Of a stretch of 64,000 nt of DNA, positions 1 through 64,000 are shown piece after piece. Every line of letters begins with the position of its first letter. Position 1 is the stretch's first letter. Under the pieces are notes generated by a model. The model did no database searches. It worked only from the letters and a program-made list of their open reading frames with translations, and was not told the DNA's origin. The stretch is from Atrina japonica. Lineage: Eukaryota > Mollusca > Bivalvia > Pterioida > Pinnidae. The position numbers and the translations under genes were made by a program. The stretch lies in NCBI GenBank assembly GCA_030159075.1, contig BROG01000129.1:834501-898500 (forward strand). Reading direction: 5' to 3'.

Positions 1-370
1 GAGTGAATCCTCATCACAATTAGTACAGACGTCTCAACAACCGCAAACGAAAAGGCAACTTAACATTTCACTTAGTGGAACAGTGTAATTGCAAACAAGA
101 TTATTATACCGACCGTAAAATTTGCGGAATGTTGACATTAAACGCGGTTTTCGATATCCCTGAGTGAATAATTTGTCAGTGAGTATTTACCTCTGTATAT
201 GAAATCGTTATATGTTGTACAAGCCCTGGGTTATAGAATCATTTGTGAAACTCCATATGCGAGTGACTGAGGGATATTACTACTTAAATGTGGAAAATTT
301 ACGATAAGAATGCCGAAATCATCGAGTTTGTCGTAAAGCTTAGTTGCTAATTTTCAGAAAGTATTTCATC
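1..370 (-). mobile_element. Penelope-like element, 3' end fragment (copy A)
   Basis: The minus strand carries the end of the reverse-transcriptase ORF and its 3' flank, closely matching the 3' parts of the copies at 53127-54750 and 45229-45765. Shared markers are the run acagacgtctcaacaaccgc and the decayed FRKFYGRY stretch just upstream of it in coding sense. The copy is 5' truncated near 365, and its 3' end lies beyond the left window edge. It is dead and non-coding. Confidence 0.75.
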
Positions 371-689
371 CTCCAAAATTCTTTTAAATCTAGATCGCAG
401 CTGGAATCCAAGCTGATTTTTATGAGAAGGCTTGCCAGTTAACTTCCATGAGGTCGATGGTCTCTTCCCGGGTACATTGTAACCGGGTCCTCTTTTTCAC
501 ATTAAAACTGGCCGCCACCACATAGCTAAACAATTATTGAGTGAGGCGTTTAACACTGTTCAAAATTAATCCATTAAAGCATACCAATTAACCAGCGCAT
601 ATTGACAGTAAAGATGAAGAAGTACCAATGGATACTCACAATTCTAAGTCCATTACAATACGAATATTGGATATCAAAAATGGACTCAA

Positions 690-870
690 CATGGGAAACA
701 ATTGCTAATCCCCAAACGTAATGGAAAGAGGTAACTGGAAGGAGTGGGCATTCGCTGTTAGCATGTCACATCTCTGACAAATTTTACATGGAAACCTCTC
801 GAGGTCGGTGAAAAGGACAAGTTTCGTGAAAATGCCATAAGTTAGTCTGACTGATGAGTACAAGTAAATG
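690..870 (-). repeat. Dispersed repeat, related to 26500-26740
   Basis: The stretch around gaaacctctcgaggtcggtg aligns with gaaaacctctcaagttcaat in the TMEM232-like intron at 26600, and the minus-strand translations resemble each other (..F.ELERF.. against ..FTDLERF..). Two diverged copies about 26 kb apart indicate an old interspersed repeat. The element type is not recognised. Confidence 0.5.
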
Positions 871-1344
871 CTTACTTCCGTGTCTGATAAGGGCATCTTA
901 ACATGGCGTATTAAACCTGTAATTAACGAGGGTTCGGCTCTCGGTGATGGGAGTACTAAACTATATTACGCTAGTGTAGTTTTTCCAGATACATTATGTC
1001 AGTGTATATTATTCAGCATCAAAACCTGTTTGAACAGTAAAGTGTAGTCACAAAGAACGATATTTATGCAGAATCAATATTGGGAGCTGAAAATAAGTAC
1101 ATGTATGTGGTATTTTTCTCGTTGTAGATATCAACAATTTTCAACGACCTAAGAAGAAGAAGTAATCAAAAATTCGGCGCACAATAGATACATCTACTTA
1201 AATCACATGAATAAAGCAGGGTTATGTTTGCAAATTGCACTGCAGTCAAATATATGTCATATATATTAAATACAAACATTCAGAGAATTACATACAAAAA
1301 AGGCAGTGGGTGATTTAAATAGAAGATTTGTACATTTGTACTTA

Positions 1345-1512
1345 AAGAATCAAAACAATGCCAAAGGGTCATACCGTTTTCACTGATCTAGTGGTGCAGC
1401 ATTCTACTCATAGTTGCTCTCCTGATTCGATTCTTGATATAGGTTCATGCCTAAAAACTTTAAAATACTTTACAAAGAATGCTGAATATGAAGTTACATG
1501 CTTTGTATTAGA
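1345..1512 (+). mobile_element. tRNA-derived SINE-like repeat (copy 1)
   Basis: The stretch tgatctagtggtgcagcatt followed by a B-box-like ctgattcgattc resembles a tRNA-derived promoter head. About 165 bp match, in reverse orientation, the segment at 37235-37440, including the downstream part 'tttacaaagaatgctgaata'. Both copies are diverged. A SINE is likely but the family is not named. Confidence 0.5.
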
Positions 1513-4439
1513 CTAATAACCGATGTCCGTGTCATGGAAGACTTGGCACACGAAGAATCCCTCGCTGACATCAGTGCATAGCACAGGGCAAATTTTGTTG
1601 ACCTTCAACTATAGCTTTTAACATCCCGATTAAAATGAAAATAAAAACGTAGGACAGAAATAATGACTTAAACATTGTAAGTATATGTAAATGGTGGCGC
1701 AGCTAGGCAACACTGAACTGAGAATAAGTTATCAATGGGTCTAGGGAGCACCAAGGTCCCTAACGGGTAGAGGGCACTGACTCTGTAGAGAGACCAGGGC
1801 GAGGCCTCCGAAGCTAATGGATTTAACAGCGAATTCCAAGACAGAATGCTATAAAGTATATCTTATAGATATATTTTTGTGTGACGTCATGTTATGAACG
1901 AGGATATATTATTATGTGACGTAATATGAGGAATCACTTAACCTTATCAGTCTACATTTTACTCCTATTATCAATCAATCCATCTTCTAAATCATAATGA
2001 GTGTTTTATGCTATATGAACTATTGTGTTAGCAATTACAGTGTTTCACTGAGTGAGATGTTGAATTATCTGTTCATAAGTGATTGTTTAATCGTATTTAC
2101 CAATCATTAATAGGATTCAGTCCTCAGTTATTTCCCTTGAATTTATCTGCATGACTTCATGGTTCAAAGCACAATCCTCTGACCACTTGACCGCGGAGGC
2201 CCCACATGGGATATCCATTTTGTATTTGTATATTGTGAAAACATAATTAAATAGGTATATATGTATATACTCCAAAATTACAGTTTTGTAAACAAAATGT
2301 CACAAACAAATGCTCAAGACGATTGTTTCTGTGAATAAGACGTCTTCAGTTCATCAGAATTTTAAAAATTTATTTTTATTTTTATATCGTGATCCTCATA
2401 TTTCCATATCATTTATATCGTTTGCGCGTCAATACAACTTATACTACTAAATAACAAATACCCACAATTTTAAAAGAAAAAACGTCAAATTTTTCAGTTT
2501 ATATGAAATAATTTTGAATTTTCCGCCAAATTTCTTTATTGAAATTATAAGCCCATTATCTTGAAATCTCTGTTTGTTTGAAAAAAAATTCATCACCCTC
2601 AATTTCAATATATCCGGGTTCTACTGTATATGGATTTTTATTTATATGTAGTGTTTAGGTATGACATTTTAACTTATCGTTTTTTGAGGTTTAGAGAAAG
2701 CGCCTACTTATATATATTTCACACGATTTTAAAATGAATTTCAAGAATTAATCACAAATATTTAGTTAAAGGTTAATGTATGCACTTTTGCGACATGTAT
2801 ACATTTTTTATATTCAGTAACTAACACTCATGTTGAAAATTTGACAAAGATAATAGTTCTTCTATGCTTTACATGTAAATTTATAGGTACAACTAACGGG
2901 TATAGTAATTTCATTTGCTCACCTATAATTTCTCACTTATTATTCATCTACATGTATATAATAGCGGATTCAGTCTTTTCCTAGATAAATGTGTATAAGT
3001 ATGTGAATGTGTTTTTGAAGTAAAGTTTGACTAGTATGTTTTTATTTAATAAACTGTCATTGTTTAAATAATTGTTTCTGTTATTTGTTTGCATACATTT
3101 TTCTTAGCTTTGCATTGCAATAATAGGTAGAAAATTAGTGTACAGTTCAACCTGCTTCAGCGACTACTTGTGTATAAAGATCACCCGGTCATAAAGACTA
3201 TTTTTGCTCTCCCTAATTGTACCATATGTGTACAAATCAACCTCTATATAAAGGCCACCTTTGTATAAAATTGGTTTTACTGTGTCCCTAAGGGAGTGAT
3301 AGCGGTAATAAAAACAGCTGTGGTATGACATAAGACGATTTTCAGGTTATTTTTGTCCCCGAAGGTTATTTTGGAAATAAATACAATGAAGCAACGCGAC
3401 TGACTATAGAAAACAATTGTTTGATCTCGATTCTTAGTGCCAAAAATAACGCCATACAAAATATATAGGTAACCCTACGACAATGTAAAATATATAGGTA
3501 ATCCTACGTCAATGATTTCTTAATCAGATAAAGCTGTTTACAAGCTATCAAAGTTTGTGTTTTGTTTAGGCATCACTGTGGTTACAGTTTTATTACTATA
3601 AATAAAGCATACATATTTATATCAATGACGAAAACTTTATCATCATTATCGTTATTATTATTATTCTCGTTATTCTTTGAACCTTTAGTTGTATACTATT
3701 TTAATTATTGTAGTATCATTACCGAAAAGTTTTGTTTCTCTTTTACAGTAACAAGAAGACAATCTTGAACAAAAACTTGCACAATATTTTGCCCATGTCA
3801 CAAATTACACAAATTAACCCACCCCTCCCCGGGGGTATTTCTTATTCAATATATCTTTATGAAATTTTAAATTCCAATATCATTTATTAAAGACAACCAG
3901 ATGAGTAGACTTCTTAGTACAAGGTTATATTTATATACTACACAACTACACACACCATGTCAATATTTAGAACGATGTTATCAAAGGTAAAAGGAACTAT
4001 TCCTTGCACAAATGACATCATAATTCCAACGGAAATCCCCTGTGCTAAAATTAGATTATCAATATATTTATATAAATAGAGGAGTATAAATTGTTTAGGC
4101 ATTACATTGTATAACATATTCCAGGTAAGTGTGCATATTGTTTTGCAATGCCAATATATTGTCATAAAGATGAATAATTTAATACTTATTAAGTGATTTG
4201 TATAATGAATGGAAATTAATTTAATTTTTGTCAATGAGTTACACATCTCTAAAAACTTTGGGACAGGTAAACAAACAGGTAGAACATAATCTATCAATTT
4301 AAATGGTTTTAGATTTATAACCAAACAATTTGTAAGTCATAGATCAGGCACTGAAGAAAGACGTAATTGATGTGTTTTATTTGCTTATAAACTTACCCGG
4401 CCATTTTACATGAGATATTGTTTGTAATCTATTTTACAG

Positions 4440-4585
4440 GTTATATATAAATATCCAACATGGTTGAAATTGCTACTGTAATTGTTGGCGGCGGTTTACT
4501 AATACTGGTATTCGTTGTTGGAGTGTATGGTGTGCGGAAATTACTGAAAGTTTTGAGTATGTACTCTTTCTCTCTCTCTCTCTCA

Positions 4586-4683
<98 letters not shown>

Positions 4684-4797
4684 CTATCTTAATCGCAGAA
4701 TATACCGGTGTCACGGATACGCATATGTATACAACTATATATACATGTATTTCTAATTACAGGACGAAGAAAATATAGAAGAGAGAAGTTAAGATAG
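4440..4797 (+). CDS. Putative 43-residue single-pass membrane microprotein, two exons
   Basis: Exon 4440-4556 follows a good acceptor (attttacag). It has an in-frame TAA in the leader before the ATG at 4460, and ends at a donor (TTGA|gtatgt). Exon 4763-4797 follows ctaattacag; the split codon joins as AGA and the frame runs to TAG at 4795-4797. Residues 1-32 begin MVEIATVIVGGGLLILVFVV and form one hydrophobic helix; the second exon adds RRRKYRREKLR, a very basic tail. The 206-bp intron holds CT and TA microsatellites. AATAAA lies at 5342-5347. The layout suggests a membrane anchor with a basic cytosolic tail. No family is recognised. It could also be a fortuitous ORF, because 43 residues is short and no 5' exon was found. 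Confidence 0.45.
4566..4676. repeat. (CT)n-(AT)n compound microsatellite
   Basis: A short CT tract (4566-4586) runs into about 44 AT dinucleotides ending near 4676. It sits inside the intron of the putative microprotein gene, next to its donor site. Confidence 0.95.
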
Positions 4798-5341
4798 TTG
4801 AATAATGATGATTTACTTTTGATTAAAAATATTGGTTACCCACTGACTAATACTGGTATTGTCTGGAAACAGAGTTTTTCACATTAATATTCCGGAGAAA
4901 GATACGCATTTAAAATTCCACGTACGAAACGATGCGACATTTTACATCGGACAAATCCATATTTGAATTTTCGCCGCCTTTCCAATGGTACTACAGAATT
5001 TATGCGGAAAACGATAGTTTCGACAGTAATCAATCACTGAATCAAGAACATGTAATTAATCGAAAGATTTCCGATATGATGTTTTCCGGTGAACTCTCTA
5101 GAAATCACAATGTTTCATTTACAACTGGACACTAACTGAGTACTAAAGAACAGCGAACTACTATTTCATTATGACACATATCATAAGTACAGTGAAAAGT
5201 CGCGTACATCCATGGAAATATCAAGATACCGAAACACTTGTGTTGTATACGTACCTGATGTCAAGGGAATCCTATGCACAACCCGTGTTTTATCATCAGC
5301 CGATACTCATGATATTGTTTGGTGTGTGTTTGAGTCATACA

Positions 5342-5347
5342 AATAAA
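5342..5347 (+). terminator. Possible poly(A) signal of the microprotein gene
   Basis: AATAAA lies about 545 bp after the stop at 4797. A GT/T-rich stretch follows from about 5455. In such AT-rich DNA the hexamer alone is weak evidence. Confidence 0.3.
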
Positions 5348-5439
5348 AATGATGTCGAGTCAATCTGATGTTTTAGTGGAAAAAAGATCAATGTGATTTT
5401 GTTATTCAATTTCCACGCAGTCAATACATTCATATTTAA

Positions 5440-5765
5440 ATTTGTCACCGTGGTCTAGTCTTAGGTGTGTTTTTACTTTTTTATTTATTTTACTCATTTG
5501 TCACTGTGATCTATAACTCTCTGTATCTGTATGTCTGAGGTGTGTTTTTCCTTTTTTAAAAATTTTATTTACCCATTTCACTGTGGTCTATATCTGTATG
5601 ACTGAGGTGTGTTTTCACTTTTTTTATTTATCTTACTTATTCATCACTGTGGTCTATAATTCTGTTTCTGTATCTGTATGTCTGAGGTGTGTTTTTACTT
5701 TTTAATTTATTTTACCAATTTGTCACTGTGGTCGATAACTCTCAGTTCCTGTATCTGTATGTTTT
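5440..5765. repeat. Degenerate 75-85-bp tandem repeat, about 4 units
   Basis: The motif 'gtcactgtggtctataactc' followed by 'tgtatgtctgaggtgtgttt' and a T-rich tail recurs at about 5445, 5500, 5575, 5640 and 5715. Unit lengths differ through indels in the T-rich part. No coding potential is seen. It lies just downstream of the putative microprotein gene. Confidence 0.8.
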
Positions 5766-6623
5766 TGTTAATTTTGATACATTTTGTCTAATAAATCTTT
5801 TATATATTGATATTTCAATCAAGCCTCTCTTTTTTATTACATTTTGAGCTAAAACTCAATCTGACTATATAAGATAAATATGACCTGGCACGTTGTGTAG
5901 GGTCATCAACGACACTGAAATAATACTAGCAATTATTGTATGTCTAGAATATTTCCACATCTTTAGAATTACGAAAACATTCATAGTAATCTTAGCAAAA
6001 CATGGACATAGCATGTTGTACATATGGGATCAACATGGCGGGTGTAAATACAAAATCAAAAACATGACAACTGTAGTCATGTCGTGAATAGTGTATTAAA
6101 TAAAAAAAAAATACAACATGATAGAAATATGACACTTAAGCTAGAGATATTCTTTCAAATACCATTGGGTAGTATGTCATTTTATTTTTATCTCGCATGA
6201 ACATTTGTTTCCAGAATGTTTCTGATGAGTTGAACGAAAGTATACAGACTTTTAAAAATTCCGTTAAATTAACGTTTGTATGCTAAATTTTCAGAAAAGA
6301 ATGTAGTGTTATGGATTATATTTGTCGCCCGTGAGTCTAAATCGTGGTTGGAAATTTTAAAATCATGGTATGAACATTATAGAATAGAAGAGAACAGAAA
6401 TATTTACTGAGGTCAAAACTTTTTTCAGGACCCCGCGACAATGAATATAAAACAAGTAAAGATTGAACTGGTCTCAACGATGCGTGACATAGGATATATA
6501 ATTATATCTTACTCGTCAATACTAACTTATTGTCCCTTTTTTGCAAAACTAAAACTTTGGTATTGTGTTTATGATATTTATATCAAGTAAAGAATCTTCA
6601 TACATATCATATCAAACTGATCT

Positions 6624-7900
6624 GCAATAATGTACTTGCATCGTATATTTAAACCAATATCTGCAATAATGTACTTACATCGTATATTTAAACCAATATC
6701 TGCAATAATGTACTTGCATCGTATATTTAAACCAATATCTGCAATAATGTACTTGCATCGTATATTTAAACCAATATCTGCAATAATGTACTTGCATCGT
6801 ATATTTAAACCAATATCTGCAATAATGTACTTGCATCGTATATTTAAACCAATATCTGCAATAATGTACTTGCATCGTATATTTAAACCAATATCTGTAA
6901 TAATGTATTTACATCGTATATTTAAACCAATATCTGCAATAATGTACGTACATCGTATATTTAAACCAATATCTGTAATAATGTATTTACATCGTATATT
7001 TAAACCAATATCTGCAATAATGTACTTACATCGTATATTTAAACCAATATCTGTAATAATGTACTTACATCGTATATTTAAACCAATATCTGTAATAATG
7101 TACTTACATCGTATATTTAAACCAAAATCTGTAATAATGTATTTACATCGTATATTTAAACCAATATCTGCAATAATACTTACATCGTATATTTAAACCA
7201 ATATCTGTAATAATGTACTTACATCGTATATTTAAACCAATATCTGTAATAATGTACTTACATCGTATATTTAAACCAATATCTGTAATAATGTACTTGC
7301 ATCGTATATTTAAACCAATATCTGCAATAATGTACTTGCATCGTATATTTAAACCAAAATCTGTAATAATGTACTTACATCGTATATTTAAACCAATATC
7401 TCCAATAATGTATTTACATCGTATATTTAAACCAATATCTGCAATAATGTACTTACATCGTATATTTAAACCAATATCTGCAATAATGTACTTACATCGT
7501 ATATTTAAACCAATATCTGTAATAATGTACTTACATCGTATATTTAAACCAATATCTGTAATAATGTACTTACATCGTATATTTAAACCAATATCTGTAA
7601 TAATGTACAATATTTAAACCAATATCTGTAATAATGTACTTACATCGTATATTTAAACCAATATCTGTAATAATGTATTTACATCGTATATTTAAACCAA
7701 TATCTGCAATAATGTACTTACATCGTATATTTAAACCAATATCTGTAATAATGTACTTACATCGTATATTTAAACCAATATCTGTAATAATGTACTTACA
7801 TCGTATATTTAAACCAATATCTGTAATAATGTACTTACATCGTATATTTAAACCAATATCTGTAATAATGTACTTACATCGTATATTTAAACCAAAATCT
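6624..7900. repeat. 39-bp minisatellite, about 33 units
   Basis: Units contain 'aatgtacttacatcgtatat' followed by ttaaaccaatatctgtaat, repeated from about 6624 to 7900. Variation is limited to a few positions (cttgc/cttac/tttac, tgcaa/tgtaa, atatct/aaatct). A 2-bp deletion near 7168 and an 11-13-bp deletion near 7600 break the period. Because 39 is a multiple of three, frames stay open over hundreds of bases on both strands (for example the repeated peptide MYLHRIFKPISAI), with no other sign of a gene. The array ends exactly where a MITE begins. Confidence 0.97.
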
Positions 7901-8537
7901 AAGGGGCATTAGATGTGTTTACAAAAAATCGATTTTTTCTACGTTTAGTAATTGTACTTGAAGTACAATAACAAATAATAACTATACAAAGGCATAAAGT
8001 CTTACTTTGCTATATTTTGTTAAAATAAGGTCAGGTCCGGAGTGGTGTGCATATACAAATAGTAAGGTCGAATTAATCAATTGCAAGTGAATAATCTGGC
8101 TCAGTCGGTAGTGCGCTCGACTCTGGATCGTGAGGTCGTGAGTTCGAGTTCCCACGGCGACAGGTTGGTTTCCTGTCTTTCGGATGAGACAGTAAAAGCT
8201 GGAGGTCCCGTGTCACAGTAGGTGTTGGCATGTTAAAGAACTCTACTGCTCAATGGCCGTAAGTGCCGAGCATAGGCCAAACTTTGAAGCTCTTCACCGG
8301 CATTTGGTGACGTCTCCATATGAGTGAAATATTCTCGAGTGGGACGTTAAACAACAATAAACAAACAAACAAACAAGTGAATAATTGCTAAACTTGGTTT
8401 CTCGAGCAATTTTCACAACATATATAGGAATTCAAGACTGTTTATTGCTGTGTATTTCTCTTGTTATTGTAAATCAAGATTAGCAGTAAACAGGAATTCA
8501 AGGAATTGTTTTGCAGAAAACGCAATCAATGCCCCTT
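7901..8537. mobile_element. MITE (family M1, copy 1) interrupted by a SINE
   Basis: The element starts aaggggcattagatgtgttt and ends with the inverted form caatgcccctt. Its body matches copies at 29534-29872, 33566-33921 and 59109-59431. Without the nested 290-bp SINE insertion it would be about 347 bp, like the others. No transposase ORF is present, so it is a non-autonomous inverted-repeat element. Confidence 0.85.
8096..8373 (+). mobile_element. tRNA-derived SINE with 12-bp target duplication
   Basis: The head has an A box (tggctcagtcggtagtgcgc) and a B box (gagttcgagttcccacgg). The body and conserved 3' part include catatgagtgaaatattc and gggacgttaaacaacaataa, and a (caaa)n tail follows. 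It is flanked by a perfect direct repeat, caagtgaataat, at 8084-8095 and 8374-8385. The architecture is that of a full-length tRNA-derived SINE mobilised by a LINE. The tail resembles SINEs known from bivalves (inference). A second 3' piece lies at 32463-32530. Confidence 0.92.
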
Positions 8538-9068
8538 TAAACTGACAAAAGACAGCTATGATATACAATGAACATATCAATACATATTAAAAGTGTTTAC
8601 AATGCATCAGCCCATATAAATACATTTTTAAAACGTATATTGTGGGTTTTAACATAAAATGCTATTGAAAGTGCTTTTAATTGATATGGCACAATGGTCG
8701 TTATTACGTATTTTTACTTTGTATCATACAATATGTTACTCATCGTCATAACTTGTGATGTACTCATCTGTTGTTATGGTATACAGATATATTTCGTAAT
8801 ATGTCTTCCTAGAAATGAGACACCACCATAATAACAAGCGCAAGGTTTTTCCAATAGTAATCTTGATTATCATTACTAAGCCACAGGTATATCATACTTA
8901 CAGGAAGTTTATTTCATCATGTTTTCTGTAGTTAAAAATGAATTATAATTGGAATTGAATAAAGCTTATATTAAGGATATTGTGAAGTTAAGTATCATGG
9001 TTAAGAACTACCATACAGCTAATATTGAATGACATGGCTGTGATGGTGCTATCATTCACTTACTCTCC

Positions 9069-9069
<1 letters not shown>

Positions 9070-9151
<82 letters not shown>
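9070..9151. repeat. (TA)n microsatellite
   Basis: About 40 TA units with one early TAC interruption, in gene-free DNA. Confidence 0.97.
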
Positions 9152-9153
<2 letters not shown>

Positions 9154-9603
9154 GAAATGAGGTAATACTATGTGTCTGGAACAAGCGAAAATAAATAGAG
9201 AGAGGTATAAATAAATACATGAAAGTAAATAATTACATGAATAAATAATCAAACAAGCTACAGTTTGAAGTCGGCTGTATTGTCAGTTTCACCAGTAAAA
9301 TGTACAATCAATATATGACACAATGTATCCTACCAATACTATTTAGAACTAAGCAGTGTTACATCATATCCACTGTTGAGTTGTCACTATTTAGTCAAAA
9401 CCCTCAGAATAAGACAGCAGATTATGTTAAAATACAGCTATACATTTCTGTAAGCAAATAGACATTTGATATGAGAGTATAAACAACACAAGGGAACAAA
9501 CAACATATGGGCGAGCACACAACACATGGATGTACACACAAGACGGGCGCACACATGCATGGTATTGATATATAAAGAAAAAAAAATCAAAGTATTACTC
9601 TTC

Positions 9604-9640
9604 ATTTCCATATGTTCATTAAACACGAACATATGGAAAT
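9604..9640. repeat. Perfect 14-bp stem, 9-nt loop hairpin
   Basis: The arm atttccatatgttc and its exact reverse complement gaacatatggaaat are separated by attaaacac. No T-run follows, and the context is not that of a bacterial terminator. It may be a remnant of a foldback element. Confidence 0.85.
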
Positions 9641-9884
9641 CCAGAATGGTATCAGGTGTCATGGAGGAGTACTGGTTAGCGACCAGTTACTGTGATTTTT
9701 TCATCCTTTTTCCTCAATTTTTTCTGTAACTGGACAAACAGAACAATGGAATTTGCTACATAACTTACGTAATCCATTATAAACAAATCCTGATACATTA
9801 AATTAATTAGTATTCATTGCCTATTACAAAAACGAATTATTTCTGCCTCTGCGGGAAGACGAATGAACAGTTACTGTACCAGTA

Positions 9885-10310
9885 CCTCTGTATACAAAAT
9901 GTTCATTACTTGAACACGTACAGCTTACTGGACATTTACAGGATATAAACATCATATGCTTGTGATAACGTGGAGCACTTTTGTATTACTTCTTAAATGT
10001 GGAAATTGAAAACTGGAAAGCAAAATCATCACATTTGTCGTATAGCCTGGATGTTATTTTCCTGTGTGTCTATGACAGTCAAAATGTCCAAGAAGTGTGC
10101 ATGTGTGTTTGATTATATTTATTTTCTAGTTCTTTGGGGTATATCGCATCGACAAATGTATAATCATTGTCATTTATAATTGACAAGACGTTGTCGATAT
10201 ATATAAACACAAAATTAAAAGCTATCGCTACCTTCTTCTTCTTTTTATTCAGATGATTCTAAATGAAGTCAGCTTCATATGATATTAATTTGCATCTTTT
10301 CTTTTTTGTA
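9885..10310 (-). mobile_element. Penelope-like element, strongly decayed fragment (copy H)
   Basis: The order of motifs on the plus strand (acctctgtatac, cttaaatgtggaaa, tttgtcgtatagc, gtgtgtttgattatattta, atcgacaaatgtat, attgacaagacgttgtcgat, gaagtcagcttcatatga) follows that of the intronic copy at 53480-53905. In coding sense this covers the YIDD region and the segment after it. Frames are broken throughout. It is the oldest-looking copy in the window. Confidence 0.65.
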
Positions 10311-12334
10311 TACGTGCATAATATTAATGTGCACCTTTCCTTACTTGTATATGTGCATGAAATACAAGGACACTAAAAGAAATCTTGGCATAGTCACTAT
10401 AAATGAAGAAAAACATTACACACACATTTATTTCAGAATTGGACTGCTGTCAGTTCCATTCATATTTTCTTTTTTTTTTTGGAATTCAAATTTCCATAAA
10501 AATGTTCATCTGCTTATGTACATGTATGCATATTGGCATAAACAGCTTTAATTTTATGACGAAATTAAAACAATCTCATATATATATAATACATGTAGAA
10601 CAGCATATCAAATAGGTGCATAATTTATGAAAGATATTTTCATACGATATAAATTAATGTTTTTGGGGTATTAACAAGTAAAGAGTCCAAACATACTGAT
10701 TATCTGATCTAATTATTTTCATTTATTTACAAATCATTTATGACATAATCTATACAAATAGCTAAATGATATTTACATTATGATACAACTGATTAGTCTT
10801 AGAGGATAGAGAAACCATATATGTGTGCTTTTGACGGGTATATTGTGGTTATACTGTTGGTAATGAAGATTCCCAGGAGATGTGCAAGTGGAGCAAGGAA
10901 TACAGTGCGTTCAACATGTTCAGTATTACTATGTGACAATATACTTGATGGAGCCACACAATCTGTATCATGTTTAAATCTTTTCAAACTATATTTAGAT
11001 CTAGTCCAACTTTGGTATTTAATTTAATTAAATGACAAATAAAAAAACGCAATCAATTAGTTAGGGTAACGGATTCCCTGGCTGTCTGTTGAAAATATTT
11101 TTTGAGAATCAGATAAATGAATAATGTGCAACAGATTCTGACATGTAATTATTGAAATGTTTTATTACGCATTCAAATAATATTTGCTATTCCAGTTTCT
11201 TTTTAACAACAGTTTATAATTCAAGTAATCTAAGTCTGAAATAAAAAAAGCAGTTAAAACATTCTTAAACAACAAAACATCTGATAGAAAACAAAGACAT
11301 CGCTGAAATAATTTAAATAGCATAATAAACTGAGAAATAAAACCAATTTCACTGATTACCTTGCAAGTGTACAAATCTGTCATAAGCAACATAAATAAAC
11401 AAAAAATATCAAATTGTTTTGAATATGACTGAATTGTAGAAAAATGTCTCACAAGTAATATAAATTCTGAAACAGTTGATAAGTGTTATAAGTCTGAAAT
11501 GTGTGTTGAATACTTTGACTGATATAACAGTAAAAAGTCATTACATGAATTTTACATATCAATATTACTGGAAAGACATTGGTTGGTCAACAACGTATAC
11601 CAAATTAATGTTTCACAAAAAAATTGTAAATTTTTATGGCAAATTCACCAAACAAAATGATTAAATGATTTAAATTCTTGTGTGAAATGTTATCTAGGAA
11701 ATGATATGAGATATTAAGTATTCATTTATAGCAGAAGTTTCAATAAACAGATTGCATAAAGCGAAAAAAAACTGAACCCTCCCCTCAAACATAAAACATG
11801 ACAATATTTTACCTAATAATTAAGTAACACAGCACCCCTAATCGTGATGTACAAATAATTTAGAAATAAATAATCCAGACTTTAACATGATTAAAAAAAT
11901 ATCGATTTAGTTGTTGAATTAGTAAATGAAGCAACTTTGATATCAACAAAAACAAGTAAAACTAGGTAAGTGTACACGTTTCCTCTAATGTGATGTCAAT
12001 TTTTTCAGAAGGAATATCTACCTAGTTTAGTTCAGCTTGTGTCTTTACGGGCTCTCTGAAATCAAATTGTTCAAACTTCAAAAGAAAACTTGAATTTGCT
12101 TTTAACTACTGTTTTATTACATAGATATACAATTATAACATCTGTAACTTATCTTTTGGCACACAATAAATTACTGGTGAAGAAAATCAATCACAGAGGC
12201 ATTTAAATTATTGTATGAATGTGTATATTTCACATTATCATGATTATCAATGTAATTATATTTCTGAAATTAATCATAATAAAACTATACATTTAATTTA
12301 TATCATTAACGAGTGGTGGTCTAGAACTAACAAA

Positions 12335-12397
<63 letters not shown>

Positions 12398-13500
12398 TAC
12401 GGCTGTGTCACATGATTCTGTGCATCTGTCCCCCTCAACACATTACGACAAATGGGAATTCTGCTTTAAAGGTGCTGTATCTTTATATACCATTTTTAAT
12501 AGAAAGTTAGAAAGTTTACATGCATTTATGCACGAATGTTGAGTCTAATTAATTATCTTAACCACATATATCAAAATATATCAGTATCATACTTTATGTT
12601 GAGCCTAATGTTGAGCCATAGCAGTATTTATATCTAACGTCATCATGATAATACAAGTCTATTATGAATATTCAAAATCATGAAAGAAGTTGATAGTAGA
12701 ATTCGTTTAAGCTCTTAATTGAAACTTATCATTCATTTTTTAATCATCCAAATGAATTTGAATAATGTGAATTAGTATGTGTCATTGTACTTGACTAAGA
12801 TCTGCAAGCACATGGAAACTGAAAAGTATGTAATTACATATAAAATATTGATCAAAGAGAAAGTTAGCCGTGTTAATAGTTGTTTGGTTTACCGTTTACA
12901 GAAATCTGTTGAAACAAATTCATATGTTTTTGTCAAAAAGTCTAAAAAGAGAATTTTTGTTATTTGTGTAATGCTGATTCTAATATCATTTTCCATTTAT
13001 CTCCTTTCTTCTGGATCAAGGTATTAAATTTGCATAATCATGTGACAGCGTTGTACATAGTTCCTATATTTGAAACATAATCACTTTTAAATTTTAAACT
13101 TACCATGCAAGACAAAATAGAACAATCCAGTCCACTATATGCTATATTCCAATAACAATACTTTTCTTATCAATTCTAGAGTCTTTACCTCTTTCTTTGA
13201 AATTATTTTTCATATTTCCGTGTAGAAGATGTACTTTGTAGTCTCAATCACTTTGAAAATAACACAAATACACAATCTGAATTTCAATATTTTCGCCCTG
13301 TGTTGGGCCTATCGAATACTATCCTTGTGTGTGTGTCTGTCTGTTTTGTTGTTTTATAACACGTGATTTCTCAGCAAAGCAACTACTTAACAAAACATAG
13401 CACATGCTTATTCTGTAGAAATACAAACAGTTTGTAATCATGATCACTTTTTTGAAATAAAAACTAGCTTACAAATTTCACTAGTTTACAATAAAACACC
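10311..13500. other. No supported gene
   Basis: AT-rich intergenic DNA downstream of the TMEM232-like gene's 3' end. Short ORFs here begin with non-ATG codons or are low in complexity. A (TA)n(CA)n microsatellite lies at 12336-12398. Nothing else stood out. Confidence 0.45.
12336..12398. repeat. (TA)n(CA)n microsatellite
   Basis: About 25 TA units pass into a short CA tract. Confidence 0.95.
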
Positions 13501-13504
13501 TTTT

Positions 13505-13510
13505 TTTATT
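13505..13510 (-). terminator. Poly(A) signal of the TMEM232-like gene
   Basis: The plus-strand tttatt reads AATAAA on the minus strand, about 45 bases after the stop codon at 13556-13558. This gives a very short 3' UTR. Confidence 0.6.
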
Positions 13511-13555
13511 TTTTTAATATACAACGCTCACTTATTCCAATATTAAGAACCATCT

Positions 13556-16500
13556 TCAAGATGACACAGGTACACTCTCCTTTTCCAAAGATTCAGTGGA
13601 CTCTATTTCTTTAGAATCAGGTTCTTGATTTTCTTTATTTTGTTTCTTTTTTAATTTTCCAGCTTTAAGATCAGCTATCTCTTTTTGTCTCTCTTCTTCT
13701 TCTTTCTGTATTTCATTAAGTTTGACTTGTCTTTCTTTCTCCTCTTTTTCAAGATCTTCTTGTAGTTCCTTCCTCCACTGTGCAGTGAAAATATGGAATA
13801 CATTTTCAGATAAAATCCTTAAGGCAGTAAAATTATTTAATTTAAAGTTTAAACAGGGACACTAAAAGAGACAGTAAAATTATTTAATTCAAAGTTTAAA
13901 CGGGCATTAAATGCCACTGCTAACCAAATGTATTTTATCTTCATGCTTGTGATCTGTAGAAATTATTCTATCAATCATTTAAGGACATTTCTTATGTTAA
14001 AAGAAAATTGAATGTTGAAATAAAATAAAAAAACAATGAATACATGTCTCAAACAAATGACTTTAAGAATACATACTACAATGTATAAACATCCTGGAAT
14101 TATTTCACTTATTCTCTAAAATTAAATAATTCAAAATCAAATAAAGCTATTATTCATAATGTTATGTATGATCATTGTTATATTGAACACAGATTACCAA
14201 GAATTTACATAGGAGTGTCCTTTTTTAAAGTGGAATTGACTGGACCATTTGTGTTTGAATAGCAAATCAGAGTGTTAGTGAACTGGGTGTGGTAAATGAA
14301 CTGGTTGTAGCACATGAACTGGATGTAGCAAGTGAACCAGGTGTAGGAAGTTAAATGATTGTAGTTTCGAGTTCAAGACCATTCATAAGACTTCTATCAA
14401 GTGAACGTAAAGTTGCCAAGTACTTGTAGCTGTCATGGGTTAGAATTTCAAACTGACATACTGTATCACATCAGGAGTAAATGGGGATCTCCCTGGACAG
14501 TGGTTAGAGTATCACACTTTAAACCATAAAGTCTCTTACAGATTAGAGTCCCACTGGAACCTAAGCATATTTTGAGACCTTTCAGGCCGGGGCATAAAAA
14601 TCGGGATAACTCACATAGTTCCTATAGCTAGTGACATCTTCATCTTGGTCATGTTGGTGTCATGTAAATATCCAGAAATTAAACCAAGCCGGAGCTTACT
14701 GGATACAAACTGAGTTTTTGAATTCTATTTAATTACAAACCTGATCCTCAACTATCCTTCGCAGATCAAAACTGGTTCTTTTGTTGAAGTTAACAGGTGG
14801 CTCATACAAAGCTGTTGCCAACAAAATCTCTTCTCTGTAATTAAATACAAATTGTCCAATCATTACAACAGCACTTATAATTCTTTTATTTAAACAATGA
14901 CATAAACTGTCTTTGTCAAAAGAATTTTTTAGATTGATAGGAAGCAAATCACTTTCTTATTATCTAGAAGTAAATTTAATTTTTCAAATCTCCTAGCTTT
15001 TCAAAACAAAAACAAAATAACAGATTTTTATGTCCTGACTCCTTACTGCCAGAAACGATCATTTTAAAACTTTTTTGCATTTTCTTTTTTTGTTTGTTTG
15101 AACAATAACTTTGGTATTATGTTTACAATATTTTATTTAAAAATAAAAAACTTGTCGGAAAACAAACTAGATGATCAGGATAGTATAATCAAATGACAGG
15201 TGTCGCTTACTTTAGTGATGTCCTTGCAGGATTGTTTTTGACAGGAGTACGAGGTGTAATTGCTTGCTTTGATCTGGCAGAATACTGGGACTTGTCCTTT
15301 TTTAAGGCTGGCATATAAGGATCCACAGGTGGTGGTAATGGAGGAAGGTATATTTGTGATAATCCTGTAAATGAAGTCAGAAAATATTTGGAATATGATA
15401 TTTGGAATGTATAAAGTCCAATATGTGGAATATAATATTTGGAATGTAAAGACAAAAATCAGTTGATAATTACCATGCATGTGTTTCAAATGATAATTAT
15501 AATGCACATGTAATTAGATAGTAGTATTTTAGTTTAGAATAAACATTACGATACACATCTGTAATATTTTTGTGAAAAAAACAAAACAGCATCTCAAAGC
15601 TGAGGTGCGCAATAATATCTTTGATAACCAATAAACAAGAAAATATTAAATATACACTTAATATGTTAATTTTGAACTACTTTCAAAATTACATATATTT
15701 TTGTATACATTTAGTTAAAATAATTCCTAAAAATCTAAGTAGATCCACTATATCATTAATTACAAAATGACAACAAGGGTGTGTAAAAATTGCTCTCAGT
15801 TTCACAACTTATATGATGTTTACAACAGTACATACAGTACAGACTGGTGTTGAACATGTACAGATATCATAATTATCCTGTATTTGCAGACATGTATCCA
15901 TATAACTAGCAGCATCATTCCATTATTCATTACCACCGTGTATAGCTCAAATTACATACAAAACTAAACTGTAGTCCTGGACCTCATTATTCAATAGATA
16001 CCAATTCTCACATTTAAACACTGACCATATCAGTATCACAACTTTTATAATATTTTGTATAGAATGTATGTTATAGCTACACACTAGATTCTTCACACAT
16101 TAAAATACAGATACAATACAAGGGGCATGTGATGCTTAATTCATTATATCATAAGTACTGACCTGCAGCTATTTTGTATCCTATTGTCTGAGGTATCATC
16201 TGCATTGATTTAGAAAGAAGACTCTCAAGGTCTGTGTGAACCTGAAACAACAGAATCACATGATATTGCATTTGTTTGACTCCGCACGATTTTAAACATA
16301 CTTAATAATTTACAATACACAGTTAATGTAAAATTTGACAATAAACTGTTCATATAAAGTTAAACAATACACTGTTCATGTAAAATTTAACAATACACTG
16401 TTCATGTCAAACTTTATAGATTTTACACCATTTCAGCATCTCTGTCCAACATTAAGATAATTATCAGGGGTAGAATTTCAAGCACTTCTGTCTCAGTCGG

Positions 16501-19500
16501 ACTACTTGGAAACAAATTTTACTAGTCTTTTGGCAAATTCACTAGTCCAAAAGTCTTACAACAAATTACCAATCGGGCAGGTATATACACAACTGGTACC
16601 TCAGATTACCCAACTTATCTATTTTTGTGTTTTATACTCATGAGTCAAAACAACTTTGATTTTCTTAGTTTATGTTTGTGAAAATAAATTTAAAGAGCAC
16701 CCTGAGTGAACAATGAAAGTTTCTGTATTTATAGAACTCATTGTTCTAAGAAAACCTAGAAAAAAAGAACCTGATCAAATTCGGTAGTCGTGTTCTCGAG
16801 ATATTGACCGCCAAAGTGAGCAAATTTAAATGCTTTCGAAAAACTAATTAAGAATTCATTCCACTTCCAGTAAACTTGTGAGTTACACTTTGACTTCAGG
16901 GAATGGCCTTAGGATGACTACTGGTATGGCAGAAATTAAAAGTGGACGGGAAAGCGAGTCATATTCACCGTTGGTAAAATCACAAAATTTACCAAATAAA
17001 TAATCATTTTGACACTTTTAAAATATAATAAATAATTTTATCTAAATGTAGTCATATAATGAACATTGTTTTGGCTTTTTCAGTGTATCACATTTACGGA
17101 CAGTCGGACTTGCGGACTACTGCTAATTTCAAACCCTGTAATTACAAAGTACATATATTTCAAAAAACCTGTTAACAAGTATTCAGAATAACAATATACC
17201 TGTTCTGACAAGATATAAAGAATACCAATATACCTGTTCTGAAAACGTATAAAGAATACCAATATACCTGTTCTGACAATGTATAAAGAATACCAATATA
17301 CCTGTTCTGACAACGTATAAAGAATACCAATATACCTGTTCTGACAACATATAAAGAATACCAATATACCTGTTCGTATGACAATAACGTTCTGACAATA
17401 TATAAAGAATACCAATATACCTGTTCTGACAATGTATAAAGAATACCAATATACCTGTTCTGACAATATATAAAGAATACCAAAATACCTATTCTGACAA
17501 TGTATAAAGAATACCAATATACTTGTTCTGACAATGTATAAAGAATACCAAAATACCTGTTCTGAAAACGTATAAAGAATACCAAAATACCTGTTCTGAC
17601 AATGTATACAGAGTATCAACATACCTGTCCAGTGTTGACAAAGTATACAGAATACAACATACCTGTCCAACTTTAAGTGCCTCCAGGACTCTATCATCCT
17701 TTTCCATAGAGTGAGCTCGAAGAAGGACATTCCAAGCAGCAGTCTTCATCCCCTCCCTATTTTTATCATTGGCCAAACAGCGACAGATCTTAACCAATGA
17801 CTGAATAGATCCGAATCTGATTCTCCAGCTCCAGTCATTTGGTCCTGTTAAAGGGGGATAATTAAAGAGTGTCTTTAAAGCATTGGTATGCCTATTAGAA
17901 ATAAAATGTAATTTTAATTCATATTTCATAGAAAATATTTAAGTATTTGACATATAATAACAAAGTCAAGCAAACCAGTCAATTCATTACTGATTATTAA
18001 TGTTATTGTAACATTTCATTATTGATTATTAATGTTATTGTATCAATTCACTATCACTTCATTACTGATTATTAATGTTATTGTATCACTTCATTACTGA
18101 TTATTAATGTTATTGTATCTTTCAAAAGTGACATAATCTTGGACACACTTTTTATTATTTCATATATATAGGCATTTCTCACAAGTATACATCTGACTCT
18201 ATAATCGACAAACATATTCATTTATCTGTTCAATATTAGGATAAAATAGTTATAGATATGTTATTGTACGCTAACTTTGTACCTACAAATACAGGCACCT
18301 ACAGGGACAAAGGTAATCAAAGTAATTGTAAAAGATATGTACCTTTGTACTTACAGGTAATCAAAGTGATTGTAAAAGATATGTACTTTTGTACCTACAG
18401 GTAATCAAAGTGATTATAAAAGATATGTACCTTTGTACTTACAGGTAATCAAAGTGATTGTAAAAGATATGTACTTTTGTACCTACAGGTAATCAAAGTG
18501 ATTGTAAAAGATATGTACTTTTGTACCTACAGGTAATCAAAGTGATTGTAAAATATATGTACTTTTGTACCTACAGGTAATCAAAGTGATTATAAAAGAT
18601 ATGTACCTTTGTACTTACAGGTAATCAAAGTGATTGTAAAAGATATGTACTTTTGTACCTACAGGTAATCAAAGTGATTGTAAAAGATATGTAACTTTGT
18701 ACATACAGGTAACCAAAGGAATTGTAAAAGTTATGTACCTTTGTACTTACAGGTAACCAAAGGAATTGTAAAAGTTATGTACTTTTATATGTACAGATAA
18801 TCAAAGTAATTGAAAAGGCTATCTCTCATATAATTTTGTAAAATTTCTAATTTACAGTAAATTTTATGACAAATTATTTCTTTTCACTGTAAAAATATAT
18901 TAATTGCAATGTTTTTAAAACTGTCTTCAGTTTTAAAGGTGATAAGTAAAATAAAACAACAACAATATCGGTTACATCCTGATATTTTCTAAAAAAAATG
19001 ATGTATTGTGGGACCTTTAGATATTTATATCAATTAAAATTGATCCTGATATGATGATATGTTCCATTCCACAAGTAATTTATACAAATCTTTAATTCTG
19101 ATTTTGCCTATCTGACACTCTAAGATAGACTACTACTTATAATTGTTCAATGTCGTACATTAGCTGTTAAACCAACTACCAGTGAAAGGGAGATAATTCA
19201 TAGGTTTACCTATCAAAAGGCAATTTTATTGGTTAACCATTCAGTTTTGGCAATAGCAATAATAAATAAATATTTATCACTACGACACTTAATCTCAGTT
19301 CTTCAAAAAGCAATGTAAACTCATACCTCTAAAAAGTGAAATTACCTGAATCTCGCAGTGTATTAACAATTGATCTATAATGCTAGTTCTGTTTTGTTTG
19401 TTTGTTTGTTTTTTTTTATATTGTTATATGACCATTAAGAGTTTTTCCATTACAAAGAAACTTGTTCAGCTTTTTGTAAAAGTGCTACAAATTTTATTTG

Positions 19501-19550
19501 AGTGATGTACTCATGTAACAATACCTCTTCCTAAAGTGACACAAGATATG

Positions 19551-19640
<90 letters not shown>

Positions 19641-22600
19641 CTTGTAAACAATCCAGTTCAAAATTTCCAGCCTTAAATGAGACAATGCTCATCCACTAGA
19701 TTACAGTCAGTAATAGCTTAGTTTGTTTGTATATATTAACATATCTGGTCTACTAATTGATGTGCAAGGTATATCTTAATGTCACATATCATCCTACCTC
19801 CATCCTTGGTCTCACTTGTAGCCTGGAAGAATGCCAGATCCAGAAGTCCAGCACTTATCAATGGTACAGATATATACCCTCTCTGAAATGGTTCGGTCAC
19901 CTCGTTATTCAAACCCATTAATGCCATTTTCTGAACAGAAGCATTAGCACCATACAAACATATATCTGCTAAGATGTCTGTGTATGTAATGGCTACCTCC
20001 CAGTGCCAGCCATTAATACCAGGGGTATCAGGAATCTGCAAAAAAAAAAAAAAAAAAGAAAAAGAAATACATAAAAATGAGAAAACTATACAAATCTTAT
20101 ATTTTATCAAGTGAAATTGTTCACAGTATAATGCAGTGTAAAATACATGGAATATGAAAGAATTAAGTCAATATCAACCATATCTGGTGAAGTTGTACAA
20201 TGATTTAGAACATATTGACTTAAGTCGATGTCAACCATATCTGTTGAAGTTGTATAACGATTTAGAACATATTGATTTAAGTCGATGTCAACCATATCTG
20301 TTGAAGTTGTATAATGATTTAGAACATATTGACTTAAGTCGATGTCAACCATATCTGGTGAAGTTGTATGACGATTTAGAACATATTGACTTAAGTCGAT
20401 GTCAACCATATCTGGTGAAGTTGTATAACGATTTAGAACATATTAACCTCAGTCAATATCAACCATATCTGGTGCAGATGTACAACAATTGATAACATAT
20501 TGACCATGTTAACTTCAATTGATGTCAACCATATCTTGTGCATTTGTACAACAATTTATAACATATTGACCATGTTGACTTAAGTCGATGTAAACCATAT
20601 CTGATGCAGTTGTACAACAATTTATAACATATTGATCACGTTGACTTAAGTCAATATCAACCATATCTGGTGACGTTGCATAATGATTTAGAACATACTG
20701 ACTTCATAAATGCTATGAATAACAAGATTAAGCAGCAATTGACTTCACTGATGTATTTACTGTATGGTATAGAGAGCTAGAGAAGAATTACAAACTGAGT
20801 ATGATCACTGATTACTTCATATTTACTGTAGGGTGTAGAGAGCTAGGGAAGAATTACAAATTGAGTATGATCAATGATTACTTCATTGATATATTTACTG
20901 TACAATGTAGAGAGTGATTAACAATTAAGCATGTTCACCAATTCAAAATCAATTATAAAATGAAAACTTTTATTTTCAATCAAAACCTGGAACAGTATTC
21001 AACAACTGTTTATACATGTACATGTATATTGAAGCTATGAAATTATACACTTACCGGAATATTTGTATAGGTTGGTACAGAACTAGCATCTGAGGCCCTA
21101 CCTTCGGGCAAATCAGATCCAGCCTCTGCCTTCCACGCTGTATTAGGGACAGGATCTGTCGTGTAACTGGTAGTAGTGCGCTTAGAATCTCGTGTTATTT
21201 TAGTTCTCTCAACTGATTCTCGAGTTAAATTAGAATTGTCTACCTGAAGTTTTGTTTCACCAAACGAAACTTCTCTGGGACCTGGACCCTTCAATCCAAC
21301 ATTTGGTGAGTCTTTCATTGCTGATTTCAGCTTAGACTCAAATTTTTCGAGATTTTCTTTACTCAGTGTAACTGGTTTTGTTCTTCGCATAGGAAAACTT
21401 TTGATATCCAGATTTTCATTGTCAGCTTCATTTTCATGCTTTGAATGACGGGAAAACTTTTTCTCTGAGTCTTTATCTTCCTCGCTCCTTTCATATATAT
21501 CACTAAGTGTTGGTTTTGAACTTGAGGGAAGACTGACGCGAGACTCTTCCCCTTTTGTGGTCTCTTCATCACTCGATACACTGTACACATCTAAATAGTC
21601 AAAAAAATTAAATGTTTTATATAATTAATAAAAACATTTGAAAAAACATCAATGAAATGTATTTCTCTGTAATAATCTGATATAATGTAAAATTCAAACC
21701 ACATAGTAACATATACAAGGTAAATTTCAGTAAAATTACAGAATACAAACTATGAAACTGCCATTACTAGCATTAATTTCTGGCAACATTTAGATCATAC
21801 TCCAAAATTATACATGTAATATTATATACTGTAAATTAAGTGAACTTTTATTTAAAGTATAGCTATATGAAGGAAATCATCAAAATGATCTATATCCTTT
21901 TAGTTTGCAGTTTTCTTTGAGCAAACCATTCTAAAACCATGAAAACATGAGAATTAGTTTTTCTCTTTTATGTCTATTCTCTGTCACACATTAATGGTGA
22001 TAAGAATATCTATTGCTGTATGTTTAATCATATAGGAATTAATATACTATAGAAGTACTGCTGAATATACCATAATGTTAAAAGTATAAAATATGAAATG
22101 TAGAACAGAACTGAGTGTGTGAAATGGTATGTTAATGTACAGAAGTGTGCTGTAGAACATGTAGAAATAAGATAATTGAAGATCTTATCTGTATAGAAAC
22201 AAGGTTAGGCCTGTCATTTTTTGATGCAAAAATTGGTTAACGTCTTCTATATGTAAGATAGAGAGAGTACATGTATTTTGGATTTTATTTTAAGTAGAGG
22301 AAGGGTTAAATGTGTTACATGTACAGTCTAATCTGTATTATACAGACACCCAAGAGAAATCACAAAAGTGACTGTTACCAGAGGTGACCTCTTAATTGAG
22401 GGCCTCAAAATTGCCAAGTTATAAATGTGTTTGTAAATATGCATATTAAAGTATCAATCTGTGTAATAAATTGATATATGTCGATATGCATATATCTTAA
22501 TAGTTATCCTCTGAAGCATTACTGAAGTAAACCCTTCATATACATGTATATTAATAATTCACATCTAAGATTTGTATAACTTGCATTTTGTCAAAGAGTA

Positions 22601-25600
22601 GTGGATGTGTATCTAACTAAATCAATTGTGTGAAGACATTCTTTACCATTTTAGCCTTTCCTCTTCTGAGACATATTGGTTACTCTTTGAATTGAATATC
22701 GTAAACTAAATAATGTGCATGTGAGGTCATCCCATGAATTGAGTATTTCCAAAACATGTATAGGGAAGTGAGAACTGGTTATGTGTTGATTATCAACATT
22801 TTTGCTGCATCAGGCAATCATATTGGTACTTGAACATATAAATGATATGGCCAAACAAATAAAGTATGCATATCAACTACTGCAGAATGTATTTTAGTTA
22901 TATAGAATGGCCAATATGTTTATACTGGCATAAACTAATGGACAAGTGAACTAAACATTGAAATTCAAATGGCTGTTTGATTGAGTCAACTTCTTAATTT
23001 TGGACTTCAAAGGGGTGACCCCTGACCATTTGAGAGAGGAAAATGTTTGAGAAGAGTCAAAACTGACTGCCTAGAGGAGGTGACTACTTAAAAGAGGTGA
23101 CTGCATGTACAGAAGACTGGTTATATAACATGTATGCAGAGTATGTTTCTGAGTGGATAAAAAGATATTTTACTGCAGTAAACTACTGGTTAAAATAGGA
23201 ATTATATGATCTCCTAAAAAGACAAAGACATTTTTGTTGTTAGTTTATCTAGAGGTTAATATTGGACTTGAATGAACTCAGTAGCTGAATATATACGATA
23301 TATTTTACCTGAATATATACGACATATTACCTGAATATATATGATATATATTACCTGAATATATATGATATATATTACCTGAATATATACGATATATATT
23401 ACCTGTATATATATGATATATTTTACCTGAATATATATGATATATATTGCCTGTATATAGATATGATATATATTACCTGAATATGTGTGAAATATATTAC
23501 ATGAATATCTATGATATATATTACCTGATTTACCTTACCCTTAATTCATAGGTAAGAAGAACCCTAACTCACTCTCTCATTCTCTCACAAAAAGGTATAT
23601 CCAGGCACAATCAAAACTAATTTATCATTCAATATCAGTTAAATGTTTTATTAAATATTATATGCTTTCCTGTATATAAGAGCCTGTTCTGTGCAGTTAG
23701 GATATCAGGGCAACCCTGGCCTCATTTATTGGTATGTCTGGGTACCAAATAATAAATAAAAGAACCTTAACATACAAAGGCATACTATATCTTTGTCAGA
23801 TCAGCTACTGATTAATTCAAAACAAATAAGGGTTTCCTAGCTGCCAAAGATACCTTCTATTGCCAGTTAGGGCTTATATGATTTCTAACAAACAAATAAT
23901 ATATCTTAACAATATATTTCTAAATGGAAAAGTCATGTCTATATAACGTTAAGGCAGTGGTTAATATGGTAAAATAAATATCTATATCTAAGTTGTAACA
24001 TATATGTGGTTATATGATAGGATTTAATACTAAATATTAAACTAAGCCCTTCCCAATGTTTTGAACAAATACATGAAATGTTTAAAACTGATAAACATGT
24101 GTATCACTTCAAAGTTTCAATTTTCATGGTTTTTTAAAATTATTTTTATTCATTGAATTAATTGAATTAATTATAATGTATTTTTACAAGAAAAACTTAT
24201 TATGTGATATTTCCAATTAATTAAACCATAGGGGAGGTTTATTGAAAAGAAGAAAGATTATACTGAGCCATGATGATTGACATCTCTGAAATTGATACAT
24301 GCGATGTATGACTTAATAAGAAATTTTAAGAAGCAGCTAATTAAGAATGTTTCTATACAAACATAGCATACCATTCTTCTTGTAATCAATTTGGCTGACT
24401 ACAGCTGCAAATATTGAATGCATATTTATGAAACGTACTAACACAACAAACCTCAACATGTATTAATAGAAGCTTTTGATATTTATGCTATTCTGATTAA
24501 GGCTTAAGCCAAATGACCTATCAACAAGTGTCTGACACATGGCTGTCCATGAGCTTTTTTGACGTACCCCATTCGATTGTATCATGTCATATTCACACAT
24601 GTCTTTGACAGACCATTTGATTGTGACGTCATAATAAAAAAGTTTGCCAAATGGTGTCGTGTCGGGCATTTGGCGATAGGTCAATCCCAGACAATCCATT
24701 GGACTGTAACAGCAAAAATGTGACAGATGTGACAAAGGGTCTAGCATATTAAAAGCCACATCACAAAATCATGTGTAGGTGTTGGCAACACTCTGTTACT
24801 GTGATGGCATCACTTACAACTACTGCGTTTGATGTACTAGATGATACTGTGTAAACAATATATGTCTCTCTATACAAGGTGATATAGGTGCATAATGGGA
24901 TCAAATTGTACAGAGTATACCATATAAATAGCAAATCAATATTAGACCAATGCTAGTAGCCAAATCTTCATGTATAGCCAATTATAACAGTGATTGTGTT
25001 TTAATTAGACTGAAATGCCATTACAATATATTTTTCCTTCGAAAGGATTCAAAGGAGGTGAATGAGGAATCAAGTGCACTTGGCTAGTCCAGTTTTACTG
25101 ACATCGCAATACAAACATGGGAAATATAACCTCTGTGAAGATGCTGATTATAATCCATTATTGATTAACTATAGTGATATTGGCCTAATACAGACTTTTT
25201 TTGGCCAAACAAAATGAAATTCAAAACTCTGCCAATATTGAAAAACTCAAATTTCGTATTGGTCCAGTTAATCAATAATGTGTTCATTAATCAGTGATTT
25301 CCATATAGGCCTACTTATTGCACCTTGGTCTGTTGTATTGACCTTCAACTTCACCTCAGGCCAATACGACAGACCTCGACGTAATAACTAGGCCAATATG
25401 ACAGACCTCGACGTAATAACTAGGCCAATATGACAGACCTCGACGTAATAACTAGGCCAATATGACAGACCTCGACGTAATAACTAGGCCAATATGACAG
25501 ACCTCGACGTAATAACTAGGCCAATATGACAGACCTCGACGTAATAACTAGGCCAATATGACAGACCTCGACGTAATAACTAGGCCAATATGACAGACCT

Positions 25601-27481
25601 CGACGTAATAACTAGGCCAATATGACAGACCTCGACGTAATAACTAGGCCAATATGACAGACCTCGACGTAATAACTAGGCCAATATGACAGACCTCGAC
25701 GTAATAACTAGGCCAATATGACAGACCTCGACGTAATAACTAGGCCAATATGACAAACCTCGACGTAATAACTAGGCCAATATGACAGACCTCGACGTAA
25801 TAACTAGGCCAATATGACAGACCTCGACGTAATAACTAGGCCAATATGACAGACCTCGACGTAATAACTAGGCCAATACGACAGACCTCGACGTAATAAC
25901 TAGGCCAATACGACAGACCTCGACGTAATAACTAGGCCAATACGACAGACCTCAACGTAATAACTAGGCCAATACGACAGACCTCGACGCAATAACTAGG
26001 CCAATACGACAGACCTCGACGCAATAACTAGGCCAATACGACAGACCTCGACGCAATAACTAGGCCAATACGACAGACCTCGACGCAATAACTAGGCCAA
26101 TACGACAGACCTCGACGTAATAACTAGGCCAATACGACAGACCTCGACGTAATAACTAGGCCAATATGGAAATCACTGATTAATAAATCTATAGTAGAAT
26201 GATATTACCTGTCACAGACCTGGAAGTACCCGGAAGAGATCCGCCTTCCACTTTTGGGCGGATTCCTCTGGTTAAACTATGCAGAATTTTCATAGCAGCC
26301 AGGTTAGTTTTAGCTGCCTCTGACAAAATCTGCATTGCCACCATAGTGTCTATCCTGAAATGTTGGAAATCCATAGGTAAGTTTATGTACAGAAATGATT
26401 TAGATTTTTAATTTAAAAATGACTATAGATTTCTGATCATCTTTTGTTACAAGCAAAAATAACTCGAGTCAATAAGAACATGGCACATTAGATATGTAAA
26501 TGGTCGCAACATGAAAAACAATTGTAAATCCTAAACGGGATAGGACCAGGTGTCCGGAAGGAGTCAATGTCCACTGCCAGCATGCCACGCTCTTCGTAAA
26601 TGTAATATGAAAACCTCTCAAGTTCAATGAAAAGGTCAAGTTCAGTGAAATAAAAATTGTAAACCACAGTACATAATGTTAGTATATGTACCTGACTCAT
26701 TAGAATAATCTTGTGGCAGCTGGCATGATACACTTTTTAAAATGTGGACAAAAGTGGGTTGCAATGAAAAATAATCGACATGGTGATAACCACGGTAAAG
26801 TCTCTATAAACAGGTAGCTTCTTATAATAAGGTAAGGGGAAAGATGATCTTCATTAAGCTATTGAATTTTCTACATACCAAACTATCACATTTGTGTGAG
26901 ACGAGAGTATTTTTGCAACTTTTTTATCAATTTATTTACATCTTTCAAAAGTATCTGAAATTCGCTTTCATATAAAAAAAATGCCGTGTAACTAACTGTT
27001 TGTGGTTTTTTAAATATCCCTATGGGGAATATAACAAATTCAAGTTTCATCTTTTTTTGATGAAAGTTTACTAAATTTACATATCAATTTGGCAGTATTA
27101 ATGAATATATCATCAACGACTTACCAGTTCTCATTGGCAAGTCCCATACCACAAGTTGCAAGTGCTTGTAAAGCTTCTGCTAGACCACCACCTAGGTGGT
27201 TTGTACACCGCCACACATCCAAAGCATGCCACAATGTGGGACTGAGGTCATGAACACTACTACTAATTGCTCCTGCACTGTGAGCAGAAAATGAATGCTC
27301 CCTGGTGTCCTGTTTAGTACCCGATCCTTGAGTTGTTCTTGTTGTTCTACTGTATTGCTGATAAAGAATATGTTATATGTTATCAAATTGCGCTGGTATA
27401 ATCCAAATTATATGAAATATTTCCTAACTTCTATAAAAAGGGGGAAATGATACAGTTAATTTACCATTTTCCAACAAAAAG

Positions 27482-27522
<41 letters not shown>

Positions 27523-30500
27523 TATTTGACATACTTCACATGTAAAATATAAATTGTCAATTTTATTTTTGGTGTTATGATTCCATCATAAATATCAGAT
27601 TGTCATAAAATTACCAGATTCAGAAACATAATATTTAAACCACAGTGAAAGGTTATAGAGAGGTGTTGAGTGAAAGTGACTCAAGATCAGATCTTCACCA
27701 AAAGGTCATACAGAGTTCCTGAGTGACAGTGACTCAATATTAGATCTACAGTGTAAATTATATAGAGTTGCTCTCACAGTGACTCAAGTTTAGATATACA
27801 ATATATGATTAAACAATTGTTATATAAATTACATAATATTTAATTTACAGTATAATGCTATTCATAGTTGTTGATTAACGGTAAGTTATATAGGGTTGCT
27901 GATTGATGGTATATAGAGATTGATACATGGCAAAATCTGTATCACATGCCATATCAACCCGAGACTCCAATATCAGCACAAAGGTCGTAGGCCCAAGGGA
28001 TGATATTAGTCGAGGGTTGATATGGCATGTGATACAGAATTTGTCTTCTTTTGTTGTTTTTATCATATATTTAAAATCCTACTGGTAAAATGACAAAATA
28101 TTAAATATATATGATAAAAATATTGTTTGACTTTATGTTATAATCACGACTTGTGTCTGTCAATGAAAATTCCTGTGTCGGCAGATCTCAATAAAATTAC
28201 CGAGCACACAAACTGTTTACAGAACTTAAAATTAGCCCTCCTCAAGATTCTTTCCTGAAATAATTTGTATTGTTGATTGGCAGTGTATTGTTATACAGGG
28301 TTGTTGATAGACAGTGTAATGTTATACAGGGTTGTTGATAGACAGTGTAATGTTGTACAGGGTTGTTGATTGACAGTGTAATGTTATACAGGGTTGTTGA
28401 TTGACAGTGTAATGTTATACAGGGTTGTTGATTGACAGTGTAATGTTATACAGGGTTGTTGATTGACAGTGTATTGTTATACAGTGTTGTTGATTGACAG
28501 TGTAATGTTATACAGGGTTGTTGATTGACAGTGTAATGTTATACAGGGTTGTTGATTGACAGTGTACTGTTATACAGGGTTGTTGATTGACAGTGTATTG
28601 TTATACAGGGTTGTTGATTGACAGTGTAATGTTATACAGGGTCATTGATTGACAGTGTAATGTTATACAGGGTTGTTGATAGACAGTGTAATGTTGTACA
28701 AGGTTGTTGATTGACAGTGTAATGTTATACAGGGTTGTTGATTGACAGTGTAATGTTATACAGGGTTGTTGATTGACAGTGTATTGTTATACAGTGTTGT
28801 TGATTGACAGTGTACTGTTATACAGGGTTGTTGATTGACAGTGTATTGTTATACAGGGTTGTTGATTGACAGTGTAATGTTATACAGGGTCATTGATTGA
28901 CAGTGTAATGTTATACAGGGTTGTTGATTGGCAGTGTAATGTTATACAGGGTTGTTGATTGACAGTGTAATGTTATACAGGGTTGTTGATTGACAGTGTA
29001 ATGTTATACGGGGTTGTTGACTGACAGTACAATATTACACAGGGTTGTTGATTGACAATGCATTGCATTTTGATAAAAATTGTAAGCTAGGTCAAATCAA
29101 TTTGGTTTGTGTCAGTAATTAAAATAATGCTTACTGACACAGCAAAGTAAAATCATTTGGTGATGGTATTACACCAGATTTACAATGGCACTAAAAAGAT
29201 CAAAGTCAATCAGCAATTTCTGTTTGATTAAGCACTCAGTTATACTAACTGTGACAGCACTTGGACGACTCAGAGGTGTCCTGGGTTTGGACATGGATAT
29301 GTTGTCTCCCTCCTTTATTTCTCCTGGTTCCACATGAGCATCAGCCATGACAATTTTACCCACTGATATTATAAACCTCAGTGACAGAAGGGCATTAGGA
29401 TAAGGACTGTAAGCTTCCTGGCACTCAGCTAAACCTAATTAAAAAAACCAAAAAGCATATATTGAGATATATGAATGCAATTGTAGAATAAGTTAATTGT
29501 GAAACTTGACAATTATATTATTTGTTTATTAATAAAAGGGCATCAGCTGGTTTTTTTTCCAAAAAACTTTCTTTCCTTTTTTACTACTTAGATTGATATA
29601 CGATAAGAAAAAAAAGAGATAAACATGGTCATAAACATATTTTGTGAAAATTCCTTGAAAACATCAGTTTGACAATTAGTCACTTGCAATGGCTTATTTC
29701 AACCTTACTCTTTGTATATGCATACAACACTGGACTTGGACATTATTTACACAAAATATATATCAATAAAAGATTTGTTTACGCCTGTTTACAGCTCTTA
29801 TTTGTCATTGTGCAAGTAGTAAATGTAGAAAAAAACTGAGATATTTTTCAGGGGTTAACACAATTATTCATTACAGAATTGCATATCATAATCAATGTTC
29901 ATGAACCTCAACTATAATGTGAAAGTGAGCTTGTATTCTAAACACTAACAGGCAAATCAAAGAAAAGGTGCCACAGGGAAGGAGAACAAACTGTTGATAC
30001 ATTCATTACTATACAATAAATAATTATTAGAACATTTTGACATTGACCCTTGACACCACTGTTAAAGTACATGTACCACAGCTGAACCTGTCTTGACATG
30101 TCCCACTGATAGGGCCTATCAAAATAGGTGGTGTTTAAAAAGAGGTCTGATGTAAACGGTTACTGTATGTATACTAATTTTAGTGGTGTTCTAATATTAG
30201 CACATTTCATGTTCAGCGCTCAAGTCATTGCATTAATTCAAGGGCAGAACTAAAATTTCTCCATCCTGTCATTCTGTATTTGTGTATACATGACAAAGCG
30301 AATGAAATTAATTGCGCAAATTTAAGTTGGGCTAACAAGTCTATACTCCCTGAAAGTGCTAAACTATGATTGTGTTAATCTAAATACACATACACCGGCC
30401 TAGGGTTTTCCCAATTTTCAAAATGTAGAAAAAGTAGGAGGTGAAGGATACTTTGAGCGGCGTAGGTGTGAGCCTGTTAGGGGGGGGTCTAAGGGTATGT

Positions 30501-33500
30501 ACCCCCCAGAAATTTTTTTAAAAAATGGAGCCAGGAGAAGTGATTTCCTTGATTCCTTGATTTACTGGTCAACTTGACTAGTGAATTACTTAGTTTCACT
30601 GGTCGTAGCAAAATTTTACTGGTCCCTATACAAATTACTGAAAAAATCAACAGAAAAATAAACTGTTGTACATGTATATTCATTTATTTATTCATTTTCC
30701 AGCTCAATCTCCCTCACTTTATCATTCATCAAACTTTCAGTCTATGGCTGGCCCAAAAAATTCTTTTTGGATGAGTAAAATTTCAAAACTACTGGTCCAA
30801 ATGATAAAGTGGTTGGACAAATATCATTGTAAGAAGTAAAGAAAAACACAAAGGAGGACCAGCAATTTATTATCCCTATATCTACCGCTCATTCAGTCTT
30901 TTCCTGCACATTGTGGAAAACTTGTATGAACATGTATTTTAACTATTATTTTTCACTACATGTTTATTTTTTATGTAAAACAACATATTTCTTAGTGTTC
31001 TGAAGTCATTTATTTAAAGTGCATTTCAATAAAATTTAACAGCTAAACATTATAATTCGATTTCATTATGTTTTTCTATTTTTGATTTTCTGAATTAAAA
31101 ATTAAAGGATTGTTTTTAAATCAGAAAGTTTTATTTTTTGTGATGAAAACTCTGTATGGGTAAGTAGAATTGTGATGTCTAATTTTTACTTTTTGTTTAA
31201 AGCTCAAGATTTTGAAATTACATATTAGAAAACTTTTAGGCTTATTGAAAAAGCAATGAAATTTGAAAAATTTTTCTATTTAATAGTGAAATTTCTATTG
31301 ATGGGTTTTACATAGAATTTATACTTATATGGTAAAAACCTTAACAGTAACGCTGATAATAGTGTACAAAATGTATGAATAGTAGAACACTTTTTGCACA
31401 TCTATAGGCCTACCGGTGCATTATAAACATTGCTCTTATGGGGAATTTAGGTTCCTGAAAAAATACCAGTGAAAAAACAAGCACTGGGTCAGTTATAAAC
31501 AACTATTTTAATGCACATTAAAAGGATATAAAATGTATGTCATTGTGTCAAATGTGAATTCAGTTGAAAATAGAAACTTTGGGTTGAATGATCCCTGATC
31601 CTGTTTAAGCTGTTAGCAATGACAGTTTAAAAATTTTAAAGACAAATAAATATAAACTAATTCTCTAGACTTAAATGCATTTTAATTAGAGTTTGAGTAA
31701 ACACATCTTTAATATTCTCGGGAATGAATGACATTAAAACCACACAACTCACTAGGTGTATACAATACTCGTCGTCAGCCATGACAGGTTGATGTTTAAT
31801 CACATGGTTGTCACATGGTCAGACGTAATCATTTCTGCACGTGGATAAGATATTACTTAAAACTTGACACATAATAGAGGTATATGTCTTGTCTTGTATA
31901 TAAAAGACGGCCATGACATGACTTTAGCAGGATGGTAGGGCACTCACATTTTATTTTGGACCAATAACTACTTCAGTATGATATTTGTATTTGATCAACT
32001 TTTTCGTCGCCCACACACCAAAGTAGTTGCACCTGGCGATCGGCTATTTCAGGTGCTGATAAAATCCTTTAGTTTTACCCAGCGTTTCCACAAAAATCTG
32101 AATTGGATGGCACAAACATTTAGGCTACCAGTCATTTGGACAAATTATTTGACAAATTTTGGCGGGCTTTTGTCAAATTTATTGGTTTTGCCAGTAAGAT
32201 CAACAGATTTAAAAAAACTCTGACATTTTTCCATTGGATTCGGGAAAAGTAAGCAGCGAATAACGAGAAAGTAGGCAGCATAAATTTCCAGGAGAACCTT
32301 ACATACAGTATTCAACTTTGAATGTGATAAGATAGATGATAAATGAGGTCTGTCAAATCAGGTTTCACTGTCCATTTTAATTAGGTATACATGAAGTGAT
32401 ATACATTTTAGACGCCCATGACATTTCTTTGTAGTTAAAGATCATTGATAGATGTTAGTAATGTCTGTCTGTTTGTTTATTGTTGTTTAACATCCCACTC
32501 AGGAATATTTCACTCATATGGATACATCACTAGTAATACCTCTCTTTATCTTGTCTACAAGATAAAACTGAATACACAGAAATCTTTAATTACATTGATT
32601 AATATTATACCTACCATCTAGATAAGTGTAAAGTCTGTTTTTAAAGTTATTTTGTCCTTGAAGTTGTCCGGCCATATGATGATAAAACAGTCTGGTGAAT
32701 GCCAATTGTCCCATCTGCAAATGAATACTTAAGACTTCAGCAGTAATATGGCGAATAACCATGGCAATAAACAAGATATAAAACACCTGCATGTGTATCA
32801 GTATATCTTTGGAAATAATAAAAAATTAATGCTCACTAATTGTTCAACTTCATATTTTCTTTATATGCATAGGATAAATACCAAGTCAATTTTTATCAAA
32901 TGTAAAACAAAAGTGCAAATTCAGATACACTTGTAATGAATGTAAAAAATCTGCAAACTTTTATCTATTGACAAACATATATCAGACAAATTAAAGCTAT
33001 TTTAAAGTTGAAAAGAAAATGACTGACTGACATATTGTCATTATGGTTTTCCTTCAAATTAAATAAAGTCCAGGAATTCACCTTGAGCAGTTTGATTTCT
33101 CCTGTCCTAAGGTAAGGTTGATGTACAGCATCTGTACGTAGGGAGTACAGCATTGTTTCAGCCAGGAAAAACAAAGCAGGAATGTGGTACCTCTCTAATG
33201 GTGCTTGGTCAAGGGAGGTAATCAGTACATCAAGACAATCTGTCAAAGAAAACCAAGACATTGCTTAAATTATTAGTTTTAACGTATCTTATTTCATGAT
33301 GAGGAATTGAGTAAAAGAAACAAAAATTTGTCATATTATGATAAATATTCTTTCTCCAAGTATACTTATGTTCATGGTGTTGTTTAAAAAATTAATTTCT
33401 TTTAAAAATATTTAAAAATATAATTTGTAATTGTTATTATAATAGACGAGGAAAAATATGTGACCTGATCAAGAATCGAACCCAGGACCTTCCTAAGACT

Positions 33501-36500
33501 AGCAGGACTCTCTAACCAGCTGAGCTATCCAGGCCGATACCCTAGTCTGCACCAATACATTCTACAAGGGGCATTCGCTGTGTTTACCAAAACAATTATT
33601 TCAATTTTTTCTTCTTTCACTACTTGTACTTAATGTACAATAACAAATAAGAGCTAAAGATTGGAATAAAAAGAAATCATATACTCCTCATTAACATATT
33701 TTATGAAAATAAGGTGAGATACAGTGTGGTATGATTATACAAAAGGCTGAATATACTTATTGCAAATGAAAAATTGCCAAATTGGGCTTTTTAAGCAATT
33801 TTTACAAAATATATAGGAATGTTTATGCCTGTTTACTATTTTTTCTTGTTATTGTATATCAATCTAAATCGTAAAAAAAGGATAGAATTAAAAAAAAGAA
33901 TAAAAAAACAGCTAATGCCCTGTAAAGCGATATAAGCTGTCACAATGATTATTTTTGTCCCCTGACATATAGTTGAGAATATGAAGAAATGTATGTTCAA
34001 ATACATTATTAAACACATTAAACATTGTTAAAGCTCTTCTTTTCGAAGTTATCTGTTTTATTAGAATTTAAGTTTTCCTGTACCTTAAAAAATCAAGCTG
34101 TATTTCCATATGCAATGACCTTTCAGATAAACTCTTTCGCCATATCAAATGTACTTCGTACTTCAGTCAGAGGATCTCGGACTATGTTAAAGTTGGCTGA
34201 TTTTTATGTGCTTTATATTTATTTTTAAAATACAAGGATGTGAATTTCATTGGAAAGTGGATGTATTATGTAAAATATATGCCTTTCAATGCTATTTTAA
34301 ATACCTGAAGAAAATAGGATGAATATAAGAATAGATATATCAGGTCACTAAAAATAAAATTTCTGATCTTTAATTTTACCCTGAATGCTGACATTGACAA
34401 AATCAAAACAATATAACTGTGAAAAGTATGCATACCTCATATTTTACAATCGAGCCACAATATCTGGTTGAGTTGGGCAGTTCTTGATCATATGTGTCAA
34501 GAAAGATAAAGCAGAGAATGCGATGGGACGAGTTAAAAATAGGTCAAGATCACCCGATATACCCAGCACATGAACAATGTCAGAAAGGAATATTTTGAAA
34601 CTACGAAAAAGACAAACTTTGCCTGATTTAGGTCTGAAATAATGATGTATGAAAATAAATGCAAAGGGTTATAAGAAAAGTATGTATTTCAACTGCAAAT
34701 AGCACATGTTTCTTGGTCACTCGGTAAAGTTAATTTGCAATGCTCAAAGTATGGCTGACAAAATATAACTGATATTACAGGTTGCGTTTGGTAAGATTGT
34801 TGCAATTTTTAAATTGCACAATTTGTTATTCTAACCATATATAACCACAGCATATATATGATACAGAATATCACATAAAATGGGCATGTAAAATTTCCAC
34901 CTATGACAGCTCATATCCATTTAATTACATCAGATGCACACCACTTGTAGCACCTGTAATGGCTAGGTAATAGATAGAACTTCAAAGGTTAAAGGTCTGA
35001 GGTTCAAATATAAACTAAGAGCTCAGACCCAGATTTGTTAACAAACAACCTATTGTTCGTACGCAATGATCTCAACATCTGAAATTAACGAACTGCAACG
35101 GACGTAGCAAAAAAGGAAATGATTTAAATGCATTAGCCAAAGTTAAATAATTAATGAGTTAAATCAGATTTTTTTTTCAGTTGAACTAGAATAAACTTAA
35201 CTTAACTGAATAATTGACATAACATCATGATTTCAGGATATCAAAGGGTTTAGTTTTAATACATCAGTGAGACTTAAATTTTACAGGAGGTAAAACAAAT
35301 ACAGTATATGTAACTTGTATATAATGACATCCTAAGGACACGGATAGGAGGGAGGTGGTCTTTATATGGTACTATGGGGACAGCAAAAAGCAGTCTTTGT
35401 GACCAGGTGGTCTCTATACACAGATGGTCACAAAAGCAGGTTTTACTGTAGATTATACTCATCATTATTACATGTATGTTTTTATTTTGATACCAGGATA
35501 TTTTCTTGCTCTTCTTGTTCACATTCAATTATTGACATCTTTATATAAGTTATCATCCTAACTGTACATGAGGCATCAGTTAATATATCTAACCACACAT
35601 CTAGCAGCTTTTTAACATGCTCTCATACATCATGTAGTCCAAACATAACATTTAAAATACATGAAACTAGTCTAAGAAGGTTATGGAATTCCCAGAACTT
35701 TGTGATATTTATCAGATAACTATAATAAATAACCAATATGTAATGAGATGTACGTATTTAATCAGTGTAATATATATGTTAATATTTTACCTTCCTGAAT
35801 CTTTCCCTTACACTGGGCTAGCTGTGCAAGCTCTGTCCAAGCCATGGGAAGATTTACGTAAGGTCCAGTCCCATTGTTTCGCAATCCAGCTCTACGCTGT
35901 TAAATTAGTATAAATGACTTTAATATTTTCTGCATACAAAAAGCACAGAATATGTACAATAACTTTGTCCAAAACATGTTTTACAAATATATTATACACA
36001 AGTATCCCAATTTCCACAAACAAGATGATAATGATAATTGTAACTGCCATTCCTAATTTCAACTGTTCTGTAATCCAATGTTATGCATGTTATGCACATA
36101 ATACAGGCCAAACAAAACGTGTGACTTAACTCCATTACTTACTGGCCATGGAAGGTAGACAATAGAGCTTCAAGTTCATAGTAAATAATTGGATCTACTA
36201 TGGCATTTTTCAACTTATATTTACATGTAATGCAAAATAAGTAAACATATCACACAAAGTGGTCGATTTGGGGGGAGGGGGGCATAGGGGGCACATGCCC
36301 CCTTTAAATTGCCTTTTTTCCCTTGTTTTTAAATTAGAAAATAGTTAATAAAGTTTTAGTGTCAGGAAGCCAGAAAATTACCTCTCAGAGATTTCAAAAT
36401 CAAAACATTTTCTAGACTGAATCAAGAAAAGTGCTTTCCAGATCTTTTAAAGATAAAAAAAAATTCTTGACCCCATTTGAATTAATTGCTGGCCTGTAAC

Positions 36501-37800
36501 ATTGTATTCATTGAAACTCAAGGTTTTTTTGTGAATAATTACAGTACTATTTCAGCATTTTATTTTGTGTTTTCCTCAAATAGATGAATCCCATTAGGAT
36601 GAAAACAAATAACCATTCATGTCTATGAATTTTCCAATGTGAGGTCGGTTTGAGTATTGGCCACAATACCATTTGTTTTTTTTTTATAAATGCCAGCTAT
36701 TATTATTTATTATTTTCAAATATGTAAATCTTTTAAACAAGCAAATATGTGCGCATGTAATTAATGAGAAACTTATATCTTTATATAAAGATATATTATC
36801 ACTTAAAGAAAAAATCACACCCTAGTCGCCGCTAATGCTGCTTTAAATGGGATTTTTCATGAAATTGTGGGCAAAAAAGATATGTTGAAATATGAATTGG
36901 AATATATCAAATTCAATTTTAAATTAAATGGAAGAACCCTGACTAATACCTCACATTTTTCAGGTTATTATAACTTCATCATTAGAACCTACCTTAGATC
37001 GTTCCAACATTTTAAGTGCTGTAGTTTCATACTTCTCTCTATCATCCAGATTTTGAGCATTATTGTAATTACTGATAAATTCCTCTGTGACTTCAAGTGG
37101 ATTTTTACTGAACAGAAAAAATAAACTCAAAATATTTACATAGTATATCAAACAGGAACCTGGATTCCTTTATATTCTAAAAAGACAAAAAATAAAACAG
37201 ATGTCTATGAGATGTGGAGAGAGGGTTGCGAAGCAGCCTTATAAAAAACATGTGATATTGCAAACTGAGCTGTAACTTTATATATTCAGCATTCTTTGTA
37301 AAGGACCAATAAAGTGTTTTAAAGTCTAAGCTAAAAACCTATATCAAGAGTTGCATGAATCAGGAGAGCACCTGCAAGTAGAATGTTGCACCACTAGATC
37401 AATGCAAAAAATGTGACCATTTGGTATAGTTTAGATTCTTTCAATACAAATATATAGTGTCCATTTCAAACTCAAAAAGACTTATTCTGTTAGCTTATCA
37501 ATAAAAGAGATGTTAATTTTCAATTCATGATAAAATTGACATTTAAACCAATAACAATGTGAAGATGATGTAAATATGACATGTTCAAAACACACACACA
37601 CACAGGAGTGAGAGATATTAAATATATGTTTGTATCTTTCTATTTATTAGATTCAATACATACTTAGATTTTATAATGGCTTTCTCACTGTGAACACTCT
37701 GAAGATAGGATTGTTTCAGCAATCTCTCTTGAAGCTCAAGTCGCTGGCTATGGGATATGATCCCAAACTTATGTATAATTGGTATCTTTGTAATAGGCAT
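13556..37800 (-). CDS. TMEM232: Transmembrane protein 232-like protein, complete, 15 coding exons, 894 aa
   Basis: Exons in transcript order: 37800-37664, 37107-36993, 35896-35791, 33239-33082, 32714-32615, 29434-29250, 27357-27125, 26354-26209, 21590-21055, 20035-19798, 17844-17663, 16241-16163, 15364-15211, 14834-14741, 13777-13556. All introns are GT-AG and every junction keeps frame, giving 2685 nt. The start MPITKIPIIHKFGI and the exon 3-5 blocks (PMAWTELAQLAQCKG, HIPALFFLAETMLYSLR, QPYLRTGEIKLLKMGQLAF) match the TMEM232 family as I know it. Exons 7 and 11 add SPTLWHALDVWRC and RFGSIQSLVKICRCLANDKN. Exon 9 (residues about 394-572) is a Ser/Lys/Glu-rich, probably disordered insert; exon 15 ends in a Lys/Glu-rich coiled-coil-like tail. 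At 894 aa it is longer than the human protein (about 657). In mice the family is needed for the sperm flagellum; the role here is inferred. Despite the name, membrane segments are not obvious. Confidence 0.87.
16316..16412. repeat. 27-bp tandem repeat, about 4 units
   Basis: The motif 'aacaatacactgttcatgta' with aaattt recurs with drift, about 75 bp inside intron 11 of the TMEM232-like gene, near its acceptor side. Confidence 0.75.
17183..17662 (-). repeat. 34-bp minisatellite made of repeated splice-donor sequence, about 13 units
   Basis: On the coding strand the unit reads gtatattggtattctttata followed by cattgtcagaacag. Every unit joins as ..cag|gtat.., the same form as the true exon 11 donor (GGACAG|gtatgttg) at 17662/17663. 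The two units nearest the exon keep its exact ggacag|gtatgttg form (unit of 38 bp), so the array starts at the splice site itself. One unit near 17370 has an insertion. All three minus-strand frames stay open for long stretches, which produces long spurious ORFs. Confidence 0.93.
17983..18120. repeat. 32-37-bp tandem repeat, about 4 units
   Basis: The motif 'ttactgattattaatgtta' plus ttgtatca recurs four times in intron 10 of the TMEM232-like gene, with small indels. Confidence 0.85.
18312..18800. repeat. 44-bp minisatellite, about 11 units
   Basis: Units contain aggtaatcaaagtgattgta followed by aaagatatgtacttttgtacctac. The terminal units diverge (aaccaaaggaattg), as expected at the edges of an array. 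It lies in intron 10 of the TMEM232-like gene. Confidence 0.95.
19555..19639. repeat. (TA)n microsatellite
   Basis: About 42 TA units in intron 10 of the TMEM232-like gene, about 160 bp from the exon 10 donor. Confidence 0.97.
20160..20702. repeat. 57-bp minisatellite, about 9 units
   Basis: Units contain cttaagtcgatgtcaaccat, then atctggtgaagttgtataac and gatttagaacatattga. The left half is nearly homogeneous. From about 20440 the units diverge and gain insertions (accatgtt). The period is 19 codons, so both strands show open frames without other coding signs. It lies in intron 9 of the TMEM232-like gene. Confidence 0.93.
23287..23530. repeat. 22-25-bp AT-rich minisatellite, about 10 units
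   Basis: The motif 'atatattacctgaatatata' with (t/c)gat recurs at slightly variable spacing in intron 8 of the TMEM232-like gene. Confidence 0.9.
24514..24683. mobile_element. Small MITE-like foldback element
   Basis: The left end tgacctatcaacaagtgtct then gacac matches, as an imperfect inverted repeat, the right end (reverse complement tgacctatcgccaaatgccc then gacac). The body is less AT-rich than its surroundings and contains a 98-codon open frame on the minus strand with no ATG at its start. No second copy was found in the window. It is in intron 8 of the TMEM232-like gene. Confidence 0.55.
25286..26184. mobile_element. Palindromic MITE with one arm expanded into an array
   Basis: A perfect 21-bp inverted repeat bounds the region (25286-25306 and 26164-26184; left arm begins attaatcagtgatttccat). 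Inside the left end, 25305-25342 is an inverted, diverged copy of the 32-bp unit that fills the rest. The original element was therefore probably a palindrome of about 130 bp with a loop near 25343-25357. It lies in intron 8 of the TMEM232-like gene, its right end about 25 bp from the exon 8 donor. Confidence 0.8.
25358..26166. repeat. 32-bp minisatellite, about 25 units
   Basis: The unit is ggccaatatgacagacctcg followed by acgtaataacta. Copies are nearly identical: the central block has 'tatgac', while units from about 25870 on have 'tacgac', and a run near 25990-26095 has 'gacgcaa'. Each unit carries tcgacg, which makes the array a CpG-rich island within AT-rich intron 8. Confidence 0.97.
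26500..26740 (-). repeat. Dispersed repeat, related to 690-870
   Basis: Shares gaaaacctctcaagttcaat and flanking sequence with the segment at 690-870. It is located in intron 7 of the TMEM232-like gene and is non-coding. Confidence 0.5.
27484..27526. repeat. (TA)n microsatellite
   Basis: About 20 TA units in intron 6 of the TMEM232-like gene. Confidence 0.95.
27921..28046. mobile_element. Foldback element core with 24-bp perfect arms
   Basis: The arm starting ctgtatcacatgccatatca has an exact 24-bp reverse complement on the other side (gggttgatatggcatgtgat...). The centre contains caatatcag...ggtcgtaggcccaagggatgatatt, itself partly palindromic. A similar layout with gagggccgaaggcccgaggg lies at 49985-50165. 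It interrupts degenerate repeat units related to the 31-bp array that follows. It is in intron 6 of the TMEM232-like gene. Confidence 0.7.
28268..29060. repeat. 31-bp minisatellite, about 25 units
   Basis: Units read gttgttgattgacagtgtaa followed by tgttatacagg. Variants (tatt/tact, gtcatt, tagaca) recur in blocks: the pattern of about 28290-28650 repeats at about 28680-28920, so a multi-unit block was duplicated. It lies in intron 6 of the TMEM232-like gene. Confidence 0.96.
29534..29872. mobile_element. MITE family M1, copy 2
   Basis: Starts aaagggcatcagctgg and ends with a decayed inverted terminus (gttaacacaattattcatt). The body shares landmarks with the other copies (ttactacttagattgatata, atattttgtgaaaattcctt, gtttacgcctgtttac). 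In intron 5 of the TMEM232-like gene. Confidence 0.7.
32463..32530 (-). mobile_element. SINE 3' end, same family as 8096-8373
   Basis: The reverse complement reads catatgagtgaaatattc, then gagtgggatgttaaacaaca, then ataaacaaacaga. It matches the 3' 60 bp of the full SINE with few changes. The rest of the element is missing (5' truncated). In intron 5 of the TMEM232-like gene. Confidence 0.8.
33462..33535 (-). mobile_element. tRNA-like SINE head
   Basis: The minus strand has an A box (tagctcagctggttagag) and a B box (gggttcgattcttg). The acceptor ends pair with G-T wobbles, and an anticodon-like loop ctagtct would read AGT. The T stem pairs poorly, so this is a tRNA-derived SINE head or pseudogene and not a working tRNA. 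It abuts MITE M1 copy 3, in intron 3 of the TMEM232-like gene. Confidence 0.6.
33566..33921. mobile_element. MITE family M1, copy 3
   Basis: Starts aaggggcattcgctgtgttt and ends acagctaatgccct, which are inverted termini. Its middle, ttgcaaatgaaaaattgcca, is the uninterrupted counterpart of the SINE insertion point in copy 1. In intron 3 of the TMEM232-like gene. Confidence 0.85.
36264..36302. other. G-run cluster with adjacent palindrome
   Basis: The plus strand has runs of six, six and five G (ggggggaggggggcataggg..) followed by the palindromic gggggcacatgccccc. It could form a G-quadruplex or hairpin in intron 2 of the TMEM232-like gene. Confidence 0.5.
37235..37440 (-). mobile_element. 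tRNA-derived SINE-like repeat (copy 2)
   Basis: Reverse complement of the repeat at 1345-1512 (gatctagtggtgcaacattc, then gctctcctgattcatgc). Located in intron 1 of the TMEM232-like gene. Diverged and non-coding. Confidence 0.5.
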
Positions 37801-38714
37801 GATGCAATCAGGAAATACTCTGCATATCAACTAGCTGAAAATAAAAAGCTTACTAGGTGAGTACAAAAACAATTCCATAAAAAGTGAATAACACCTAAAA
37901 AAAGTGGCCTATATTATATATATAGCCTTTATATCATGCTATATGTGTTTTATTGGCCTTTATATCATGCTATGTGTTTTATCAGTTTTATCAATGTACA
38001 TTAATTCTGTTTTTAAGCTTATATGACCTCAGATACAAAGATATGTTTTAACATCATTCTTATTGTCTTGTTCATTTACATGTACCATGCTAGCCTACAT
38101 TAATTTAGATGTGTTCAAGATATATCCTCATCAAATATAGGAAACATAATTATAGGAGACGTAACTTCCATCAAAAGTTTGCGTTCAATTAGCTCAATGA
38201 CAAAGTACATATCTAACACTACAGTGTATGTAGTATTGACAGTTTTGTTTTCATTGAAATAAGTTAGATTTTGTTTATGATTATTGTATCAAAACTAAGT
38301 TATATCCAAGAACTGGTGTCATCTATTGTATTATATCAAATTATGGCTCCCAATAATTTAAACTGTGAAATATTCAGCTTATTGGAATGTTGGGATGTGA
38401 CTATCAACACATCTGATTTCCCCTGGATGAATTGTTTGACTCCCACATTTTCAACTTAATTCAGATTATACGTTTTAAGCTACAGACTACAACATTACAG
38501 AAATCTTCGTAACCTATTTACATGGTACGTTAAAAGGAATGACCATAGCCTGCAGGTTGTGATAGCTGAATAATGAAGATTTAAAAATGAAATTCATAGA
38601 AAACAAATAGGCCCCAGGTTACATGATTTGTATTTGTCATAACCTCCAAATTGAATCATGCATCCATAAAAATCACTCAGATGCAATTAGTACTTCAATC
38701 CATGCAGCAGTTCT

Positions 38715-39025
38715 GAAGAAAATCTTTAAAGAGATTTTAAGGGGTACCTCCTGAGGTCTTTTTTTGCCCCACCCTGGATTCAGCAAAATTCTTTCAGGAA
38801 AGCATTTATCTACCAAACCACAGGTAAAACACATAAAATATATGCATCATAATGAATAGAAAGGGAGAAAATCAAAGAAATCATACAAAAATGAATGAAA
38901 ATTACAAAATCTGAAAAGACATCAAGAACTCAGATAACTAGTTTTTCAATTCGTGAAGCAGTCTTGGAGAAGAAGACTTTTAATGAGGGGTATCCCCTGG
39001 GGGCCTCTTTTGCCCCACCCTGGAT
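38715..39025 (+). repeat. Two diverged copies of a 75-bp segment
   Basis: A segment at about 38715-38780 (gcagttctgaagaaaatctt ... ttgccccaccctggattc) recurs at about 38955-39025 (gcagtcttggagaagaagac ... ttgccccaccctggatcc). The translated shadow (EKKTFNEGYPLGASFAPPW) recalls no family I can name. Confidence 0.6.
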
Positions 39026-39268
39026 CCATCGGGTTGAAATGAACAAACTCGGTAGAGGACCTTTGGTTCACTTTAGCTAGAAATGCACATAGAGAGCCAT
39101 TTGTAAGGTAATTGACTTTAGGTCAGTTATTGATGTCTATCTTACTTATGTTTTTGAAGTTTTGCAAAAGGCACATTTTGTATGATTTCTCATTATATAT
39201 ATCACAATTAGATAGCCCATCAAACATTTGTGTGATTATAAAATTGTAATGGAATTATGTCAAAATGC

Positions 39269-39311
39269 ACACACACACACACATACATACATACATATAT
39301 ATATATATATA
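39269..39311. repeat. (CA)n(CATA)n(TA)n microsatellite
   Basis: Short compound tract upstream of the TMEM232-like coding start. Confidence 0.9.
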
Positions 39312-39961
39312 GATAAACCTTTCACACATTCGACGATAGGTAAATTATTTCAGATAAGTCAATTTATGGGTCTAAATAATGGGCACGACTGTACAAATGA
39401 AATTGGGCATGAATCACTGCCAAGCCTGGGTACAAGTCAGCCCAAAAGGGTACGAGTAGACTAGCTCCAATTTCTCACTGTTTATTTATTTTTAGGAATG
39501 AAAAAATCAATTAATTTTTGTTTATGTGTTAAATACACCAAACAGAAATGAAAATACAAAATATTTAATGTGTCACGAATATGTGATTGCATTTTACACA
39601 TCATGTTGACAAGCAAATGCTATCTTCTACTTAATTCACGTTGTAGGTCCCAATGAAACAGAAAATCGATTGTCAATGGCATCAGTCCAAAGTATTCGTC
39701 ACTGGCAGAAATCTAAGAGTTACCACAAATACCCGATTCACTGCTGGTCAAAACACTCAATACTTTTTACTGTCAAAGTGCAAATGACGACATGACAACA
39801 ATGATTTTAATTTTATAGAAATCGAATAAATGAATATTATTATCGCCGATAAAAATAAATACTTATTTAAGTTTGAATTGATCCACAGTTTTGTATTGTG
39901 TGTCAAAATATGTATGACAACCTAATATGACAAAGTTAACTTTTCATGTTATTTAACGTAC

Positions 39962-40110
39962 TTCTCATCAGTCAGAAGAAAGTATCCTTTCGTACCGATG
40001 CTGTTTATTTTTCGCCTAAGTCCTCAAACCATTCTTTCTTGCGCGACAGTCCACCATTATAGGTTTCCATAGAAGACTGTATACAGCGCGTGCGCATTAG
40101 CGAAATGGTG
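39962..40110 (-). promoter_or_regulatory. Likely promoter and first non-coding exon of the TMEM232-like gene
   Basis: The first coding exon is preceded by an acceptor (tttattttcag) at 37835, so a 5' exon must lie upstream. A donor-like GAGAA|gtacgt sits at 39962/39961. Just upstream, 40085-40096 reads TGCGCACGCGCT on the minus strand, matching 11 of 12 positions of the NRF1 consensus YGCGCAYGCGCR. CpGs cluster here in otherwise CpG-poor DNA. A 49-codon ATG ORF (40154-40005, MCCIVRFGLAITLYFTISLM...) overlaps it and might be an upstream ORF. The start site is an inference. Confidence 0.45.
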
Positions 40111-40539
40111 AAGTACAAAGTAATTGCTAAACCGAAACGGACAATACAACACATAGAAGCCGTAATTCTTGTTGAAGTATTTTGTGACAACTTTGTATTT
40201 TAGATATCTCTTTCAAAAATAAATTGTAACAGGTCAATGATTGAAACATTTTCAGGTTTTGTTATAATATTATACTTTGTGTCACTCAAAATTTGAAGTA
40301 TACATTACCATGGAAAATTAATATAATTTTTAAGATAAGATCATAAAACTCAATTAGATTCGGCATGTATTAAAACATAAAACATAAGCTCTGAAAAGCT
40401 TTTGACAGAATATATAAAACATATACATAACAAATAAATGCAATACTTACATGCATAAAATACATTTTATAACACTACAGAAACATGCATTAACCGAGCC
40501 TGAAAATTAAAAAAAACTAAGACATTTTAAACGGGCTAA

Positions 40540-41590
40540 GAGATTACTAAACATGAGCAAAGCGAAGCCATGCATACATTTAAAATTTTGTGTAAAGAAA
40601 CAACCTTTGGGTCAAGGAGAAGCAGACACCATGCATATCATTATTAAAAAATCTAGCAGGTAATTTGGATACAGTCTTACAGATAAAAACAAAATGGAAG
40701 AATAAATAAGTCTAAAATACAACTATATATGCATATAGCAGTATATCACATGGTGCTAACAGATAGTAAGCTGTTTGCAAGCCGAAAAGTGGCAACACAA
40801 ATCATTCCAGGATTGCAACAAACTTCTTAAATGTGAAAAGCTGTTTTCTTCTCTCAAGTGGCTAGAGCAATCTTAAAGCATTGTATACCATACCTTGTTA
40901 TTTTTTATTGCGGTACATCTAAGACATTAGAAGATGTAAAATTATATTTTGAATTTTTGATGTGTGATAAGTTTTGTAAACATACAGGGGCAATTTTATT
41001 TATTATCTTAAAAGTTTCTAAGGCCATGGTTTTTATTCTCTTAATCTGCAAAGAAGGCACTTTGGTAATATATAAAAGTTCATCGTAAGTACGGTTATAA
41101 TCATCGTATACAAAACGACGTGCTCTTTCTGGCACTTTTTCTAGTTTTATTTTTTGTTCTCTGTACAGAAATGCCATGTGAAAGGGCAAAAATTAAAATT
41201 ACTAAGAATAAAAGTGAAAAAAAAAAAAACGGTTCGAATAAAGGCCTGGAACGTTTTAGTATGTTCAGTTTCTGGGATGCCATCTTGCAGATAGTACTAA
41301 TGTGGTTGTCAAAATTCAATTGATACCCCAAAGTTTTACAGTGCTGTCACATGTAAGATCTGAATTTTGTATTCGAAAGGTTATTTTTGTTGTTGTTGCA
41401 GGTTTTCTTTCCAAATACCAAAGCTTGGAATTTGTCAGGATTACCCTGCATTTTGTTTATTTTAAACCAATGAATTAACGAGTTTGATACTACCTCTAAT
41501 GTAGATATTAATACATTGAGGTCAGGATTACTAAAAGACGGCGTATTATCATTTGCACAGTTATAAGGCGAACTATGTTAAATAAATAAA
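40540..41590 (-). pseudogene. LINE (non-LTR retrotransposon) 3' fragment, dead
   Basis: In broken minus-strand frames one reads, in order, SNSLIHWFKINKMQGNPDKF (about 41480), YQLNFDNHISTICKMASQKL (about 41300) and YREQKIKLEKVPERARRFVY with LQIKRIKTMALETFKIINKI (41180-41010). A terminal SLLQSWNDLCCHFSACKQ lies near 40800. This is the RT thumb and C-terminal tail of a Jockey/RTE-like LINE. The expected YADD catalytic box appears as CAND near 41565, and a purine-rich insertion plus frameshift lies near 41200. It is 5' truncated near 41590, just before a 21-bp repeat array. Confidence 0.8.
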
Positions 41591-41654
41591 ATATATCGTT
41601 TAAAAATATGTGACACCCCCTTATGGATGTCAACGAAAGCGTACTGAGGTAAAA

Positions 41655-41795
41655 TAAGATTTTAAAAAAGGTCGTTACAACGAGATTTTAAAAAGTCGTT
41701 ATAACAAGATAAAAAGTCATTATTACGAGATAAAAAGTCGTTATAACGAGATAAAAAGTCGTTATTACGAGATTTTAAAAAGTCGTTATTATCTC
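41655..41795. repeat. 21-bp tandem repeat with internal palindrome, about 7 units
   Basis: Units of aaaagtcgttataacgagat, alternating with 'cgttattacgagat', and sometimes 'ttta' added. The core cgttataacg is palindromic. Confidence 0.9.
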
Positions 41796-41865
41796 TCTCC
41801 TGCATTTCATATATAGCTATACACCTAGTATTGCATCCAAGCTATTCAGTTACAATATAAAAACT

Positions 41866-42995
41866 TCAGATACCAAAGTATAAATCAATAAAATGTCCAG
41901 GAAACGGGTTTTGCAGTGCCTAGACATCAACCATCTTCTTCATAACACCGTCACATGTTCTTGTGCATCATCTACCTTCAATTATGATCCTATCGGGCAT
42001 GTCATCACCGGCAACGTTTCTATTGTTGAAATGAAAACCTCAAAAATCGTATTTTAAGAGGTCCTAAAGACCGAGAAGCCTGTTCCTTTACTTGGCGTCA
42101 GAATTTCAGTTTAGTTATGGTTCTTTCGAATATCATGTCAGATGATGGGCCAAACATGAAGACGTGGAACCAGACACTTTGTCTGAATGGCTTACAGCTG
42201 TACGATGTTTGATAAAATCTCGTATTCGAAAACTTAAAGGGAGTATGAAAACACGTTATCCCTCTGTATTTAGTGATTCAGAAGTAGGAGCTGAACTGGA
42301 TAGATTACATGACCAATATGTACTGGTCCCAGCAGACATAGCAGTTGTTATTTTTAAGGCACATTACTACATACCTATACTCCTTACACAACTATTTCAC
42401 ATAGAAAATTAAAAGAAAGACTTTTTAGCATCATACACAGCTGTTTTTTCACTAAAGGTGGTACCCAAAAATTTAAATTCCAGCGATTGGTTATCATGAT
42501 ACTTATTTTGTCAAACACCATTCTGATTTTACACATAAATACCCTGAAGTTAATATAAAACATGTTGGAATTTCTAATAAACAATATATTTGTAATGTTC
42601 AGAGACGTGGTCTTTCAACATACTGTCGGCATTCCTCTGGGAATAAATTGTGCCCCTTCATTGGTCGAACTGTTCCTTTATTCATACGAACCAGATTTCA
42701 TTCAGGAACTGCTGAATCAAAAGAAAAAAAAGCTAGCGGTGTCCTTTAATTTCAGATTTAGATATATCGACGATTTTTTTGTCAATTAATAATGACAATA
42801 TTCATACATATGTCAATGCAATATATTCAAGCGAAAAAAAATAAAGATACAGCATACATTTAACTTACTATAGACATATACGGGAAATTGGCAACTAAGC
42901 TATACGACAAACGCGATGATTTCGACTTTCCCATCGTAAATGTTCCACATTTAAGTAGTAATATCCCACAGTCATCCGCATATTTTTTGTTAGGA
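41866..42995 (+). pseudogene. Penelope-like element, internally deleted (copy B), with 5' terminus
   Basis: The only copy here that keeps a 5' end: 41866-41898 is the exact 33-bp inverse of the 3' terminus of the copy in SLC22 intron 1 (49393-49425). An N-terminal ORF part follows (CSCASSTFNYDPIGHVITG, then RRWAKHEDVEPDTLSEW at about 42140). At about 42370 some 470 bp are missing compared with that copy, so the frame jumps to the TTIPH-like region. RT motifs remain as decayed GIPLGINCAPSLVELF and FRYIDDFF (about 42760). It is truncated near 42995, where another dispersed repeat begins. Confidence 0.8.
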
Positions 42996-43009
42996 GAACC
43001 AATGAGGTA

Positions 43010-43290
43010 AAACAAAACATTTTAAAAAAATTTTCTTGTAATGTGTATAAACATATGTCTGAAATTTTGGATAAATTGTCAATTATTTGCTTGTTTTAAA
43101 TGTTTATAAAAAAAATCAAAAGAAAACTTGTTTGAACGGTTGCGAAATCTGCTTTTACACTCATGAAATGAGTGGTACTTCAAGTAAGTGGAGAGATCTT
43201 TTATGAAATAAGAAGCAGCTGTATGTCAATTGAGGCTAAAACAGATGGCGATTACTCCTACTGGGAATCGTGTCTCACCTCTGGTGCTGT
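43010..43290 (+). repeat. Dispersed repeat R1, copy 1
   Basis: Matches 63728-64000 over at least 270 bp, for example ttatgaaataagaagcagct and gggaatcgtgtctcac. It abuts the truncated Penelope-like copy. No ORF; the class is unknown. Confidence 0.8.
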
Positions 43291-43539
43291 AGGAGTATAC
43301 AATCAATTTGGTGTCTTGTTGTGAGTGCCACAATAACATCAGTTCCTTCGTATTTTACATTCATCATTATGTTCTGATGTTGTAGTTCATTGAAGTAGTA
43401 AAGTCAATATACTGACACTTACCCATACTTCCTGATGCCATTATTGCCGAGTTGAACATTTTGAACTCATGGAGAGGACGATGGTTAGAGCTGCACTGGG
43501 CACCAACCGTATGAAACCAGGTGGGTTGAAGTATTATAA

Positions 43540-43800
43540 ACATAATACCAAAGATATAATGCTCAAAACAATCGTTACTGTCAATTAGACGTCATCATTT
43601 GAGCTCCAATTTTAAATAGATTTTCTAAAGGGAAGGTGGTAAAATACAAGGCCAAATAAAGAAATGTAAATGCATTGCAAAATCCGTCTAAGAGTAACCA
43701 CTGTAAAAAGATGACAATCTTACCTTTTGAATAATTTATAATTTAAATGGTGTTATCAGTGCCAAATTTTACTTTAGTATATGATTACGGGCTAGCACTC
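43540..43800 (-). repeat. Dispersed repeat R2, copy on minus strand
   Basis: The reverse complement shares gagcattat.., ttggagctcaaatgatga, ctcttagacggatt and ggcactgataacaccattta with 47231-47640. Diverged, non-coding. Confidence 0.65.
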
Positions 43801-44179
43801 AATTCTAACAATATCTAGTCAACTTCAAATAAAACATATTTTGTTAGAAAATAATAACAAGTAGTGAAATGGATTTTAAAGATATAACAGAATACATTGT
43901 ATTAATGACTTGCAATTGACCCTTTTTAAGGGTACAGTATTTAAGTTTTTAATATGGCTGTCATTATATATTACAACCCTATTTTAAGTGAAATATTACT
44001 CACAAAATATTACTGGGAAACGCTTATTTTGGCAGCATGCCAAATTTGAAAAAAAAATATCAGGCCATTCACAATTATGTCATCTGCAAATCAATTTAAG
44101 AAAATAGAATAGGTCACTGACTTGATTTTTTTTTGTGTGTTTCCATTAATTTGAACCTACAACTCTACACATTTTCCGC

Positions 44180-44720
44180 ATTTCATTTATCTCAAGTACT
44201 GGTGACCTTGGAACAAATCACCATGAAATTTTATCAAAAAAATTGTCCTGTAGAGTTTACAATTTCTAGATGCACATAACATCATTTGTTACTATGACAA
44301 CCGATGCTCTCTTAACATTTACAATTGAATTCTCAATTTCAAAACACCTGTGTATACCATTTTTTAAATACAAAAACTGAATATAAGTCAATTTTGGCCA
44401 ATCAGTGACCTTTAGTTTGTCACCATGGCAACTGACACGTTCTAAACATTAAATTCGTTATACCAAAACACCCCGCTAATTCCCATTTTCAGCGAAATCC
44501 AACAATATCAAAATTTGTCTAATAACAGTTCTTTTATTACCAACGCAATATACACCTTCATAACATCTACCATTGAATTTGTAATACAAAAAAGCTCCTA
44601 CAAGCTATTTTATGAAAATCTATCATCAAAATACCTTTGTTTACCATTTTTCGGCAGAAATATGACAATATCAAAATAATCGTGCTTCAGGAGTTATCTC
44701 CCCCCAGTGTATCCATGAAT
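44180..44720. repeat. Degenerate repeat with X-box-like cores
   Basis: Segments of about 120-150 bp recur loosely, with 'gttactatgacaaccgat', 'gtcaccatggcaactgac' and 'tacattgaattc' type pieces. gtcaccatggcaac near 44417 is close to the RFX X-box palindrome. They resemble the units at 51340-52110. Confidence 0.45.
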
Positions 44721-45228
44721 CTTAAAGACCCTTACATGGTGTGCATATGTGCAATAAATTATTGAACCTGAGGCACTGTTCCGACACTACGTGTCCTCAG
44801 TCAAAGATACCCTTGTGTTTTAACATTTAGAATAAATGAATGCTTTATCAACCCTGAATTTGAATTATTATTTTTACAGTAAGGGTCGAGTACTGTAAAA
44901 CAAAATATTACCCTTATTGTACCAAGAATATTTTACATTGAAGGGTATAGCGCAGTATAAATTACCAATTAAATTATTTGTTAATGGACACTAGTGCCAT
45001 CATTTACAATAATCAATTTTGTAATTCCACAGGAAACAGAAGCTATAAGCTTTTTCGTGTCCGGAGTTAAATGTTGCAGTTTTGTCTTTTTTATATCGGA
45101 GACAGGTAAAAGTTATTTCAGCCTGAATGTTGAGTACATTAGGTGATCTGGTATCCAAATATGCAAATATGCAGGTGGGCAAATATTAAACCCACCGTTT
45201 GCAAAATAACTGTTCTACATATAAAACA

Positions 45229-45765
45229 TATCAGATACCAAAGTATAAATCTTTAGAATGTCCAGGACGCAGATACAAATCCGGCAAAAATGGACGAAGA
45301 CGGACCTATGAAAAACAAGAGGTGGGATCAGGTGCCATGGAGAAGTAAGCATCCCTTGTCGACCGGTCATTCCCGCTGTAGTCCACAGTCAAGTCCAAAT
45401 GATTTACGTGAGGGACGAATCCTCGTCACAATTGGTACAGACGTCTCAACAACCGCCAACGAAAAGGCAAATCAACATTTCACTCAGTGAAACAGAGTAA
45501 TAGCAAACAAGACTGTTATACCGACCGTAAAATTTGCGAAACGTTGACATCAAACGCGGTTTTCGATATCTCTGTGTAAGTAATTCGTCAGTGAGTAGTT
45601 TACATTTCTATATGAAATGTTCATATGTTGAACACGTCCTGGCATATCGGATCATTTATAAAAAAAAAAACAAACTTAAATGTGAAATATTTATGATGGG
45701 AAAGACGAAATCGTCGTGTTTGTCGTATAGCATAGTTGCCAATTTCCCGTCTGTGTCTGTAGTAA
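45229..45765 (-). mobile_element. Penelope-like element, 3' end fragment (copy E)
   Basis: The minus strand carries the last part of the RT ORF plus the conserved 3' tail, ending tatactttggtatctgat at its low-coordinate edge. It is 5' truncated near 45765, only about 180 bp upstream of the SLC22-like start codon. Frame-breaking indels are present. Confidence 0.8.
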
Positions 45766-45946
45766 GTAATATGTGTACATCTGACATCGACAAAATAGGC
45801 TATCCGCTTACTTACCTTTTGACAAAACATTTCCTCTTCATATCCAGCATGTTGTCAAGAACCCGAAATATTCATCATCACGAATAGCTTGTATTATAGG
45901 TCGAAAGGTTTTGTGATTTAAACGTAGACATACAATAAGAGGAAAC

Positions 45947-59561
<13,615 letters not shown>

Positions 59562-60559
59562 TATTATTATTTCTGATGATTTAAATGAACTGAACTCGGT
59601 TACCTAAATTTGGTATTTGGTAAACAGTTTTAACAACAAATTATACATCGCATGTACATACTTTGCGTTTTTTGAATTGCAGATTTCAACACCTGAAAAT
59701 ATCGAAAAAGTAACTAGTTAAGTGACTGAAAATATGAATAATTGTAAGGTGAAATAGATATATATCTAAGGATTGGTTTTATTATATTTGTTGTTAACTA
59801 AAAGTTAACTAGCATGTGGCAAATGCATACAGTTCCATCAACATTGTAAAGTGTAACAAAACGCTAACAAAGTTTCTGGTCAAGATTTCTTCATTATGGT
59901 ACTGATCATCACAGCCAGTGTGTTTCCTTCCTCATTTCCCATTCTATTATATAGTCAAGAACCAGACATACAATGAAACATTGGATAAACTTCCTTTGTC
60001 AGAGCATTTATGTTAAAATTTTTGAAAGGTATATAAACCAAACTGTTTGACTGTTCCCTTATAAGATGGCGAAGTATTTTGTTTCTAAAACTGTCTGAAA
60101 TGTACATAGATATTAAGAAATTGAAAAAAAGGTAGAAAAATGATTTCTTTATTTTTTCACTTTTTGAATTTGCATGATATTATCATTAAGGTAAATGTCA
60201 AGAGGGCATGGATAAGCAATGTAAGGTTAACAAAGAGTGAACCAATTCATACATATTTATTTTGCCTTACATTATCCAATCACCGAACAGACTTTACACA
60301 ATATTGAACTACTCGTGAATAACGCACTCACTCGTAAGATACTGTTTTCAATCATTGCCGGTCAATTCACTTGTATAAAGGTGTCAATTAATTGAATAAT
60401 ATCCAAATATTCAAATACCATGTTTAATGCACATTTTGAATTGCAAAATATGCTAGCTCTATTGTCAGTACCATTATAGAATATTATTCCCTTTCTATTG
60501 ACGTAAACATTTAAAATTTTTAAGTATACCGAAACTTAAAAAAAAAATATAAGCAGAGG
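59562..60559. other. 3' flank of the SLC22-like gene, nothing recognised
   Basis: AT-rich sequence without exon-like ORFs or clear repeats. No convincing AATAAA was picked out close to the stop. Confidence 0.4.
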
Positions 60560-61530
60560 TAAATAGAAGGGTCCAACAAATGTCCCTCAAACCTTTAGCT
60601 TTACTCCAAGATACTCATCATTATCCGATAATGATCACAATCACCAATACTGTACAGTGGCTTATTCCAGAAGCAGAGTACATCAGATGTGGATACTCGA
60701 AAATTCCAGGTAATGTTTAGAAAAATTCATAGTATCGACATATACGTATTTTAACTCTTTACACAACAATTCTATACAAAAAAAAACTTCGGTATCATCG
60801 AAAACTGTTTTTTAATCACTAGAGGTGGTACCTAAGAATTAAATATTTAGTCTTTGGTAACCAAAGTCCTTCTGATTCTACACATAAATACATGAAAACA
60901 TGCAGGATTTCTAATATAATAAACAATATATTTGTAATATTCGAAGAACTGGTCTTTTAGCGAACCGTTGACATTCCTATGAGAACCAACTGTACCCCTT
61001 TATTGGCTGACCCGTTCCGCTATTTATATGAAGTAGACTTCATTCAGAAGCTGCTGAATCAAAAGAATCGTTAGCGTTGTCCTTTAATTTGACATTTAGA
61101 TATATCGACGAAAATAAGAATTAATAATGACAATTTTCAAACATATGTGAATGTTATATACACCAACAAACTAGAAATTCAAGATAGAACAGAATCAAGC
61201 ACATTTTACTTACTTTAGACACAGACGATAATTTAACAATAAAACTGTAAGACAAACATGGCTATTTCATCCTCCTCATCTTAAACGTTTCATATTTAAA
61301 TAGTATTATGACATATTCACCTGCATGTGGCGTTTATATGTCACAAATGATTCGATATTCCAGAGTCTGTTCAACATATGAACATTCCGTATACACAGGT
61401 AATACACAGGTAATGCACAGGTTATGCAAGGTAATCTACTTATTGACAAATAATGACACAGGAATATCAAAACCGCGTTTGATGTCAACTTTCCGCAAAT
61501 TCTACAGTCGGCTATAGAATATTTGATTTT
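60560..61530 (+). pseudogene. Penelope-like element, heavily decayed (copy G)
   Basis: The order of RT blocks is kept in broken frames: cctttagctttactccaaga (KPLSLL region), ttattccagaagcagagtac, attcctatgagaaccaactg (GIPMGTN region), tttagatatatcgacgaaaa (FRYIDD with the second Asp lost) and ccgcgtttgatgtcaacttt (RKPRLMSTFRKFYSR). Both ends are missing. Confidence 0.75.
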
Positions 61531-61569
61531 TTGCTTTACGTAATAATCAACAATCTTTCAGTCATATGA

Positions 61570-62780
61570 TGTCGTCCAGTTTTTATTGGTGGGGGAGAAA
61601 CCCCGGTTACCCGGCTAAAGACCACCGACCTTCTGCAAGTAAACTGGCAAACTTTCGCTCATAATTCGAAACGACCCTAGCGGGATAAAAATCTTTCAAG
61701 AACACGGAACAGTTTTGCAGCTGTGTTGCTCAATAACTGTTTATGTTATATTGATAGTTCCACGGCAAATGAAAAAAAAATGATGAGGTAAAAGTGGGAT
61801 TAGTTTAACATTTTACCCAACGGGAAAAACTTTGTTAATTAGAGCAACGCAAAATTGATCTTAAATATTGCAGATATGTTGCTTGTTATATACCTAACTA
61901 GTTTTGGTAGTTCCACATATATTGGTTGAAAGAGCTGCTATAGAATGCTCAGTTTTCTATATTGTACTCTATAGTGAATATATGCGCAAGTCTTTCTCTA
62001 AAGAACCAATACCGATCGTCAACAAATATTGAAGGTTTTAGTCGGAAAGTGGTAACGTCTCGATATGTTGATAACTCTTTATAACATATATTTTCGGTTT
62101 GGAAACGAAGATAAAACTTTACTAAACGATACTTCAGTTCAGTGCAATTCTATATTTATCGTTACTTTATACTTTACTATAAGGGCGCTTTAAAACTTGT
62201 TTTACGATCTTTACGAGTTGTACCGGAAGGATAAAAACAAACCATAATATGAACCGTTTTACGTCGAGTTTCGTAGTTCTATGTATTCACCATAGGTCAA
62301 ATGAATAGCCGTCATCTGAAGTAGGTATTCACCAGCTACCTACAAAAATAGTTTGTTCTACAGCAGGTATTTCAATTAAACAAAATATATCCTTTCCCAT
62401 TTTCCCATTTCCCCCCGAAAGTGTTTTGACCAACGTTTCGGATTTATACGTAAACGGTTTTTCATTCAGATTTTTCGTGTACCTCTTCAGCTTTTTGTTT
62501 AACCAAAGCGATTTCCGGTATTTTTGCATTGATCAAGAAATAAAATGATGATAAACAACAATTTTAGCCTATGCCTATATATTGCAAACTGAATCGGAAG
62601 CATGAGTTAATTCGCGCGTGTTAAATAGAAACGAAGCTTGATTTAGAAGTTCTGAATCTCCATGACGATTACAAAGGCGCCAGAAATCAGTTATATCTGA
62701 AAATAAGATGATTGTCAGTAATCCTGTTATGTCAAAGACCTATTGGCTTTTAAGTCCGAACAATCTACCAGTCCTGGATT
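61570..62780. other. No gene seen
   Basis: A less AT-rich piece at 61585-61690 (gggggagaaaccccggttac, then ccggctaaagaccaccgacc) may be part of a SINE or other repeat but could not be classed. The rest shows nothing recognisable. Confidence 0.35.
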
Positions 62781-62784
62781 CCTG

Positions 62785-63646
62785 TATGGCACGCCAGAAT
62801 CACATTAATGAGGTAAACCTAGTTTTTCTAAATTAAACCCAGTTTTTCTCCAGTTACACCCAGTTTTTCTCAGTAACCCACATTAACTGTAGAGAAAAAC
62901 TAGATTTAAAATTTAGTTTTTCTCCAGTTAATGTGGGTTTCCAGATTAGAATTAACTAGGATTAACTGGAGAAAATTTAGGTTGAACTCGAAACACACTC
63001 TAACTAGAGAAAAACTAGATTTAACTGAGAAAAACTGCGTTTATCTCGAGAAAAAATAGGATTAACTCATTATTGTAATTTTGGTATCCTTCATCAAATA
63101 AACCTAGATTTTCTCAGTTAAACCTATTTTATCTCCAGTTAAACCTAGATTTTCTCAGTAACCCACATTAATTAGAGAAAAACTAGGTTTTACTGAGAAA
63201 AGCTAGATTTAACTGCGGCACAATCACATTAATGAGTATTTGGCCAAGTGTAACCTACTTTTTTTCAGTTAATTAGAGTTAAGAGAAAAATTACGATTAA
63301 CAGGAGAAAAATTAGGATTACTGTATGTGTAGTTTAATTTGCGCGCACATATTTTAGCGCTCTGAAGGGGTGTATACTTATTAGCGTAATCTTGAATTCC
63401 GTGTATGCAGAATGACAAGGATGGAGAAATGTTAGCGCTGCACTTGAATTACCGCAATGACTTGAGCGTGAAAGGCACTAATATTAGAATACCGCCAAAG
63501 TAAGTACACGAACAGTAACTTGTAACCCTCATTAACTAAAGAAAAACTAGGTTTAACTGAGAAAGAATAGCTTTTAATGGAGAAAAACTAAGTTTATTTG
63601 AGAAAAAATAGGTTTAACTCATTAATGTGATTTTCGCGTGCCATAT
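62785..63646. mobile_element. Foldback element with 28-bp inverted ends and 21-bp inner repeats
   Basis: The ends at 62785-62812 (tatggcacgccagaatcaca...) and 63619-63646 are inverted repeats matching at 26 of 28 positions. The interior is mostly short units of about 21 bp (ctaggtttaactgagaaaaa and its reverse complement tttttctccagttaaaccta) in both orientations. A partial internal copy of the terminus lies near 63215 (ggcacaatcacattaatgag). A unique stretch, 63325-63525, is non-repetitive. No ORF. Confidence 0.8.
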
Positions 63647-63727
63647 TCTTGTGATATTTCGATTTATTTCAAGAAATGCATCTACTCCAGAAACCTATGT
63701 GAAAAAACTAAAGTAGAGGTAGCTATG

Positions 63728-64000
63728 TTTAACAAAAAAAAAAACAATGTTCTTGTGATATGTATAAACATAACTCTGAGTCCTAAAGAAAATTTGGATA
63801 AATTTTTAAATTATAACTTGTTTAAAATGTCACAAGTTCAGTAGAAAACATGTTTTAACGGTTGCTAAGTCTGCTTTTGCACTCTTGAAATGAGTGGTAC
63901 TCCAAATAAGTGGAGGGATTTTTTATGAAATAAGAAGCAGCTGTATGTCAATTGAGGTTAAAACAGATGCTGATTACTATTACCGGGAATCGTGTCTCAC
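63728..64000 (+). repeat. Dispersed repeat R1, copy 2, cut by window edge
   Basis: Matches 43010-43290 (ttatgaaataagaagcagct, agctgtatgtcaattgaggt). It continues beyond the right edge. Confidence 0.8.

What the first reader, a model, noticed from the sequence alone, without database searches (positions are those of the whole stretch)
17183..17850. Minisatellite grown out of a splice-donor site: about 13 decoy 5' splice sites after exon 11
On the coding strand the array is a tandem chain of ..cag|gtat.. units whose first members are identical to the true donor of exon 11 (ggacag|gtatgttg). The duplication therefore began at the exon-intron border and left a ladder of alternative donors every 34 bp, each with an acceptor-like ttgtcag just before it. 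Use of a decoy would add about 11 codons per unit; the frames are largely open, so the protein could be lengthened without early stops.
Basis: partly seen in the sequence, partly recalled or inferred. Interest (0 to 1): 0.75.

Follow-up and report, generated by a model that had tools for sequence, protein, structure and literature searches.

The report
Minisatellite seeded on a splice donor
In a bivalve-like gene (TMEM232), the DNA at the end of one exon has been copied over and over into the intron, leaving about 13 look-alike splice sites, most of which would wreck the protein if used; this kind of repeat is known from lancelets, and a second, cleaner case turned up in another gene of the same genome.

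Summary
The array is real. Exon 11 (17844-17663, minus strand) of a complete 15-exon TMEM232 gene is followed directly by 14 tandem units carrying 13 extra donor-like GTs. The first 38 nt of intron 11 are themselves unit 1, and a 15-mer spanning the border (7 exon + 8 intron nt) recurs 38 nt downstream, so growth from the border is well supported. Homologues keep the plain exon 11/12 junction (84 of 86). This matches lancelet "mirages" and the human IFI6 minisatellite, so the kind is known. New here: a second, cleaner case in the same genome (furry-like gene: 12 nearly identical CAG/AAG|GTAAGT donors, units with up to 25 exact exon nt), and a genome-wide excess of tandem AGGTAAGT triples (1761 matches against 253-824 for five same-composition controls; singles not enriched). 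Array-level support for that excess is modest, and the TMEM232-type donor shows only 1.6-fold. No RNA evidence was available. Most likely a tolerated, lineage-specific repeat whose first donor is used.

The parts
17663..17844 (-). Exon 11 of 15 of TMEM232 (182 nt), ending ..LEALKVGQ
   Evidence: Gene model reads through as 894 aa with one stop; Pfam TMEM232 1.1e-23 over exons 10-11
17655..17669 (-). 15-mer TGGACAGGTATGTTG across the exon 11 / intron 11 border (7 exon + 8 intron nt), true donor at 17662
   Evidence: Exact repeat 38 nt downstream
17169..17662 (-). Tandem array of 14 units (38, 34 x6, 51, 34 x5, 31 nt) forming the start of intron 11
   Evidence: TRF; unit dissection
17617..17631 (-). 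Decoy donor 17624 with the second copy of the border 15-mer; same donor score as the true site; use would add 38 nt and frameshift
17585..17593 (-). Decoy donor 17590 (CAG|GTATTT), the only decoy that keeps frame and avoids stops (+24 residues)
17489..17491 (-). In-frame TAG that closes the protein's frame inside the array, the last three bases before decoy 17488
17194..17593 (-). Decoy donors 17590, 17556, 17522, 17488, 17454, 17420, 17369, 17335, 17301, 17267, 17233, 17199, none with +5 G
16163..16241 (-). Exon 12, begins VHTD..; canonical junction VGQ|VHTD

Best explanation
A lineage-specific minisatellite of the 'mirage' type. A slippage or unequal-exchange event duplicated a short stretch across the exon 11 / intron 11 border of TMEM232 (7 exon nt plus about 31 intron nt). 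The copies then expanded by ordinary tandem turnover, with the edge units left more divergent. Splicing most likely keeps using the 17662 donor. The decoys are tolerated: 12 of 13 lack the +5 G (one of these is also AA|GT, one TAG|GT), and 12 of 13 decoy products would carry premature stops. Shown: position, homology of unit 1, the border 15-mer, frame outcomes, absence from the relatives found. Inferred: direction of copying, use of 17662, decay of decoy transcripts.
For: Complete TMEM232 model. Unit 1 = intron start; 0 of 2000 shuffles; other 13 introns at most 6 against 19. Border 15-mer repeated 38 nt away, the only exact 15-mer repeat within 100 nt that spans a splice border of the gene. 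Of 11 arrays tested (10 inside the gene, one just upstream; dinucleotide runs left out) only this one touches a splice border. Exon end conserved as VGQ|V; 84 of 86 homologues have no insert at the junction. 14 of 15 related exon-11 ORFs run into intron, none with a 5-residue word of the array peptide; no significant protein match to the array peptide. Frame table. Second case in the same genome with up to 25 exact exon nt per unit. Lancelet mirages reported not to disturb regular splicing (PMC3087553, PMC3902484; passages read).
Against: Only 7 exon nt are shared, so the seeding argument rests on one 15-mer and the unit-1 homology. No RNA was examined, so use of 17662 is inferred. The decoys are not intrinsically dead: CAG|GTATAT scores above 3 of the other 13 real donors of the gene by the recalled matrix and 7 of 13 by the gene's own small matrix, 17624 is as strong as the true site, and predicted folding does not favour the true site.
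Confidence: 0.75

Rival explanations
1. Decoys act as a dosage dial: the full-strength 17624 site (and some others) is used part of the time, producing frameshifted transcripts that are degraded, so array length tunes TMEM232 output.
For: 17624 equals the true donor in all three scores; 0 of 1183 GT sites in the other 13 introns reach it. 12 of 13 decoys give stops at least 284 nt before the last junction. Folding gives the true site no advantage. The human IFI6 minisatellite does yield alternative mRNAs (passage in PMC4526556).
Against: No RNA data; published lancelet mirages are reported not to disturb regular splicing; no evidence of selection for the array.
Confidence: 0.14
2. One reading: decoys lengthen the protein as regular isoforms.
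For: Decoy 17590 would insert 24 residues in frame; the consensus unit is open in all three sense frames.
Against: 12 of 13 decoys break the protein; the junction has no insert in 84 of 86 homologues; the array peptide has no significant match.
Confidence: 0.05
3. An ordinary intronic minisatellite that abuts the donor by chance; the shared bases reflect the common donor motif.
For: The region is rich in minisatellites, and donor-like units are not enriched among 52 local array rows (13 against 9.6 +/- 2.7 in shuffles, 26 of 200 shuffles reach 13).
Against: Homology covers the whole 38-nt unit 1, not just the donor motif, and the 15-mer includes 7 exon nt.
Confidence: 0.06

Closest known systems
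Lancelet 'mirages' (Adh3, globins BflGb6/BflGb9, TnC, PGBD5)
   Same: Minisatellite-like tandem copies of an exon-intron border, many units with AG/GT, edge units excluded from homogenisation, gene otherwise intact (PMC3087553 and PMC3902484, passages read)
   Different: Mollusc-like genome; in TMEM232 only 7 exon nt in the founding duplication; length variation between haplotypes and splicing not testable here
Human IFI6 (6-16, G1P3) splice-donor minisatellite (Turri et al. 1995)
   Same: A minisatellite at an exon end offering multiple splice donors
   Different: There two downstream repeat units are used as donors, giving three mRNA species (passage in PMC4526556; the 1995 paper itself is not held). 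Here 34-nt units shift frame and 12 of 13 decoys lead to stops; the 12-bp unit of IFI6 is recalled
Intron gain by tandem duplication of AGGT-containing sequence
   Same: Tandem copying around AG/GT sites (PMC4974935 and PMC3443670, search listing only)
   Different: No new intron position here; an old intron's start was copied
Recursive splice sites
   Same: ttgtcag..acag|gtat juxtaposes acceptor-like and donor-like motifs (definition recalled)
   Different: The two are 5 nt apart, and donor to next acceptor is 29 nt in a 34-nt unit, too short for splicing by recalled limits; no functional test

Membership tests
Lancelet-type mirage | Tandem repeat whose unit spans an exon-intron border | tested here: met
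   Border 15-mer repeated (7 exon + 8 intron nt) and unit 1 = intron start; the exon share is small. The furry-like array has up to 25 exact exon nt per unit
Lancelet-type mirage | Units carry AG/GT splice signals | tested here: met
   12 of 13 decoys AG|GT
Lancelet-type mirage | Edge units diverged, core homogenised | tested here: met
   Identity to consensus: unit 1 0.74, unit 2 0.88, unit 14 0.79; units 3-7 and 9-13 0.91-1.00; unit 8 (with a 17-nt insert) 33 of 34 matching bases
Lancelet-type mirage | Length instability between haplotypes or cells | not testable with these tools
   Only one copy of the locus found in the genome held
Lancelet-type mirage | Regular splicing undisturbed | not testable with these tools
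   No RNA data
IFI6-type splice-donor minisatellite | Repeat donors used in mRNAs giving protein isoforms | not testable with these tools
   Frame analysis argues against for 12 of 13 decoys

The most novel reading that the evidence does not exclude
Splice donors are a recurrent seed of minisatellites across this bivalve-like genome. Many genes would carry ladders of full-strength, nearly identical donors (12 in the furry-like gene) from which the spliceosome must pick the exon-proximal one, a natural test of 5' splice-site choice and a route by which introns grow.
Probability: 0.4. Interest if true: 0.65.

Novelty: new member of a known kind. Interest (0 to 1): 0.48.

Why it matters
The border-spanning repeats that my paper searches turned up are in lancelets and one human gene. 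Finding two in one bivalve-like genome, one with a dozen nearly identical full-strength donors of which all but the first would break the reading frame, gives natural substrates for asking how the spliceosome chooses among equal neighbouring donors, and suggests a general way for introns to acquire repeats. For TMEM232, whose loss in mice causes male infertility with flagellar defects (PMC10296807, PMC11549365; titles and abstract starts in a search listing), array length could affect output if decoy 17624 is used.

Tried and rejected
Related array elsewhere: the only other genome hit (C59:70164, L002) is an unrelated 17-bp TATATTGTCAG-type array. Altered U1: 8 U1 hits (7 over the family cut-off), all with an ACTTACCTG 5' end; one (L030, below cut-off) has AAACTTACCTG instead of ATACTTACCTG. 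Folding as the discriminator of donors: none. A second border-seeded array in the same gene: the intron-8 array at 25358-26168 resembles the exon 8 end (13/15), but 87 of 20000 shuffles reach that score and 280 border-array pairs were compared, so it is not significant; one TA-rich pair (exon 3 donor against the 23285 array) ranked higher still, which shows the noise level. Donor motifs enriched among local minisatellites: no (13 of 52 rows, the TMEM232 array counted as two, against 9.6 expected). Acceptor-like TCAG sites: pyrimidine content 10-12 of 16, like real acceptors (9-16), but an in-array exon would be 5 nt and frame-breaking (inference). Whole-genome tandem triples: AGGTAAGT 1761, its reverse 253; GAGTATGA 586, reverse 658; GTAGATGA 824, reverse 697; AGGTATGT 2656, reverse 1669. 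So the TMEM232-type donor shows only a 1.6-fold excess, and a non-donor 8-mer of another composition (TGTATGGA, 1669) comes close to the AGGTAAGT count. A search with AGGTGAGT and a paralog search with PF15877 did not complete.

Full report
Setting. The window lies in an 832-Mb genome of 2347 contigs (G000:C129). The minus strand carries a TMEM232 gene. I rebuilt it exon by exon: 15 exons from 37800 to 13556, 894 residues, one terminal stop, all 14 introns GT..AG. Pfam TMEM232 matches exons 10-11 at 1.1e-23. The protein is 75-78% identical to P0033 (Pinctada imbricata), P0034 (Ostrea edulis) and two unnamed database proteins, so the source is probably a pteriomorph bivalve (inference).

The array. 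Intron 11 begins with 14 tandem units (17662-17169): 38 nt, six of 34, one of 51 (34 plus a 17-nt insert), five of 34, one degenerate of 31. There are 13 decoy GTs between 17624 and 17199. The first unit, that is the intron start itself, aligns to the consensus at 29 of 39 columns; none of 2000 shuffles reaches its score, and no other intron start of the gene comes near (at most 6 against 19). The 15-mer TGGACAGGTATGTTG, 7 exon plus 8 intron nt, recurs 38 nt downstream and is the only exact 15-mer repeat within 100 nt that spans a splice border of this gene. Upstream of these 7 nt the exon and the end of unit 1 show no clear similarity (by eye). The exon end encodes V-G-Q, conserved in relatives, so the copying most likely ran from the exon border into the intron (inference). 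Of 11 arrays tested (10 in the gene, one just upstream; dinucleotide runs left out), this is the only one at a splice border.

Donor quality. By a recalled human donor matrix the true donor scores 9.79, decoy 17624 the same, eight decoys 5.99, two 5.72, 17488 4.10 and 17522 2.65. None of 1183 GT sites in the other 13 introns (20,139 nt) reaches 9.79, and 38 reach 5.99. Eleven of the gene's 14 real donors have G at +5; among decoys only 17624 does. Against the view that the rest are dead: 5.99 exceeds 3 of the 13 other real donors, and by the gene's own small matrix the common decoy exceeds 7 of 13. The U1 genes found in this genome have the usual 5' end. Predicted local folding gives the true donor no advantage.

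Consequences. 34 is 1 modulo 3, so successive decoys cycle through frames. With exons 12-15 appended, 17624, 17556 and 17522 shift frame and stop in exon 12; 17488 and the 8 sites beyond meet the TAG at 17491-17489; only 17590 gives full length, with 24 extra residues. All 12 premature stops lie 284-619 nt before the last junction, so decay of such transcripts is expected (established rule, recalled).

Relatives. Of 89 longer homologues, 86 cover the junction and 84 have no insert there; two frog proteins (P0115, P0116) have 10 extra residues, AEVNGPTNPF, unlike the array peptide, and some distant ones align only loosely around this place. Of 15 shorter database ORFs that hold the exon-11 end, 14 run past the border into intron for 7-76 residues and one continues into exon 12-like sequence; none of the 121 proteins fetched holds a 5-residue word of the array peptide. 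A search with the array peptide found 63 candidates and no significant match. The array is therefore probably recent, in this lineage; the source species itself seems absent from the protein collection. The first-stage test 'relatives with a wholly unrelated sequence at the border' is met, but it bears on age, not on origin.

A second case. Searching the genome for three AGGTAAGT in tandem gave 1761 matches. Flanks could be read for four listed places, of which one (C1:3094557) is an AGGT simple repeat and was dropped. Of the three real arrays, one (C1:3854977) is unmistakable: 12 donors, ten CAG|GTAAGT and two AAG|GTAAGT, scores 12.62 and 12.46, spaced 44-48 nt. Each of the 11 decoys is preceded by a copy of the last 26 exon nt (20-25 of 26 identical, exact for up to 25) and followed by 18 intron nt that match at 15-18. 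The three exons around it match Pfam MOR2-PAG1_C at 1.5e-24 when joined across the array; naming it furry-like rests on that domain and recall. Use of any of the 11 decoys would meet an in-frame TAG at the seventh codon past the border. The other two arrays (C1:2906486, C1:3820036) showed no evident exon directly upstream (by eye).

Is it general? Single AGGTAAGT is not enriched over its reverse (31,777 against 34,627), but tandem triples are: 1761 against 253 (reverse), 586 and 658 (GAGTATGA and reverse), 824 and 697 (GTAGATGA and reverse). Matches are dominated by long arrays, so I also counted distinct arrays in contigs C1-C19 from the listings by hand: 15 for AGGTAAGT (simple repeat dropped), against 3, 8 and 9 for TGAATGGA, GAGTATGA and GTAGATGA (one-sided binomial 0.016 against the three together; 0.004 against the first and 0.105 against the second alone). 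AGGTATGT, the TMEM232 donor type, gives only 2656 against 1669 for its reverse; that reverse is a non-donor word of other composition and nearly as frequent as tandem AGGTAAGT. The 52 local minisatellite rows show no donor enrichment. So genome-wide seeding at donors is suggested, not shown.

Known or new. Lancelet 'mirages' are tandem copies of exon-intron borders, reported not to disturb regular splicing (PMC3087553, PMC3902484; passages read). The human IFI6 gene has a minisatellite offering multiple donors (PMC4526556 passage; the 1995 paper is not held). The kind is therefore known. Searches for such repeats in molluscs (15 of 35 papers listed, no paper) showed nothing that I recognised as the same, by titles and abstract starts only; that is not proof of absence.

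Verdict. Observation largely right, seeding idea supported, isoform idea mostly wrong. The better story is the second, full-strength ladder and the possible genome-wide excess.

Noticed in passing
G000:C1:3854977-3855480 (loci L048-L050): Second border-seeded array: 12 nearly identical CAG/AAG|GTAAGT donors in a furry-like gene (MOR2-PAG1_C), units with up to 25 exact exon nt; any decoy gives an early stop.
   Followed up: yes
23285-23528: Intron 8 array of about 24-bp units reading TTCAG|GTAATA at several junctions on the coding strand, like zero-length recursive splice sites; shares CAGGTAATAT with the exon 8 donor 2.7 kb upstream (not significant).
   Followed up: partly
25358-26168: 32-bp array starting 41 nt after the exon 8 donor; its unit matches exon 8 positions -20 to -6 at 13/15, not significant after correction.
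   Followed up: partly
6620-7900: 39-bp array (33 copies) with 191-204 aa open frames on both strands and a GTAAGT..TTACAG motif in the consensus unit on the minus strand, beyond the 3' end of TMEM232.
   Followed up: no
42100-42800, 47600-49000, 53450-54700: Three similar broken reverse-transcriptase-like reading frames (by eye, recalled motifs; three pieces, from the second and third places, gave no Pfam hit at 0.01).
   Followed up: no
49700-58700: Plus-strand exons of a transporter-like gene by eye; of two pieces scanned one matches MFS_1 at 4e-6, below the curated cut-off.
   Followed up: partly
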